DNA of 64,000 nt, taken from NCBI RefSeq assembly GCF_021272345.1, contig NZ_JAJSDQ010000001.1, positions 124,001-188,000 on the forward strand, given 5' to 3'. Positions 1 through 64,000 of the stretch are shown piece by piece. This DNA comes from Ornithinimicrobium sediminis. Its GTDB lineage: Bacteria > Actinomycetota > Actinomycetes > Actinomycetales > Dermatophilaceae. Each line of letters opens with the position of its first letter. The first letter of the stretch is position 1. Made by a program: the position numbers and the translations under genes. Under the pieces are notes generated by a model. It did no database searches and was not told the origin of the DNA. It saw only the letters and a list, made by a program, of their open reading frames with translations.

Positions 1-127
1 CGCGCTCCACCTCCGAGAGGTAGCCCAGCGAGACGGAGGCGCTGGCGGACACCTCGCGCAGGGTGCGGCCCTGGTCCTGGCGCTTCTCGCGCAGGACGTC
101 GCCCAGCTCTCGTCGAAGCAGAACCAT
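1..127 (-). CDS. clgR: ClgR-like XRE-family transcriptional regulator (5' part only)
   Basis: Only the first 42 codons lie in the window; the gene runs off the left edge. The ATG at 127 opens a protein beginning [20 protein letters not shown], followed by a classic helix-turn-helix ([21 protein letters not shown]). This is the N-terminus of the XRE-type regulators that follow cinA in actinobacteria (ClgR of Corynebacterium, Rv2745c of Mycobacterium), which activate clpP1P2 and other protein quality control genes. The gene order ftsK...pgsA-cinA-this gene supports the assignment. A candidate ClgR box lies upstream of clpP1 at 56617-56627 in the same window. Family assignment is secure; the ClgR name rests on synteny plus the HTH. 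Confidence 0.75.
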
Positions 128-218
128 CGCCGAACCCTCCTTCGCGCGTCACGGCGTCAACACCTCGTCGGCACTTCGTGGGGTCCACCGTACCGTGACT
201 GCCTGACAAGGCGCTGAC

Positions 219-725
219 TCAGCCCCCCGTGACCGCCTCCAGGAGCAGGCCCAGGACGTGGTCGACCGTCGCGACCCGGATGTCGGACCGTGTGCCGTGC
301 AGGGACAACACCCGGTGCCGGTCCACTTCTTCCCCGTCGGGCAGCAGCCCGTGCACCGCGACGTGCACCGTGCCGGGGGGATGGCCCTCGCTGGGCTCCG
401 GACCGGCGACCCCGGTGGTCGCCACCGCCCAGTCGGCCCCCAGCGAGGTCCGCGCCCCCACGGCCATCAGGCGCGCTGTCTGCTCCGAGACGGCGCCGTG
501 CTCGGCGAGCACCGCTGCAGGCACGCGGAGCAGCGCCTGCTTGGTCGCCACGGCGTAGGCCACCACCCCACCGAGCATCACGGCACTCGCTCCGGGCACT
601 GCGGTGACGGTGGCTGCCACCAGCCCGCCGGTGAGCGACTCCGCGGTCGCCAGCGTCTGGCCGCGCACCTGCAGCGCGGTGACCACCCTGGCCGCCCGAC
701 CCGGGTCGACCACCAGGTCGCTCAT
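219..725 (-). CDS. cinA: CinA family protein (nicotinamide-nucleotide amidase domain)
   Basis: A 168-residue protein starting [15 protein letters not shown]. It is the stand-alone C-terminal CinA domain, which in characterised members deamidates nicotinamide mononucleotide to nicotinic acid mononucleotide (pyridine nucleotide salvage). The family blocks TAESLTGGLVAA (near residue 25), the YAVATKQALL segment and TGVAGP are all visible, and the length is normal for the single-domain form (about 160-170). The ATG at 725 overlaps the pgsA stop by 4 bases (ATGA), so translation is probably coupled. The clgR-like gene follows about 90 bases downstream on the same strand. The activity is inferred from the family. 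Confidence 0.9.
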   Translation of the reverse strand: MSDLVVDPGRAARVVTALQVRGQTLATAESLTGGLVAATVTAVPGASAVMLGGVVAYAVATKQALLRVPAAVLAEHGAVSEQTARLMAVGARTSLGADWAVATTGVAGPEPSEGHPPGTVHVAVHGLLPDGEEVDRHRVLSLHGTRSDIRVATVDHVLGLLLEAVTGG

Positions 726-1303
726 CGGTCCGAGGTGGCCTCGCGGTAGAGCCGCCAGGCCTTCACGACGTAGTCCAGACCTGTCACCACGGTGACCACC
801 ACCGCGGCATACATCACCCACAGCCCCAGGGAGTGCAGCAGGCCGGTGAGCGGGAGGATGAGGAGCAGGAGCCCGAGGGCCTGCAGGAGCGTCTTGAGCT
901 TGCCGCCCCGGCCGGCCGCCATCACGCCGTAGCGGATGACCACGAAACGCATCAGCGTGATGCCGACCTCCCGCACCAGGATCACGATGGTCACCCACCA
1001 CGGCAGCTCGCCGAGGGAGGACAGCCCGATGAGGGCCGCCCCCATGAGGGCCTTGTCGGCGATCGGGTCGGCGATCTTGCCGAAGTCGGTCACCAGCCCC
1101 TGGCGACGGGCGATGTCGCCGTCGAGCCAGTCGGTGGCCGTGGCGAGGGCGAACACCGCCGCGGCCCAGACGCGTATCGACGGGGACTCGCCCCCCTCGA
1201 CGAACAGCAGCCACAGGAAGACCGGCACCAGCACCAGGCGCAGCACGGTCAGGGCGTTGGGGATGTTCCAGGCGCTGCCCTGCGCGGCGGGGGGTGTCGT
1301 CAT
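722..1303 (-). CDS. pgsA: CDP-diacylglycerol--glycerol-3-phosphate 3-phosphatidyltransferase
   Basis: A 193-residue inner-membrane enzyme of the CDP-alcohol phosphotransferase family. It makes phosphatidylglycerophosphate from CDP-diacylglycerol and glycerol 3-phosphate, the committed step towards phosphatidylglycerol and cardiolipin. The signature D-x2-D-G-x2-A-R-x8-G-x3-D-x3-D is complete ([12 protein letters not shown]...[10 protein letters not shown], about residues 60-85), with several hydrophobic segments before and after it. The start at 1303 overlaps the rimO stop by 4 bases, and its own stop overlaps cinA. This rimO-pgsA-cinA coupling is common in actinobacteria. Other CDP-alcohol transferases (for example a PIP synthase) share the motif; context favours PgsA. 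Confidence 0.9.
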
Positions 1304-2763
1304 CGACGGACCTCCTGTGCCAGGGGGGCCACCGGCGCTGCGGCGACCAGGTCGACCCCCTCGGTGGCCACGACCGTCGCCGCGACGACCTCCCCCACGC
1401 GCAGCAGCCCGGCGCCCTCCCCCACGAGCCGGGTCGTGCCGTCCACGTCGGGCCCCTGCTGCTCCGCGCGCCCCAGCACCGCGCCGTCCTCGTCGACCTC
1501 CTCGACCAGCACCGAGACCTGCTCGCCGACGCGCTCCTCGGCGCGCTGCGAGGTGAGCTCCTCGACCAGCGAGGTGAGCTCGGCGACCCGCTCGGCCACC
1601 ACCTCGGGGGCGTGCTTGCCGGTGTAGCCCTCGGCCTCCGTGCCGTCCTCGTCGGAGTAGCCGAACACGCCGACCACGTCGAGCCGGGCCTCCCCGAGGA
1701 AGGAGCGGAGCTCGGCGAGGTCGGTCTCGGTCTCACCCGGGAAGCCGACGATGACGTTGGAGCGGATGCCCGCCTGGGGCACCCGGGCGCGCACCTGCTC
1801 GAGCAGGGTCAGGAAGGAGGTGCGGTCGCCGAAGCGACGCATGCGCCGCAGCAGCGGCCCGGAGGCGTGCTGGAAGGAGATGTCGAAGTAGGGCACGACC
1901 CCCTGGGTGGACGCGATGGCGTCCAGCAGGTCGGGGCGGATCTCGGCCGGCTGGAGGTAGGACACGCGCACCCGTTCGATGCCCGGCACCGCGGCCAGCT
2001 CGGGCAGCAGCTGCTCGAGCAGGCGGAGGTCGCCGAGGTCCTTGCCGTAGGACGTGGTGTTCTCGCTCACCAGGAAGACCTCGCGCACACCCCGCTCGGC
2101 CAGCCAGCGGGCCTCCGCGAGCACCTCGTGCGGCCGCCGGGAGACGAACGACCCGCGGAACATCGGGATGGCGCAGAAGGCGCACCGCCGGTCGCAGCCG
2201 GAGGCGAGCTTGAGAGGGGCCCACGGGCGGCCGTCGAGCCGGGCTCGCACAACGGGAGGGCCCGAGGCCGGGGCGACCTCGGCCAGCGGGGCCTGCTGGT
2301 GACCGGGCAGCGACACCGAGGCGCTGGTCGTATGCCGTGCGGCGGGCGCGACCGGCAGCAGCGTGCGCCGGTCGCGGGGCACGTGGGAGGCCGGGGAGTG
2401 GCCGTCCAGGACGGCCTGCAGGTGGGTGGACATCTCGGTGTAGGAGTCGAAGCCGAGCACCGCGTCGGCCTCGGGCAGCTGCTCGGCCAGCTGCGTGCCG
2501 TAACGCTCGGCGAGGCACCCGACGGCCACCACCGCACGGGTGCGACCGGACTCCTTGAGGTCGCCGGCCTCCAGCAGCGCGTCGACGGAGTCCTTCTTGG
2601 CCTGCTCCACGAAGCCGCAGGTGTTGACGACGGCGACGTCCGCCTGGGCGGCGTCCTCCACCAGCAGCCACCCCTCCGCGGCGAGCCGGCCGGCCAGCTC
2701 CTCGGAGTCCACCTCGTTGCGGGTGCACCCCAGGGTGACGAGGGCGACGCTGCGCTGGGTCAT
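1300..2763 (-). CDS. rimO: Ribosomal protein S12 methylthiotransferase RimO
   Basis: A radical-SAM methylthiotransferase of 487 residues that adds a methylthio group to the conserved aspartate of ribosomal protein S12. The N-terminal UPF0004 domain shows [11 protein letters not shown] and [13 protein letters not shown] with cysteines that bind the second Fe-S cluster. The radical-SAM motif CxxxCxxC is CDRRCAFC near residues 190-197, and a TRAM domain is expected in the C-terminal 60 residues. NTCGF and the overall length favour RimO over MiaB. I chose ATG 2763 because GGTGGGGGAC directly precedes it; a GTG three codons earlier (2772) lies inside that ribosome binding site. The stop overlaps pgsA. 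Confidence 0.9.
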
Positions 2764-2806
2764 GTCCCCCACCCTAGAGGCCGCGGGCCCCGCGGCCCCC
2801 GTGGCC

Positions 2807-3511
2807 TCACCGACGGAACTTCACCAGGGTGAGCCCGAGCAGGCGGGCCACCACCAGCGCGATGTAGAAGACCTGGTTGAGCATCTGGATCATGATCACC
2901 GAGCGAGCCGGGTTGGAGTCCGCCGCCGGGCCGATGTCGGACAGGCCGGTCCCGGTGAGGGTCGTCGTGGACAGGAAGAGCAGCTCGAACCAGGTCAGCT
3001 GCTCGTGCCCGCCCTCCACGGTGAAGGACCCCGGCCAGATCATCTGCACCACCCCGTAGGTGTAGGCGTAGGCCCAGACGAGCACGGTGAAGCAGGCCCC
3101 CGTGGCGAAGAGCTCGTCACGGGAGACCCAGGCGTCGGCGAACATGTAGCGCAGCAGCGAGACGGCCGTGTAGAAGTAGAAGATCGCGTGGAAGACGTAG
3201 GACAGCAGGCCGACCCAGAAGACGTCGGGCCAGATGGCCTCGCCGATGGTGAGCAGGAACACCGGGGTGCCCAGCGTCCAGGCCACGATGCGCACCGAGG
3301 GGGTGCGGTCGACCGCGGCGACCGCCAGGAGCAGCACGACCAGCCCCAGGACGGAGATGACGGTGCGCCCCGCACCCCCGCTGGTCGTGTAGGGGAAGAC
3401 CAGGATGGCGACCAGCTGGACGGCCAGCAGGACACCCGAGGGGTGCTCGCGCAGCGCCGCCCAGTACCGCTGGTAGCGGTTGCGCCCCGCAGCACCGGCG
3501 TAGGTGAACAT
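2807..3511 (-). CDS. Multi-pass membrane protein with an ion-channel-like pore segment
   Basis: A 234-residue protein with about six hydrophobic segments (for example [30 protein letters not shown] and [15 protein letters not shown]). Near residue 180 comes [18 protein letters not shown], followed by a final transmembrane helix. The layout (helix, pore loop, helix) resembles the two-helix pore module of Kv-like potassium channels (Ion_trans_2). The filter is not canonical, however: the place of TVGYGD is taken by GTGLSD. It may therefore be a non-selective channel or a non-conducting relative. It lies between rimO and ftsK with 43- and 29-base gaps. The start ATG 3511 has only a weak GGTCGG ribosome binding site. 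Function is uncertain. Confidence 0.7.
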
Positions 3512-3540
3512 GGACCGACCCTAGTCAGTCTCGCCCGTGG

Positions 3541-6234
3541 TCACCCACGGCCGGTCAGCTCCCATGCGTCCTCGGTCTCCTCCACCTCGTCGTACTCGTC
3601 TCCCAGCACGTCACCGACCTGCACGTCCTCCTCGGAGCGCTCGACCGGGTCGGGGCTGGGCGGCGGCTCCTGGCCCTGCAGCGCCGCCAGGGTGGGCTCC
3701 AGGTCGTCGGGCTTGACGAGCACGTCGCGCGCCTTGCTGCCCTCGGACGGACCGACGATGCCCCGCGACTCCATGAGGTCCATCAGACGTCCGGCCTTGG
3801 CGAAGCCGACCCGCAGCTTGCGCTGCAGCATGGACGTCGAGCCGAACTGGGTGGTGATGACCTGCTCGGCAGCCTGCAGCAGCAGGTCGAGGTCGTCACC
3901 GATGTCCTCGTCGACCTGCTTCTTGGGCGCGGCCACCGTGACGTCCTCGCGGTAGACGGGCTTGAGCTGGCCGGTCACGTGCTTCACCACGCTGCTGATC
4001 TCGGACTCGGTGACCCAGGCTCCCTGGACCCGCATGGTCTTCGAGGCCCCCATCGGCAGGAAGAGCGCGTCACCCTGGCCGATGAGCTTCTCGGCACCCG
4101 GCTGGTCCAGGACGACCCGGCTGTCGGTGACCGACGAGGTCGCGAACGCCATCCGGCTGGGCACGTTGGCCTTGATGAGGCCCGTGACGACGTCGACCGA
4201 GGGCCGCTGCGTGGCCAGCACCAGGTGGATCCCGGCGGCCCGGGCGAGCTGGGTGATCCGCACGACCGACTCCTCCACGTCGCGCGGGGCGACCATCATC
4301 AGGTCGGCGAGCTCGTCGACGACGACGAGCAGGTAGGGGTAGGGCTGGAGCACACGCTCGGAGCCCGGCGGAGGGGTGATCGAACCGCTGCGGATGGCCT
4401 TGTTGAAGTCGTCGATGTGCTTGAAGCCGAAGGCCGACAGGTCGTCGTAGCGCTGGTCCATCTCGCGCACCACCCAGGCGAGCGCCTCGGCCGCCTTCTT
4501 GGGGCTGGTGATGATCGGGGTGATCAGGTGCGGGATGCCCTCGTATGCGGTGAGCTCGACCCGCTTGGGGTCCACCAGGATCATCCGCACCTCGTCGGGT
4601 GTCGAGCGCATGAGCACCGAGGTGATCATCGAGTTCACGAAGCTCGACTTGCCCGAGCCGGTCGCCCCGGCCACCAGCAGGTGCGGCATCTTGGCCAGGT
4701 TGGCGATGACGTAGCCGCCCTCCACGTCCTTGCCGACGCCCATCACCATGGGGTGGGTGTTGTTGCGGGCGGCCTGGCTGCGCAGGACGTCGCCGAGGCT
4801 GACGTTCTCGCGGTCGGTGTTGGGGATCTCCACACCCACGGCGGACTTGCCCGGGATCGGGGAGAGGATGCGCACGTCGGCCGACGCCACGGCATACGCG
4901 ATGTTCTTCGAGAGCGCGGTGATCCGCTCGACCTTGACACCCGGGCCGAGCTCGACCTCGTAGCGGGTGACCGTCGGGCCCCGCATGAACCCGGTGACCT
5001 GGGCGTCGACGCCGAAGTCGTCGAGCACGCCGGTGAGCGCGTCGACCACCTTGTCGTTGGCCTCCGAGCGGGTCTTGTGCGGGCTGCCCGGCTTGAGCAG
5101 GGCGTTGTCCGGGAGCGCGTAGGTGACGTCGCCGGCCAGCACGAGCTGCTCGACCCGCTGCGGGAGGGGGCTGTGCGGCGGCGGCTCGAGGGTCGCCTTC
5201 GCCGGCGCCGGTCCCGACGTCGCCGGGACCGTGGCGGTCGGGTCGACCCGCGGGATGGGCTCGGTGGACTCGCCCCGGTCGGCAGCCTTCCCGGCTCCCC
5301 GTGCGCGCTTCGGACCGTCCTCCTCGGTCGCCGCAGCAGCCGGCGGGCGAGCGCGCAGCGAGCGGCCCTTGCCGCGCTGCACCTCGGCGGCCTGGTCGAA
5401 GGCCCGGTCACCCACCCGCTCGCCGTCGACGTCGCCACGCCGGCGTCCTCCGCGGGCGGGGCCGTCGTCGAACCGGCTGGAGTTGAACAGGTGCTCCTCG
5501 ACCTCGCGCAGCCGGTCGGGGATGCGGTGCACGGGGGTCGCCGTGAGCACCAGGAAGCCGAACACGCCGAGCAGCCCCAGCAGGACCACGGCACCCCAGG
5601 TGGTCACCGCCGCGACGAGCGGCGCGGCCATGAGGAAGCCGAGGATGCCCCCGGCCTGCTGCATCGCCTCGGCCCCCGCGCCGTAGTCGGGGGCACCGAC
5701 GGCGAGATGGGTCAGCCCGGAGGCCGCCAGCAGCAGGGCGACGGTGCCGATGGCCATCCGGTGGTTGGCGGCGCCTTCCTGGGGCCGTCGCAGCATGCGC
5801 AGCGCGAAGAAGAGCAGCACGACGGGCAGCACCAGGGCGACCAGGCCGAAGGTGCCTGCGGCCACGGCGTGCACCCCGTCACCCACCGGCCCCTGCAGCC
5901 CCCACCACTCGCGGAGTGCGACGACGAGCGCGAGCGCGAGCAGGAGGAAGCCGACGCCGTCCCGGCGGTGCTCGGGCTCGAGTGCTTCGGTCGGGGCCTT
6001 GTCGCCCATCTTGCGCACGGCTCCTGCAGTCAACGTGGCCATTCCCATCCAGGCGCCGCGGGCGGCCCGCCATGGCAGCGGGGCCCGTCGGTCGCGGGTC
6101 GTCGTGGCCGGACGCGCGGCGCGCGCTCCCCCGCCCCGGGCCGGCGAGGAGGACCTTCCCGACCGGCTGGCCGGGCGGGTGCTCCCCGGCTTCCCGCCGG
6201 AGCGGGCGCGTGAGGTCGTCGCAGTCTTGGCCAC
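3541..6234 (-). CDS. ftsK: DNA translocase FtsK
   Basis: About 897 residues. A basic, Ala/Ser/Arg-rich start is followed by four transmembrane segments (residues about 70-250), an acidic/proline-rich linker, and the FtsK/SpoIIIE motor. Walker A is GATGSGKSS near residue 520, with the [10 protein letters not shown] block and the Walker [15 protein letters not shown] winged-helix gamma domain ([39 protein letters not shown]) near the C-terminus reads KOPS sites. The protein pumps DNA through the closing septum and coordinates chromosome dimer resolution. The start is uncertain: GTG 6234 gives a protein beginning [14 protein letters not shown], while GTG codons at 6258 and 6276 would add 8 or 14 residues. 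None has a strong ribosome binding site. Confidence 0.95.
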
Positions 6235-6330
6235 GGTGTCACGGTACGCGACATTCACTCGGGTATCACGCGTCACACGCGGCGGCAGCCCGCCGATCGG
6301 CTGCCGGAGGCCTGGATGCGGCCCGAGTGG

Positions 6331-8016
6331 TCAGGCGTCGATGACGATCGGGATGACCATCGGGCGGCGGCGCAGCTTGCCTCCGAGGAAGGACCCGACG
6401 GTGCGGCGGATCACCTGCTGCAGCTGGTGGGTGTCGTTGGCGCCGTTCTGCCGGGCCTCCTCGAGCGCCTGCTCCAGCCTGGGCAGCACCTGGGCGAAGA
6501 TCGCCTCGTCCTCGGCGAAGCCGCGGGTCTGGATCTCCGGGCCGGCCGCGATCTTGCCGCTCGCGGTGTCGCGCACCACGATGATGGTCACGAAGCCCTC
6601 GTCGCGCAGGATGCGCCGGTCCTTGAGCAGGGTCTCCGTGGTGCCGCCCACGGAGGAGCCGTCCACGTAGACGTAGCCGCAGTCGATGGCGCCGGCGATC
6701 CGGGCGACCCCGTCCACCAGGTCGACCACGACCCCGTCCTCGGCCAGGATGACGCGCTCGCGGGGCACGCCGGTCTGGACGGCGAGGTCGCCGTTGGCCA
6801 CCAGGTGGCGCCACTCGCCGTGCACCGGCATGACGTTGCCGGGCTGGACGATGTTGTAGACGTACAGCAGCTCGCCCGCGCTGGCGTGCCCGCCGACGTG
6901 GACCGTGGCGTTGCCCTTGTGGACCACGTTGGCGCCCAGGCGGGTGAGACCGTTGATGACCCGGTAGACGGCGTTCTCGTTGCCGGGGATGAGCGAGGAG
7001 GCCAGCAGGACGGTGTCGTCCTGGCCGACCTCGATCTTGTGGTCGCGGTTGGCCATCCGGGACAGAGCGGCCATCGGCTCGCCCTGGGAGCCGGTGCTGA
7101 TCAGCACCTGCTCGTCGTCGGGCAGCTGGGTCAGCTTGCCCAGGTCCACCAGCACCCCGTCGGGGACGTGGAGGTAGCCCAGCTCGGTGGCGATGCCCAT
7201 GTTGCGGATCATCGACCTGCCCACCATCGCGACCTTGCGTCCGGACGACTCGGCCGCGTCCAGCACCTGCTGCACCCGGTGGATGTGCGAGGAGAAGCAG
7301 GCGACGATGATGCGCCGTCGGGCCTGCTGGAACACCCGCTCGATCGCCGGGCTGAGGGCGCGCTCGGCCATCGTGAAGCCCGGGATGTCGGCGTTGGTCG
7401 AGTCGACGAGGAAGAGGTCGACGCCCTGCTCGCCGGCCCGGGCGAAGGCGCGCAGGTCGGTGATGCGGTCGTCGAGAGGCACCTGGTCGAGCTTGAAGTC
7501 ACCGGTGTGCAGGATGGTGCCGCCCGTCGTGCGGATCAGCACGGCGAGGGCGTCCGGGATCGAGTGGTTGACGGCGATGAACTCGCACTCGAAGGGCCCG
7601 AGCTGCTCCACGTCACCCTCGATGACCGCCAGCGTGAAGGGCTTGATCCGGTGCTCCTTGAGCTTGGCCTCGATGAGGGCCAGGGTCAGGGTCGAGCCGA
7701 CGATCGGGATGTCCTGCCTGAGCCGCAGCAGGAAGGGCACCGCGCCGATGTGGTCCTCGTGCCCGTGCGTGAGGACGATCGCGACCACGTCGTCCATCCG
7801 GTCCTCGATGTAGGAGAAGTCCGGGAGGATGAGGTCGACGCCGGGGTGGTTCTCCTCGGGGAAGAGCAGGCCGCAGTCCACGATCAGCAGCTTGCCTGCG
7901 TGCTCGAAGACGGTCATGTTGCGGCCGATCTCGCCGAGACCACCCAGGGCGACGACGCGCACTCCCCCGTCCGGGATCGGGCCGGGTTCGGTGAGTTCAG
8001 GATGTGGGTGGCTCAT
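6331..8016 (-). CDS. rnj: Ribonuclease J
   Basis: A 561-residue metallo-beta-lactamase/beta-CASP RNase that acts as 5'-3' exo- and endonuclease in rRNA maturation and mRNA decay. The zinc motif LTHGHEDHIGA (about residues 75-85), the beta-CASP residues and the late C-terminal block are present. ATG 8016 (MSHPHPELTEPG) is preceded by GGTGAGG. An upstream in-frame GTG near 8094 would add 26 low-complexity residues and is unlikely. It is transcribed towards ftsK with a gap of about 100 bases. The dapA gene often found next to RNase J in actinobacteria is absent here; thyA is divergent instead. PNPase, its usual degradosome-type partner in RNA decay, is encoded at 17083-19563. Confidence 0.95.
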   Translation of the reverse strand: MSHPHPELTEPGPIPDGGVRVVALGGLGEIGRNMTVFEHAGKLLIVDCGLLFPEENHPGVDLILPDFSYIEDRMDDVVAIVLTHGHEDHIGAVPFLLRLRQDIPIVGSTLTLALIEAKLKEHRIKPFTLAVIEGDVEQLGPFECEFIAVNHSIPDALAVLIRTTGGTILHTGDFKLDQVPLDDRITDLRAFARAGEQGVDLFLVDSTNADIPGFTMAERALSPAIERVFQQARRRIIVACFSSHIHRVQQVLDAAESSGRKVAMVGRSMIRNMGIATELGYLHVPDGVLVDLGKLTQLPDDEQVLISTGSQGEPMAALSRMANRDHKIEVGQDDTVLLASSLIPGNENAVYRVINGLTRLGANVVHKGNATVHVGGHASAGELLYVYNIVQPGNVMPVHGEWRHLVANGDLAVQTGVPRERVILAEDGVVVDLVDGVARIAGAIDCGYVYVDGSSVGGTTETLLKDRRILRDEGFVTIIVVRDTASGKIAAGPEIQTRGFAEDEAIFAQVLPRLEQALEEARQNGANDTHQLQQVIRRTVGSFLGGKLRRRPMVIPIVIDA

Positions 8017-8186
8017 GGGCCTCACCCTACCGAGGAGCGCGGGTGTCCCCGACACCTCGCGCGTCGGGCGGGGACGGACACCGGGCCCGGACATGAGAAC
8101 GCGCCGTCACTCGCTCGGGGGGTCCGAGTGACGGCGCGATCACCAGTTACATCGAGCGCACCCCCGGAAGCGTTACAGGATCTCGA

Positions 8187-8202
8187 CGTGACCTGCGTCA
8201 CA
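8187..8202. promoter_or_regulatory. Crp/GlxR-like palindrome upstream of thyA
   Basis: CGTGACCTGCGTCACA contains GTGA-N6-TCAC, the spacing of Crp/GlxR-family operators. It lies 27 bases before the thyA start and about 170 bases from the divergent RNase J start. A possible -10 hexamer TACGAT (8216-8221) lies between it and thyA and would give a leaderless or near-leaderless message. This is visible sequence only; binding is an inference. Confidence 0.4.
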
Positions 8203-8228
8203 CTGCCGCACGGCATACGATGCTCGCT

Positions 8229-9050
8229 ATGCGCCAGTACCTCGACCTGCTCCAGCGCGTGCGTGACGAGGGGGTGCGCAAGGACGACCGCACCGGCACG
8301 GGCACGCTGTCGGTGTTCGGTCACCAGATGCGCTTCGACCTGGAGGCGGGCTTCCCCGCCCTGACCACCAAGCGGCTGCACCTGCGCTCCATCGTCGGCG
8401 AGCTGCTGTGGTTCCTGCGCGGCGACACCAACGTCGGCTGGCTGCACGAGCGCGGCATCACCATCTGGGACGAGTGGGCCGACGAGCACGGCGACCTGGG
8501 CCCGATCTACGGCCACCAGTGGCGCTCCTGGCCCACACCGGACGGCGGCACGGTCGACCAGCTGGCGGCCGTCATCGCCTCGATCCGCAGCAACCCCGAC
8601 TCCCGGCGCCACATCGTCTCCGCGTGGAACGTCGCCGAGGTCGGCAGGATGGCCCTGCCGCCGTGCCACACCCTGTTCCAGTTCTACGTGGCTCCCCGGC
8701 ACGGTGACTCCCCGGACGCGCCGCCGCGCCTGTCCTGCCAGCTCTACCAGCGCAGTGCCGACGTGTTCCTGGGGGTGCCCTTCAACATCGCCTCCTACGC
8801 CCTGCTCACGCACATGGTGGCGCAGGTGACCGGGCTGCGGGTCGGCGACTTCGTGCACACGCTCGGCGACGCCCACCTCTACCTCAACCATCTCGAGCAG
8901 ACCGAGCTGCAGCTCGGCCGTGAGCCCGGCCGGCTGCCGACCCTGTGGCTCAACCCGGAGGTCACCGAGATCGACGCCTTCGACCTGGCCGATGTCGAGG
9001 TGCGCGACTACGTCGCCGCCCCCGGCATCAAGGCACCCATCGCCGTATGA
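8229..9050 (+). CDS. thyA: Thymidylate synthase ThyA
   Basis: Converts dUMP to dTMP with 5,10-methylenetetrahydrofolate as methyl donor and reductant, releasing dihydrofolate. The 273-residue protein starts [15 protein letters not shown]. It shows the folate/dUMP residues [12 protein letters not shown], the [11 protein letters not shown] region, the catalytic cysteine in [13 protein letters not shown] and the [21 protein letters not shown] block. The second ATG (8229) matches the start of the E. coli enzyme; an ATG three codons earlier (8220) lies inside the possible -10 element. No ribosome binding site is seen, fitting a leaderless transcript. Its stop overlaps the next gene, a DHFR fusion, which would recycle the dihydrofolate product. 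Confidence 0.95.
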
Positions 9051-9979
9051 CGCAGGCCCGGCACGCGCTCGTCCCGTCCGCCTACCTGTTCCTCGTCCGT
9101 GGTGGCCCCGAGGGGCCGGAGGTGCTGCTCCAGCTGCGCCGGGGCACGCACTACATGGACGGCTGGTGGGCCTGCGGCGCCGCCGGCCACGTGGAGCCGG
9201 GTGAGTCCGTGCTCGACGCAGCGGTGCGGGAGGCACGGGAGGAGCTGGGCATCGGGGTCGAGGTCGCCGACCTGGAGCCGGTCGCCACCCTGCAGCGGAC
9301 GTGCGCCCTGCCGGACCCGGTGGAGCAGCGGGTGGACCTGTTCTTCCGCCTGCAGCGGTGGAGCGGGGTGCCACGCGTGGCCGAGCCGCACAAGAACGCC
9401 GAGCTGCGCTGGTGGGCACTCTCCGCCCTGCCCGACCGGGTCGTGCCGCACGAGCAGCAGGCGCTCGACGTGCTCGCCCGCGGGATGCTCGGCGCGGTGC
9501 TCACCCGCGGGTTCGGCCAGCAGCTCACCCTCGTGGCCGCGGTCGGGCGCAACGGTGTCATCGGGGACGGCAGCGCCATGCCGTGGCACCTGCCCGAGGA
9601 CCTCCGGCACTTCCGACGGACCACCCTCGGCGGGGTGATGCTCATGGGCCGCGGCACCTGGGACTCGATCGGCCGGGCGCTGCCGGGCCGCCGCACCATC
9701 GTGCTGACCCGTGACCCGCACTGGTCCGCGGAGGGCGCCGAGGTGGCCGGCTCGCTGGCCGAGGCCCTGCTGGTCGCCGGGGACCACGAGGTGTTCGTGG
9801 TCGGCGGCGGTGAGGTCTACCGGCAGACGATCGAGCACGCCTCCCGGCTGGTGGTCACCGAGGTCGACCGCTCGCCCGAGGGCTCCGTCCACTTCCCCCG
9901 GATCGACGAGACCCGCTGGCGCGAGAGCGCCCGCGAGCCACAGCAGGGTTTCGCCTTCGTCACCTACGAGCGCCGCTGA
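9047..9979 (+). CDS. folA: Fused Nudix hydrolase-dihydrofolate reductase
   Basis: A 310-residue two-domain protein. Residues about 1-145 form a Nudix hydrolase with a complete Nudix box G-x5-E-x7-REUxEExGU ([23 protein letters not shown]). Residues about 160-310 are a dihydrofolate reductase: [28 protein letters not shown], then [18 protein letters not shown] and [12 protein letters not shown]. The two halves are in one uninterrupted frame with a short linker ([14 protein letters not shown]). ATG 9047 overlaps the thyA stop (ATGA), so synthase, Nudix and reductase are translationally coupled. DHFR regenerates tetrahydrofolate for ThyA. The Nudix substrate is unknown; a nucleotide or pterin triphosphate is a reasonable guess. 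The DHFR half is certain, the fusion is unusual. Confidence 0.92.
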
Positions 9980-10021
9980 CTCTCCCCTGCGCCGGGGCGG
10001 CGGCGGTCTGCGAGAGCCCGC

Positions 10022-11146
10022 TCAGGCGTCGTAGTCGAGCGTGACGGTGTCGGTGACCGGGTGGGACTGGCACGCCAGCACCAGACCGGCGGCCACCTCC
10101 TCGGGCTCCAGGGCGTAGTTGCGGTCCATCGTCACCTCGCCGTCGACCAGGCGGGCCCGGCACGTGCCGCACACCCCGCCGGTGCAGCTGAACGGTGCGT
10201 CCGGCCGCTCCCGCAGGGTGGCCGACAGGATGGTCTCGGCCTTGGAGCGCATCGGCACCTGCGTCGTGCGACCGTCCAGGGTGATGGTCACGGTGGCGGC
10301 CGGACCGTCGGTCTGCTCGGCCGCCTCGTCGACGGGTGTCCGCGCCGGGCTGGCGGCATCCTCCACGTGGAACACCTCGTGATGGACGTGGTGCTCGTCC
10401 ACCCCCCGCTCGGCGAGCACCTCCCGCACCGCCTCGACCATCCCGAACGGGCCGCAGAGATACCACTCGTCGACGTCGTCGACCGGCAGCATGGTGGCCA
10501 GGAACTGCTCGAACCGCGCCCGGTCGATGCGACCGTGGAAGAGCTCGACATCCTGCGCCTCGCGGGAGAGCACGTTGACCAGGGTGAACCGACCCGCATA
10601 GAGGTTCTTCAGCCCCATCAGCTCCTCGAGGAACATGATGGAGTCGGTGCGCCGGTTGCCGAAGACGAGCGTGGCACGCGACCCCGGCTCCTCCTCCAGC
10701 GCCGTGGTCAGCAGGGACAGCACGGGTGTGATGCCGGAGCCTGCCGCGACGGCCACGTGGTGGCGGGTCGCCCGGGGGTCGGTCGCACAGGTGAACCCGC
10801 CCATGGGCGTCATCACCGAGACCGTGTCGCCGACGGCCACGTGGTCGTTGAGCCAGGCGCTCATGACACCGCCGGGGACACGCGCCGTGGCGACCCGCAC
10901 CTCGCCGCGCCGGCGTGACTCCGCCCGGGACATGCAGATGGAGTAGGAGCGGCGCACGTCCTCACCGTCGATCTCGGCGCGCAGGGTCAGGTGCTGGCCC
11001 GGCTCGAAGTCGAAGTCCGCCCGCAGCTCCTCGGGCACGGCGAAGGTGAGGGCCACGGCCTGCTCGGTCAGCCGCTCGACGGCCGTGACCTGCAGGTCGT
11101 GGAACACGGCCCGTCGTCGGGTCGGGCGGCTCAGGGTGACGCTCAC
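10022..11146 (-). CDS. paaE: Phenylacetyl-CoA epoxidase reductase subunit PaaE
   Basis: The 374-residue reductase that passes electrons from NADPH via FAD and a plant-type [2Fe-2S] cluster to the PaaA di-iron site. The N-terminal FAD domain shows RRSYSICMS; the NAD-binding domain shows VAVAAGSGITPVLSL and WYLCGPFGMVEAV. The C-terminal ferredoxin has FSCTGGVCGTCRARLVDG plus LACQSHPVT for the fourth cysteine. GTG 11146 has a strong AAGGAG 8 bases upstream. It is the last gene of paaABCDE, 62 bases after paaD. Together the operon epoxidises phenylacetyl-CoA in aerobic phenylacetate breakdown. The ring-opening and beta-oxidation genes (paaZ, F, G, H) and paaK are not in this window. Confidence 0.95.
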   Translation of the reverse strand: MSVTLSRPTRRRAVFHDLQVTAVERLTEQAVALTFAVPEELRADFDFEPGQHLTLRAEIDGEDVRRSYSICMSRAESRRRGEVRVATARVPGGVMSAWLNDHVAVGDTVSVMTPMGGFTCATDPRATRHHVAVAAGSGITPVLSLLTTALEEEPGSRATLVFGNRRTDSIMFLEELMGLKNLYAGRFTLVNVLSREAQDVELFHGRIDRARFEQFLATMLPVDDVDEWYLCGPFGMVEAVREVLAERGVDEHHVHHEVFHVEDAASPARTPVDEAAEQTDGPAATVTITLDGRTTQVPMRSKAETILSATLRERPDAPFSCTGGVCGTCRARLVDGEVTMDRNYALEPEEVAAGLVLACQSHPVTDTVTLDYDA

Positions 11147-11208
11147 GCGTGGTCTCCTTGGGGGCGACAGGACTGGACAGGCGGCCGGACCACCGGCACC
11201 GGCCCGGG

Positions 11209-11742
11209 TCAGATGGGCTTGAACTCCTCGAAGGGCTCGCGGCAGGACAGGCACCTGCGCAGGGCCTTGCACGCCGTGGAGCCGAACCTGCTGGTCTCCT
11301 CGGTCCGGTCCGAGCCGCAGTGCGGGCAGCGGACCTGACGCACGCTGAGGTCGACCGGCACGGGGCCGGCCGGACGGCCGGAGTGGGCCGCGGTGCCGGT
11401 CGGGGGCGCGATCCCGAAGCGCCGCAGCGACTCCTTGCCGGACTCGCTCATCCAGTCGGTGGTCCACGCCGGGGCGAGCCGGGTGACGACCTCGGCCCGC
11501 ACCCCGTGCCGCCGGGCCGTGACCTCGATGGCGTCGGCGATCGCCCGCATGGCGGGGCACCCGCTGTAGGTCGGCGTGATGGTGACCACCGCCCGGTCGC
11601 CCTCCACCGAGAGCTCACGCACGATGCCCAGGTCGTCGATGGTGATGACCGGGATCTCCGGGTCGGGGATCGCGCGGATCGCCTGCTCCAGCGACTGCTC
11701 CGCACGGTCGCCGACCATGCCCCCCTGGCTCATCACGGTCAC
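11209..11742 (-). CDS. paaD: Phenylacetyl-CoA epoxidase subunit PaaD
   Basis: A 177-residue member of the PaaD/SufT (DUF59, MIP18) family, thought to help mature or repair the iron centre of the PaaABCE complex. The N-terminal half has the DPEIPVITIDDLGIVREL and TPTYSGCPAM segments typical of DUF59. The C-terminal part has a zinc-ribbon-like CPHCGS...CLSC. GTG 11742 overlaps the paaC stop (GTGA); an ATG three codons on (11733) is an alternative start. The overlap supports the GTG. Fourth gene of the operon. Confidence 0.92.
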   Translation of the reverse strand: MTVMSQGGMVGDRAEQSLEQAIRAIPDPEIPVITIDDLGIVRELSVEGDRAVVTITPTYSGCPAMRAIADAIEVTARRHGVRAEVVTRLAPAWTTDWMSESGKESLRRFGIAPPTGTAAHSGRPAGPVPVDLSVRQVRCPHCGSDRTEETSRFGSTACKALRRCLSCREPFEEFKPI

Positions 11743-12518
11743 CAGGCAGCGCCGGGATGGCTGCGGTGGATGTGCTGCATCTCTGCGAGCAGGTAGCCCA
11801 GCGCCTCGGAGTGGATGCCGCGCCGGCCGTCGCGGGCGTGCCAGCGCGCAGGCTCGGGCTCCTCCAGGGTGGCCTGCGCGAGCACGGAGGCGACGTACTC
11901 GTGCACCTCGTCCTCGACCGAGGAGGGCAGCACACCGATGCCCCGCTCCGCGGCCCAGACGGACGCCTCGTCGTCGCTGGTCAGCTCGGCCACGTAGGGC
12001 GCGACCCGCTGCAGCGCGGCGGCCATGCGCTCGTGCGACTCCGGGGTGCCGTCACCGAGGCGCACCACCCACTGGGCGGCGTGGTCGCGGTGGTAGGCCA
12101 CCTCCTTGACGGCCTTGCCGGCCACCCCGGCGAGCACCTCGTCGGCGGAGTCGACCAGCCGGACGTAGAGCGCCAGCTGGTAGCTCGCGAACCACAGCAT
12201 CCGCGCCATCTCGTCGGCGAAGTCGCCCCGAGGCTGCTCCACGAGCTGGACGTTGCGGAACGACCGCTCGTCGCGCAGGTAGGCCAGGGCGTCCTCGTCG
12301 CGGCCCCGGCCCTCGAGCTCCCCGGCGTGGGTGAGCAGCGACCGCGCCTGGCCCAGCAGGTCCAGGCCCACGTTGCCCAGTGCCATGTCCTCCTCGATCT
12401 GCGGGGCACGGGTCAGCCACTCCCCGAGCCGGTGGGAGTAGACCAGCGCGTCGTCCCCCAGGCCCAGCACGTAGGCGGTGTGCAGCAGCGTGGTGTCGGT
12501 GGTCGTGGGTGTGCTCAC
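11739..12518 (-). CDS. paaC: Phenylacetyl-CoA epoxidase structural subunit PaaC
   Basis: A 259-residue, mostly helical, ferritin-fold protein that forms the stable heterodimer with catalytic PaaA. It shows the PaaC pattern LGLGDDALVYSHRLGEWLTRAPQIEEDMALGNVGLDLLGQAR and a late EMQHIHRSHPG end. It lacks the complete di-iron ligand set of PaaA, as expected. GTG 12518 overlaps the paaB stop by 4 bases and its stop overlaps paaD, so the whole operon is translationally chained. Length fits the family (about 250). Confidence 0.94.
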   Translation of the reverse strand: MSTPTTTDTTLLHTAYVLGLGDDALVYSHRLGEWLTRAPQIEEDMALGNVGLDLLGQARSLLTHAGELEGRGRDEDALAYLRDERSFRNVQLVEQPRGDFADEMARMLWFASYQLALYVRLVDSADEVLAGVAGKAVKEVAYHRDHAAQWVVRLGDGTPESHERMAAALQRVAPYVAELTSDDEASVWAAERGIGVLPSSVEDEVHEYVASVLAQATLEEPEPARWHARDGRRGIHSEALGYLLAEMQHIHRSHPGAAW

Positions 12519-12838
12519 AGGTACTCCACGTCCTCGGGCACGTCGTAGAACGTCGGGTGCCGGTAGACCTTGTCGGCCGCGGGGTCGAAGAAGGAGTCGC
12601 GCTCGGTGGGGCTGCTGGCGGTGATGTCGTCGGAGCGCACGACCCACAGCGACACACCCTCCTGACGCCGCGTGTAGAGGTCACGGGCGTTGCGCAGCGC
12701 CATCGTGGCGTCGGGCGCGTGGACCGAGCCGGCATGGACGTGGGAGAGCCCGCGCTTGGCCCGGACGAAGACCTCGAAGAGCGGCCACCCCTGGGCGTTG
12801 GCGCCGGGGGCGTGCGCTGCGGTGGTGTCGTCGCTCAT
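12515..12838 (-). CDS. paaB: Phenylacetyl-CoA epoxidase subunit PaaB
   Basis: A 107-residue subunit that bridges two PaaAC units in the epoxidase complex. [41 protein letters not shown] and the [10 protein letters not shown] segment are diagnostic. ATG 12838 overlaps the paaA stop (ATGA). Length is slightly above the usual 95 because of a short, variable N-terminal tail. Certain assignment. Confidence 0.95.
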
Positions 12839-13845
12839 GCGACCGCCCCCCGGACCTCGCCCGCTGCGTGCTTGGCGGCATACGCCGCTGCTGCCTCCCG
12901 CACCCAGGCGCCGTCCTCGTGGGCGGCCCGACGGTGCTCGACCCGCTGGCTGTTGCAGGGGCCGTCACCCTTGAGCACCCTCCAGAACTCGTCCCAGTCG
13001 ATGGGTCCGATGTCGTAGTGTCCGCGCTCCTCGTTCCAGCGCAGGTCGGGGTCGGGCAGGGTCAGACCGAGCTTGTCGGCCTGCGGCACGGTCATGTCGA
13101 CGAACTTCTGACGCAGGTCGTCGTTGCTGAACCGCTTGATGCCCCACGCCATGTTCTGCGCCGTGTGGCCCTGGGTGGCGGCCTCCCCCGAGTCCGGCGG
13201 GCCGAACATCATGAGGGCCGGCCACCACCAGCGGTCTGCGGCGTCCTGCGCCATCGCACGCTGCTCGTCGGTGCCACGCGCGAGGGTCCACAGGATCTCG
13301 AAGCCCTGGCGCTGGTGGAACGACTCCTCCTTGCACACGCGGATCATCGCGCGGGCGTACGGCCCGTAGGAGCACCGGCACAGCGGCACCTGGTTCATGA
13401 TGGCCGCGCCGTCGACCAGCCAGCCGATCGCCCCGACGTCGGCCCAGGTGAGCGTCGGGTAGTTGAAGATCGAGGAGTACTTCTGGCGGCCGTTGTGCAG
13501 CTTGTCCAGCAGCTCCGCGCGGTCGACGCCCAGCGTCTCCGCGGCGGAGTAGAGGTAGAGCCCGTGACCTGCCTCGTCCTGCACCTTGGCCATGAGGATC
13601 GCCTTGCGGCGCAGGCTGGGCGCGCGGGTGATCCAGTTGCCCTCCGGCTGCATCCCGATGATCTCCGAGTGCGCGTGCTGCGCGATCTGCCGGATCAGGG
13701 TCGAGCGGTAGCCCTCGGGCATGGCGTCCCGTGGCTCGATGCGCTGGTCGTCCGCGATGAGGCCGTCGAAGTACTCCTGCACTGCCGAGGTGTAGTCCTC
13801 GGTCTCGGCGGCGTTGAGCGGCTCTCCGAAGTCGTTGCCGTACAT
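12835..13845 (-). CDS. paaA: Phenylacetyl-CoA epoxidase catalytic subunit PaaA
   Basis: The 336-residue di-iron oxygenase subunit that inserts oxygen into the aromatic ring of phenylacetyl-CoA. The ligand-bearing helices are visible: [33 protein letters not shown] (ExxH) and [15 protein letters not shown] (ExxxH). ATG 13845 (MYGNDFGEP) has GGTGGGT just upstream; a GTG at 13851 is a less likely start. It is the first gene of the operon. Upstream on the minus strand lie a possible -10 CATACT (13853-13858) with a -35 GTAACA (13877-13882), and the palindrome at 13895-13914, suggesting a repressed promoter. Confidence 0.96.
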
Positions 13846-13894
13846 ACCCACCAGTATGCCGCACGAACGGGCTTCCTGTTACATCCCGTCGTCG

Positions 13895-13914
13895 TGTGAC
13901 GCCGCAACGTCACA
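13895..13914. promoter_or_regulatory. Perfect palindrome upstream of the paa operon
   Basis: TGTGACG at 13895-13901 and CGTCACA at 13908-13914 form perfect 7-base arms around a 6-base spacer (CCGCAA). The site is 50 bases upstream of the paaA start, just behind its possible -35 hexamer, and 57 bases before the divergent acetyltransferase start. The size and symmetry suit a TetR-type repressor such as PaaR; the outer TGTGA/TCACA also recalls Crp half-sites but with a 10-base gap. The regulator is not encoded in the window. Confidence 0.5.
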
Positions 13915-13970
13915 GCACACCGGCACACGGCGCGGCGCAGACGGCGATGACCGGGTGGAACACTGGCGGG

Positions 13971-14537
13971 GTGAGCCATCCGCATACCCACAGCCCCGGC
14001 CCGGTCGCCGACGCGAGCGTGCGCACCGCCCGGGCCACCGACGCACCCGCCATCGGCCTGGTCCAGGCGACGGTGTTCCGCGAGACGTATGCCGACGTGC
14101 TGCCCGAGGCGGTGCTCGACCAGCTCGAGGGGCCCCGGTTCGCCTCGGTGTGGCGCCAGTCGCTGGAACACCCACCCACCCCGGCCCACCGGGCGCTGGT
14201 GGCCTGTGCCGGCGACCAAGTCGTCGGTCTGGCCGCCCTCGGGCCCGCCGACCCCGGGGAGGCGGGCCTGCCGGAGGGCGCCGGCGAGCTCCTCGTCCTG
14301 GGCGTGCACCCCGACGCGCGCCGCCAGGGCCACGGCTCCCGGCTGCTCAACGCCACGGCCGACACCCTTCGCGCCCATGACCACCGGGCCGTGGTCGCGT
14401 GGGTCCCCGCCGGGGACGAGGCCACCCGAGCCTTCCTGGGCACCGGTGGCCTGCAGCCCGACGGAGCCTGGCGGGAGCGGGTCGTCGGTCCCGCCGGTGA
14501 GACCCTGCGGGAGATCCGCGTGGTGGCCGACCTGTGA
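13971..14537 (+). CDS. GNAT family N-acetyltransferase
   Basis: A 188-residue acetyl-CoA-dependent acyltransferase of unknown substrate. The acetyl-CoA loop is ELLVLGVHPDARRQGHGSRLLNA (R-x2-G-x-G/A motif, near residue 120), preceded by VVGLAALGPAD and followed by VVAWVPAGDEATRAFL. GTG 13971 is my choice; an ATG at 13947 would add 8 residues. It is divergent from paaA, and its stop overlaps the azlC start by 4 bases (GTGA), so it heads a four-gene operon with azlC, azlD and a membrane acyltransferase-like gene. The link between acetylation and amino acid export is unexplained. Confidence 0.85.
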   Translation: MSHPHTHSPGPVADASVRTARATDAPAIGLVQATVFRETYADVLPEAVLDQLEGPRFASVWRQSLEHPPTPAHRALVACAGDQVVGLAALGPADPGEAGLPEGAGELLVLGVHPDARRQGHGSRLLNATADTLRAHDHRAVVAWVPAGDEATRAFLGTGGLQPDGAWRERVVGPAGETLREIRVVADL

Positions 14538-15229
14538 GCGAGCGTGCCCGGTTCGCCGACCTGCAGGGGCCGGCGCTGCGGCAGGGCCTCGCCGTCGGCC
14601 TGGCGACCGGCGCCTACGGCATCAGCTGCGGTGCGCTCGGCGTCGCGGCGGGCCTGTCGGTCTGGCAGACGGTGCTCACCTCCCTCCTGCTCTTCAGCGG
14701 CGGCTCGCAGTTCGCCTTCTTCGGCGTCATCGGTGCGGGTGGGTCCCCCGTCGCCGCCGTGGCCACGTCGACCCTGCTCGGCGTCCGCAACGCCTTCTAC
14801 GGCCTGCAGATGGTGCGGGTGCTGGACGTGCCGCGCTTCGTGCGCCCGCTGGCCGCGCACCTGACCATCGACGAGTCCACCGCGGTCGCGATCGGGCAGC
14901 GGGACCTGCGCCAGGCGCGCATCGGGTTCTGGGTCACCGGACTGACGGTCTTCGCGCTCTGGAACCTCACGACCCTCGTCGGAGCACTGGCCGGTGACGC
15001 CCTCGGCGACCCGCGGGCCTACGGTCTCGACGCGGCGGCGGCCGCCGCGTTCGTGGCGCTGCTGTGGCCCCGGCTGCGCGGCCGTGAGCCCCTTGCCACC
15101 GCCGCGCTCGCCGTCGTGCTCACGGTGGTGGTCGCCCCCGTCGCTCCCGCCGGGGTGCCGGTGCTGGTGGCCGGGCTCGCAGCCCTGGCCGTGGGCCTTC
15201 CCCGGCCGGCGGGGCGGGCCGTCGCATGA
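14534..15229 (+). CDS. azlC: Branched-chain amino acid exporter large subunit, AzlC family
   Basis: A 231-residue membrane protein of the AzlC/BrnF (LIV-E) family that exports branched-chain amino acids or methionine with its small partner AzlD. The family block LATGAYGISCGALGVAAGLSVWQTVLTSLLLFSGGSQFAFFG lies at residues about 25-65, followed by LLGVRNAFYGLQM. About five to seven hydrophobic segments are seen. GTG 14534 overlaps the acetyltransferase stop and its stop overlaps azlD. The naming is by family; the exact substrate is not shown. Confidence 0.92.
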   Translation: MSERARFADLQGPALRQGLAVGLATGAYGISCGALGVAAGLSVWQTVLTSLLLFSGGSQFAFFGVIGAGGSPVAAVATSTLLGVRNAFYGLQMVRVLDVPRFVRPLAAHLTIDESTAVAIGQRDLRQARIGFWVTGLTVFALWNLTTLVGALAGDALGDPRAYGLDAAAAAAFVALLWPRLRGREPLATAALAVVLTVVVAPVAPAGVPVLVAGLAALAVGLPRPAGRAVA

Positions 15230-15537
15230 CGCTGTGGGTGGCGGTGCTGCTGGCCTGCGTGCTCGCCTTCCTGCTGAAGCTCTCGGGCTACCTGGTGCCC
15301 GAGCAGGTCCTGGCCAGGCCCTGGGTCCAGCGCGTCACACCCCTGCTGCCCGTCGCCCTGCTCTCCTCGCTCGTCGTGACCCAGGCCCTCCTGGACGGCA
15401 GCGGCACCCTCACGCTCGACGCCCGTGCCGCGGGCGTCGTCGTGGCCGTGGTCGCCCTGGTGCTGCGGGCGCCGTTCCTGCTCGTGGTGGTGCTGGCCGC
15501 CGTGACGGCGGCGCTGGTCCGCCTGATGGCAGGCTGA
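15226..15537 (+). CDS. azlD: Branched-chain amino acid exporter small subunit, AzlD family
   Basis: A 103-residue protein with three to four hydrophobic stretches (VAVLLACVLAFLLKLSGYLVP, LLPVALLSSLVVTQALL, the C-terminal VVVLAAVTAALVRLM). It matches AzlD/BrnE in size and position directly after azlC. ATG 15226 overlaps the azlC stop (ATGA). Together they should form a heteromeric exporter in the cytoplasmic membrane. Confidence 0.9.
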   Translation: MTLWVAVLLACVLAFLLKLSGYLVPEQVLARPWVQRVTPLLPVALLSSLVVTQALLDGSGTLTLDARAAGVVVAVVALVLRAPFLLVVVLAAVTAALVRLMAG

Positions 15538-15539
15538 CG

Positions 15540-16736
15540 ATGCGCGCACCGGCCCCCGGGCGCATCGTCGGCGTCGACGTCGCGCGCGCCCTGGCCCTGC
15601 TGGGCATGGTCGTCGCCCACACGGTGCTCGTGCGCGACGCCACGGCCCCCGGAGGCGTCGACCCGTGGTTCCAGCTGGTCGCGGGCAGGTCGGCGGCCCT
15701 CTTCGCCGTGCTGGCCGGCGTCTCGATCGCCCTGACGACCCGCGAGGCCCCGTCGGCGGCACCCTCCGTCCTGTCGGCACACCGCCGCCGGATCGCCGTG
15801 CGCGCGCTGCTCATCGCGGTGGTCGGGCTGGCGCTGGGGAGCCTGCCCTCCGGGGTGGCGGTCATCCTCACCTACTACGGCGTGCTGTTCCTGCTCTCGC
15901 TGCCGGTGCTGCGGTGGTCCTGCCGACGGCTGGCACTGCTGGCCCTCGGCTGGGGCCTGCTCAGCCCGGTGGCGAGCCTGGCCGTCCGCCCCTGGCTGCC
16001 CGCGCCGTCCTACCAGGTGCCCAACCCGCTGTCACTCACCGACCCTGTCGGGCTCGTGCTCGAGCTCGTGGTCACCGGCTACTACCCCGTCCTCACGTGG
16101 GGCACGTACCTCTTCGTCGGTCTGGCGCTGGGCCGGGCAGAGCTGCGCAGCACCCGTCTGGCCGCGAGCCTCACGGCGGGTGGAGCACTGCTGGCAGCGG
16201 CAGCTCTCGGAGTGTCCGCGGCGGTGACGCGCTCCCCCGGTGTGCGCCGCGCGCTGGTCGAGTCCTCCGGTGCGTCCGGCTGGCCGGCCCTCGACACCAA
16301 CCTGCGGGAGGGCCTGTACGGCACCCACCCCACCGAGCCGCTGTGGTGGCTGCTGGTCTGGTCACCGCACAGCGGGAGCATCGTCGACCTCGCCCACACG
16401 AGCGGCACGGCGCTGCTGCTGCTCGGAGGCTGCCTGGCCCTGGCTGGGGCACTCGGAGGCTGGGGCCGCAGCGTCCTGTGGACCGTGTCCGGCGCCGGGA
16501 CCATGACGCTGACGCTCTACGTCCTGCACGTGGCCGTGCTCTCCCTGCCCGACACGGTGCCGCTCAGCGACTCGACCGTCGCACATGTGCTCGGGGTCCT
16601 GGGGCTGGGTGCTCTCTTCGTGGCTGCCGGAGCCCGAGGGCCCGTCGAGGTGGTCGTCTCCCAGCTCTCCGCGGGGTCCGCCGCAGGGCCTGCCCCCCGG
16701 CGACCCCCTCCAGGGCGCCCCGCCCGCCGGGGGTGA
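15540..16736 (+). CDS. Multi-pass membrane protein of the DUF418/DUF1624 acyltransferase-like group
   Basis: A 398-residue protein with about ten transmembrane segments. The N-terminus VGVDVARALALLGMVVAHTV is the hallmark of the heparan-alpha-glucosaminide N-acetyltransferase-like (DUF1624) and DUF418 families. Further marks are AGRSAALFAVLAGVSIALT and, late, GAGTMTLTLYVLHVAVLSLPD. Such proteins move acyl groups across or at the membrane in the few studied cases. ATG 15540 follows the azlD stop by 2 bases, so it is the last gene of the GNAT-azlC-azlD unit. The tail (about 30 residues) is Pro/Arg/Gly rich. The substrate is unknown. Confidence 0.8.
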   Translation: MRAPAPGRIVGVDVARALALLGMVVAHTVLVRDATAPGGVDPWFQLVAGRSAALFAVLAGVSIALTTREAPSAAPSVLSAHRRRIAVRALLIAVVGLALGSLPSGVAVILTYYGVLFLLSLPVLRWSCRRLALLALGWGLLSPVASLAVRPWLPAPSYQVPNPLSLTDPVGLVLELVVTGYYPVLTWGTYLFVGLALGRAELRSTRLAASLTAGGALLAAAALGVSAAVTRSPGVRRALVESSGASGWPALDTNLREGLYGTHPTEPLWWLLVWSPHSGSIVDLAHTSGTALLLLGGCLALAGALGGWGRSVLWTVSGAGTMTLTLYVLHVAVLSLPDTVPLSDSTVAHVLGVLGLGALFVAAGARGPVEVVVSQLSAGSAAGPAPRRPPPGRPARRG

Positions 16737-16843
16737 CGGCCGCGGCGCGCTCCACCGACACTCCGGGCGCAGGACAGCACCTCTCCTGTGCGGACACCGT
16801 GTTGTAACCTACGTGAACAGAAGGTGAACAGGAGGTGTACGTC

Positions 16844-16996
16844 ATGCTCCAGCAGCGCCCGATCTCACGACCGAGCCCCGTCCTCACCTGGGTGCCGGTC
16901 ACGGACATCCACGGACACGTGCACATGGAGATGCGGTGGCACGTGCCTGAGGCGTCCCGTCAGCTCGCGGTCCGCACACCGCGCACGGCCGCCTGA
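16844..16996 (+). CDS. Small protein of 50 residues, unknown function
   Basis: A short reading frame (MLQQRPISRPSPVLTWVPVT... to ...RTPRTAA) too small for usual gene-finding cut-offs. It is convincing because a near-perfect ribosome binding site AGGAGGTG lies 6 bases before the ATG. A strong bidirectional hairpin follows 31 bases after the stop. Codon third positions are GC-rich. A motif DIHGHVHMEMRWHVP in the middle, rich in His and Met, could bind metal. No membrane segment or signal is seen. Upstream, GTGAACAG occurs twice (16813-16820 and 16824-16831), a possible operator or part of the promoter. I do not recognise the family. Confidence 0.7.
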   Translation: MLQQRPISRPSPVLTWVPVTDIHGHVHMEMRWHVPEASRQLAVRTPRTAA

Positions 16997-17027
16997 GGTC
17001 ACCCGACCCACGCACCACCCGCACGCA

Positions 17028-17067
17028 CAGGTGGGCGGCACGGTCCCAGGACCGTGCCGCCCACCTG
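17028..17067. terminator. Bidirectional hairpin between the 50-residue gene and pnp
   Basis: A perfect 19-base-pair stem (17028-17046 with 17049-17067) with a minimal loop. It sits between two convergent genes and can terminate both. There is no U-run, as is usual in very GC-rich genomes. Confidence 0.85.
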
Positions 17068-17082
17068 TGGTGATGCCTGGGG

Positions 17083-19563
17083 TCAGGCGTCCGAGCCCTC
17101 ACCACTGCCGGTGTCGGAGCCCTCACCCGCGCTGCCGCGGCCACGCCCGCCACGACGGCGACGGTTGCGGCGCGGACGGTCGCCCGACTCACCCTGCTCG
17201 CCGGCGTCGTCACCGGTGTCGGCGTCGGTGCCGGTCTCGGTGGCCGGCTCGGCCGCGGGCGCAGCCGGCTCGGTCACGGTGACCGGCTCGGCGACCGGGG
17301 CCGCGGGGGCCTCGGCGACCGGGGCCTCGGCTGCCGGCGCAGCCTCCTCGGCCACCACGGCGGCCAGGGAGAGCTTGCCGCGCGGGTCGATCTCCTTGAG
17401 CTCGACCTGCACCTTCTGGCCGATCGACATGACGTCCTCGACCGCGTCGATGCGCTTGCCGCCCACCAGCTTGCGGATCTCGGAGATGTGCAGCAGGCCG
17501 TCCTTGCCCGGCAGCAGCGAGATGAACGCGCCGAAGGTCGTGGTCTTGACCACGGTGCCCAGGAAGCGCTCGCCGATCTCCGGCATCTGCGGGTTGGCGA
17601 TCGCGTTGACCGCCGCACGCGCGGCCTCGGCCGAGGGGCCGTCGGTGGCGCCGATGTAGACGGTGCCGTCGTCCTCGATCGAGATGTCGGCGCCGGTGTC
17701 CTCCTGGATCTGGTTGATCATCTTGCCCTTCGGGCCGATGACCTCACCGATCTTGTCCACCGGGACCTTGACGCTGATGACGCGGGGCGCGTAGGGGCTC
17801 ATCTCGTCGGGGGCGTCGATGGCCTCGGTCATGACGTCGAGGATGTGCATCCGCGCGTCGTGCGCCTGGGTCAGCGCGCTGCCGAGCACGGAGGCGGGGA
17901 TGCCGTCGAGCTTGGTGTCGAGCTGGATGGCCGTGACGAACTCGCGCGTGCCGGCGACCTTGAAGTCCATGTCACCGAACGCGTCCTCGGCCCCGAGGAT
18001 GTCGGTGAGCGCGGCATACTCCGTCTCACCGTCCACAGTGTCGGAGATGAGGCCCATCGCGATACCCGCGACCGGAGCGCGCAGCGGCACACCCGCGTTG
18101 TAGAGCGACATCGTCGACGCGCAGACCGACCCCATCGAGGTCGACCCGTTGGAGCCGAGGGCCTCGGAGACCTGACGGATCGCGTAGGGGAACTCCTCAC
18201 GCGTCGGCAGCACCGACATGAGGGCACGCTCGGCGAGCGCACCGTGACCGATCTCGCGACGCTTGGGCGACCCGACGCGACCGGTCTCACCGGTGCTGTA
18301 GGGCGGGAAGTTGTAGTTGTGCATGTAGCGCTTGCGGCTCACCGGCGACAGCGTGTCCAGCATCTGCTCCATGCGCAGCATGTTGAGCGTGGTGACACCC
18401 ATGATCTGGGTCTCGCCGCGCTCGAAGATCGCCGACCCGTGCGCACGCGGGATGACCTCGACCTCGGCCGAGAGGGCCCGGATGTCGGCCAGACCGCGGC
18501 CGTCGATGCGCACCTTGTCGCGCAGGATGCGCTCACGGATGACCTTCTTCTGCACCGAGCGGTAGGCCGCGGACAGCTCCTTGTCGCGGCCGGCGAAGGG
18601 CGCGTCGTCGGTGCCGGCGAGGGAGGCCTTCATCGCTGCCTTGATCTCGTCGATGCGCTCCTCGCGCTCGGCCTTGCCGGCGATCTGCAGCGCCGCGGTG
18701 AGGTCCGCGGACACGGCGGACTCCACGGCCGCGTAGGCGTCGTCCTCGTAGTCGAGGAAGCGCGGGAACTCCTGGGCCGGCGCGGCCGCGTTGGCGGCGA
18801 GGTCGGCCTGGGCCCGGCACAGCTCGGCGATGAACGTCTTGGAGGCCTCGAGGCCCTGGGCGACGACCTCCTCGGTGGGAGCCTGCTTGCCCTGGTTCTT
18901 GACCAGGTCCCAGGTGGCCTCGGTGGACTCGGCCTCGACCATCATGATCGCGACGTCGGGGTTGCCGTCACCGTCGCGGTCCTCGGAGATGAGCCGGCCC
19001 GCCACGACCATGTCGAAGGTGGAGCGGGCGCCGTCACTGAAGTTGGGGAAGGCCACCCACTGGCCGTCGATCAGCGAGACCCGCACTGCACCGATCGGTC
19101 CGTTGAACGGGAGACCGGAGATCTGGGTGGACGCGGACGCGGCGTTGATCGCCACGACGTCGTACTGGTGGTCGGGGTTGAGCGACAGCACCGTGATGAC
19201 GACCTGGACCTCGTTGCGCAGGCCCTTGGCGAAGGTCGGGCGGAGCGGACGGTCGGTCAGCCGGCAGGTGAGGATGGCCTCGGTCGAGGGGCGACCCTCA
19301 CGGCGGAAGAAGCTGCCGGGGATCTTGCCCGCGGCATACATGCGCTCCTCGACGTCCACCGTCAGCGGGAAGAAGTCCAGGTGCTCCTTGGGCTGCTTGC
19401 TCGCGGTCGTCGTGGACAGGAGCATGGTGTCCTCGTCCAGGTATGCGGTGACGGCGCCACCGGCCTGGCGGGCGAGACGCCCGGTCTCGAACCGGACGGT
19501 GCGGGTGCCGAAGCTGCCGTTGTCGATCGTGGCTTCGGCGAACGTGATCTCTGGACCCTCCAT
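17083..19563 (-). CDS. pnp: Polyribonucleotide nucleotidyltransferase (PNPase)
   Basis: The 826-residue 3'-5' phosphorolytic exoribonuclease and RNA polymerase. Two RNase PH domains (first from about residue 20, second from about 350 with [15 protein letters not shown] and [24 protein letters not shown]), a KH domain ([20 protein letters not shown], near 600) and an S1 domain ([30 protein letters not shown]) are in the usual order. After S1 comes a low-complexity Ala/Glu/Pro tail ending in an Arg-rich [11 protein letters not shown] patch typical of actinobacterial PNPase. ATG 19563 is preceded by AAGGAGGACCCG; an in-frame GTG 7 codons up is rejected. rpsO lies upstream on the same strand, the classic rpsO-pnp order. 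Confidence 0.97.
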
Positions 19564-19681
19564 CGGGTCCTCCTTTTCTCTCATCTCTGCGCGCGGGACA
19601 TCGTCGTTGTGCCCGGCTGTGTCCTTCTGTGGTGACCCGCGGTGCGGGCCGGTGACGGGACGTGCCCGTCATACGCAGGAA

Positions 19682-19713
19682 GAGCGACCCCCGGACGGTT
19701 CCGGGAGTCGCTC
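19682..19713 (-). terminator. Hairpin in the rpsO-pnp intergenic region
   Basis: Arms 19682-19695 and 19700-19713 pair over 14 positions with one C-A mismatch and a 4-base loop. It lies 12 bases after the rpsO stop. It may be an rpsO terminator/attenuator or an RNA processing hairpin for pnp, as in other bacteria. Confidence 0.7.
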
Positions 19714-19724
19714 CCCTGCGTGGC

Positions 19725-19994
19725 TCAGCGGCGCAGACCGAGGCGCTTGATCAGCGCTCGGTAGCGCTCGATGTCGGTCTCCTCGAGGTAACGCAGGAGA
19801 CGCTTGCGTCGGCCGACCAGCAGCAGCAGGCCGCGGCGGCTGTGGTGGTCGTGCTTGTGCTCGCGCGAGTGCTCGGTGAGGTCGCGGATGCGCTGGGTCA
19901 GCAGCGCGACCTGCACCTCCGGCGACCCGGTGTCGCCCTCGGTGGTGGCGTACTCATCCATGATCTGCTTCTTCACTGCAGCGTCCAGCCCCAT
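19725..19994 (-). CDS. rpsO: 30S ribosomal protein S15
   Basis: An 89-residue ribosomal protein that binds the central domain of 16S rRNA and bridge B4. The family block [51 protein letters not shown] is complete and the protein ends RLGLRR. ATG 19994 has AAAGGAGTCGCCC before it. Upstream sequence on the minus strand contains TAGATT (about 20092-20097), a possible -10 hexamer. Confidence 0.98.
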
Positions 19995-20162
19995 GGGCGA
20001 CTCCTTTGATCTCGTTGCGCGGCGCGCCTGGGCATGTCCACCAGGGCACTCTGGGTCCGCGGCCGTTCGGACGGCATCGCCCAATCTAGCAGCGCGGCGA
20101 GGCAACACCCCAATCCGTCGCCCACCGAAACTGGAGTGCGACACATCTCCCGAGCCCCTTGT

Positions 20163-20185
20163 ATCACAGTGTGACCAGGATCACT
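20163..20185. promoter_or_regulatory. Crp/GlxR-like operator upstream of the vWA gene
   Basis: TGTGA (20170-20174), a 6-base spacer, then TCACT (20181-20185) fits the Crp/GlxR consensus TGTGA-N6-TCACA except for the last base. It overlaps a second symmetrical arrangement, TCACAGTGTGA at 20164-20174. The site lies 53 bases before the start codon at 20238. Confidence 0.5.
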
Positions 20186-20237
20186 CTCGGAGGAGTGGGA
20201 GCGCACACGGGCCTCCCACCGACTCGAGGAGCACATC

Positions 20238-21548
20238 ATGAAGCACAGGAAGCGCGCGATCGCGGGCCTGGCTCTGGCGTCCCTGCTGGGAGCCACGGCC
20301 GCCGCGGCAGCGGACCCGGGGGTGAGCCCGGCCAGCGTGGACGAGGCGCTCGACCCCGGCGAGAGCATCACGATCACCAAGACGGTCACGACGCCGGAGG
20401 TCCCGCCCAAGCCCGACATCGTCCTGCTGGTCGACCACACCGGCAGCATGGGCATCGCGATCGACAACGTCAAGGCCAACATGGCCGACATCATCACCGC
20501 CGTCGAGACCGCGCAGCCGGACGCCCAGTTCGCCGTCGCCATCTACTGCGACATCGGTGAGCCGGTGCCGCCCTATGAGGTCATCCAGGACCTCACGGAC
20601 GACGCCGCCACCGCCGTCGCCGCGGTCGACGGGATCACGTTGTGCAACGGCGGCGACGAGCCCGAGGCGCAGCTGCCGGCCCTCTACGCGTTGGGCGACG
20701 GCGGCGGCGAGATCTCCTACCGCGCAGACTCCTCCCGCGTGGTCGCCTGGTTCGGCGACGCGCCGGGCCACGACCCACGGCTGGACATCACCGAGGCGGA
20801 CGCCACGCAGTCACTGGTCGACGCCGGGGTCAAGACGCTGGCCATCAGCGTCGGTTTCGATGGGCTCGACGCCACCGGTCAGGCCACCCGCATCACCGCC
20901 GCCACCGGGGGCAGCTTCTTCTCCGGTGTCGGCGCCGACGCGGTGGCCGACGCCATCCTCGATGGCCTGACCAACCTGCCGGTCGAGGTCGCCGGCTCGC
21001 CGACGTGCGACGAGGGACTGTCGGTCGAGCTCGACCCGGCGTCCCAGGTCGTCACCAGCGGTGACGACGCCGTCTTCGAGGAGACCGTCACGGTCGCGGC
21101 CGACGCCCCGCAGGGCACCACGTTGACCTGCGAGGTCGACTTCACCATCGACGGCCAGGACGCCGGCCCCGCCTTCACGCAGACCATCTCGGTGGACGTC
21201 AACGACGTCACCCCGCCGACGGTCAGCTGCGAGCAGGGCCCGAACCCCGCGGGCATGATCCTGCCCGAGGAGAGCGAGGCGGGCTTCTTCAGGATGGTCG
21301 CCGAGGACAACGTCGACGACTCGGTCGAGATCACGGTGTCCGACACCGGGTCGGACGCCGAGTTCGGCCCCTATGCCTCGGGCACGACGTTCAAGCTCAC
21401 CCAGGCTCCCGGCGCGAAGCCGAGGGTCACCGCCTTCACCGGCGAGGTGGAGTGGCACTTCCGTCTCAAGGGTGACGCCGAGCTGTCGGCGACGGACGAG
21501 GCAGGCAACACCGGGACCGCCCTGTGCGAGGTGCCGCCGCACGACTGA
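20238..21548 (+). CDS. Secreted von Willebrand factor type A domain protein
   Basis: A 436-residue exported protein. Residues 1-25 are a Sec signal peptide (MKHRKRAIAGLALASLLGAT, cleavage likely after AAAA). The vWA domain covers about residues 60-245, with the MIDAS-like metal site LLVDHTGSMG: the usual DxSxS is DHTGS here. Next come AVAIYCD and WFGDAPGHD. Residues about 250-430 look like two beta-sandwich (Ig/BACON-like) repeats, each with a conserved Cys pair (PTCDEGL...TCEVDF and VSCEQGP...ALCEV). No LPxTG, lipobox or membrane anchor is seen, so it is probably released. ATG 20238 follows GAGGAG. A strong terminator follows. Likely an adhesion or binding protein; the ligand is unknown. Confidence 0.85.
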   Translation: MKHRKRAIAGLALASLLGATAAAAADPGVSPASVDEALDPGESITITKTVTTPEVPPKPDIVLLVDHTGSMGIAIDNVKANMADIITAVETAQPDAQFAVAIYCDIGEPVPPYEVIQDLTDDAATAVAAVDGITLCNGGDEPEAQLPALYALGDGGGEISYRADSSRVVAWFGDAPGHDPRLDITEADATQSLVDAGVKTLAISVGFDGLDATGQATRITAATGGSFFSGVGADAVADAILDGLTNLPVEVAGSPTCDEGLSVELDPASQVVTSGDDAVFEETVTVAADAPQGTTLTCEVDFTIDGQDAGPAFTQTISVDVNDVTPPTVSCEQGPNPAGMILPEESEAGFFRMVAEDNVDDSVEITVSDTGSDAEFGPYASGTTFKLTQAPGAKPRVTAFTGEVEWHFRLKGDAELSATDEAGNTGTALCEVPPHD

Positions 21549-21577
21549 TCCCTGAGCACCACCACCGCACCATCGGC

Positions 21578-21607
21578 GCCACCCCCGACCGGAGAGTCGG
21601 GGGTGGC
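21578..21607 (+). terminator. Terminator after the vWA gene
   Basis: GCCACCCCCGAC (21578-21589) pairs perfectly with GTCGGGGGTGGC (21596-21607) around a 6-base loop, 30 bases after the vWA stop. Confidence 0.85.
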
Positions 21608-21608
21608 G

Positions 21609-21630
21609 TCCTGTGAGGCGTATCACAGGA
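21609..21630. promoter_or_regulatory. Perfect Crp/GlxR-type palindrome
   Basis: TCCTGTGA (21609-21616), spacer GGCGTA, TCACAGGA (21623-21630): perfect 8-base arms with the 6-base gap of the Crp/GlxR consensus. It lies just after the terminator of the vWA gene and about 125 bases upstream of the 63-residue gene, a normal distance for an activator or repressor site in a promoter. Confidence 0.6.
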
Positions 21631-21754
21631 CCGTCGCGGGTCTCTGGAACAGCATCACCACAGCGGACTCGCCTCCGCTGGACTCTCACCCCTGTGAGTC
21701 ACCCAGAAGAACCGGGAGGGGCCCGCCCTCCCGACCCGTGAAAGGTAGGACACC

Positions 21755-21946
21755 ATGAACATGCTCAACGGCATGGTCGCCCAGGACATGGCCGCGGAGC
21801 GGGACCGCAACCTCGACCGAGCAGCAGAGCTCGACCGGCGCGCCCGGAACCGTCCGCAGTCCGACATCGTCCTGAGCCGCAGCCGGCGCCGCCGGCTCGG
21901 TCTGGCAGCACTCCGCCGCTGGGTGGTCCACCCGGTCCCCCAGTGA
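21755..21946 (+). CDS. Small, highly charged protein of 63 residues, unknown function
   Basis: The protein starts MNMLNGMVAQDMAAERDRN and is rich in Arg, Asp and Glu in the first 40 residues (amphipathic helix likely). A basic SRSRRRRLG patch and a short hydrophobic end (LAALRRWVVHPVPQ) follow. ATG 21755 has GAAAGGTAGGA upstream, and its own terminator follows at 21971. It has its own promoter region with the palindrome at 21609-21630. The overall look (charged helix, RRRR, LGxxxxRxWV) recalls small actinobacterial proteins of unknown role; no named family is recognised. Confidence 0.65.
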   Translation: MNMLNGMVAQDMAAERDRNLDRAAELDRRARNRPQSDIVLSRSRRRRLGLAALRRWVVHPVPQ

Positions 21947-21970
21947 CGTCACCTGCAGGACACCCGGACC

Positions 21971-22006
21971 AGGATGCTCCCCCTCACCTCCGAGGGGGAG
22001 CATCCT
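21971..22006 (+). terminator. Terminator after the 63-residue gene
   Basis: A 14-base-pair perfect stem: 21971-21984 pairs with 21993-22006, with an 8-base loop. It separates the small gene from the PIG-L gene. Confidence 0.85.
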
Positions 22007-22054
22007 GCGTGTGAACGGGGGCGCGTTGGGCCGGCGGGATGGGAAGGTGGACCC

Positions 22055-22777
22055 ATGGCAACCCTGGAGACCTTCCCCGAGGACTGGCAGACCGCCCTGT
22101 GCGTCGCCGCCCACCCCGACGACCTGGAGTACGGCATCGCGGCCGCCGTTGCGCGCTGGACGGCCCAGGGCAAGACCGTGACCTACCTGCTCGCCACGCG
22201 TGGCGAGGCCGGCATCGACGGGATGCACCCGGACGAGGCCGCACCGGTCCGCGAGCAGGAGGAGCGCGAGGGCGCCGCCGTGGTCGGCGTCGACGCCGTG
22301 GAGTTCCTCGGCCTCACCGACGGCACCGTCGAGTACGGTCTGCCGCTGCGCCGGGCGCTCGCCGGCGAGATCCGGCGCCGCCGACCCGACGTGGTGCTGG
22401 CCGGGACCTACCGTGAGACCTTCGCCGGTGGCGGGCTCAACCAGGCCGACCACCGTGCTGTCGGACTGGCCACCCTGGACGCGTGCGCCGACGCCGGCAA
22501 CCGGTGGATCTTCACCGATCTCCTCGACGCGGGCCTCGAACCGTGGTCGGGGGTCAGGTGGCTGGCCTTCGCGGGGTCACCCGAGCCGAGCCATGCCGTC
22601 GACGTGAGCGACACCTTCGAGTCGGGCGTGGCCTCCCTGGAGGCACACCGGCGGTACCTGGACGCGCTCGGCCCGGAGTACCCCACCCCCCGCAGGCTGC
22701 TCGAGATGATCCTGGGGTCCCAGGACGACCCGGAGCTGGGTGAGCACACCCTGCGGCTGGAGGCGCACCAGCGGTGA
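22055..22777 (+). CDS. PIG-L family deacetylase
   Basis: A 240-residue zinc-dependent N-deacetylase or amidase of the LmbE/PIG-L family. The metal motif AHPDD is in CVAAHPDDLEYGIAAAV (about residue 17) and the third ligand region is NQADHRAVG (about 133). The ATRGEAGIDGMHPDEAAPVREQE block is typical. In actinobacteria this family includes MshB and Mca of mycothiol metabolism, but also enzymes for other N-acetyl compounds; at 240 residues and without the longer MshB insertions it is probably neither. ATG 22055 has GGGAAGGTGG upstream. It is convergent with nei. Confidence 0.88.
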   Translation: MATLETFPEDWQTALCVAAHPDDLEYGIAAAVARWTAQGKTVTYLLATRGEAGIDGMHPDEAAPVREQEEREGAAVVGVDAVEFLGLTDGTVEYGLPLRRALAGEIRRRRPDVVLAGTYRETFAGGGLNQADHRAVGLATLDACADAGNRWIFTDLLDAGLEPWSGVRWLAFAGSPEPSHAVDVSDTFESGVASLEAHRRYLDALGPEYPTPRRLLEMILGSQDDPELGEHTLRLEAHQR

Positions 22778-22808
22778 CGCCGCCGACCGGGCTCCGAGGA
22801 CGTGGCGC

Positions 22809-23639
22809 CTACGTGCGTCGCTGACAGTTGGCGCACCAGAAGAGGTTGCGGCCGGCCACGACGGCGGTGCGGATCGTGGACCCGCACCTGAGGCACTCCT
22901 GGCCGGTCCGCTTGTAGGCGTAGTAGCGCCGTGGCCCGGGGCACGGCTGCACGCCGCGGGCGAGCTGCGCCTCGACCCGGTCCACCTGCTCCTTTACCGT
23001 CAGGATCCGTCCGCTCGCGACGCCCAGCGGCATGAGCCGGACCAGGTCCTCCCAGATCGCCTCCCAGGTCTGCCGCTTGATCCGCTGCCCGGGGTGCATC
23101 GGCCCGACCCGGTGCCGGAAGAGGACCTCGCTGCGGTAGACGTTCCCGACGCCCGCCAGCACCTTCTGGTCCATCAGCAGCTCGGCCACGGAGCGCCGCC
23201 CCCTGCGGACCATCGCCCAGGCGCGGTCCGGGTCGGCTTCGGCACGCAGCGGGTCGGGGCCCTGGCGAGCGATGACCTCGGCGACCTCGTCGGGGGTGCG
23301 GGTGGCGCAGACGATGGGCCCGCGCAGGTCGGCCACCGACCCGGCGTCGGCCAGCCGCAGCCGCACCTGGCCGCGCGCCGGTGGCTCCGGTTCGCCTTCC
23401 GGCACCGAGGTCACCGTGAACCTCCCGATCAGACCGAGGTGGACGTGCAGGCGCCGCTCCCCGGCGAAGTCCACGAAGAGGTGCTTGCCCCAGGCGTCGG
23501 CCGACTCCAGCACGGCACCGTCGAGCAGCGCCGCGCCGTCAGCGAACCGGCCCTGTGGGCTCGTCACACGAGGGGCACGGCCGGCGAAGGCGCTGCTGAG
23601 GTCACGCGCCAGGCGATGGATGGTGTGTCCCTCGGGCAT
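22809..23639 (-). CDS. nei: Fpg/Nei family DNA glycosylase (endonuclease VIII type)
   Basis: A 276-residue bifunctional DNA glycosylase/AP lyase for oxidised bases. The N-terminal catalytic segment is MPEGHTIHRLA (Pro-2 nucleophile, Glu-3), which marks the Nei branch rather than the MPELPEV of MutM. The H2TH region shows LMDQKVLAGVGNVYRSEVLF. A C-terminal zinc finger has CLRCGSTIR...WCANCQR. It stands alone, convergent with the PIG-L gene and 43 bases downstream of ppc on the same strand. Substrate specificity within the family (Nei1 or Nei2) is not decided by the sequence. Confidence 0.93.
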   Translation of the reverse strand: MPEGHTIHRLARDLSSAFAGRAPRVTSPQGRFADGAALLDGAVLESADAWGKHLFVDFAGERRLHVHLGLIGRFTVTSVPEGEPEPPARGQVRLRLADAGSVADLRGPIVCATRTPDEVAEVIARQGPDPLRAEADPDRAWAMVRRGRRSVAELLMDQKVLAGVGNVYRSEVLFRHRVGPMHPGQRIKRQTWEAIWEDLVRLMPLGVASGRILTVKEQVDRVEAQLARGVQPCPGPRRYYAYKRTGQECLRCGSTIRTAVVAGRNLFWCANCQRRT

Positions 23640-23682
23640 GCCCCCATCGTCGCCCAGGGCGCGCGAGGGGCGGACGCCGGGG

Positions 23683-26427
23683 TCAGCCGGTGTTACGCAG
23701 GCCGGCGGCGACCCCGTTGACGGTGATCAGCAGGGCACGCTGCAGCTCGGCCTCGTCCTCGCCGGCGTCACCGTCGCGCAGCCGGCGCAGCAGCTCCACC
23801 TGCAGGTAGGAGATGGGGTCGAGGTACTGGTCGCGCACCGCCAGCGAACGCTGCAGCACCGGCTGGTCCTCCAGCAGCGCGTCCTTGCCGGTGAGCTGCC
23901 GGAGCTCGTCGACGGTGAGGTCGAACTCGGCCCTGACCGCGTCGAAGACGTGCCGCAGCTCCTGAGGCACGAGGGTGTCGACGTAGTGTGCCGCCACCTC
24001 CAGGTCGGTCTTCGCGACCGTCATCTCCACGTTGGACAGCACGGCCGCGAAGAAGTGCCACTCGCGCAGCATCTCGGAGAGCGCCTCGCCGTGACCTGCC
24101 TCCCGGGCCGCGCGCAGCCCCGAGCCGACGCCGAACCAGCCGGGGACGATCTGCCGGGTCTGGGTCCACCCGAACACCCACGGGATGGCGCGTAGCCCCT
24201 CCAGCCCCTTGCCGGTGTCGGGCCGCTTGCTCGGCCGCGAACCGATGTTGAGCGCGCCCAGCTGGTCCACCGGGGTGGCCGCGACGAAGTAGGCGGGCAG
24301 GTCGGGGTTGTCGATGAGCCGGCGGTACGCGGCATACGCGGCGTCCGAGGCGAGGTCCATGACCTCACCCCAGTGCTGCAGCTGCTCGGTGGACGACCTC
24401 GGGTCCCGGTGCAGGGCGGTGGCACGCAGCACGGCCGCGAGGGACAGCTCGAGGTTCTCGTAGGCCAGCGCGGGCAGGGAGTACTTGTCGGAGATGACCT
24501 CACCCTGCTCGGTGAACTTGATCTCCCCCTCCAGCACGCCCGGGGGCTGGGCCAGGATCGCGTCGTAGGTCGGTCCGCCACCACGACCGACCGACCCTCC
24601 CCGGCCGTGGAACAGGCGCAGCCGCACACCGTGCCGGTGGGCGACGTCCCGCAGCGCCCGCTGGGCACGGTGGATCCCCCACTGGCTGGTGAGGACGCCC
24701 GCCTGCTTGTTCGAGTCGGAGTAGCCGAGCATGACCTCCTGCACGTCGCCGCGCAGGCGGACGACCGTGCGGTATGCCGGGTCGCTCAGCAGCGCGTCGA
24801 CCAGCTCGGCGGCTCCACGCAGCTCGTCGATCGTCTCCAGCAGGGGCGCGAAGCCGACGTGCGCGAAGGCACCCTCCCCCGACCCGTCGCCGTGCAGGTC
24901 GACCAGCCCCGCCTCCCGGGCCAGCACCGCGGCCGCGACGACGTCGTCGGGGCCCTGCGTCATGGAGATGATGTAGGTCTCGACGACGTCGGGGCCGTAG
25001 GTGGTGACCGCGCGGCGGATCTCGTCGAACACCGCCAGGGTCTGACCGCGGTCGGCGGCGCGGACCAGCAGCGGGCGCCGGGACGCCAGCTCACCGGTGA
25101 GCACCGCCCAGCGCTCGTCCCGGTCCAGGTCGGCATAGGGCCGCTCGAGCCCCCCCACGGCGTCGAGCATCCCGCCGACCGCCTCGTGGTGCTTCTCGGC
25201 GTGCTCGCGGACGTCCAGCGTGGCCAGGTGCAGGCCGGTCCCCGACAGGGTCTGGATGGCACGGGCCATCCGACCGTCGGCCACCAGCGACCCGCCGTGC
25301 TCGCGCAGCGACTCGGCCACCAGGCGGAGGTCGGCGACGATCTCCGCGGCACTGTCGTAGTCGCGCCCCGGCTCGTGGGCCGTGCCTGCGTCGACCCGGC
25401 GGCGCGTGTTGAGGAGCTTGGCCTTCACGCAGGTCAGCTTGAGCCGGTAGGGCTCGGCGGCGTTCAGCTCCTTCACCCGCGGGTCGAGACCGGGGAGGTG
25501 GTCGAGGTCCTGCTGCAGCGACTCCAGCAGCTCGGGGGTGACCTCCACGACGACGGTCGAGCTGGAGATCTGCGACGTCAGCACGTCCACGAGCGCCAGC
25601 GCCACCTTCACCGCGTGCTGGTGGTGCAGCCGCAGGACGTCCGCGGTGACGGCGGGCGTGACATAGGGGTTGCCGTCGCGGTCGCCACCGATCCAGGAGC
25701 CGAAGCGCACGGGCGTGCGGCCGGGGTCCATGGTGACGCCGTGCTGCGCCAGCAGGTCGGCCAGGTCCCCCAGCAGGTCGGGCATCGTCGCGGTGAGCAC
25801 CTCGTCGAGGTAGTACATCGCGTTGCGGGCCTCGTCCATCGGGGTGGGCCTGGCCTGCCGCAGCTCGTCGGTCTGCCAGATGAGGTCCACGAGCTCGGCG
25901 AGCCGCCGGTCCTGTCTGCGGCGGGCCACGCTCTCGGGGGCGGTGTCCTGGGCGAGCTCGTCGGACAGGTGCCGGATCTTGGTCAGCACCGAGCGGCGGC
26001 TGGCCTCGGTCGGGTGCGCGGTGAACACCGGGCGCACGTCGAGCTCGGCCACCGTCGCGGCGAGCAGGTCGGCTCCTCCCGCAGCCACGATGTCGGCGAC
26101 CGCGGTCGTCAGCCACCCCTGGTCCTCCGGTCGGGCCGCCAGGGTGCGCACCCGGTGCACCTGCTCGGCCGCGTTGGCCAGGTGGAAGTAGGCCGCGAAG
26201 GCACGGACGAGGTCGGTGGCCTGGTGCAGCGGCAGCCCGGCGAGGACCTCCCGGACCTCTGCCGCCGCAGCCTCGTCGCCGGCCTTGCTCTCCTTGGTCG
26301 TGAGCCGGACCCTCTCGACGCGGTCGAGCAGGGTCTGACCGTGGTGGCGCACCAGGGACTGTCCCAGCAGGGTGGACACCCGGCGGACGTCGGCGCGGAG
26401 CTCGGGGCTGATCGGATCCTGGTTCAC
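23683..26427 (-). CDS. ppc: Phosphoenolpyruvate carboxylase
   Basis: A 914-residue cytosolic enzyme that carboxylates PEP with bicarbonate to oxaloacetate, filling the citric acid cycle. The catalytic His lies in [14 protein letters not shown] (about residue 138); the second signature [19 protein letters not shown] is near 600; the universally conserved C-terminus RNTG is intact. Start GTG 26427 ([14 protein letters not shown]) has no clear ribosome binding site, and the next in-frame starts would cut into conserved sequence. It lies 51 bases after the stop of the small membrane gene at 26479-26796 on the same strand. Confidence 0.96.
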
Positions 26428-26478
26428 GCAGGAAACCCTACCGAGCCTCGTGTAACGCCCAGGTTGCCCGGCCAGGCC

Positions 26479-26796
26479 TCACCCGGTGCCACGCAGACCG
26501 CGCCACCCCGCCCAGACGACCTCGGCAAAGAGCACCCCCACCGCCGCAAGGGGCTGCACGAACGCCAGCACAACCGCCCCGGCGGTGACCGCAGGCAGAA
26601 GGTACAGATGGTGTCTGCGGTGGCGGTCGAGTCCATGGGGAGGACGGCCGGGGTGATGCACGGAGACGTCGCGCTGGACATGGCGAGCCAGCGCTCCGAC
26701 CGCCAGGGACAGCAGCCCCACGTTGACCGCGAAGGCGACAGTCGCCCACGGCTCGGCGATCCGCCCCGTGCCCACCGCATCATCAGTGAAAGGCAT
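26479..26796 (-). CDS. Small membrane protein of unknown function, 5' end possibly truncated
   Basis: About 105 residues with two or three hydrophobic stretches: WATVAFAVNVGLLSLAVGAL (about 20-40) and YLLPAVTAGAVVLAFVQPLAAVGVLFAEVVWAGW (about 65-98), separated by a His/Arg-rich loop (HHPGRPPHGLDRHRRHHL). The ATG at 26796 has no ribosome binding site, and the sequence directly upstream is the beginning of recognisable TPP-enzyme sequence on the other strand. The two coding segments abut at about 26797, so both may have been cut by one rearrangement. A GTG at 26775 is an alternative start. No family recognised. Confidence 0.5.
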   Translation of the reverse strand: MPFTDDAVGTGRIAEPWATVAFAVNVGLLSLAVGALARHVQRDVSVHHPGRPPHGLDRHRRHHLYLLPAVTAGAVVLAFVQPLAAVGVLFAEVVWAGWRGLRGTG

Positions 26797-28411
26797 GAGC
26801 TGGGAGAGCCCTCGGGGGTCTCGGCAGTCGTCGCTGCCCATGAGGGCGGGGCCGCCTTCATGGCCGACGGGTACGCACGAGCCAGTGGCCGCTTCGGTGT
26901 CTGCCTGGCCATCGGCGGGCCGGGCGTCGCCAACATGGTCGGCCCCCTGGCGGCGGCGTACGCCGACGAGTCCCCGGTGCTGTGCATCACCGGTCAGGTG
27001 CCCACTGCATGGGAGGGCCGAGGTGCGTTCCAGGACGCCAGCCCGGCCGGGATGGACGACATGGCCTTCCTGCGGCCGGTGACGGCCTACGCCCAGGAGG
27101 TCGTCAAGGCCGGTGACGTCGCGCACCACCTGCACGTGGCGCTGCGCACCATGCTCGGCCTGGAGCGCCGACCGGTGAACCTGTCACTGGCGAAGGACAT
27201 CCAGAAGCGCAGAGGTCCACGACACCTACCGCCCGCTGACCGACGCCACCGTGGACCCGCCTCGTCTGGTCGACACCGCCGCCGTGGCCGCGCTGGCGAC
27301 GACCATGGCCGAGCACCAGAACATCGTCCTGCTGTGTGGCAACGGTGCCGTCCAGTCAGGGGCCTCCGAGACGCTGGTCGCCTTCGCGGAGCGGTTCCAC
27401 CTGCCGGTCGCGACGACCCTGCGCGCCAAGGGCAGCTTCCCGGAGGACCACGACCTGTCGCTCGGGGTGTTCGGCTACGCCGGCACCCGGCATGCCACAG
27501 CCGCGCTGCTGGGCGGAGAGGCCGACCTCGTGGTGGTGCTCGGCTCGAGCCTCAACCAGCGCGACACCATGGTCTGGAGCGAGAGGCTGCGTCCCGACGG
27601 AGGGATCGTCCAGGTCGACCTGGACCCGACCGTCTTCGGTCGCAACTACCCCGTGGACCACACCGTGGTGGGCGACGTGCGTGCCACCCTGGAGGTCCTG
27701 CTCGCCGACACCGGACTCGCCACCGCCCTGGAGACCGGCTCCCAGCACCGGCAGCGCTGGCTGGACAGCATCCAGGTCCAGGACCGCCACTACGACAGCG
27801 ACACCCAGAGCAGCGACCAGGTGCCGATCCATCCGGCGAGGGTCGTCGCAGACCTGAGGGCCGTGGCCCCACACAGCACGGTGGTCCTCGTCGACTCCGG
27901 CGCCCACCGGGCCTTCACCGGCCACCACTGGGACGCCTACCGGCCGCAGGACTACCTGTCGTCCACCACCCTGGCACCCATGGGCTGGGCCGTCGCAGCG
28001 GGCGTCGGCGCCCAGGTCGCCCGGCCGGGGGACCCGGTGGTGGTCGTCACCGGAGACGGCTGCATGCTCATGCACGGCATGGAGGTGCAGACGGCCGCCG
28101 CCCATGGGCTCCCGGTCGTGTTCGTCGTGCTCAACAACTCGGCTCTCGGCAACGTCTACCTGCGCGCTCGCACGATGAGTGACTCCGCCGGGGCGCTGGC
28201 GACGCTGCAGACCCATGACTGGGTGGCCTTCGGCCGGTCGCTGGGAGCAGACGGGCTGCGCGTGGAGGACCCTGCCGACCTCACCGCGGCCTTCGAGCGG
28301 GCCTTCGCCGCATCCGGGCCCTTCGTCCTGGACATCCGCACGGACCGGGACGCCGCGACCCCCATCACCGCGTGGACCGAGGCCGGCCGCGAATGGATGG
28401 AGGCACACTGA
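26797..28411 (+). pseudogene. Thiamine diphosphate-dependent enzyme (acetolactate synthase-like), broken
   Basis: Protein similarity to the ALS/benzoylformate decarboxylase family runs across this stretch in two frames. Frame one (about 26800-27207) gives the middle of the TPP_N domain (AAHEGGAAFMADGYARASGR, GGPGVANMVGPLAAAYADESPVLCITGQVP, LERRPVNLSLAKDIQ). Frame two (from 27209) continues (AEVHDTYRPLTDATVDPP) through the central domain to the TPP-binding C-domain (VVVVTGDGCMLMHGMEVQTAAAHGLPVVFVVLNN) and a normal stop at 28411. One extra base near 27208 explains the shift. The first 30-40 residues of the family are missing and no in-frame start precedes ATG 26860-26865. The downstream part could still be translated from GTG 27251. 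It is coupled to the next gene (TGATG overlap). Confidence 0.8.
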
Positions 28412-28956
28412 TGGCTCGCATCCCCCCCGCGACCCGCGAGGTGCTGGACCCTCACGGGCAGGAGATCTACGACCGGCTCGCCGGGCCGCGCCACGGCCTC
28501 TCCGGTATGTACCAGGTGCTCATGCACCATCCGGACCTGGCCGCCCACGTGGGGGACCTGGGCGGCTTCTTCCGTTTCGGCTCCACCCTCCCCGGGGACA
28601 TCCGTGAGCTGGCCATCATGGCGACGGCACGCAGCCTCGGGACCCCCTTCATGTGGGAGAAGCACGTGCCCTTCGCCGAGGCGGAGCAGCTGTCGAGCGC
28701 GTCGGTGGAGGCCGTGCGCACCGGTGACCCGCTCACCGCCGACATCCCGTTGGCCCACAAGGCCGTCTGGGAGCTGGCCCGCCACATCGCCGCGCAGGAG
28801 GTGGTCCCCCCCGACCTGCAAGCACTGCTCGAGGGCGAGTTCGGCACCCAGGGTCTGGTCGAGATGGTTGCGGTGTGCGGGTTCTACCGGTTCATCGCCA
28901 CGATCGCCGTCTCGTTCGACGTCCCCCTCCCCGACGCCGGCCCACAGCCCTTCTGA
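28411..28956 (+). CDS. Carboxymuconolactone decarboxylase family protein (first copy)
   Basis: A 181-residue alpha-helical protein of the CMD/AhpD superfamily. The core is GSTLPGDIRELAIMATARSLGTPFMWEKHVPFAEAE (about residues 50-85), which carries the conserved Arg-Glu and the Trp-Glu-x-His of decarboxylase-type members. The CxxC of AhpD peroxidases is absent, so a redox role like AhpD is unlikely. ATG 28411 overlaps the stop of the TPP-enzyme frame by one base. It is followed at 29033 by a related gene with only moderate similarity, so the pair could form a heteromer. Substrate unknown; the setting with a DyP peroxidase suggests aromatic compounds. Confidence 0.85.
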   Translation: MARIPPATREVLDPHGQEIYDRLAGPRHGLSGMYQVLMHHPDLAAHVGDLGGFFRFGSTLPGDIRELAIMATARSLGTPFMWEKHVPFAEAEQLSSASVEAVRTGDPLTADIPLAHKAVWELARHIAAQEVVPPDLQALLEGEFGTQGLVEMVAVCGFYRFIATIAVSFDVPLPDAGPQPF

Positions 28957-29032
28957 CCATGGTCACCGCCCACGCCTCCCACCCCCATCTGCGTGCGGCG
29001 CACACCGCCCCCTCGGAGAAGAGATCCCTGTG

Positions 29033-29596
29033 ATGGAACGCCTACCGGTGCACACGACTCCTGACGGCCTCGAAGGCGAGGCGCTCGAGGTCTTCACCGA
29101 GATCCAGCAGAGCCGCGGCATGGTCGTGGGAGCGCTGGCCGCCCTGCTGAACAGCCCGCCATTGGCGCGGCTGGTCTCGGACATGGGTGCCTACATACGC
29201 TTCCACTCCGTGCTGGAGCCGGAGGTGCGCGAGCTGACCATCCTGGCGGCACTGCGAGAGACCGACTGCGAGTTCGAGTGGTCCTTCCACGAGAAGTACG
29301 CCCTCGAGGCCGGCGTGTCCCAGGACACGGTCGACGTCGTGAAGTACGGGCGTGACCTGCAGGGCGTGCCTGCAGCGCACGCAGAGGTCATCCAGGTCGT
29401 GCGCGAGCTGCTGCGCCGCAGACAGGTGGCCCCGGCCACCCGCCAGGCGCTGCTGGACAGGTACGACGACCAGACGGTCACCGAGGTCGTGGGCCTGACC
29501 GGCTACTACGCGCTCGTCTCCCAGGTCCTCAACTTCTGGCAGCTCCCGGGACCGGACGGCGCACCATCCCTGCCCCGACGACCAGTGAGTGGCTGA
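29033..29596 (+). CDS. Carboxymuconolactone decarboxylase family protein (second copy)
   Basis: A 187-residue protein with the same fold as the gene before it: VLEPEVRELTILAALRETDCEFEWSFHEKYALEAGVSQDTVDVV is the CMD core (Glu-Trp-x-x-His, about residues 62-105). ATG 29033 follows GGAGAAGAG with a rather long 12-base gap; 76 bases separate it from the first copy. Its stop overlaps the DyP start (TGATG). The two CMD copies differ at most positions outside the core, so they are old paralogs rather than a recent duplication. Confidence 0.85.
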   Translation: MERLPVHTTPDGLEGEALEVFTEIQQSRGMVVGALAALLNSPPLARLVSDMGAYIRFHSVLEPEVRELTILAALRETDCEFEWSFHEKYALEAGVSQDTVDVVKYGRDLQGVPAAHAEVIQVVRELLRRRQVAPATRQALLDRYDDQTVTEVVGLTGYYALVSQVLNFWQLPGPDGAPSLPRRPVSG

Positions 29597-31023
29597 TGAT
29601 CAACCTCAACTCGACCAACCTCGACATCACCGACCCCGACCTTCGGTCCTCGTTCAGCGACCTGCAGGGCGGCATCCTCAAGAGCCACGGCCGCGACGTC
29701 TCGCGACATGTGTTCGTGCGCTTCCATGACGCGGAGCTCGCCCGTACCTGGGTGCGCTCCATGGCGGAGAGTGTGACCTCTGCCCTTCAGCAGCACGAGT
29801 CGGCGGTGGAGTGGAAGGCGACCGGCAAGGAGCATCTCTTCACCTCCCTCATGCTGAGCGGCGACGGCTACCGCGCTCTCCACGTGGACCAGGCGAGAGC
29901 TCCCCGGGACAAGGCGTTCACCGCCGGCATGAAGGACCTCGACCAGACCTACAACACCGCTCCCCGCGGGGATCACAAGCCGACCGCCAACCCCCTGGCG
30001 GACGACCCGCAGGACTGGGAGGAGGCGTTCCGGTCCGAGGTCCACGCGCTGGCTCTCTTTGCCTACGGCAGCGACGGGCACGACGACGACGAGGCGGCGG
30101 CAGCGGTCGACGCAGCAGTCAAGGAGCTCGCCGCCGCGCTGTCGGGGGGAGCCGGCGAGATCGTCTGCGTGCAGAGCGGACACGCTCTGCGCAACGACAT
30201 CGGCCAGGTCATCGAGCACTTCGGCTTCACCGACGGCGTCAGTGACCCACTGGTCCTCAAGTCCGACCTGGACCGTGCCTACGCCAACGGCGGCTTCGAG
30301 CACTACGACCCGAGCATCAACATCGGCGGCGTCATCGTCCCCGACCCCGGCGGCGGTCCGGACGCCTATGGAAGCTTCGTGGTCTACCGGAAGCTGCAGC
30401 AGAACCTGCGGGGTTTCGCTGACCACACCGCACAGATGGCAGACGCGCTGGGCGTCGACCGAGACCTGGCCGGTGCCCTGGTCATGGGCCGGTTCAAGGA
30501 CGGCACCCCGGTGGGTGAGCAGAGCGTCCCCGGCTGGCGCAACGAGTTCAACGACTTCAACTACGACGACGACTGGACGGGCCTGCGGTGCCCACTGGCC
30601 AGCCATGCCCGACGGTCCAACCCTCGTGGTGACACCTACCGCAGGTTCGGGTCACCGGAGACGATCGAGCGGAGCCGGCGCATCGTGCGACGCGGCATCA
30701 GCTACGGCACCCCCGACCTGGACCCCCCGCAGGAGTGGACCGACACCGGCCTGCTCTTCCTGTGCTACCAGGCCAACATCGAGGACCAGTTCATCTTCAT
30801 CCAGCACACCTGGTGCAACAACCAGGACTTCCTGGAGGACGCCGTGGGCAGGGACCCGGTCGCCGGCCAGTGCCCGGCGGACGAGCAGCGCAACCCGCAG
30901 GTGTGGCCCACACAGTGGGGACGGCCGCACTCCGAGAGGTCCTTCGAGTTCGGCGACCACGTCCGCATGCGCGGCGGTGAGTACTTCTTCGTGCCCAGCC
31001 TCTCTGCGCTACGGACCATGTGA
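29596..31023 (+). CDS. DyP-type haem peroxidase
   Basis: A 475-residue dye-decolourising peroxidase. The distal motif GFxDG is GFTDG (about residues 211-215), and the proximal haem histidine sits in CPLASHARRSNPRGDTYRR (about 331-350). It has no signal peptide or Tat motif, so it is cytoplasmic unless packaged. The length and the late insertions point to the larger C/D-type (lignin/dye-active) subgroup. Its C-terminus (VPSLSALRTM) does not look like an encapsulin cargo tag and no encapsulin gene is nearby. It ends the TPP-CMD-CMD-DyP unit, 30 bases from the convergent PBP2 stop. Likely role: peroxide-driven oxidation of aromatic compounds. Confidence 0.92.
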   Translation: MINLNSTNLDITDPDLRSSFSDLQGGILKSHGRDVSRHVFVRFHDAELARTWVRSMAESVTSALQQHESAVEWKATGKEHLFTSLMLSGDGYRALHVDQARAPRDKAFTAGMKDLDQTYNTAPRGDHKPTANPLADDPQDWEEAFRSEVHALALFAYGSDGHDDDEAAAAVDAAVKELAAALSGGAGEIVCVQSGHALRNDIGQVIEHFGFTDGVSDPLVLKSDLDRAYANGGFEHYDPSINIGGVIVPDPGGGPDAYGSFVVYRKLQQNLRGFADHTAQMADALGVDRDLAGALVMGRFKDGTPVGEQSVPGWRNEFNDFNYDDDWTGLRCPLASHARRSNPRGDTYRRFGSPETIERSRRIVRRGISYGTPDLDPPQEWTDTGLLFLCYQANIEDQFIFIQHTWCNNQDFLEDAVGRDPVAGQCPADEQRNPQVWPTQWGRPHSERSFEFGDHVRMRGGEYFFVPSLSALRTM

Positions 31024-31053
31024 GGTCTGCAGCACCCGACGCCGCTCGCTCCG

Positions 31054-33054
31054 TCACCGTTCGCGCAGGACGTCCCAGATGCGGCGGGCGGCGGGCGCGG
31101 CGACCTCACCGCCGATGCCGCCCTGCTCGACCACGACCACGACCGCATACCGCGGGTCGTCCACCGGTCCGTACGAGGCGTACCAGGCGGTGGAGCGACG
31201 CCCGAACGACTCGGCCGAGCCGGTCTTGCCGGCGACGGGGTAGGACTCCAGGTCGAAGCCCGCGAAGGCCGGCGCACCGGTGCCGTCGGTGTTGACCCCC
31301 TCGAGGCCGCGGCGGACGACCTCCAGCGCCCGCTCCTCCAGGAAGACCTCCCCCGCCGGCCCCGGCGCGAACGTCTCCAGCTGCTCGCCGTCCGCCGACC
31401 GGACACCGGAGGCCACGTGCGGGGTCACCAGGGTGCCTCCGTTGGCGATGGCGGCATACACGACTGCCATCTGCAGCGGGGTGACCGACAGGTCACCCTG
31501 CCCGATCGAGAAGTTGGCCGCGTCGCCCGGCCGGTACTGCCAGCCGTCGGTGCAGCTCTCGCGTGCCAGCTGCTCGAGGAACTGCCGCCGCTCGGTGTCG
31601 CTCTCCTCCGGGTAGCCGGACTCGGCCCGGGCGCACGACTCCTCCCGGGTCGCCTCCCAGTAGCCGCGCTTCCACTCCCGACCGGGCACCAGCCCGGCCA
31701 CCTCCCCTGGCAGGTCGATGCCGGTGGGCCGCCCCAGGCCGAAGTCCTGAGCCAGCAGCACGTAGGGGTCCCGGAGGTCCTCCTCCTGGTCCAGTCCGCC
31801 CAGGTCGCGCCAGGTGTCGTAGGCCCAGCGGTAGAAGACGGTGTCGCAGGACACCTCCATGACCCGCTGCAGGTCGAGGTCGCCGTAGGCCCGTGACTCG
31901 TAGTTGGTGAACCGCTGACCGGAGATGCTCACCGCGCCGGGGCACGGGTAGCTGCCGTCCGGGTCGACCCCCGAGGCGAGTGCGGCCGGCAGGGACACGA
32001 CCTTGAACGTCGAGGCCGGCGGCAGGGTCTCCCCCAGCACGCGGTCCGAGAGGGGCTCGCCCCGGTCAGCGTCGGTGAGCGCGTCGAGCTCGGCCTGGGT
32101 CACACCGCGCGCCCAGACGTCCGGGTCGTAGGTCGGCCAGCTGGCCGCTGCAGTGACCGCCCCCGTCTGCACGTCGAGCACCACCGCAGCCGCCGAGTCG
32201 GCCGGCCAGTCCTCCTCCCGGGACGTCTCCACCGTGTCGGCCAGGACCTCCTCCACAGCGGCCTGGACCTCGGGGTCGAGGTGGGTGAGCAGGTCGGCCC
32301 CCGGGGCCGGGGGGGTGCGTGTGCGCAGGCCGGTCACGACGCCACGGGGGTCGACCGTCAGGGTGGTGCGACCGGGGGTGCCGCGCAGCACGTCGTCGTA
32401 GGTCGCCTCCAACCCGTCGCGACCCAGGAGGTCCTCCGCCGTGAGCGTGCCCTCGGAGGCCTCCACCTCGGTCTGGACGGGACGGCCGAGGTAGCCCAGC
32501 ACGTGGGCGGCGTTGACCAGGTCTGCGGTGTGGTCCCGCACCGGTCTGGTCTCCACCGCGACACCCGGGAAGCGCTCCGGGTCCTCCAGCACGGCGAGCG
32601 CGTGCAGCGGGTCGACGTCGTAGGCCACCGGCACCGGGCGGTAGGGCGAGCCACTGAAGCACGACGGCACCGGCGGTGCCCCCGCCGTGCCGCAGAGCCG
32701 GGTGCGACCCCACACCTCCTCCACGGGCCTGCGCAGCGCGACAGCCAACGCGACCATGAGCCCACGTCCCTCGTCAGGAGCCTCGAGCAGCACCTCGGGC
32801 TCCACCGCGACGACCGTCGTGGCGACGTTGCCGACCAGGGTCGTCCCGTCCGCGGCCAGGATGCGGCCGCGCACCGCGGGGGTCATGACCTCCCGGGTGC
32901 TCTCGACGACAGCCTGGTCCACGAGCTCCGGGTGCTCGACGAGCTGCCACTGCACCAGACGGCCCAGCAGGACGGCTCCCAGCACGAGCACGACGGCCAT
33001 CAGCGCCCAGACCGGGCCGACTCCGAGGCCGCCCCGTCCTGCCGTCAGGCCCAT
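31054..33054 (-). CDS. mrdA: Penicillin-binding protein 2 (class B, elongation-specific transpeptidase)
   Basis: A 666-residue bitopic protein: one membrane anchor (WALMAVVLVLGAVLLGRLVQW, about 15-38), a PBP dimerisation domain, then the transpeptidase. The active-site motifs are STFK (about residue 347), SCD (the PBP2 form of SxN) and KTGS (about 608). It cross-links peptidoglycan during side-wall growth and should work with the MreBCD proteins encoded just upstream. Start: ATG 33054 (10-base overlap with mreD); ATG 33072 is an alternative. The rodA gene that normally follows is missing here; the convergent DyP gene takes its place. Confidence 0.94.
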   Translation of the reverse strand: MGLTAGRGGLGVGPVWALMAVVLVLGAVLLGRLVQWQLVEHPELVDQAVVESTREVMTPAVRGRILAADGTTLVGNVATTVVAVEPEVLLEAPDEGRGLMVALAVALRRPVEEVWGRTRLCGTAGAPPVPSCFSGSPYRPVPVAYDVDPLHALAVLEDPERFPGVAVETRPVRDHTADLVNAAHVLGYLGRPVQTEVEASEGTLTAEDLLGRDGLEATYDDVLRGTPGRTTLTVDPRGVVTGLRTRTPPAPGADLLTHLDPEVQAAVEEVLADTVETSREEDWPADSAAAVVLDVQTGAVTAAASWPTYDPDVWARGVTQAELDALTDADRGEPLSDRVLGETLPPASTFKVVSLPAALASGVDPDGSYPCPGAVSISGQRFTNYESRAYGDLDLQRVMEVSCDTVFYRWAYDTWRDLGGLDQEEDLRDPYVLLAQDFGLGRPTGIDLPGEVAGLVPGREWKRGYWEATREESCARAESGYPEESDTERRQFLEQLARESCTDGWQYRPGDAANFSIGQGDLSVTPLQMAVVYAAIANGGTLVTPHVASGVRSADGEQLETFAPGPAGEVFLEERALEVVRRGLEGVNTDGTGAPAFAGFDLESYPVAGKTGSAESFGRRSTAWYASYGPVDDPRYAVVVVVEQGGIGGEVAAPAARRIWDVLRER

Positions 33055-33533
33055 CCGCGCACCGTCCACCATCGCTCGAGCGCCACCAGCAGCGGCAGTG
33101 CCACCACGGCCACCACCGAGGTCACCAGGAGTGTCCACAGCAGGTCACCGGGCGCGGCAAGCCCCACCCCCGCGGCCGAGGCCGTCCCCCGCACCGCCAG
33201 CACCGCCGCCGCACCGACCACCGTCGCGACCAGCGGCACCAGGGGCGACCACGCGGCATACCGTCGGGCCGTCCCGACCAGCGCGCCCGCACCTGCGTAG
33301 ACCAGCGCTGCGCTGCCCAGCACCTCCGTGCCCGGTGGCGCCAGGTCGACCAGCCAGCCGCCGGCCAGGCCGACCAGCGCACCGGTGACCGGCCCGTGCA
33401 GCAGCGCGGCGGCGGCGACGACGAGCACGACCAGGTCGGGGCGGGCAGGGACCACCCAGGGGGTCAGGGCGGGCAGCAGCACGGCTGCGAGCAGCAGCAC
33501 GGCGCGCCCCAGGACGCTGGGGAGGTGGCTCAC
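33045..33533 (-). CDS. mreD: Rod shape-determining protein MreD
   Basis: A 162-residue integral membrane protein with about five hydrophobic segments (AVLLLAAVLLPALTPWVV, LVVLVVAAAALLHGPVTGALVGLAGGWLVDLAPPG). The GxxxGxxxD (LVGLAGGWLVDLAPPG) block is the best MreD mark. It belongs to the elongasome that positions wall synthesis. GTG 33533 overlaps the mreC stop (GTGA), and its end overlaps PBP2. Sequence conservation in MreD is low; position between mreC and mrdA makes the call firm. Confidence 0.88.
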   Translation of the reverse strand: MSHLPSVLGRAVLLLAAVLLPALTPWVVPARPDLVVLVVAAAALLHGPVTGALVGLAGGWLVDLAPPGTEVLGSAALVYAGAGALVGTARRYAAWSPLVPLVATVVGAAAVLAVRGTASAAGVGLAAPGDLLWTLLVTSVVAVVALPLLVALERWWTVRGWA

Positions 33534-34309
33534 GGTGGGCCCTCCGGCACGACGACGCCGACATGGTCCAGGCGGTCCAGCGGGGCGAGCGGGGTGACCT
33601 CCGCGGTGCTGCCCAGCCGGCCGTCGTCCGGGTCCACCGCCGTCACCCGACCCACCAGCACGTCGGCGACGTACGGCCCCGCGCCGGGGCTGCCCACCGT
33701 GCGGACCTCGTCCCCCACCGCCACCGGTGCCTCCCCCAGCACGGTCAGGGTGAGCGCGCCGAAGGGTCGCACGGGCAGGCCGGGGGCTGCCCGTGCGTCG
33801 AGGGCGCCCAGGACCCGGTCCTCGCCCACCCGCACACCGGGCACGACCCGCGGGTCCCCCAGCAGGGCCACGTCGGCCGTCGTCGCCGTCGTGGACACCA
33901 CGCGGCCCACGAGCCCCTCTGCCGCGACCACGCTCCGGTCGGCGCGCACGCCGTCGTCCTCGCCGCGGTCGATGGTCACCTCCCTCGCTCCCACTGGTGC
34001 GGAGCCGGCGCTGACGCCGACGACGCGCGCGAGCACCAGCTCCTGGGTCGCCGGCGCGCTCTCCTGCAGCTGGAGGCGTCCGGCGAGCGCGTCGCGCTCG
34101 GACCGGGCACGGTCGAGCAGCATCAGTGCCTCGTCCCGTTCCGCCCGGGCCCTCGCGGCCCCGCCCGTGGGCCACTGGACGACGCTCTGGACGGGGCCGA
34201 GGGCGGTGGCACCGAGGTCGACCAGGGGGGAGGTCCACTGCGGTCTGGCGAGGTCGACGACCAGCACGAGGGAGGTCACCACGAGCAGGACGAGCAGGAG
34301 CCGGCGCAC
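33530..34309 (-). CDS. mreC: Rod shape-determining protein MreC
   Basis: A 259-residue bitopic protein: a short cytoplasmic end, one transmembrane helix (LLLVLLVVTSLVLVVDLA), a coiled coil (ARARAERDEALMLLDRARSERDALAGRLQLQ, about 50-80) and an extracytoplasmic double beta-barrel with ARVVGVSAGSAP, TIDRGEDDGVRADRSVVAAEGLVGRVV and GDPRVVPGVRV. It links MreB filaments to PBP2. GTG 34309 lies 4 bases after the mreB stop. The stop overlaps mreD. Confidence 0.93.
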   Translation of the reverse strand: MRRLLLVLLVVTSLVLVVDLARPQWTSPLVDLGATALGPVQSVVQWPTGGAARARAERDEALMLLDRARSERDALAGRLQLQESAPATQELVLARVVGVSAGSAPVGAREVTIDRGEDDGVRADRSVVAAEGLVGRVVSTTATTADVALLGDPRVVPGVRVGEDRVLGALDARAAPGLPVRPFGALTLTVLGEAPVAVGDEVRTVGSPGAGPYVADVLVGRVTAVDPDDGRLGSTAEVTPLAPLDRLDHVGVVVPEGPP

Positions 34310-34313
34310 CCCG

Positions 34314-35348
34314 TCACCACCGCTGCGGGGTGACGAGCAGCCGGTCGAGCGCGCCCACATCCTCGACACACGCGCCGGCCCCGCGGATGACTGCACGCTG
34401 GGGATCCTCCGCGACGCGCACCGGCAGACCGAGCTCGCGGTGCAGGCGCTGGTCCATGGCGCGCAGCAGTGCTCCCCCGCCGGTCAGGACGGCGCCGCGG
34501 TCGACGAGGTCGCCCGCCAGCTCCGGCGGACACAGGTCCAGCACCTCGACGACCACCTCGACGATGCGCGCCAGGACCGGCTCGACCATCTCGCGCACCT
34601 CGGTCGAGTCGAGCGTGACCGTGCGCGGCAGCCCGGTGCTGAGGTCCCGCCCACGCACACGGGTACGCAGCACCTCCGGCAGGGGTGCCGCAGCTCCCAC
34701 GGTGAGCTTGATGTGCTCTGCGCTGCGCTCCCCGAGCAGCAGGTCGTGACGGGCCTTGACCCCGGCGACGACCGCCTCGTCGACCGCGTTGCCGCCCACG
34801 CGCAGGCTGCGCGCGTTGACGACCCCACCGAGGCTGATCACGGCGACGTCCGTCGTGCCGCCCCCGATGTCGACGACCAGGCAGGCCGAGGCCTGGTGCA
34901 CCGGCAGGTCTGCGCCGATGGCAGCGGCCATCGCCTCCTCCAGGACGAAGACCCGGCGCGCACCGCACCGGATCGCGGCGTCCTCCAGGGCCCGCCGCTC
35001 CACGGGCGTGACACCGCTCGGCACACACACGACCATCTGCGGCCGCAGCAGCCGCGAGGGGCTGACCCGGGAGACGAAGTGGCGCAGCATCTGCTCCGTC
35101 AGGTCCGCGTCGGTGATGACCCCGTCGGAGAGCGGACGGCGGGTGAGCACCGCCGCCGGGGTGCGCCCCACCATCTCGTATGCCGGGGTGCCGGCTGCCA
35201 GGAGCCGTCCCGTCGCCGCGTCGAGCGCCACGACGGTGGGCTCGTCCAGGACGATCCCACGGCCGCGCTGGTGGACGAGCGTCGTGGCCGTGCCGAGGTC
35301 GACCGCGAGGTCACGGCCGAGCAGCCTCGTGCTCCGTCGTGTGCTCAC
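34314..35348 (-). CDS. mreB: Rod shape-determining protein MreB (actin homologue)
   Basis: A 344-residue actin-fold ATPase that organises side-wall growth. Phosphate loop 1 is LAVDLGTATTLVH, phosphate loop 2 is LVVDIGGGTTDVAVISLGG (about 158-176), and the adenosine motif is AVLTGGGALLRAMD (about 290). GTG 35348 overlaps the preceding gene's stop (GTGA). The presence of a full mreBCD-PBP2 set argues for lateral wall growth in this organism, although many cocci of the order have lost it. The only unusual point is its position behind an oxygenase and a ferredoxin-like gene in one chained operon. Confidence 0.95.
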   Translation of the reverse strand: MSTRRSTRLLGRDLAVDLGTATTLVHQRGRGIVLDEPTVVALDAATGRLLAAGTPAYEMVGRTPAAVLTRRPLSDGVITDADLTEQMLRHFVSRVSPSRLLRPQMVVCVPSGVTPVERRALEDAAIRCGARRVFVLEEAMAAAIGADLPVHQASACLVVDIGGGTTDVAVISLGGVVNARSLRVGGNAVDEAVVAGVKARHDLLLGERSAEHIKLTVGAAAPLPEVLRTRVRGRDLSTGLPRTVTLDSTEVREMVEPVLARIVEVVVEVLDLCPPELAGDLVDRGAVLTGGGALLRAMDQRLHRELGLPVRVAEDPQRAVIRGAGACVEDVGALDRLLVTPQRW

Positions 35349-36262
35349 CCCGCGATGGTACGCACGGGCCCTGCCACGGGCACCGTGGCTCGGCCGGGAG
35401 CCACCGCACTACAGGTGAGCCGGTGTGGCTCGGTCACCCGGTCGGTGACGGAGACCTCGAGGCGCTGGTCACCCACGGCCAGCACGACCCGGTGCGACAT
35501 ACCGTCGGTCCGGGAGCCCACGGGCTGGACGGCCCCCCATGGCAGCGGCCCACGCTGCTCGTGCGCCGCGACCACCGCCGCCTGGACGGCCGGGGCGTGA
35601 CCGGTCACGCCGCGCAGGTGCGCCGTGAGCGGTGCCCCCTGGTGGTGGGCGGTGACGGCCTCGACCGCGGAGTCCGGGTCGAGCCCGCCGTACATGACGC
35701 CGTCGGGCAGCACGACGAGGTTGGCGGCGAAACGGTCACCACCGGTGTGCGAGCACTCCCACGTCGCCTCCGGCCAGGCCCGGGCCAGGTCGGCTGCCAC
35801 CGGGCGTCCACGCACCGCACAGCAGACATCCTTGCGCCCGTGGGTGCACACGAGCAGGAGCTCGGGAGCGCGGCCCGCCGGACGCAGCGGTGCACGCGCG
35901 GGGCCGTGTGCGGCCAGACCTCGCAGCAGGTCCGCGGCGGCATGCAGGTCGGTGTCGTAGGACCAGCTGCCCCAGGTGACCGGTTCCGGGGCGCCGGCGT
36001 CGACGACGCACCACGCCCGCTCCAGGCACACCGGCGAGCTGCGTCGGCCGGGGCGACGGATGAGCATGATGCGGGCGCCGCTCATCCCGGCGGCCGCGGC
36101 CAGGTCGTCCTTGACAGCGACATCCAGCCGCATCCCCTCGAACGCCTGGGGGGCCCAGCCGCCGTCCTGCTCCAGCAGCAGCCAGCGACGAGCCGGCGGC
36201 GCCGTGCCCACGAGCGGGTCACCGCGCAGGCGCGCGTCGTCGGAGCAGCGGAAGTCGGTCAT
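35345..36262 (-). CDS. Sucrase/ferredoxin-like family protein
   Basis: A 305-residue protein with a thioredoxin-like [2Fe-2S] ferredoxin fold. The signature is VCTHGRKDVCCAVRGRPVA (about residues 139-157) followed by WECSHTGGDRFAANLVVLPDG (about 168-188), i.e. CTHGxxDxCC...HxGGxRFAxN. Members are poorly studied; some bind Fe-S clusters and are linked to iron handling or electron transfer. ATG 36262 lies 6 bases after the stop of the cupin-4 oxygenase, and its stop overlaps mreB. It could supply electrons to the oxygenase, but that is only suggested by proximity. Confidence 0.88.
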   Translation of the reverse strand: MTDFRCSDDARLRGDPLVGTAPPARRWLLLEQDGGWAPQAFEGMRLDVAVKDDLAAAAGMSGARIMLIRRPGRRSSPVCLERAWCVVDAGAPEPVTWGSWSYDTDLHAAADLLRGLAAHGPARAPLRPAGRAPELLLVCTHGRKDVCCAVRGRPVAADLARAWPEATWECSHTGGDRFAANLVVLPDGVMYGGLDPDSAVEAVTAHHQGAPLTAHLRGVTGHAPAVQAAVVAAHEQRGPLPWGAVQPVGSRTDGMSHRVVLAVGDQRLEVSVTDRVTEPHRLTCSAVAPGRATVPVAGPVRTIAG

Positions 36263-36268
36263 GGTCGC

Positions 36269-37525
36269 TCAGGCTACGTCGTCGGCCACCACGATCCCGT
36301 GCCGGACGAGCAGCCGGACGGTCTCCACCGCCTGGTGCTCGTCCTCGTCCAGGTCACCGACGCGTGACGGCCCGCGAGCCTCGAGTGCCTCGAGCACGGC
36401 GCACACCCTGGACGGCATACGGACCCGGCCGGCACGTGACCGGACCACCACCTCGTCCCCGTCCCCGGGGATCGTCTCCAGCATCAGGTGGTCGCGCAGC
36501 CGCACCAGGGTGGCCGCGCCGACGGCCTGCACCGCCTCCAGCTGGGCCAGCGGCGCGACCGGCTCGGGCCGCTGCGCGGCGCGGGCACGCCCGGTCAGCC
36601 AGGCGGCGACCGCCTCGTCCGGCACGTCGCCGACCGCTCGCAGCAGGGCCTGCCGGGCCAGGGCCACGTCCTCGGCCAGCGACCCGTGGGGCTGCACCGG
36701 CAGGGAGGCCCGCACCCCCGCGTCCTCACGCAGCCGGGCTCGGGCCTGGTCGATGAGACCTTCCGCGAGGTGGTGCCGGGTCCAGCCGTGGACGCCGATC
36801 GTCAGGTGGATGCTGACCCCGCCGAGCGCCTGCGCGGAGTGGATGAAGCCACGCGGCAGGTAGAGGCAGTCGCCGGGCTGGAAGGTCTCCTGCAGGTGCG
36901 CAGGCAGCGCCGCGGCGGCCTCGACCTCGGCCCGCCGGTCTGCCCAGGGCTGGTCACGCAGGGGGGCGTCAAGCACCGGCTCGCGGACGGCCCAGCGCTT
37001 GGCACCGTGGATCTGCAGCACGAACACGTCGTGGACGTCGTAGTGGTCACTGAAGCCTTGGCTCTGCGGCGGCGTGACGTAGGCGTTGACCTGCACGGGA
37101 TGCCCGAGGTCGGCGGCCAGCTGCTGGCTCAGGTCCACGACGGGCCCCCAGGTGCGGTGCAGGGCCTGCAGCACGATCGTGGCGCCGTCGGCGAAGAGCG
37201 CCATGACCTTGTCGTCGCTGACCTGGTCGCCGATCCCAGCTCCGACACCGCCCCCGGTCGTGTAGGAGGACTCCGGCAGTGTCGTGCCGTTGCGCGCCAT
37301 CCGGATGAACGGGGTGCGCAGCCCACGACGAGAGAGCAGCTCGTCGACCGCATCCGTGGAGAACAGGTCGGCGAAGTCGTCACCGCCACGCTGCGCCGCC
37401 CTTGTCAGGAGGGCACGCCTCCCCCAGGACTGCGCGGCGAAGCCGGCAGCGTCGTCGCCGAGCAGCCGGGTGAGGGCCGGGGAGCCGGCCCCCACCCGCT
37501 GGTCAGCCGTATGCGGTGCGCTCAC
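36269..37525 (-). CDS. JmjC/cupin-4 domain oxygenase (ribosomal-oxygenase-like)
   Basis: A 418-residue protein with a cupin-4 (JmjC-type) domain in the N-terminal half. The iron ligands are in GFSDHYDVHDVFVLQIHGAKRW (His-x-Asp, about residue 160) and PRGFIHSAQ (His, about 230); the Lys in GAKRW is the usual 2-oxoglutarate site. A dimerisation/winged-helix-like C-terminal half ends AVETVRLLVRHGIVVADDV. The closest studied relatives are RoxA/YcfD, NO66 and MINA53, which hydroxylate Arg or His in ribosomal proteins; a small His/Asp-rich substrate is also chemically plausible. GTG 37525 follows the stop of the repeat gene with no gap. Oxygenase class is secure, substrate unknown. Confidence 0.88.
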   Translation of the reverse strand: MSAPHTADQRVGAGSPALTRLLGDDAAGFAAQSWGRRALLTRAAQRGGDDFADLFSTDAVDELLSRRGLRTPFIRMARNGTTLPESSYTTGGGVGAGIGDQVSDDKVMALFADGATIVLQALHRTWGPVVDLSQQLAADLGHPVQVNAYVTPPQSQGFSDHYDVHDVFVLQIHGAKRWAVREPVLDAPLRDQPWADRRAEVEAAAALPAHLQETFQPGDCLYLPRGFIHSAQALGGVSIHLTIGVHGWTRHHLAEGLIDQARARLREDAGVRASLPVQPHGSLAEDVALARQALLRAVGDVPDEAVAAWLTGRARAAQRPEPVAPLAQLEAVQAVGAATLVRLRDHLMLETIPGDGDEVVVRSRAGRVRMPSRVCAVLEALEARGPSRVGDLDEDEHQAVETVRLLVRHGIVVADDVA

Positions 37526-38128
37526 TCAGTGAGCCCGGTGCGCGCCGCCGTCGGCAGCGCCGTCAGCACCACCATCGGCACCACCATCGGCACCACCGTC
37601 AGCGCCGCCGCCATGGGCACCACCGTCGGCCGGACCGTGCCCCGCAGCGCCGTCAGCACCACCATCGGCACCACCATCAGCGCCACCGTCGGCACCACCA
37701 TCGGCACCACCGTCAGCGCCGCCGCCATGGGCACCACCGTCGGCCGGACCGTGCTCCGCAGCGCCGTCAGCACCACCATCGGCACCACCGTCGGCGCCAC
37801 CATCGGCACCACCGTCAGCGCCGCCGCCATGGGCACCACCGTCGGCCGGACCGTGCCCCGCAGCGCCGTCAGCACCACCGTCGGCACCACCGTCGGCACC
37901 ACCGTCAGCGCCGCCGTCGGCACCACCACCCTGGGCACCACCGTCGGCCGGACCGTGCTCGGCCATGGCCGCTCTCACGTTCGTGGCGTCGATGATGTCT
38001 TCCTCGTTGTAGGGCTTCTCGCGGCTGACGTCGCCCTCGTTGGTGAGCTCCTCGGTGCTGACGTCGTCCTCGTTGGTCGGCGTGGGCTGCGCGTCGTAGG
38101 TGTCGTCGTGGTTCCTGGGATCGGTCAT
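37526..38128 (-). CDS. Acidic-leader, Ala-Asp-Gly-Gly repeat protein
   Basis: A 200-residue protein in two parts. Residues 1-56 are a non-repetitive, acidic, hydrophilic head (MTDPRNHDDTYDAQPTPTNE ... DIIDATNVRAAMA). Residues 57-192 are four units of 34, 34, 38 and 30 residues, each [E/G]HGPADGGA[Q/H]GGG, then 3-5 copies of ADGG, then ADGAA. A short DGGAHRAH tail follows. ATG 38128 has GGGAGG 5 bases upstream. The stop is directly followed by the GTG of the JmjC oxygenase. The layout (leader plus repeated Asp/His/Gly cores beside a hydroxylase) resembles a multi-core modified-peptide precursor, but it could be a structural low-complexity protein. I do not recognise it. Confidence 0.7.
   Translation of the reverse strand: MTDPRNHDDTYDAQPTPTNEDDVSTEELTNEGDVSREKPYNEEDIIDATNVRAAMAEHGPADGGAQGGGADGGADGGADGGADGGADGAAGHGPADGGAHGGGADGGADGGADGGADGGADGAAEHGPADGGAHGGGADGGADGGADGGADGGADGGADGAAGHGPADGGAHGGGADGGADGGADGGADGAADGGAHRAH
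37553..37960 (-). repeat. Four coding tandem repeats of 102, 102, 114 and 90 bp
   Basis: Units on the minus strand: 37960-37859, 37858-37757, 37756-37643 and 37642-37553. Within each, a 12-bp sub-repeat (one ADGG) occurs 3-5 times. All length differences are multiples of 12 bp, so the frame is kept; this is the mark of slippage or recombination under selection for the reading frame. Confidence 0.9.
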
Positions 38129-38236
38129 GGGAGCCTCCCTGAGTCGTGACGTGCCGGACGTCGGCGTCCCGGCATCACCTGACTGTCTACACGACCTGCG
38201 GCGACGTGCAACCGCAGGGTCCCGTTCCCGCCGAGG

Positions 38237-38674
38237 TCAGAGGCTCGGGAACCAGATGGCGATCTCGCGGGCCGCCGACTCCGGCGAGTCCGAGCCGTGC
38301 ACGATGTTCTGCTGCACCTTCAGGCCCCAGTCGCGCCCGAGGTCGCCGCGGATCGTCCCCGGAGCGGCCGCGGTCGGGTCCGTGGCCCCCGCGAGGGAGC
38401 GGAACCCGGCGATGCACCCCTGTCCCTCGACGACGGCGGCCGCCACCGGCCCGGAGGACATGAACTCGACGAGGGGCCCGTAGAAGGGCTTGCCCTCGTG
38501 CTCGGCGTAGTGTCGGGCGAGCTGCTCGGGGGTCGCCTGCACGAGGGCGAGCGCGGCCAGGGTGTAGCCCTTGGCCTCGATGCGGCGCAGGACCTCCCCG
38601 GTGAGGCCCCGGCGGACGCCGTCCGGCTTGACCAGGACGAGGGAGCGTTCGGGCTGCTGGGTCTGATCGGTCAC
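38237..38674 (-). CDS. ndk: Nucleoside diphosphate kinase
   Basis: A 145-residue enzyme that transfers the terminal phosphate from ATP to NDPs through a phosphohistidine. It begins [23 protein letters not shown]; the active-site His is in [17 protein letters not shown] (about residue 125). GTG 38674 is the only start that keeps the N-terminal KPDG block and normal length; it lies 10 bases after the uppP stop. Together with ThyA it feeds dNTP synthesis. Confidence 0.97.
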
Positions 38675-38684
38675 GGGCTGCAGC

Positions 38685-39509
<825 letters not shown>

Positions 39510-39514
39510 CGGCG

Positions 39515-39973
39515 TCAGTCGTCCTTCGTCGTGTCGTCGGTCTGCGGTGCGGCTGCGTCCGGCGCAGCACCTTCCTCCTGCTCGGCCAGGAAACGGGCCG
39601 TGAGCTCGTCCATCTTCTGACCCTGGGACAGGCACAGCCACCACAACGCACCGAAGACCACGGCGACGATCGCCATGGCGGGCAGCACCACGGCCGTGGC
39701 CAGGGTCAGCCCCTGGCACAGCCAGCCCAGCCAGATGCCGGCACGCCGCCGCAGCAGCCCCGAGGTCAGCACGCACAGCAGCGCCAGCGCGATGCCGCCG
39801 TAGAGGTAGGTCGTGGCGAGGCCCTCGGGGTCGCCCTCGGTCACCTCGAACTGCCGCGCGACCAGTGCGCCGAAGAAGACAGTCATGCCCTGTCCCACGA
39901 GCGTGGTCGCGGCCAGCCGACGGGTCATCTTGCCGGGGGTCCCTGAACCCCCGGTCAGCGCGGCCAGGCTCAT
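39515..39973 (-). CDS. DUF4233 family membrane protein
   Basis: A 152-residue protein with four hydrophobic segments ([69 protein letters not shown]) and an acidic hydrophilic tail ([22 protein letters not shown]). Genes of this family follow folC throughout actinobacteria; the function is not known. ATG 39973 overlaps the folC stop (ATGA). Confidence 0.88.
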
Positions 39974-41331
39974 GTGCCGGTCACGCCGAGGAGCATGCGC
40001 ACCTCCGCCGCCGTCACGACGGAGCCCGTGGCAAGCACGGCCCCGGTCATGCCACCGTCGTCGGCCAGGCCGGCAGCGGTGTCCAGCGCGTCGGGCAGGT
40101 CAGGGACGACGCTGACCCGGTCCTCACCGAAGTAGGCCACGGCGATCTCCGCCAGCCGGTCAGGGCGGATGGCGCGGGGCGAGCTGGTGCGGGTGACCAC
40201 GACGTGGTCGAGCACCTGCTCGAGCAGCCCGACCATCGTCTCGGCGTCCTTCTCCTGCATCACCGCCAGCACCCCGACCAGCCGGCCGAACGTGAACGAC
40301 TCTCGGACAGCCTCGACGAGGGCGGTGACCCCGGCGGGGTTGTGCGCTGCGTCGACGATGACGGTGGGGCTGCGTCGCACGATCTCCAGCCGGCCCGGCG
40401 AGGACATGTCCTCGAAGGCCGTCCGGACCACCTCGTCGGTCAGCGGCTGCTCACCGCCGCCGACGAAGGCCTCGACGGCGGCCACCGCGAGGGCTGCGTT
40501 GTGCGCCTGGTGGGCACCGAACAGCCGCAGGAAGAGCTCGCGGTAGTCACCGGACAGCCCGCGCAGGGTGAGGAGCTGGCCACCGACGGCCACCTCCCGC
40601 TCGAGGACACCGAAGGAGATCCCCTCGGCCTGGACGGTGGCCCCGACCTCGTCGGCGCGGTCCAGCAGGATCTGCATGACCTCGGGCTCCTGCACCCCCA
40701 CGACCGCGATCGCGCCCTCCTTGATGATCCCGGCCTTCTCCGTGGCGATCGCCTCCAGGGAGTCGCCGAGGAGCCGGGTGTGGTCGATCGCGACCGGGGT
40801 CACGACGGCCACGTCGCCGTCGGCGACGTTCGTCGCGTCCCAGACCCCGCCCAGACCGACCTCGACCACGGCCACGTCGACCGGCGCGTCGGCGAAGGCG
40901 GCGTAGGCCACAGCGACCAGCACCTCGAAGTACGTCATCCGCGGGCCGTCCTCGGCCTGCGAGCGCTCGTCGACCATGTGCACGAACGGCAGCACCTCGT
41001 CGTAGGCGTCGAGGAACCGCTGCTCGTCCACCGGTTCGCCGCCGATGACGATGCGCTCCCGCACGTCGTGCAGGTGCGGGCTGGTGAACCGGCCGGTGTT
41101 CAGACCCATCTCACGCAGCAGCCGCTCGACCATGCGGGTCGTCGACGTCTTGCCGTTCGTGCCGGTGAGGTGGACGACCCGGAAGCTGTGCTGCGGGTCC
41201 CCCATGAGGTCCATCACCTGGCGCACCCGCTCCAGGGTGGGCTCGACGACGTTCTCCGGCGAGCGCTGCAGGATCTCCTCGGTGACCAGCGCCATCCGCA
41301 GACGCAGGTCGTCAGGGGTAGGGGTGCTCAT
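39970..41331 (-). CDS. folC: Bifunctional folylpolyglutamate synthase/dihydrofolate synthase
   Basis: A 453-residue Mur-ligase-type enzyme that adds glutamate to dihydropteroate and to tetrahydrofolates. The ATP loop is [14 protein letters not shown] (about residues 54-67), then the [11 protein letters not shown] motif, the Mg-binding [13 protein letters not shown] (about 148-160) and a C-domain with [12 protein letters not shown] 41331 overlaps the ileS stop (ATGA). Together with the thyA-DHFR unit it covers the folate branch in this window. Confidence 0.95.
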
Positions 41332-44300
41332 GATGCCACCGCACTGACCAGCAGCTGGACGGTGCGGCCGCCGTCGAGCTCCGCCTCGCTCGCATGGGCC
41401 GTCCCACGGGCCGGCGGCAGCGGCGTCCCGGCCCCGGCGGCCCCGAACTGCACGGTGAGGGTCTCGCCCATGATGAGCCCCTGATGCTCGGTGGCCGCCT
41501 GCCAGACGTCGTCGTCCCCGACCACGGTCAGGCTGATCCGGTCGGTGACCTGCAGCCCCGCGTCCCTCCGGGCCTGCTGCACAGCGCGGATGAGGTCACG
41601 CGCCAGTCCCTCACGGGCGAGGTCGTCGGTGACCTCGGTGGACAGCACCACGAAGCCGCCACCGGGCAGCATCGCCGTGGCCTGCGTGCCGGCCGACCCA
41701 CCGCCGACGACGGTCTCGAGGGTGAACTCGCCCTCGACCAGCGGCAGACCGCCCGCGGTCACGGTGCCGTCCTCGGCCACCGACCAGTCACCGGACTTGC
41801 TGCCCCGGATGACGGTCTGCACGTCCCGACCCAGGCGGGGCCCGGCGGCACGCGCGTTGACGGTGAGCCGCTGCTCCACCCCGAAGTCGGAGGCGGCCGC
41901 GTCGTCGAGGTCGAGCACCTTCACCTCGCGGACGTTGACCTCGTCCCGCACGATGCCGGCCAGCGGGGCCAGGCCCGCGGCCTGCCCGGTCACGACGGTG
42001 AGCGACTGCAGCGGCAGGCGCACCCGCAGGCGCTCGGCCTTGCGCAGCGCCTGCGTGGTGGAGCAGACCGCGCGCACGGTGTCCATGGCCTCGACCAGCG
42101 CATGGTCCTCCGGCAGGTCCTGTGCCACGGGCCAGTCGGTGAGGTGCACCGACTCGCCGCCGGTGAGCCCACGCCATACCTGTTCGGTGGTGAGCGGCAG
42201 CAGCGGCGCGCTGATGCGGCACAGCACCTCCAGCACCGTGTAGAGGGTGTCGAAGGCGTGCTGGGCGCCGTCCTCACCCGCACTCGTCGTGCCCCAGAAG
42301 CGCGGCCGGGAGCGGCGGATGTACCAGTTGGTCAGCACGTCGACGAAGCCGCGCACCGAGTCGCAGGCACCGGCCACGTCGTAGGCGTCCATCCGGGTCT
42401 CGACGTCGAGCACCACCTCGCGCGTCTTGGCCAGCAGGTAGCGGTCCAGCACGTCCGGGGAGTCGGTGCGCCAGGAGGCCTCCCGGCTCTCGGCGTTGGC
42501 GTAGAGCCCGAAGAAGTACCACGCGTTCCACAGCGGGATGAGCACCTGGCGCACGCCCTCGCGGATGCCCTGCTCGGTGACGACCAGGTTGCCGCCGCGC
42601 AGGATCGGGGAGGACATGAGGAACCAGCGCATCGCGTCGGCGCCGTCACGGTCGAACACCTCGCGCACGTCCGGGTAGTTCTGCAGCGACTTGGACATCT
42701 TCTGCCCGTCGTTGCCGAGGACGATGCCGTGCACGAGGCAGGTGGAGAAGGCCGGTCGGTCGAACAGCGCCGTCGCCAGCACATGGAGGGTGTAGAACCA
42801 TCCCCGGGTCTGCCCGATGTACTCCACGATGAAGTCGGCCGGGAAGTGGTGCTCGAACCACTCCGCGTTCTCGAACGGGTAGTGCACCTGGGCGAAGCTC
42901 ATCGACCCGGAGTCGAACCACACGTCGAGGACGTCCTCGACCCGGCGCATGGTCGACCGGCCCGTGGGGTCGTCGGGGTTGGGCCGGGTGAGCTCGTCCA
43001 CGAACGGCCGGTGCAGGTCCGGCTCGCCCTGGGCGTTGCGCGGCAGCCGGCCGAAGTCGCGCTCGATCTCGGCGAAGGACCCGTAGACGTCGATGCGCGG
43101 GTAGGCCGGGTCGTCCGAGCGCCACACCGGGATCGGGCTGCCCCAGAAGCGGTTGCGGGAGATCGACCAGTCACGGGCGTTGCCGAGCCACTTGCCGAAC
43201 TGGCCGTCCTTGACGTGCTCGGGCACCCAGGTGATGTCCTGGTTGAGCTCGACCATGCGGTCCTTGACGTCGGTGACGGCGACGAACCAGCTGGAGACGG
43301 CCTTGTAGATCAGCGGCTGCCGGCAGCGCCAGCAGTGCGGGTAGGAGTGGTCGTAGGTCTCGCGGCGCAGCAGCACCGTCCCCTCGGTGACCGACCCGGT
43401 GTCGCCGGACTCCCACGTCTGGGCCTTGAGGTGCTCGATGATGTGGCTGTTGGCGTCGAAGACGAGCATGCCGGCGTACTCGGTGACCGGTGCGGTGAAC
43501 GCGCCGTCGGGGCCGACCGGCATGACCGGCTCGATGCCCTCGCGGTCGGTGACCAGCTTGTCCTCCTCACCGAACGCGCCCGCGCTGTGCACCAGGCCGG
43601 TGCCGTCGGTGGTGGTGACGAAGTCGGCCTCGACGACCCGGTGCGCCCGCGCGTGGCCGGCGTAGTAGGAGAAGGGCGGCGTGTAGGAGCGTCCGACGAG
43701 GTCGGCGCCCGTGAGGTGCTGGACGACCTCGGGCTCCTCCCCCAGCTCGCGGGCGTAGGCCGACAGGCGGGCCTCGGCGATCACGTACCGCTCGCTGCGG
43801 CCGGTGACGTCGGACTCCACGACGACGTAGTCGATCCCGGGGTCGACCATGACGGCCAGGTTGGCGGGCAGCGTCCACGGGGTCGTGGTCCAGACCAGGG
43901 CCAGCTCACCGGTCTCCAGGCGCAGCCCGACGGTGACCGCAGGGTCCTGGCGGACCTGGTAGACATCGTCGTCCATGCGCAGCTCGTGGTTGGACAGCGG
44001 CGTCTGGTCGTTCCAGCAGTAGGGCAGCACGCGGAAGCCCTCGTAGACCAGCCCCTTGTCGTGCAGCGTCTTGAACGCCCAGATGACCGACTCCATGTAG
44101 TCGGGGTTGAGCGTCTTGTAGTCGTGGTCGAAGTCGACCCAGCGGGCCTGGCGCGTCACGTAGTCGCGCCAGTCGTCGGTGTACTTGAGCACCGACTCCC
44201 GGCACTTGGCGTTGAAGGCCTCGATGCCGAGCTCGACGATCTCGTCCTTGGTCTTGATGCCCAGCTGGCTCATCGCCTCCAGCTCGGCGGGCAGCCCGTG

Positions 44301-44597
44301 GGTGTCCCAGCCGAAGCGGCGCTCCACCCGCTCGCCGCGCATGGTGCGGTAGCGCGGGACGAGGTCCTTGACGTAGCCGGTGAGCAGGTGCCCGTAGTGC
44401 GGCAGGCCGTTGGCGAACGGAGGACCGTCGTAGAAGACGTACTCCCCCGAGCCGTCGGTGCCGGCATCACGCTGCTCGACGCTTCTGACGAAGGTGCCGT
44501 GGTCGGCCCAGTGCGCGAGCACGCTCTGCTCGATCTCGGGGAAGCGCGGTGAGGGGGTCATGCCCTGGCCGGCGGTGTCGACCTTGGGGTAGGTCAT
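41328..44597 (-). CDS. ileS: Isoleucyl-tRNA synthetase
   Basis: A 1089-residue class I synthetase that charges tRNA-Ile. The HIGH motif is HYGH in [15 protein letters not shown] (about residue 66), an editing CP1 domain follows, and KMSKS is exact ([11 protein letters not shown], about 633). The C-terminal part is the eukaryote-like type common in actinobacteria. ATG 44597 ([10 protein letters not shown]) has CAGGAG 8 bases upstream. Upstream lies a T-box leader, so expression should respond to uncharged tRNA-Ile. folC follows with a 4-base overlap. Confidence 0.97.
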
Positions 44598-44599
44598 CG

Positions 44600-44845
44600 A
44601 AGCTCTCCTGGTGCGCTGCGGTGGTGTGCTGCGTGCCACGAGGACGACACGTCGGGCGCGCCGCGGTACCACCTCGCTTGCCGTCCGCCACACCGGTGTC
44701 CCGGCGGTGACGTGCGACCGCTTCGTTCGCGGGCTGTGACGGGCCCACCCGTCCGGTTCTACTGGGAGCGCACGGCATCCCTGTGAGGCATGTCGTGCGC
44801 GCTGTTCTTCCGGAAGGCTCGCCGCTGATGACGGCTCAGACGCCA
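44600..44845 (-). promoter_or_regulatory. T-box riboswitch leader of ileS
   Basis: The T-box core GAGGTGGTACCGCGG reads on the minus strand at 44676-44661; it is the most conserved element of T-box leaders and pairs with the tRNA acceptor end. About 150 bases further upstream a candidate specifier codon AUC (Ile) lies at 44829-44827, in a short stem-I region containing CCGGAAGAACAG. About 60 bases separate the T-box core from the start codon. This matches actinobacterial ileS T-boxes, which act on translation by exposing the ribosome binding site. Boundaries are approximate. Confidence 0.85.
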
Positions 44846-44900
44846 GGTGCCACAGCATACCTGCCCGTCCACCCCGTCCAGGCGCCCCGTGGGCAGGCAG

Positions 44901-44931
44901 AAGGGCCGGGAGCACGTGGCTCCCGGCCCTT
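44901..44931 (-). terminator. Hairpin after the sodium:alanine symporter gene
   Basis: AAGGGCCGGGAGC (44901-44913) pairs with GCTCCCGGCCCTT (44919-44931), 13 base pairs with a 5-base loop, between the symporter stop and the ileS leader. The rest of 44598-44965 is the T-box leader; no other gene is seen there. Confidence 0.8.
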
Positions 44932-44965
44932 CCAGCACCCCGTCCCGCTGGACGGAGAATGTGGG

Positions 44966-46549
44966 TCAGATCTGGTCGGCGGGGATGTCCTTCTCCTCGT
45001 CGCTCAGACCGAGCTGGGCCAGACGGCCGCTGTTGCGGTCGGCGATGTACTCGTTCATCTCCCGCTTGATGGTCGGGAGCAGGAAGTACACCCCGAGCAG
45101 GTTCACGAAGCCGCAGACGAACAGGAACGCGTCGGCGAACGAGAGCACCTCACCGAAGGTCAGCACGGAGCCGATGACGGTGAAGCTGAGGAAGACCGCC
45201 TTGTAGATGAGGTTGGAGGTCGTCGACTCACCGAACAGGTAGTTCCACGCCTTGTTGCCGTAGTAGGACCAGGTGATGAGGGTCGAGATCGCGAACAGCG
45301 CGACCGCCACGGCCAGCACGTAGGGGAACCAGCCGATGACGCTCTCGAACGCGTCGGAGGTGACGGCCACGCCGCCGCCGTAGTTGTAGGTGGAGTCCTC
45401 CGCCAGTGCCTCGCGGGTCTCGTTCCAGAACGCCGTGTCCGCGATGACGATGGTGAGAGCGGTCATGGTGCAGATGACGACGGTGTCGATGAAGGGCTCG
45501 AACAGAGCCACGAAGCCCTCCGACACCGGGCGGCGGGTCTTGACCGCGGAGTGCGCGATCGGGGCGGAGCCCAGACCGGCCTCGTTGGAGAAGGCGGCGC
45601 GCTGCAGGCCGACGATCAGCACACCGATGAAGCCACCGGTGAGAGCGTCGGGGGCGAAGGCGCTGGAGACGATGGTGCCGATGGCGGAAGGCACCTGCGT
45701 GATGTTGCCCAGGATGACGATGAGGCAGGCCAGCACGTAGACGCCACCCATGAAGGGCACCAGGGTCGAGGTCACCCGGCCGATGGACTTGATGCCACCG
45801 ATGATGACCAGGCCGATGATCGCGGCAAGCACGAGACCGAAGACGAAGGCGGCGCCCGGGTTGGCGAGGAAGCTGTCGTCCTGGCCGCCGGTCACCTCGA
45901 TCGCCTGGGACAGCGTCTGGTTGGCCTGGAACATGTTGCCGCCGCCGACGCCGAAGAAGAGGATGGCGACCGCGAACAGGCCGGTGAGACCGACCGCGAG
46001 GAACTTCGGGAACTTGCTGAAGGCGACCGGGAGGTACTTGAACGGGCCGCCGGAGACGGTGCCGTCCTCGTAGACCGTGCGGTACTTCACGCCGAGGGTG
46101 CACTCGGCGAACTTCGTGGCCATGCCGAGCAGGCCGGCCAGGATCATCCAGAAGGTCGCGCCGGCACCACCGAGGGTGACCGCCGCACCGACACCGGCGA
46201 TGTTGCCCAGGCCGACGGTGCCCGAGACCGCCGAGGTCAGCGCCTGGAAGTGCGGGATCTCGCCGGGGTCGTCAGGGGAGGAGTACTTGCCGCGGATGAC
46301 CTCGGTGGCGATCTTGAGGCCGCGGAACTGGATGAAGCCCAGGTAGATGGTGATGACGATGGCCGCGATGAGCAGCCAGGCCACGATCCAGGGCATGGGG
46401 AACCACTCGGGCGACCAGAAGATGATCGTGTTGGCCCAGTAGTTGACATCGGTGAAGGCCGAGTTGACGGCCTCCTCGATACGGGCGAGCGTGCTTTCCT
46501 CGCCGACGACGCCGTCTTGCAACGGGAGAATCACGGGGTGCATGAACAT
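44966..46549 (-). CDS. Sodium:alanine (amino acid carrier) symporter, AgcS family
   Basis: A 527-residue transporter with about eleven hydrophobic segments. Family marks are [44 protein letters not shown] (about 115-160), GGPFKYLP, and [25 protein letters not shown]-type sequence ([20 protein letters not shown]). It imports Ala or Gly with sodium. ATG 46549 (MFMHPVIL) is chosen; ATG 46543 is possible. The first about 45 residues before the core are variable. It is divergent from valS, with direct repeats and an AT-rich stretch between them. Confidence 0.93.
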
Positions 46550-46599
46550 GTCGCTACCGAACCGTGGCGTGGGCCACACGGCAAGCACCCCACCACATA

Positions 46600-46641
46600 C
46601 GTGACCAAACCGTGACCTCCGGTCGGGAACCATACTATACC
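46600..46641. promoter_or_regulatory. Direct repeats and AT-rich promoter region between the symporter and valS
   Basis: CGTGACC occurs at 46600-46606 and again at 46611-46617, exactly one helical turn apart. Just after lies CATACTATACCC, the most AT-rich run in this neighbourhood. On the plus strand GTGACC (46612-46617) and TATACC (46636-46641) with an 18-base spacer could be -35/-10 hexamers; on the minus strand TATAGT (46639-46634) could serve the symporter gene. The repeat could bind a regulator of either gene. Confidence 0.4.
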
Positions 46642-46716
46642 CCCACCCGTATATGTCGTCGTGTCCGCAGCCCGACCTGCACCGACCCACCCGGACGGTC
46701 TGGGAGAATGCCGCGC

Positions 46717-49419
46717 ATGACCCACGACGTGCCCTCCGGACCTCGCCTGCGCCCGATCACCCTGCCCGACCGTCCGACCGTGGACGGCCTGGAGCAGACC
46801 TGGTCGGGCGTATGGGCCGAGCAGGGCACCTACGGATTCGACCGCGCGGCGGCCCTCGCGGCACCCCGCGAGCGGCTCTTCGTGATCGACACGCCGCCGC
46901 CCACGGCCAGCGGGTCACTCCACGTCGGCCACGTCTTCTCCTACACGCACACCGACTGCCTGGCCCGCTACCAGCGGATGACGGGGCGCACCGTCTTCTA
47001 CCCCATGGGCTGGGACGACAACGGCCTGCCCACCGAGCGCCGGGTGCAGAACTACTACGGCGTGCGCGGGGACGCCACGCTGCCCTACGACCCGCACTTC
47101 GAGCCGCCCCTGCGTGGCAGCGACGACCCCGCCGCCAAGGCCGCCCGCGTCCAGGACCAGCAGCCGGTCTCCCGCGCCAACTTCATCGAGCTGTGCAACG
47201 AGCTCACGGTCGTGGACGAGGAGAAGTTCGAGCAGCTCTGGCGCAAGCTCGGGCTGTCCGTCGACTGGTCGCTCACCTACCGCACGATCGACGACCGCTC
47301 ACGGGCGGTCTCGCAGCAGGCCTTCCTGCGCAACCTCGCCCGCGGCGAGGCCTACCAGCAGCAGGCCCCGGGCCTGTGGGACGTGACCTTCCAGACCGCG
47401 GTCGCCCAGGCCGAGCTGGAGGCGCGCGACTACCCGGGCGCCTACCACCGGGTGGCCTACCACCGCCCCGACGGCAGCCCCGTGCACGTCGAGACCACGC
47501 GTCCCGAGCTCATCCCGTCCTGCGTGGCCCTCGTCGCCCACCCCGACGACGAGCGGTACGCAGACCTGTTCGGCACCACGGTCACCTCCCCGCTCTTCGG
47601 TGTGGAGGTGCCCGTGGTCGCGCACCCGCTGGCCGAGATGGACAAGGGTGCGGGCATCGCGATGTGCTGCACCTTCGGTGACCTCACCGACGTGACCTGG
47701 TGGCGCGAGCTCGACCTGCCCAACCGCTCGGTCATCACCCGCTCCGGGCGTCTGCAGGCGGAGGTGCCGGAGTGGGTGGCCGGCGGCCCGGGCGAGCAGC
47801 TGTATGCCGAGGGGCTGGCGGGGCGGACCGTCTTCGGTGCCCGCGAGGCCGTCGTGGCCGCGCTCCGGGAGTCCGGCGACCTCGACGGCGAGCCGGTGAG
47901 GACCCAGCGCAAGGCCAACTTCTACGAGAAGGGCGACAAGCCGCTGGAGATCGTCTCGACCCGCCAGTGGTACATCCGCAACGGCGGCAAGGACACCGAG
48001 CTGCGGGACGCGCTCATCGCCCGAGGCGAGGAGATGGACTTCCACCCCTCCTTCATGCGCACCCGCTACAACAACTGGGTCGGCGGTCTCAACGGTGACT
48101 GGCTGATCAGCCGGCAGCGCTTCTTCGGTGTGCCGATCCCGGTCTGGTACCCGGTCGACGCCCACGGCGACGTCGACTTCGACCACCCCCTCACCCCGTC
48201 CGAGGACGAGCTGCCGGTGGACCCGAGCAGCCAGGCGCCACGCGGCTACACCGAGGCCCAGCGCGGACAGCCCGGGGGCTTCACCGGCGACCCGGACGTC
48301 ATGGACACCTGGGCCACCTCCTCGCTCTCCCCGCAGATCGCCTCCGGGTGGCCGGTGGGCGGCCGCCCCGACGGTGAGCTGGGCAACGACCGCGACCTCT
48401 TCCGGGCCACCTTCCCGATGGACCTGCGACCCCAGGGCCAGGACATCATCCGCACCTGGCTGTTCGCGACGGTCGTGCGCGCGCACCACGAGCACGGCTC
48501 GCTGCCGTGGCAGCACGCCGCCGTCAGCGGGTGGATCCTGGACCCCGACCGCAAGAAGATGTCGAAGTCCAAGGGCAACGCCCAGACGCCGGAGGGGCTC
48601 CTGGACGCCCACGGCTCGGACGGCGTCCGGTACTGGGCGGCCTCGGGTCGCCTGGGCACCGACGCAGCGTTCGACGAGGGACAGATGAAGGTCGGCCGTC
48701 GTCTGGCGATCAAGGCGCTCAACGCCAGCAGGTTCGCTCTGTCGATGGGGGCCTCCGAGGACGGCACCCTGCCCGCACCGGAACCGCTGCAGACCCTCGT
48801 CACCCGGATCTGCGAGCCCCTGGACCGGGCGATGACCGCCGGGCTCGCCCAGGTGGTCGAGACCGCCACGACGGCATATGAGGCCTTCGACCACACCCGC
48901 GCGCTGGAGGTCACCGAGACCTCCTTCTGGACCTTCTGCGACGACTACCTCGAGCTGGTCAAGGAGCGCGCCTACGGTTCGGCCGAGGGTCTCGACCCGG
49001 CCGCCACCGAGTCCGCCCGGGCTGCGCTGCAGGTGGCGCTCGACGTCTACATGCGCCTGCTGGCCCCGGTGCTCGTGTTCGCCACCGAGGAGGTCTGGTC
49101 CTGGTGGCACACCGACTCGGTGCACACCCAGCCCTGGCCGACGGCCGCCGAGCTGGCACCGGCCGTCGAGGACGCGGACGCGCGGATGCTCGACGTCGTC
49201 GGCCGGGCGCTGGCGGGGCTGCGCAAGGCGAAGTCCGAGGCTAAGGTCAAAATGCGCACCGAGATCTCCGCGGCCACGGTGCGGGCGCCGGAGGCCGACC
49301 TCGCACTCGTGCGCCGTGCTGCCGGTGACCTGTGCGCTGCCGGCAAGGTCTCAGGCGACGTCGGCTACCAGGTCGCCGACGTCCTCGCCGTGCAGGACGT
49401 CGCCCTGGTGACAGACTGA
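46717..49419 (+). CDS. valS: Valyl-tRNA synthetase
   Basis: A 900-residue class I synthetase for tRNA-Val. HVGH in SGSLHVGHVFSYTHTD (about residue 69) and KMSKS in DRKKMSKSKGNAQTPEGLL (about 613) are both present, with an editing domain between. The order PMGWDDNGLPTERRVQNYYGVRGD marks the actinobacterial ValS group. ATG 46717 is 9 bases after GGGAGA; the ATG at 46708 overlaps that ribosome binding site. TGGGAGAAT (46701-46709) could alternatively be an extended -10, making the mRNA leaderless. The DUF4129 gene follows 4 bases after the stop. Confidence 0.96.
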   Translation: MTHDVPSGPRLRPITLPDRPTVDGLEQTWSGVWAEQGTYGFDRAAALAAPRERLFVIDTPPPTASGSLHVGHVFSYTHTDCLARYQRMTGRTVFYPMGWDDNGLPTERRVQNYYGVRGDATLPYDPHFEPPLRGSDDPAAKAARVQDQQPVSRANFIELCNELTVVDEEKFEQLWRKLGLSVDWSLTYRTIDDRSRAVSQQAFLRNLARGEAYQQQAPGLWDVTFQTAVAQAELEARDYPGAYHRVAYHRPDGSPVHVETTRPELIPSCVALVAHPDDERYADLFGTTVTSPLFGVEVPVVAHPLAEMDKGAGIAMCCTFGDLTDVTWWRELDLPNRSVITRSGRLQAEVPEWVAGGPGEQLYAEGLAGRTVFGAREAVVAALRESGDLDGEPVRTQRKANFYEKGDKPLEIVSTRQWYIRNGGKDTELRDALIARGEEMDFHPSFMRTRYNNWVGGLNGDWLISRQRFFGVPIPVWYPVDAHGDVDFDHPLTPSEDELPVDPSSQAPRGYTEAQRGQPGGFTGDPDVMDTWATSSLSPQIASGWPVGGRPDGELGNDRDLFRATFPMDLRPQGQDIIRTWLFATVVRAHHEHGSLPWQHAAVSGWILDPDRKKMSKSKGNAQTPEGLLDAHGSDGVRYWAASGRLGTDAAFDEGQMKVGRRLAIKALNASRFALSMGASEDGTLPAPEPLQTLVTRICEPLDRAMTAGLAQVVETATTAYEAFDHTRALEVTETSFWTFCDDYLELVKERAYGSAEGLDPAATESARAALQVALDVYMRLLAPVLVFATEEVWSWWHTDSVHTQPWPTAAELAPAVEDADARMLDVVGRALAGLRKAKSEAKVKMRTEISAATVRAPEADLALVRRAAGDLCAAGKVSGDVGYQVADVLAVQDVALVTD

Positions 49420-49423
49420 CGTC

Positions 49424-50185
49424 ATGAGGAGCAGGGGGCAGGTGGCCGTCGCCGTCCTCGCGACCGCGCTGGGCCTGCTCCTGCTGCTCTGGGGCGCGGC
49501 CTCGGGCGACCCGCTGGTCGGCCCACCCACCGGGGACACCGCCGAGCTGCCGGTCGCCGAGGAGCCGCCGGTCCTGCCCGAGGAGCCACCGCCGCCGGAG
49601 GACCCGGTGCCGGTCGAGGACGGTGAGCCCGAGCCGGTCGAGATGAGCCTGGACTGGCTGGTCGTCCTCGGGCTGGCCGCGGCCCTGCTGCTCGTCGGTC
49701 TGCTGGTGCGTGCCCTCCTGCGGCGTCAGGAGGACGAGGTCGAGACCGTGCACCTGGACCCCGAGCTCGACATCCTGGTCGAGGCCACCTCCGCCCCGTC
49801 CCGCGCCGCAGCCCTGGTCGAGGGTGAGCCGCGCAACGCCGTCGTCGCCTGCTGGGTCGCGGTCGAGGACGGCGTGGCCCGGGCGGGTCTGGACCGCTCC
49901 CCCGCCGAGACCTCCCTGGACCTGGCCCGCCGGGTGCTGGGCACCTGGGAGGTCGACGAGGCCGCCGTCGAGGCGCTGGCGGGGCTCTACCGGGAGGCGC
50001 GCTTCTCACGGCATACCGTGACCGAGGCACAGCGCACCCGGGCCGTGGCGGCCCTGGACCGCATCAACGCCGACCTGCGCGACGCGGCGGCCCGGCGGCG
50101 TGCCGCAGAGGCCCGCGAGGCCGCCGACCACGCGCAGGCGAGCAGCGCCGGCCCGGGAGCCGACCCGACGGCCGGGCCCCGGTGA
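49424..50185 (+). CDS. DUF4129 domain membrane protein
   Basis: A 253-residue protein: N-terminal hydrophobic segment (VAVAVLATALGLLLLLWGAA), an extracellular Pro/Glu-rich linker, a second membrane helix (DWLVVLGLAAALLLVGLLVRALL, about 76-98) and a cytoplasmic C-domain with NAVVACWVAVEDGVARAGLDRSPAETSLDLARRVL, the DUF4129 core. Such proteins usually sit in operons with a MoxR ATPase, a DUF58 protein and a transglutaminase, as a membrane assembly of unknown role. ATG 49424 lies 4 bases after valS; the stop overlaps the next gene (GTGA). Confidence 0.85.
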   Translation: MRSRGQVAVAVLATALGLLLLLWGAASGDPLVGPPTGDTAELPVAEEPPVLPEEPPPPEDPVPVEDGEPEPVEMSLDWLVVLGLAAALLLVGLLVRALLRRQEDEVETVHLDPELDILVEATSAPSRAAALVEGEPRNAVVACWVAVEDGVARAGLDRSPAETSLDLARRVLGTWEVDEAAVEALAGLYREARFSRHTVTEAQRTRAVAALDRINADLRDAAARRRAAEAREAADHAQASSAGPGADPTAGPR

Positions 50186-50691
50186 AGGCGTCGGTGTGGC
50201 GCGACCGCGTCGTGGCGGCAGCCACCATCTTCCTGGTGGCCGGCTCGCTGCTCTGGTACGTCGGGTCGCTGCCTGAGGAGCCGTGGCTCGCAGCGGTGGT
50301 CATGCTGCTCGTGACGGTGACCGGCGGGCTGCTCGTCTGGTCGATCGGGGACCACAGCACGGAGGCGGAGGCGGCGTCGTGGCATGTGCCGCTGCGCGAG
50401 GAGTCGGCCGTCCCCCTGGCCACCGACGACCGTCTGGTGAGACTGCGTCGGGACCTCAGAGACGCCCTGGAGCGCAGCGACCGCCCCGACGAGATCCACT
50501 CCCTGCTCTGTGACCTGACCGTCGAGCGGCTGCGTGCTGCCCACGGCATCGACGCCCGCACCGACCCCGTGGCGGCCCAGGAGGTGCTCCCCCAGGACCT
50601 CTGGCGCTACCTGACCACTCCCCCTCGTGGCACGGCGCGCCGCAGCGCCCGGCAGCTGAGCCGGGCGCTGGACCACATCGAGGCGATATGA
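50182..50691 (+). CDS. Small membrane protein of the MoxR/DUF58 operon
   Basis: A 169-residue protein with two adjacent transmembrane helices near the N-terminus (VVAAATIFLVAGSLLWYVG and AAVVMLLVTVTGGLLVWSIG) and a charged cytoplasmic domain (LRRDLRDALERSDRPDEIHSLLCDLTVERLRAAHGIDA). GTG 50182 overlaps the DUF4129 stop. No named family is recognised; its fixed place between DUF4129 and MoxR suggests a role in the same assembly. Confidence 0.75.
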   Translation: MKASVWRDRVVAAATIFLVAGSLLWYVGSLPEEPWLAAVVMLLVTVTGGLLVWSIGDHSTEAEAASWHVPLREESAVPLATDDRLVRLRRDLRDALERSDRPDEIHSLLCDLTVERLRAAHGIDARTDPVAAQEVLPQDLWRYLTTPPRGTARRSARQLSRALDHIEAI

Positions 50692-50779
50692 CCGGCGCCC
50701 CCGTGCGCCGTGTGGCAGGCTTCGTCCCCGATGCCCGACGCACGCACGGCGGGCGCACCCACGACGCAGGGGGAGACGA

Positions 50780-51768
<989 letters not shown>

Positions 51769-51772
<4 letters not shown>

Positions 51773-53064
51773 GCGGCGGGCCACGCGACCGCTGGCAGCT
51801 CACTGCGGCCCACCTGCGTGCGCTGTCGCTGGCCGCTGTGCTGTCGCTGGCGGCGCTCCTGCTGCAGCGGCTCGACGTGGTGGTGCTGGCGGTTCCCTTC
51901 GTGGCCGTGGCGGCCTGGGGAGCGCTGACCCGTCCCACGGGGCTCCCCAGCACGCGCATCGCCTTCTCCCGCCTGCAGGTGCCGGAGGGCCGCAACGGCC
52001 ACCTCACCGCCACGGTCGGCCCGGTCGAGCACCAGGACAGCGTGGCGATGTCGGTGTCCTCCTCCCCCTACGTGCGGCTGCGACCGGACCACGGCACGAG
52101 GGTCCGCCTCGTCGGCCAGGACAGCGAGGTCGACACCGGGGTGGCGGTCGTCGCCGATCGGTGGGGCACCCGGCAGGCCGGGCCGGCGCTCGTGGCGGGT
52201 GCCAGCCCCTGGGGCGCCTTCCGGTGGGGCCCGGTGCCGCTGCCTGCACAGCCCTTCACCGCGGTGCCGCAGGCCTCCCGCTTCGACTCCTCCGCCCCGG
52301 CGCCGCACCCCCGCGGCATCGTGGGCCTGCACCGCTCGGACCGCCGCGGGGACGGCAGCGAGTTCGCCACGATCAGGCCCTTCCAGTGGGGTGACCGGCT
52401 CAAGCGCATCCACTGGCCGCGGTCCCTGCGCACGGGTGAGCTGCACGTGACCACGACACACGCCGACCAGGACACCCACGTGGCCGTCGTCCTCGACGCG
52501 CACTACGACCTCGGGCGCTCCGAGGGGCTGAGCGGCCGACCCTCGAGCCTCGACCTGTCGGTGCGCGCAGCGGCCGCGGTGGCCGAGCACTTCCTGCAGC
52601 AGGGCGACCGGGTCAGCCTGCGGGTGCTCTCGCGCAGGACACCCACGACCGTGCGGGTCGGCACGGGACGTCGGCACTTCCTGCGCATCCTGCAGGCCCT
52701 GGCGACCGTGCAGCCCGGACCCCGGGAGGAGAACGACCCGCGACGGCTGCGCACCGGCATGCGGGCCGGCACGCTCGTCGTCATGGTCTCGGCACTGGCG
52801 TCCCAGGACGCCGTCCTGCAGGCCGCCGTGGTGTCGCGCAGCGGCCTGCCCGTGGTCATCGTCGACACGCTCGCCGAGCAGACCCACCCGCGGTTCGACG
52901 ACGCCGTCGCCGAGCTGGCCTGGCGCATCCGCATGCTCGAGCGTGACCAGGAGATCCGCCGGGTCCAGGGACTGGGCGTGCCGGTGGTGCCGTGGCGCGG
53001 CCCGGGCAGCCTGGACGCCGTCCTGCGCCAGCTCACCCGTCGTCCCGCGGGGGGTGCGGCGTGA
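51769..53064 (+). CDS. DUF58 domain protein
   Basis: A 431-residue protein with two N-terminal transmembrane helices (AVLSLAALLLQRLDVVVLAVPFVAVAAWG) and the DUF58 core DGSEFATIRPFQWGDRLKRIHWPRSLRTGELHV (about residues 197-230), followed by a vWA-like domain (VAVVLDAHYDLG). It is the standard partner of MoxR ATPases. GTG 51769 and the stop both overlap neighbouring genes, so the four genes downstream of the DUF4129 start are translated as a chain. Confidence 0.9.
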
Positions 53065-53609
53065 TCGACAACCCGCTACGCGACGTGACCTACGAGCTGC
53101 GCACGATGAGCCGGAGCCAGATCCTGGTGCGCCTGTGCGTCGTCGGTCCGGCGGTGCTGACCGCCGTCGTGCTGGCCGTGGTCGCGGACGCCGGCGGGGC
53201 GGCCGTGGCGGGGGTCGTGCTGGCCGGACTGCTGGCCGCCGCCCTGCCGCACGGGCCCATGCCCCTGGTGGCGATTCTCTTCGTGGCCGGGTCGTGGACC
53301 GCGGCCCTCGATGCCGTGTGGCATCCCGCAGTCCTGGTCGTCGCGCTGAGCCTGCTGGTCATGCACACCGCCTGCGCCCTCGCCGCGACCGTGCCCTCGG
53401 CTGCTCCGCTGCCGGGGGGCTACTGGGTGCTCCACGGGCGACGCGTCGGGGTGGTCGCGGCCGCCACCACGGGGCTGTGGGGCCTCGCGTGGGTGATCTC
53501 AGGCCTCACGCTGCCCGGTGGCCCGGCGCCACCCCTGCTCGCGCTCACCGCTGTCGCGCTGGGGCTCGCGGCGCACTACGCCCTCGTCACCCGCCGCTGC
53601 CCCACCTGA
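53061..53609 (+). CDS. Membrane protein ending the MoxR/DUF58 operon
   Basis: A 182-residue protein with five to six hydrophobic segments (AVLTAVVLAVVADAGGAAVAGVVLAGLLAAAL, AVLVVALSLLVMHTACALAATV, LLALTAVALGLAAHYALV). No known motif. GTG 53061 overlaps the DUF58 stop. Many related operons carry a DUF3488/transglutaminase membrane protein at this place; this short protein does not have that domain. Convergent with clpX. Confidence 0.75.
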   Translation: MIDNPLRDVTYELRTMSRSQILVRLCVVGPAVLTAVVLAVVADAGGAAVAGVVLAGLLAAALPHGPMPLVAILFVAGSWTAALDAVWHPAVLVVALSLLVMHTACALAATVPSAAPLPGGYWVLHGRRVGVVAAATTGLWGLAWVISGLTLPGGPAPPLLALTAVALGLAAHYALVTRRCPT

Positions 53610-53640
53610 CCCCACCCCGCGTTGCTCGGGGTTGTGCACC

Positions 53641-53667
53641 CCATGACCGCGTTGCCTGCGGTCATGG
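53641..53667. terminator. Bidirectional hairpin between the DUF58 operon and clpX
   Basis: CCATGACCGC (53641-53650) pairs with GCGGTCATGG (53658-53667) around a 7-base loop. A second, smaller hairpin (GCCTGACC 53681-53688 with GGTCAGGC 53692-53699) overlaps the clpX stop codon. Confidence 0.7.
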
Positions 53668-53693
53668 CCCGGTGCGGACTGCCTGACCACGGG

Positions 53694-54974
<1,281 letters not shown>

Positions 54975-55151
54975 GTGCCGGTCCCTTCCTCGAAGCCGGG
55001 CTCACGGTCGACCCGCCGTGCGCCATGCCCCGACGCTACCCCGCGGCTCGCGCAGAAGACAGTCATATCTGAGGTTCCGGCGTGTGAGTCGCGCTGCTGT
55101 CCGCTGTCAGCGCAACGACGCCGGTATGCCGTTCGCACCCACCCACACACC

Positions 55152-55197
55152 GCGACGCCCCACCCCGTATGCCGTGGGCACAAGGGTGGGGCGTCGC
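55152..55197 (-). terminator. Terminator after clpP2
   Basis: 14-base-pair stem (55152-55165 with 55184-55197) around an 18-base loop, 17 bases after the clpP2 stop. It separates clpP1P2 from clpX. Confidence 0.75.
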
Positions 55198-55213
55198 CGG
55201 GGTCGGACTGCGG

Positions 55214-55879
55214 TCAGGGCTCGAGGGAGGCCTTGCGCGAGTCGAGCACCTGGTCGATGAGGCCGTAGTCCTTGGCCTCGGCGGCGGTGAGGATCTTGTC
55301 GCGCTCGATGTCCTGCCGGACCTGCTCGACCGAACGGCCGGAGTGCTTGGCCCAGGTCTCCTCGAGCCAGACCCGCATCCGCAGCACCTCGTTGGCCTGG
55401 ATCTCGATGTCGGAGGCCTGGCCGTACTCACCGCCGGCCAGCGCGGGCTGGTGGATGAGCACGCGGGCGTTGGGCAGCGCGAAGCGCTTGCCCGGGGCTC
55501 CCGCAGCGAGCAGGACGGCGGCAGCAGAGGCGGCCTGGCCGATGACGAAGGTCTGCACGTCCGGCCGGATGTACTGCATGGTGTCGTAGATCGCGGTCAG
55601 CGCGGTGAACGAACCACCCGGGGAGTTGATGTACATCAGGATGTCCCGGTCGGGGTCCTGGCTCTCCAGCACGATGAGCTGGGCGATGACGTCGTCCGCG
55701 GAGGCGTCGTCGACCTGCACGCCGAGGAAGATGATCCGGTCCTCGAAGAGCTTGGTGTAGGGGTCCTGCCGCTTCGTGCCGTAGGAGGTGCGCTCCTCGA
55801 ACTGCGGCAGGATGTAACGGCTGCTGGGACCCTGGTCGAAGGCCTGGCCACCGGCATACGGGTACTGGGGCTGCGTCAT
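55214..55879 (-). CDS. clpP2: ATP-dependent Clp protease proteolytic subunit ClpP2
   Basis: A 221-residue serine protease subunit. Catalytic Ser is in [15 protein letters not shown] (about residue 110), His in [14 protein letters not shown] (about 135), with Asp in the usual place; [20 protein letters not shown] is the family block. In actinobacteria a ClpP1 ring and a ClpP2 ring form the active mixed tetradecamer. ATG 55879 ([11 protein letters not shown]) has GGAGA 7 bases before; a GTG at 55891 is rejected. The clpP1 stop lies 27 bases upstream. The longer N-terminus (about 20 residues more than ClpP1) fits ClpP2. Confidence 0.95.
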
Positions 55880-55906
55880 ACGTGTCTCCACACTCTCGTC
55901 GGTGTC

Positions 55907-56512
55907 TCAGGCCTTGGCGCCGGCGTCGCCGGAGCGCTCGTACACGTGGTCGACGAAGCCGTACTCCTTGGCCTCGTGCGCGGTGAACCAGCGGTCCCGG
56001 TCGGAGTCGCGCTCGATCTGCTCGATGCTCTGGCCGGTGTGCTCGGCGATCAGCTCGGCCATCTGCTTCTTGATGTGCAGCATCTGCTCGGCCTGGATCT
56101 TGATGTCGCTGGCCGTGCCGCCGATGCCACCCGAGGGCTGGTGCATCATGACCCGGGCGTGCGGGGTCGCGTAGCGCTTGCCGGGCTCGCCGGCCGACAG
56201 CAGGAACTGGCCCATCGACGCGGCCAGGCCCATCGCCACGGTCGCGACGTCGTTGGGCACCCACTGCATGGTGTCGAAGATCGCCATCCCCGCGGTGACC
56301 GAGCCGCCCGGTGAGTTGATGTAGAGCCAGATGTCGGCCTCCGGGTCCTCGGCGGCCAGCAGGAGCAGCTGGGCACAGATCGCGTTCGCGTTGTCGTCAC
56401 GCACGTCGGAGCCGAGGAAGATGATGCGTTCCTTCAGCAGGCGGTTGTAGATCTGGTCGTCCAGCCCGGCGACCGGCCGGTCACCTGCCGAGACGATCTC
56501 GGTGTTGCTCAT
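55907..56512 (-). CDS. clpP1: ATP-dependent Clp protease proteolytic subunit ClpP1
   Basis: A 201-residue serine protease subunit. Ser lies in [23 protein letters not shown], His in [15 protein letters not shown], and the Asp in [25 protein letters not shown] 56512 ([10 protein letters not shown]) has AAGGGAG upstream. It heads the clpP1-clpP2 operon. A candidate ClgR box lies 105 bases upstream at 56617-56627, as known for clpP1P2 in Corynebacterium and Mycobacterium, so the operon probably responds to protein-folding stress through the regulator at the left edge of this window. Confidence 0.95.
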
Positions 56513-56616
56513 GCGTGCTCCCTTGCTCGTGAAACGTCGGGTGCGCCCCTCGCGGGGCCTCGTCAGTGACACTAACGTCCGCCCCGCCGCGCTCACTCCC
56601 CTGATCAGGTCGTGTT

Positions 56617-56627
56617 CGCCCTGAGCG
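56617..56627 (-). promoter_or_regulatory. Candidate ClgR binding site upstream of clpP1
   Basis: CGCTCAGGGCG on the minus strand, followed by AAC, fits the published corynebacterial ClgR core CGC-Y-N-A-N-R-GCG-W-W-S at every core position. It lies in the clpP1 promoter region. A weaker CGC-N5-GCG near 55040 upstream of clpX breaks the inner consensus. Confidence 0.6.
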
Positions 56628-56686
56628 CACAACCGCCCACCGGCGGGTGCCGGCGGGCGGTGGTGGCGGGTCGGTGCGCCGTGGGC

Positions 56687-58108
56687 TCAGGCGTCCTTCG
56701 CCGTCGCCTCGTCCTCGGCGGCGTCCTGCTCGTCGGAGTCGGCGGCGGCGGAGTCCTCGACGGAGACGTCGGCAGCCGACTCGGCGGCCTCGTCGCTGTC
56801 GGTCTGGCCGTCCTCAGCCTTGTCGTCGGCCTCGTCACCGGAGCCGGGGTCGAGCTCGCTGAGGTCGACCGTGTTGCCGTCGCTGTCGGTGACCGTGGCC
56901 TGCTCCAGCACGGTGGCCAGCGCCTTCCGCCGACCGACCTCGGTGACCATGGCCGGGACCTGGCCCTGGCTGTCGATCTGCTGGGCGAACTCGTTGGGGT
57001 TCATGCCGTACTGCTGAGCGGTCATCATGATGTACTCGATGAGCTCGCCCTGGTCGACCTGCACGTTGTTCTGGGCGACGAGGGCGTCCAGCAGGAACTG
57101 GGTCTTCATCGCCTTGCGGGTCGAGGCCTCCACCTCACTGCGGTGCTCGTCGTCCTCGAGGCGGTTCTCCTTCTCGAGGTGCTCGTGCACCTCCTGCTCC
57201 ACCAGGTTGTCGGGCAGCGGGATCTCGGTCAGCTCCAGCATCTGCTCCAGGACCTTGTCGCGCGCCTGCACGCCCTGCTCGAACTTCGCCCCCTGCTCCG
57301 CCTGCCGACGCAGGTCGGCCTGGAGCTCCTCGAGGGTGTCGAACTCGGACGCGAGCTGGGCGAACTCGTCGTCCAGCACCGGCAGCTCCCGCTCCTTGAC
57401 CGACTGCAGGGTGACGACGACGTCGGCGACCTGCCCGGCGCGGTCACCCCCGGCGAGCGGGCTGGTGAACTCGACGGTGTCCCCGGCCGAGGCGCCGACC
57501 AGCGCCTCGTCGAGCCCCTCGAGCATGGTGCCCGAGCCGATCTCGTAGGAGACGCCCGTGACGGAGTCGATCTCCTCACCGTCGATGCTCGCGCTGAGGT
57601 CCACGGAGGTGAAGTCGCCGGCCGCGGCTGCGCGGTCGACGGAGACCAGCGTGCCGAAGCGGGCACGCAGGTTGTCCATGCGGGACTCGACGTCGGCCTC
57701 GTCCACCGTCACGGGGTCGACCTCGACGGAGATGGTGCTGAAGTCGGGCAGGTCGAAGGCGGGCACGATGTCGACCTCGGCCTCGAACTTGAGGTCCTGG
57801 CCGTCGCCCAGCGGGAGCTCGGTGAAGCTGACCTCAGGCTGTCCCAGCGGCGTGAGCTCGTTCTCCTGCATGGCCTGGGAGTAGTACTCCGGCAGGGCGT
57901 CGTTGACGGCCTCCTGCACGACGGCGCCACGGCCGAAGCGCTGGTCGATGATGCGCGAAGGGACCTTGCCCTTGCGGAAGCCGGGCACCGTCACCTGCTC
58001 ACCGATGGTCTTGTAGGCCGCGTCCATCCGCGGCTTGAGGTCGGCGGAGGGGACCTCCACGGTCAGCTTCACCCGGGTCGGGCTGAGGTTCTCGACGGCA
58101 CTCTTCAC
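56687..58108 (-). CDS. tig: Trigger factor
   Basis: A 473-residue ribosome-bound chaperone with peptidyl-prolyl isomerase domain. The ribosome-docking loop is VPGFRKGKVPSRIIDQRFG (about residues 41-60), the FKBP-like domain covers about 160-245, and the helical substrate-binding C-domain ends near 430. A long, very acidic Ala/Asp/Glu/Ser tail (DEADDKAEDGQTDSDEAAES and on) follows, common in actinobacteria. GTG 58108 (reads VKSAVENLSPTRVKL) is the family-conserved start. tRNA-Pro lies upstream on the same strand, clpP1P2 downstream after 174 bases. Confidence 0.96.
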   Translation of the reverse strand: MKSAVENLSPTRVKLTVEVPSADLKPRMDAAYKTIGEQVTVPGFRKGKVPSRIIDQRFGRGAVVQEAVNDALPEYYSQAMQENELTPLGQPEVSFTELPLGDGQDLKFEAEVDIVPAFDLPDFSTISVEVDPVTVDEADVESRMDNLRARFGTLVSVDRAAAAGDFTSVDLSASIDGEEIDSVTGVSYEIGSGTMLEGLDEALVGASAGDTVEFTSPLAGGDRAGQVADVVVTLQSVKERELPVLDDEFAQLASEFDTLEELQADLRRQAEQGAKFEQGVQARDKVLEQMLELTEIPLPDNLVEQEVHEHLEKENRLEDDEHRSEVEASTRKAMKTQFLLDALVAQNNVQVDQGELIEYIMMTAQQYGMNPNEFAQQIDSQGQVPAMVTEVGRRKALATVLEQATVTDSDGNTVDLSELDPGSGDEADDKAEDGQTDSDEAAESAADVSVEDSAAADSDEQDAAEDEATAKDA

Positions 58109-58186
58109 TGCAGGGCACTCCAAAGTCGGATCGGGGGGCACGGCTCGGTGGCCGAGGGACGAAGACGGTCAGGGCATGGTATGTCG

Positions 58187-58260
58187 TCGGGGTAGCCGGA
58201 TTCGAACCGGCGGCCTTCCGCTCCCAAAGCGGACGCGCTACCAAGCTGCGCCATACCCCG
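58187..58260 (-). tRNA. tRNA-Pro (anticodon TGG)
   Basis: 74 bases including the discriminator A. The acceptor stem CGGGGTA/TACCCCG, D-arm with GCGC-AGCTTGGTA-GCGC, anticodon stem TCCGC/GCGGA with loop TTTGGGA (anticodon TGG) and T-arm CCGGTTCGAATCCGG all fold. CCA is not encoded. Confidence 0.97.
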
Positions 58261-58351
58261 TGCCGGCCCCGACCAGTCGACCGGTGTGGAAGGCAGTGCG
58301 GGGCGGGGGCTACACTAACGCCCCGTTGCCGGGGGAACGTCGCGGCAGCAC

Positions 58352-58422
58352 GCGGGTGTAGCTCAATGGTAGAGCCCCAGTCTTCCAAACTGGCTACGCG
58401 AGTTCGATTCTCGTCACCCGCT
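58352..58422 (+). tRNA. tRNA-Gly (anticodon TCC)
   Basis: 71 bases including the discriminator. Acceptor GCGGGTG/CACCCGC, D-arm GCTC-AATGGTA-GAGC, anticodon stem CCAGT/ACTGG with loop CTTCCAA (anticodon TCC) and T-arm CGAGTTCGATTCTCG. A strong terminator follows 12 bases later. It is divergent from tRNA-Pro. Confidence 0.97.
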
Positions 58423-58434
58423 CCGAGCACGGCG

Positions 58435-58468
58435 CAGCAGCGCCCGACCCACCCGTCGGGCGCTGCTG
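58435..58468 (+). terminator. Terminator after tRNA-Gly
   Basis: CAGCAGCGCCCGAC (58435-58448) pairs perfectly with GTCGGGCGCTGCTG (58455-58468), 6-base loop. Confidence 0.85.
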
Positions 58469-58530
58469 TCGTCGGAGGAGGGGTCGCCCGAGGGTCCCCT
58501 GCGCCGTCCCGGCTACCCGCCGGTCACTGG

Positions 58531-58556
58531 ACATTCGTCGACAATTGGACAAATGT
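58531..58556. promoter_or_regulatory. Palindromic operator candidate upstream of the BCCT gene
   Basis: ACATTCGTC (58531-58539) and GACAAATGT (58548-58556) form 9-base arms with one mismatch around an 8-base spacer. The stretch is markedly AT-rich against its surroundings. TGGACA (58528-58533) resembles a -35. It lies about 100 bases before the transporter start and suits a TetR/MarR-type dimer, for instance a BetI-like repressor; none is encoded nearby. Confidence 0.5.
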
Positions 58557-58653
58557 AATGGTCAACGGCCCGGCACCCCGACAGCGTCCCCGAGCAGAGC
58601 AAACCCACCCGATGACCTCCGCCGAGCCACTTCTGGTGAAAGGTGCTCGAACG

Positions 58654-60261
58654 ATGGAAGACCTCGCACGCCGCCTCGGTCTGCGGACCAACGCGCACAT
58701 CTTCTTCTGGTCCGCAGGCCTCATGGTCCTGATCCTCGTCGTGCTGCTGCTGTTCCCCGAGCCCATCGGCGAGGGGTTCGGCAACGGCCGGGAGTGGGTG
58801 GTCACCAACCTGGGGTGGTTCTTCATCCTGGGCGTGACGACCTGGCTGATCGCGCTCTTCTGGCTGGCCTTCAGCCGCTACGGCTCCATCCGGCTGGGCA
58901 GCGACGACGCCAGACCCGAGTACGGCAACCTGTCCTGGTTCGCCATGCTCTTCGCCGGTGGCATCGGCACGGTGCTGATGTTCTGGGGTGTCGCCGAGCC
59001 GATCTCCCACTTCACCACGCCCCCTCGCGACAACGTCGAGCCGTTCAGCGTCCAGGCCTCCCAGGACGCGATGGCCTTCTCGCTCTACCACCTGTCCCTG
59101 CACACCTGGGCGATCTTCACGGTGCCCGGCCTGGCGTTCGCCTACTTCATCTACCGCCGTGGGCTGCCGATGCGCGTCAGCTCGGTGTTCTACCCGTTCC
59201 TCAAGGAGCGCATCTACGGGCCGATCGGCAAGACGATCGACGTCTTCGCGGTGCTGGGCACCCTCTTCGGCCTGGCGGTCTCGCTCGGTCTGGGCACCTC
59301 GCAGATCAACGCCGGGCTGTCCGAGCTGCTCGGCTGGCCCGACGCCGTGTGGCCCAAGGTCGTGATCATCACCGTGCTGACCGCGGTGGCGGTGGCCTCG
59401 ATCGTCGCCGGTCTGGACAAGGGTGTGCGCCGCCTGTCGAACCTCAACATCGGCATGGCCATCGGGCTCATGTTCTTCGTCCTGTTCGCCGGCGAGACGG
59501 TCTTCCTCTTCCGCCAGATCATCGAGAGCGTGGGCATCTACGCCTCCAACGTCATCCCGCTGTCGTTCTGGAACGACGCCATGGCGACCTACACCGACGA
59601 CGGCGGCTGGGGCTGGCAGGGCGGCTGGACCGTCTTCTACTGGGCCTGGACCGTCACCTGGGCGCCCTTCATGGGGCTGTTCCTCGCGCGCATCTCCAAG
59701 GGCCGCACGATCCGTGAGTTCGTGCTGGGGGTCCTCATCGCCCCGTCGGTGTTCACCCTCGTCTGGTTCGCCATCTTCGGCTGGTCGGCCATGCAGCTCG
59801 ACGGCATCGGTGGCGACGGCGGCGACATCTCCGCTGCGGTCGCCGAGAGCGTGCCGCTGGCGATGTTCGAGTTCTTCACAAACTTCCCGGGCACCACGCT
59901 CCTGCAGGGCCTGGCCGTCGTCATCGTGGCGCTCTTCTTCGCCACCTCCTCCGACTCCGCCTCGCTCGTCGTCGACATCCTGTGTGCCGGTGACGCCGAG
60001 GCCGGCCCAGTGCGTCAGCGCGTCTTCTGGGGTGTCTCCGAGGGCGCACTGGCTGCCTCGCTCATCGTCCTCGGTGGTGACGCCGGCCTGGCCGCGCTGC
60101 AGCAGGTCATCACGGTGATCGGCCTGCCCATCTTCATCATGGTCTTCATCATGCTGTTCGCCCTGATGAAGGCGATCTTCGAGGACGGCGAGGACGCCTT
60201 CCTCACCCGCGGCGGCCGTGCCAGGCGCCGCAAACGAGCCCGTGAGGTGCTGGACGTCTAG
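58654..60261 (+). CDS. BCCT family transporter (betaine/choline/carnitine)
   Basis: A 535-residue protein with twelve predicted transmembrane helices. The BCCT signature around helix 8 is WTVFYWAWTVTWAPFMGLFLARISKGRTIREF (about residues 325-357); GGIGTVLMFWGVAEPISHFTTPP (about 100-122) and TSSDSASLVVD near the C-terminus are also typical. It imports glycine betaine, choline or a relative, usually with sodium and under osmotic control. ATG 58654 (MEDLARRLGLRTNAH) follows GAAAGGTG; ATG 58612 would add 14 residues. The basic tail RARRRKRAREVLDV may be an osmosensing C-terminus. Confidence 0.93.
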   Translation: MEDLARRLGLRTNAHIFFWSAGLMVLILVVLLLFPEPIGEGFGNGREWVVTNLGWFFILGVTTWLIALFWLAFSRYGSIRLGSDDARPEYGNLSWFAMLFAGGIGTVLMFWGVAEPISHFTTPPRDNVEPFSVQASQDAMAFSLYHLSLHTWAIFTVPGLAFAYFIYRRGLPMRVSSVFYPFLKERIYGPIGKTIDVFAVLGTLFGLAVSLGLGTSQINAGLSELLGWPDAVWPKVVIITVLTAVAVASIVAGLDKGVRRLSNLNIGMAIGLMFFVLFAGETVFLFRQIIESVGIYASNVIPLSFWNDAMATYTDDGGWGWQGGWTVFYWAWTVTWAPFMGLFLARISKGRTIREFVLGVLIAPSVFTLVWFAIFGWSAMQLDGIGGDGGDISAAVAESVPLAMFEFFTNFPGTTLLQGLAVVIVALFFATSSDSASLVVDILCAGDAEAGPVRQRVFWGVSEGALAASLIVLGGDAGLAALQQVITVIGLPIFIMVFIMLFALMKAIFEDGEDAFLTRGGRARRRKRAREVLDV

Positions 60262-60272
60262 CACCCCTGGTC

Positions 60273-60311
60273 CACGGGACCCCCGGAGCACTGCTCTTCG
60301 GGGGTCCCGTG
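60273..60311 (+). terminator. Terminator between the BCCT gene and rpiB
   Basis: CACGGGACCCCCG (60273-60285) pairs with CGGGGGTCCCGTG (60299-60311). It lies between convergent genes and can act on both. Confidence 0.85.
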
Positions 60312-60327
60312 CTGCGCTCAGGGCTCG

Positions 60328-60795
60328 TCAGGGAAGGGCAGGCAGGGTCCGGTCGCTCTCGTAGGCGCTCATCATGTCGATGCGCCGCTGGTGGCGCTCC
60401 TCGCCGGAGAAGTCGGTGTCCAGGAAGGCCCGCACCATCGCTCGCGCCTCCTCGAGCGTCTGCATACGGGCACCGACGGAGATCACCTGCGCGTCGTTGT
60501 GCTGCCGGGCGAGGACGGCCAGCTCGGTGCTGTAGCAGAGTGCTGCCCGGATGCCGGCGACCTTGTTGGCGGCCATCTGCTCCCCGTTGCCGGAGCCTCC
60601 CAGCACCACGCCACGCGAGCCCGGTTCCCCGGCGACGGCCTCGGCGGCACGGAGCACGAAGACCGGGTAGTCGTCCTGGGCGTCGAAGGCGACCGGGCCG
60701 TGGTCGACCACCTCGTGGCCCTGCTCGGCGACCCAGGCGACCAGGTCGCGCTGCAGCTCGTAGGCGGCGTGGTCGCCGCCGATGTGGACCCGCAT
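60328..60795 (-). CDS. rpiB: Ribose-5-phosphate isomerase B
   Basis: A 155-residue enzyme that interconverts ribose 5-phosphate and ribulose 5-phosphate. MRVHIGGDHAAYELQ is the N-terminal block, and VLGGSGNGEQMAANKVAGIRAALC carries the phosphate loop. The catalytic base is Glu (GSGNGEQ) instead of the Cys of the E. coli enzyme, as in the mycobacterial type. ATG 60795 starts it; it is divergent from pepN by 107 bases. Confidence 0.95.
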   Translation of the reverse strand: MRVHIGGDHAAYELQRDLVAWVAEQGHEVVDHGPVAFDAQDDYPVFVLRAAEAVAGEPGSRGVVLGGSGNGEQMAANKVAGIRAALCYSTELAVLARQHNDAQVISVGARMQTLEEARAMVRAFLDTDFSGEERHQRRIDMMSAYESDRTLPALP

Positions 60796-60902
60796 GTGTG
60801 CTCCTCAGCTCGGCTCCGTGGGCCACCACTGCGCTGCGGGGGCCACCTTCGTGGCACCATCGTTCCACCTGTCCCCCAGCACCCCCACCAGGAGGCTCCT
60901 GC

Positions 60903-63470
60903 ATGTCCGGCACCAACCTGACCCGCGACGAGGCCCGTCGACGGTCCCAGCTCATCTCGACCAGGGCGTATGTCGTCTCGCTCGACCTGACCTGTGGCCC
61001 CCGGACCTTCCGCACGGTCACCACCGTGGAGTTCGACTCCAGCGAGGTGGGTGCCGAGACCTTCGTCGACCTCATCGCCGAGTCCGTGGAGACCATCGAG
61101 CTCAACGGCCGGCCGCTGGACCCGGCCGAGCACGTCACCGAGGGACGCATCCGCCTGACCGACCTGCAGGAGCACAACGTGCTCACGGTGGACGCGACCG
61201 GGCGCTACATGAACACCGGCGAGGGGCTGCACCGTTTTGTCGACCCCGTCGACGGGGAGGTCTACCTCTACACCCAGTTCGAGGTCCCGGACAGCCGTCG
61301 GGTGTTCACCGTCTTCGAGCAGCCCGACCTCAAGGCCACCTTCGCCTTCAGCATCACCGCGCCCGCGCACTGGCAGGTCATCTCCAACCAGCCGACCCCG
61401 CAGCCGGTGGCGGCGCCCGAGGCCGCCAACGTCGACGACGTGAGCGTCGCCCGCTGGGACTTCGAGGCCACGCCGCGGCTCTCCTCCTACATCACCGCGC
61501 TCGTCGCCGGACCCTACGACGTGGTCCGCGACCAGGTGCAGTCGCGCAAGGGCACGGTGCCGCTGGGCGTGTTCTGCCGCAGGAGCCTGCGCCCCTACCT
61601 CGACGCCGACAACATCCTCGACTGCACCAAGGCCGGGTTCGCCTTCTTCGAGGAGGAGTTCGACCAAGCCTACCCGTTCGACAAGTACGACCAGGTCTTC
61701 ACGCCCGAGTACAACATGGGCGCCATGGAGAACGCCGGTGCCGTCACCATCGTCGAGCAGTACGTCTTCCGGTCCAAGGTCTCCGAGGCGGTCGTCGAGC
61801 GTCGCGCGCTGACGATCCTGCACGAGCTGGCCCACATGTGGTTCGGCGACCTGGTGACCATGCAGTGGTGGGACGACCTGTGGCTCAACGAGTCGTTCGC
61901 CGAGTGGGCCTCCACCACGTGCCAGGCCGAGGCCACCGGGTGGACGCAGGCATGGACGACGTTCGCGACCTCCGAGAAGGCCTGGGCCTACAAGCAGGAC
62001 CAGCTCTCCTCGACACACCCGGTCGCGGCCGACATGGTCGACCTCGACGCGGTGGAGGTGAACTTCGACGGCATCACCTACGCCAAAGGCGCCTCGGTGC
62101 TCAAGCAGCTGGTGGCGTATGTCGGTCGCGAGGCCTTCCGGGACGGGCTGCGCGCCTACTTCGCCAAGCACGCCTGGGGCAACACCACCCTGGCCGACCT
62201 GCTCGCCGAGCTGGAGCAGACCTCGGGTCGCGAGCTGCAGGGCTGGTCACAGCTGTGGCTGGAGACCGCCGGTGTCACGACGCTCACCCCGGAGCTCACC
62301 GTCGAGGACGGTGTCATCCGCGAGGCCGCCGTCGTGCAGACCGCACCCGAGGCGCACCCCACCCTGCGGCCTCACCGCCTGGCCGTCGGCTGCTACGACC
62401 TCAGCGGGGGTGCGCTGGTGCGCACGCACCGCATCGAGCTCGACGTCGACGGCGAGCGCACCGAGGTGCGCGAGCTGGTCGGCCGCCGGATGCCGGACCT
62501 GCTGCTGGTCAACGACGACGACCTCGCCTACGCGAAGATCCGGCTGGACGAGCACTCGCTGGCCACGGCCCTCGGCGACCCGCGCGCGCTGACCGACTCG
62601 CTGCCGCGGGCCCTGGTGCTCGGTGCGGCCTGGGACATGACCCGTGACGGACAGCTGCCGGCCACCGACTACGTGCGTCTGGTCACCCGGGCACTGCCGG
62701 GTGAGGACGACTCGACGCTGCTGCGCACGCTGCTGCAGCAGGTGACGGTCGCCGCGCTGTCCTACACCGCTCCGGCACGCCGCGCAGAGCTCGTCCGCGA
62801 GCTCACGACCGCGCTGCGGGGCGCTGCCTGGGCGTCCGAGCCGGGCAGCGACGCCCAGCTGCAGCTGGTGAGCGCGTGGGCCTCGTTCGCGCAGGACGAC
62901 GCCGATGTCGCCCTGGTGCGCGGGCTGCTCACGGAGGACGCCCCGCTGGAAGGTCTGGCCCTCGACCAGGACATGCGCTGGACACTGCTGACGTCGCTGG
63001 CCACCGCGGGTGCCGCAGGCGCGGCGGAGGTCGAGGCCGAGCGGGAGCGGGACAACACCGCCACCGGTCGCGAGAAGGCGGCTCGTGCGCTCGCGTCGCG
63101 CCCGACCGCGGAGGCCAAGGAGGAGGCCTGGGTGGCCGCGGTCGAGGGCACCCAGCTGCCCAACGCCGTGATCGCATCGACGGCGCTGGGCTTCGGCCGG
63201 GTGCACGACACCGCACTGCTGCAGCCCTACGTCGAGCGCTACCACCGGGTGGTCGAGCAGGTGTGGGCCGACCGGACCCACCACATCGCCGAGGTGCTGG
63301 CGACCGGCTTCTACCCCGCCGCGGTGGCCGACCAGGGGCTGCTGGACGCCACCCAGGCGTGGCTCGACCGACACCCGGACGTGCCCGGCGGTCTGCGCCG
63401 CACCGTCGCCGAGAACCGGGACGGGGTGGCCCGCGCGGTGCGGGCCCAGCAGGCGGACACCCCCGCCTGA
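60903..63470 (+). CDS. pepN: Aminopeptidase N
   Basis: An 855-residue M1 zinc metallopeptidase that removes N-terminal residues from peptides in the cytoplasm. The exopeptidase motif GAMENAG is at about residue 273, HELAHMWFGDLV (HExxH) at about 306 and the second Glu ligand in WLNESFAEW. Length fits the actinobacterial PepN. ATG 60903 has AGGAGG 7 bases upstream. It works downstream of Clp proteolysis in peptide recycling. The stop is followed by the repeat-rich gap before malQ. Confidence 0.95.
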   Translation: MSGTNLTRDEARRRSQLISTRAYVVSLDLTCGPRTFRTVTTVEFDSSEVGAETFVDLIAESVETIELNGRPLDPAEHVTEGRIRLTDLQEHNVLTVDATGRYMNTGEGLHRFVDPVDGEVYLYTQFEVPDSRRVFTVFEQPDLKATFAFSITAPAHWQVISNQPTPQPVAAPEAANVDDVSVARWDFEATPRLSSYITALVAGPYDVVRDQVQSRKGTVPLGVFCRRSLRPYLDADNILDCTKAGFAFFEEEFDQAYPFDKYDQVFTPEYNMGAMENAGAVTIVEQYVFRSKVSEAVVERRALTILHELAHMWFGDLVTMQWWDDLWLNESFAEWASTTCQAEATGWTQAWTTFATSEKAWAYKQDQLSSTHPVAADMVDLDAVEVNFDGITYAKGASVLKQLVAYVGREAFRDGLRAYFAKHAWGNTTLADLLAELEQTSGRELQGWSQLWLETAGVTTLTPELTVEDGVIREAAVVQTAPEAHPTLRPHRLAVGCYDLSGGALVRTHRIELDVDGERTEVRELVGRRMPDLLLVNDDDLAYAKIRLDEHSLATALGDPRALTDSLPRALVLGAAWDMTRDGQLPATDYVRLVTRALPGEDDSTLLRTLLQQVTVAALSYTAPARRAELVRELTTALRGAAWASEPGSDAQLQLVSAWASFAQDDADVALVRGLLTEDAPLEGLALDQDMRWTLLTSLATAGAAGAAEVEAERERDNTATGREKAARALASRPTAEAKEEAWVAAVEGTQLPNAVIASTALGFGRVHDTALLQPYVERYHRVVEQVWADRTHHIAEVLATGFYPAAVADQGLLDATQAWLDRHPDVPGGLRRTVAENRDGVARAVRAQQADTPA

Positions 63471-63496
63471 GTCACGACCCGGGGTCAGCCCTCCCC

Positions 63497-63683
63497 CCGC
63501 TTGCGAGGGAGTTCCCGGTCCACACCGCCGCTTGCGAGGGAGTCTCCGAGACGTCGGAGCCGTCCTCGCTGGTCGGCGCGCGTCCCGGCCGCGCCGGCTC
63601 ACGCTGCAGACGCCCTCGCACAGCGTGTGTGTGCGGCGCAGGCTCCCTCGCACGGCGCGTGGGGCGGTGCACACTCCCTCGCA
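63497..63683. repeat. Cluster of TGCGAGGGAG repeats in both orientations
   Basis: In the 230-base gap between pepN and malQ the decamer TGCGAGGGAG occurs directly at 63502-63511 and 63533-63542 (within identical 16-mers starting at 63497 and 63528). It occurs inverted at 63643-63652 and 63674-63683, with a partial inverted copy at 63613-63620. Direct copies lie 31 bases apart, and so do the two full inverted copies. A small hairpin CTCCGA/TCGGAG lies at 63544-63559. The inverted pairs can form a long stem between these convergent genes. No coding sequence is seen here. Confidence 0.75.
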
Positions 63684-63700
63684 GGCGAGGGGCGAGGGTG

Positions 63701-64000
63701 TCAGGAGCGGCGCGAGACCGTCCGCGCCAGCCGTCGCGCCGACCGGTAGGTGAACAGGTCCTCGAGCAGCACGGGGCGACCCTCCGGGCCGGCGAGGGGG
63801 ACCCGCCAGTTCGGGTACTCCTCGTCGGTGCCCGGCTGGTTGATGATGCGCCTGTCCTGGGCCAGGTCGGAGACCGACACCCCCAGCATCCGCGCCGGGG
63901 ACCAGGTGAGGTAGCGGTGCAGCGCCTCCACCTGTTCGGGGATGCCGGCCCCCGGGCGCAGCAGGCCACGGTCACGCAGCACCTGGAGCACCTCCTCGCG
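63701..64000 (-). CDS. malQ: 4-alpha-glucanotransferase (C-terminal part)
   Basis: The last 99 codons of a gene that enters from the right edge. The sequence HRYLTWSPARMLGVSVSDLAQDRRIINQPGTDEEYPNWRVPL is the C-terminal signature of amylomaltase: NQPGT...YPNWR closes the active site. The enzyme disproportionates maltodextrins by transferring glucan segments. Convergent with pepN. Start and N-terminal domains lie outside the window. Confidence 0.9.
   Translation of the reverse strand, partial: REEVLQVLRDRGLLRPGAGIPEQVEALHRYLTWSPARMLGVSVSDLAQDRRIINQPGTDEEYPNWRVPLAGPEGRPVLLEDLFTYRSARRLARTVSRRS

Follow-up and report, generated by a model that had tools for sequence, protein, structure and literature searches.

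A JmjC oxygenase linked to an upstream Asp-repeat protein in Actinomycetota: a candidate dedicated modification pair

Where a protein substrate is known for a bacterial JmjC-type oxygenase, it is, in the accessible parts of the papers that we found, a ribosomal protein or the precursor of a ribosomally made, modified peptide (RiPP). A locus of Ornithinimicrobium sediminis, where the gene for such an oxygenase directly follows one for a strongly repetitive protein, raises the question of whether the enzyme modifies its neighbour and, if so, at which residue and to what effect. The locus lies in a stretch of 64,000 nucleotides (assembly GCF_021272345.1, contig NZ_JAJSDQ010000001.1, positions 124,001 to 188,000), referred to here as the window, and has the following features, in window coordinates.

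37526..38128, minus strand: Asp/Gly/Ala repeat protein of 200 aa, the proposed substrate (identified by its open reading frame, a codon-position test and counterparts in relatives)
37958..38128, minus strand: acidic 57-residue head of the repeat protein, with three imperfect 11-residue copies at 37979-38077
37529..37957, minus strand: repeat region of four HGPADGGA[Q/H]GGG(ADGG)n units (37957-37856, 37855-37754, 37753-37640 and 37639-37529)
36269..37525, minus strand: JmjC/cupin-4 2-oxoglutarate-Fe(II) oxygenase of 418 aa, the proposed hydroxylase (PF08007, E 5.2e-26)
35345..36262, minus strand: Suc_Fer-like protein, the usual third gene (PF06999, E 1.3e-16)

The locus and its enzyme

The original prediction, made from the DNA letters, described a 200-residue protein with four near-identical units, adjoining a JmjC oxygenase gene that is followed in turn by a ferredoxin-like gene, and the open reading frames and Pfam matches confirm this. 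The repeat gene begins with ATG, preceded by GGAGG. The GTG start of the oxygenase (37525) is the base right after the TGA stop of the repeat gene, and the ATG of the Suc_Fer gene (36262) lies 6 bases past the oxygenase stop. Genes for NDK and a BacA/UppP-like protein are found upstream of the trio and an MreB-like gene downstream. No structured RNA exceeded the gathering score at 35200-38800, PADLOC gave no match for any of the three proteins, and no iron box, metal-linked or other known regulatory site was recognised when the upstream DNA of the window and of five groups was inspected by eye.

The four units, each HGPADGGA[Q/H]GGG followed by ADGG words, are 34, 34, 38 and 37 aa long, and Tandem Repeats Finder scores the array at 256, 545 or 586 according to the period. 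In the first 20 codons, all 30 of the 30 pairwise differences among the units fall at codon position 3, and the repeat is therefore kept as protein sequence and not only as DNA. The AlphaFold2 (AF2) model of the repeat protein has a pLDDT below 50, which points to disorder. Neither Pfam nor NCBIfam assigns the protein to a family; matches to adhesins and to FliH were weak (E 0.004-0.19), far below the cut-offs, and were rejected.

The oxygenase matches PF08007 with 91.1 bits against a cut-off of 22, and its AF2 model has a pLDDT of mostly 90-98. Foldseek places NO66 at ranks 1-21, followed by MINA53 and ycfD, and the predicted structure has the ROX fold, with JmjC and helical regions and a C-terminal domain that we take to be the winged-helix region. 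By sequence and fold together the nearest solved structures are NO66, MINA53, ycfD and YxbC. The window oxygenase has in common with NO66, MINA53 and ycfD the fold, the HxD...H triad and the position of the 2-oxoglutarate lysine. The triad (H161, D163 and H229) is intact, together with K176, presumably the 2-oxoglutarate lysine, in 139/139 members of the clade to which the enzyme belongs and also in 8 outgroup cupins. R70 behaves differently: it is Arg in all 139 clade members versus S, E, E, D, Q, E, E and R in the 8 outgroup cupins, acidic in five, and the LRTPF segment that contains it has no counterpart in NO66 in a profile alignment. R70 is a candidate for an Asp-binding residue.

Linkage of the two genes

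Oxygenase genes (hereafter cupins) came from several sources: 38 relatives, of which 15 were positive (the genome of the window included); 84,980 species genomes, represented by the best 80 of 421 relatives, so that the sample for the upstream rule leans to close kin; and, sampling other genera, 297 genomes of the order, with 52 positives, and 396 of the phylum, with 58. The resulting 183 loci comprised 154 with a cupin and 130 distinct cupins. An automatic rule, which demanded an Asp-containing repeat ORF ending between -250 and +45 bases from the cupin start, was passed by 105/130 distinct clade cupins, versus 0/241 control genes, drawn from the rest of the window and from loci L018-L097. 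On inspection, an acidic Asp-rich ORF lies upstream of 126/126 clade cupins with upstream DNA, and it is an Asp-repeat or low-complexity protein in 123 of these 126, a judgement made by eye for 18 of the 123. The cupin is therefore not found equally often without the partner, and on this point the original prediction holds.

The 25 failures of the rule are accounted for one by one. Four cupins lie at contig edges without upstream DNA (L020, L048, L073 and L120), and at a fifth edge (L012) the last repeat alone is visible; in three loci (L063, L064 and L165) the cupin start was mis-set and the partner is present; 14 have, by eye, an Asp-rich partner below the threshold; and in three Arsenicicoccus members the partner, again by eye, is acidic but non-repetitive. 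In 85/135 cases the partner directly adjoins the start of the cupin or overlaps it, as judged from automatic starts of which a few are mis-set. In one locus (L004), the 210 bases that separate the repeat ORF from the cupin contain a second short acidic ORF; the repeat ORF of another (L013) is spread over different frames, through either a real break or an assembly error.

The linkage ends at the boundary of the clade. Among 20 further cupin loci, which we picked from the match tables, an Asp-rich partner was present in 10/10 with a cupin HMM score of at least 240, and Asp repeats in 0/10 of the distant cupin-4 loci scoring below 200. In the phylum sample, 58/396 genomes have a match to the enzyme with an E of no more than 1e-30. 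At least six of them (G477, G497, G560, G661, G678 and G694) have the distant kind without a partner; likewise, the 52 cupin-positive genomes of the order include two (G088 and G130) whose best cupins are of the distant kind. Words encoding GGADGGA have a high background, with matches in 205/297 genomes of the order, but at least five such words on one strand were counted, by eye, in 23/52 cupin-positive versus 6/245 cupin-negative genomes. The repeat type changes 22 times along the cupin tree, compared to a chance mean of 45, on labels of which a few are rough (L058, for instance, is labelled DxD). A plasmid search with a Streptomyces relative covered 106 records, and the best places among the 15 matches listed were all below 60% identity.

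Within the genus the genes are present or absent together. In 21 genomes at least 90% complete (G005, G009 and G019, which are below 90% and have no cupin match, were not counted), cupin and array are both present in 12 and both absent in 9. A clustered GGADGGA array stands beside the cupin in 11 of the 12 positive genomes; in the remaining one (G017), the array is cut by contig ends: one contig stops within it, 28 bases past the last word, and the contig with the cupin begins within it. None of the 9 negative genomes has such a cluster. The Suc_Fer protein is encoded in 12/12 positive genomes and absent from 8 of the 9 negative ones. The ninth negative genome, G003, has at the corresponding site a uppP-like and an ndk-like gene, both named by resemblance to those of the window, and then, some 70 bases on, the Suc_Fer gene; no cupin was found (best tblastn E 0.29), nor any Asp-rich ORF in that interval. 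From the joint absence at this site and the distribution in the genus it follows that repeat gene and cupin come and go together.

Composition of the partner and the leader question

The wording of the repeats varies by clade, from ADGG words in Ornithinimicrobium and GPADGGAxGTPGVHDGGADGGAE in Streptomyces, Nocardioides and Brachybacterium to DPAGSDPAG elsewhere and DGDASDATDGD or DADAADAD in the deep branches. The feature common to the partners is Asp with a small residue next to it. Over their last 60 residues, 135 partners have median counts of 11 Asp, 2 Glu and 1 His, and 87% of 1599 Asp are followed by G, A, S or T. Nearly as constant as Asp are Ala, present at least three times in 135/135, and Gly, present in 133/135; the residue that most commonly follows Asp in the deep clade is Ala, not Gly. 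The retention of Asp over Glu suggests chemistry on Asp and not simply a need for acidic residues. The original prediction had named both Asp and His as possible targets. The preference for Asp proved general and is consistent with that residue being the target, whereas His was rejected as a general target, since 51/135 partners have none in their last 60 residues (27 have three or more). In the window protein itself, whose repeats contain 9 His along with 25 Asp, a His target is still conceivable.

The same prediction gave the protein a leader-like head of 56 acidic, non-repetitive residues. The head is indeed acidic, but the first HGPADGG begins at residue 58, which makes it 57 residues long, and it is repetitive, with three imperfect copies of an 11-residue element, TNEDDVSTEEL, TNEGDVSREKP and YNEEDIIDATN. 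Tandem Repeats Finder reports a 33-bp repeat inside the head, at 38002-38077, and three [ND]E.D[VI] words were reached by 0/20,000 shuffles of the head. A 64-residue query, consisting of the head and the first repeat residues, had no match in 37 relatives, and a long conserved leader domain is therefore not supported. Outside the deep branches, the stretch before the first repeat is at most 16 residues long in 62 of 94 partners with trusted starts; it measures 17-30 residues in 15 and more than 30 in 14, among them the window protein, and three contain no repeat word.

The deep branches, in turn, carry a short N-terminal motif, such as LSDEDIETV, LTDEDIRTT or INDDDITTS, whose strict form occurs in 25/37 of the deep set (shuffled sequences give a mean of 0.04) but in 1/95 of the others. 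Ten of the twelve misses show, by eye, a variant of the motif or a wrongly chosen start; the set of 37 takes in two partners of another type (L158 and L159) and three with wrong starts (L016, L184 and L187), in whose true heads the motif is present. A leader-like element may be ancestral in the form of this motif, and the three copies in the window head look, by resemblance, like an expanded relic of it. The idea of the head as a leader thus stands in part: no relatives of the window head were found and most partners outside the deep branches have short heads, while the motif of the deep branches speaks in its favour. In AF2 models of read-through fusions the partner is disordered in both pairs modelled; for the window pair the repeats were not placed in the enzyme, and for L173 the head was not placed there and a weak helix was predicted over the head motif.

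A proposed aspartate hydroxylation and its rivals

On the basis of these sequence data, we favour as the simplest reading, with a probability of roughly 60%, a dedicated modification pair in which the JmjC oxygenase hydroxylates Asp of its own, presumably disordered, repeat substrate. Using Fe(II), 2-oxoglutarate and O2, the enzyme would hydroxylate many Asp residues along the protein encoded upstream, most likely at C3, and it would recognize the repeats themselves, as Asp followed by a small residue, with the short head motif probably aiding docking in the deep branches. The sequences document the genes and their linkage, the conservation of the Asp repeats, an intact active site and a joint presence and absence; the choice of substrate, of Asp as the target residue and of hydroxylation as the reaction, like the role of the product, is what we infer. 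Within the cell, the product would be a polymer carrying numerous beta-hydroxy-aspartates, and we guess that it binds a hard metal (Fe(III) or Ca) or phosphate; in siderophores, beta-hydroxy-aspartate serves as a good ligand of Fe(III). A probable role of the Suc_Fer-like protein is to keep the iron of the enzyme reduced or to handle the bound metal. More tentatively, and at somewhat below even odds, the locus may represent a widespread class, unrecorded in the families and papers searched, of genetically encoded poly-(beta-hydroxyaspartyl) polymers that are intracellular, metal-binding or oxygen-responsive, and accompanied by a ferredoxin-like partner.

Such a pair would resemble several known systems in part. 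FIH and AspH are 2-oxoglutarate oxygenases that hydroxylate Asn or Asp (FIH also His) in repeated domains; they are eukaryotic and act on folded ankyrin or EGF domains of many unrelated substrates, with no operon link. The window system would likewise employ a 2-oxoglutarate oxygenase on repeats, whereas its partner is operon-linked, bacterial and predicted to be disordered. Multi-core RiPP precursors carry many near-identical units after a head; in the window system, by contrast, the head is not conserved throughout, no processing genes were seen and the repeats may themselves be the final polymer. A further likeness is to BipG and PbsQ, described in the available parts of two papers as hydroxylases, JmjC or cupin-like, that belong to biphenomycin-type RiPP pathways (PMC12707348, PMC12257519): here too a JmjC-type hydroxylase is encoded with a dedicated ribosomal peptide. 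As those parts describe them, BipG and PbsQ target one ornithine of a leader-core precursor and belong to larger clusters with an MNIO, a radical SAM enzyme and a protease, in contrast to the window system, which consists of two or three genes and has many Asp repeats but no cleavage enzyme that we could see. In the literature searched we found no report of a pair of Asp-repeat protein and JmjC oxygenase, and no occurrence of the string DGGADGG. A dedicated peptide with a JmjC hydroxylase is a known arrangement; the Asp-repeat partner, wide in the phylum, appears to be new. Here it is the linkage of genes across an entire phylum that suggests the substrate and, if the proposal is correct, a repetitive hydroxylated polymer would be added to the inventory of common bacteria and the Suc_Fer-like proteins would gain a functional context.

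Several other explanations have to be weighed against Asp hydroxylation. The original prediction offered as its alternative a plain low-complexity protein, a GC-rich ORF that happens to lie upstream of the oxygenase; the simplicity of the repeat, the GC-rich genome and the wide background of GGADGGA words (205/297 genomes) would be in keeping with this, but the contrast between 105/130 clade cupins and 0/241 control genes, the confinement of 30/30 unit differences to codon position 3 and the joint absence within the genus make it extremely improbable and exclude it in practice. Genetic linkage alone also fits an inhibitor, a chaperone or a regulator, and the enzyme might thus be an ordinary ribosomal oxygenase, with the Asp-rich protein, itself unmodified, in one of these roles. 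Ribosomal oxygenases are JmjC enzymes (PMC4295552, PMC6006756) that hydroxylate ribosomal proteins and, as far as the available parts of the sources go, NO66, MINA53 and ycfD, the closest structures, act on a single His or Arg of these proteins, as against the Asp-repeat protein, predicted to be disordered, that is encoded next door here; an acidic disordered protein could, moreover, mimic RNA. We regard this as unlikely, because the distant cupin-4 loci are without the partner (0/10), a gene set present in 12/21 genomes of the genus would be odd for a housekeeping ribosome modifier, and a mere acidic inhibitor needs neither strict Asp over Glu nor so many repeats.

A classical RiPP, with the head as leader and the repeats as cores destined for modification, excision and export, draws on the multi-unit repeats beside an oxygenase, on the head motif of the deep branches (25/37 strict, shuffled mean 0.04) and on the hydroxylases BipG and PbsQ, which, in the portions of the papers available, operate in biphenomycin-type RiPPs. 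What survives of that layout, as originally predicted, is a gene resembling that of a precursor, a role we ascribe to it conditionally, adjoining the enzyme. No peptidase or peptide exporter is encoded in the three-gene set, and none was recognised among ten flanking genes examined at nine loci, of which seven have Pfam matches and three have none; a classical cleaved RiPP is for this reason not supported, although processing by genes elsewhere in the genome is conceivable; the short heads outside the deep branches (at most 16 residues in 62/94, strict motif in 1/95) and the arrays of ADGG-only repeats without an obvious cut site likewise make it doubtful.

Asp hydroxylation also has to be distinguished from other chemistry of the JmjC enzyme on the same repeats, such as further oxidation, cross-linking or a backbone change, perhaps with electrons from the Suc_Fer protein. 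To our knowledge, ordinary JmjC hydroxylases need no ferredoxin-like partner, and one was found here in 49/52 cupin-positive genomes of the order versus 16/245 cupin-negative ones (Fisher p 3e-38, ignoring shared ancestry). The fold and the active-site residues are nevertheless those of plain hydroxylases and the cupin occurs without an adjacent Suc_Fer gene in 33/139 loci, so that we consider such chemistry improbable. In the remaining 106 of these 139 loci with room for it, the Suc_Fer gene lies downstream on the same strand, in 105 within 120 bases; in four genomes of one genus (code g21; G145, G173, G247 and G319) it is found some 11-23 kb away. Beyond the trio the neighbours belong to different families at each locus, one of which (L090) has a gene for a CorA-like Mg transporter.

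Partners of divergent sequence or layout

Partners, the Asp-rich ORFs just upstream of the JmjC/cupin-4 oxygenase gene, depart from the usual form in several of the loci cut from related genomes. Upstream of the cupin in L192 (genome G429), a locus on a long branch, the partner contains two near-identical copies of a distinct Asp/Glu unit, TEDDENLDAPGEHSQDTGDE. The Arsenicicoccus-type partners, found upstream of the cupin in L058, L081 and L113, are acidic, lack repeats and have the sequence DDPEL[AS]GADL.EDQ in common; in G057, the genome of L113, the cupin gene is far from that of the Suc_Fer-like protein. In L004 the cupin is separated from the Asp-repeat ORF by an extra short ORF (~1273 to ~1486), which is acidic and non-repetitive. 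The Asp-repeat ORF upstream of the cupin in L013 (G012, minus strand) is divided over two frames, which reflects either a true break or an assembly error within the repeats.

Short ORFs beside distant cupin-4 genes

Immediately 5' of the distant, lower-scoring cupin-4 genes of L199 (minus strand) and L200 lies one short ORF each. These two ORFs, otherwise different, share the C-terminal end GRSDGND and look like candidate precursor peptides of a separate cupin-4 pairing. Another short ORF, MNES.L.PSEAELRAAAIDDVSDFDGDAPMVIENIDFA, adjoins the distant cupin-4 genes of L202 and L203 (scores 86-153), is almost the same in both, and is a possible precursor peptide.

Upstream and repeat elements

In the 5' region upstream of the repeat gene, L026, L036 and other Terrabacter-like loci have a near-palindromic GC-rich stretch resembling GACGGCGTCGnCCGGCGCCG, possibly a regulatory element, in common with the Nocardioides loci L047, L056 and L086. 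The window and several Streptomyces and Serinicoccus members have CGGTTGC in its place. One tandem repeat lies near the window end:

63605-63687, tandem repeat, unit ~32 bp, 2.7 copies, 79% matches
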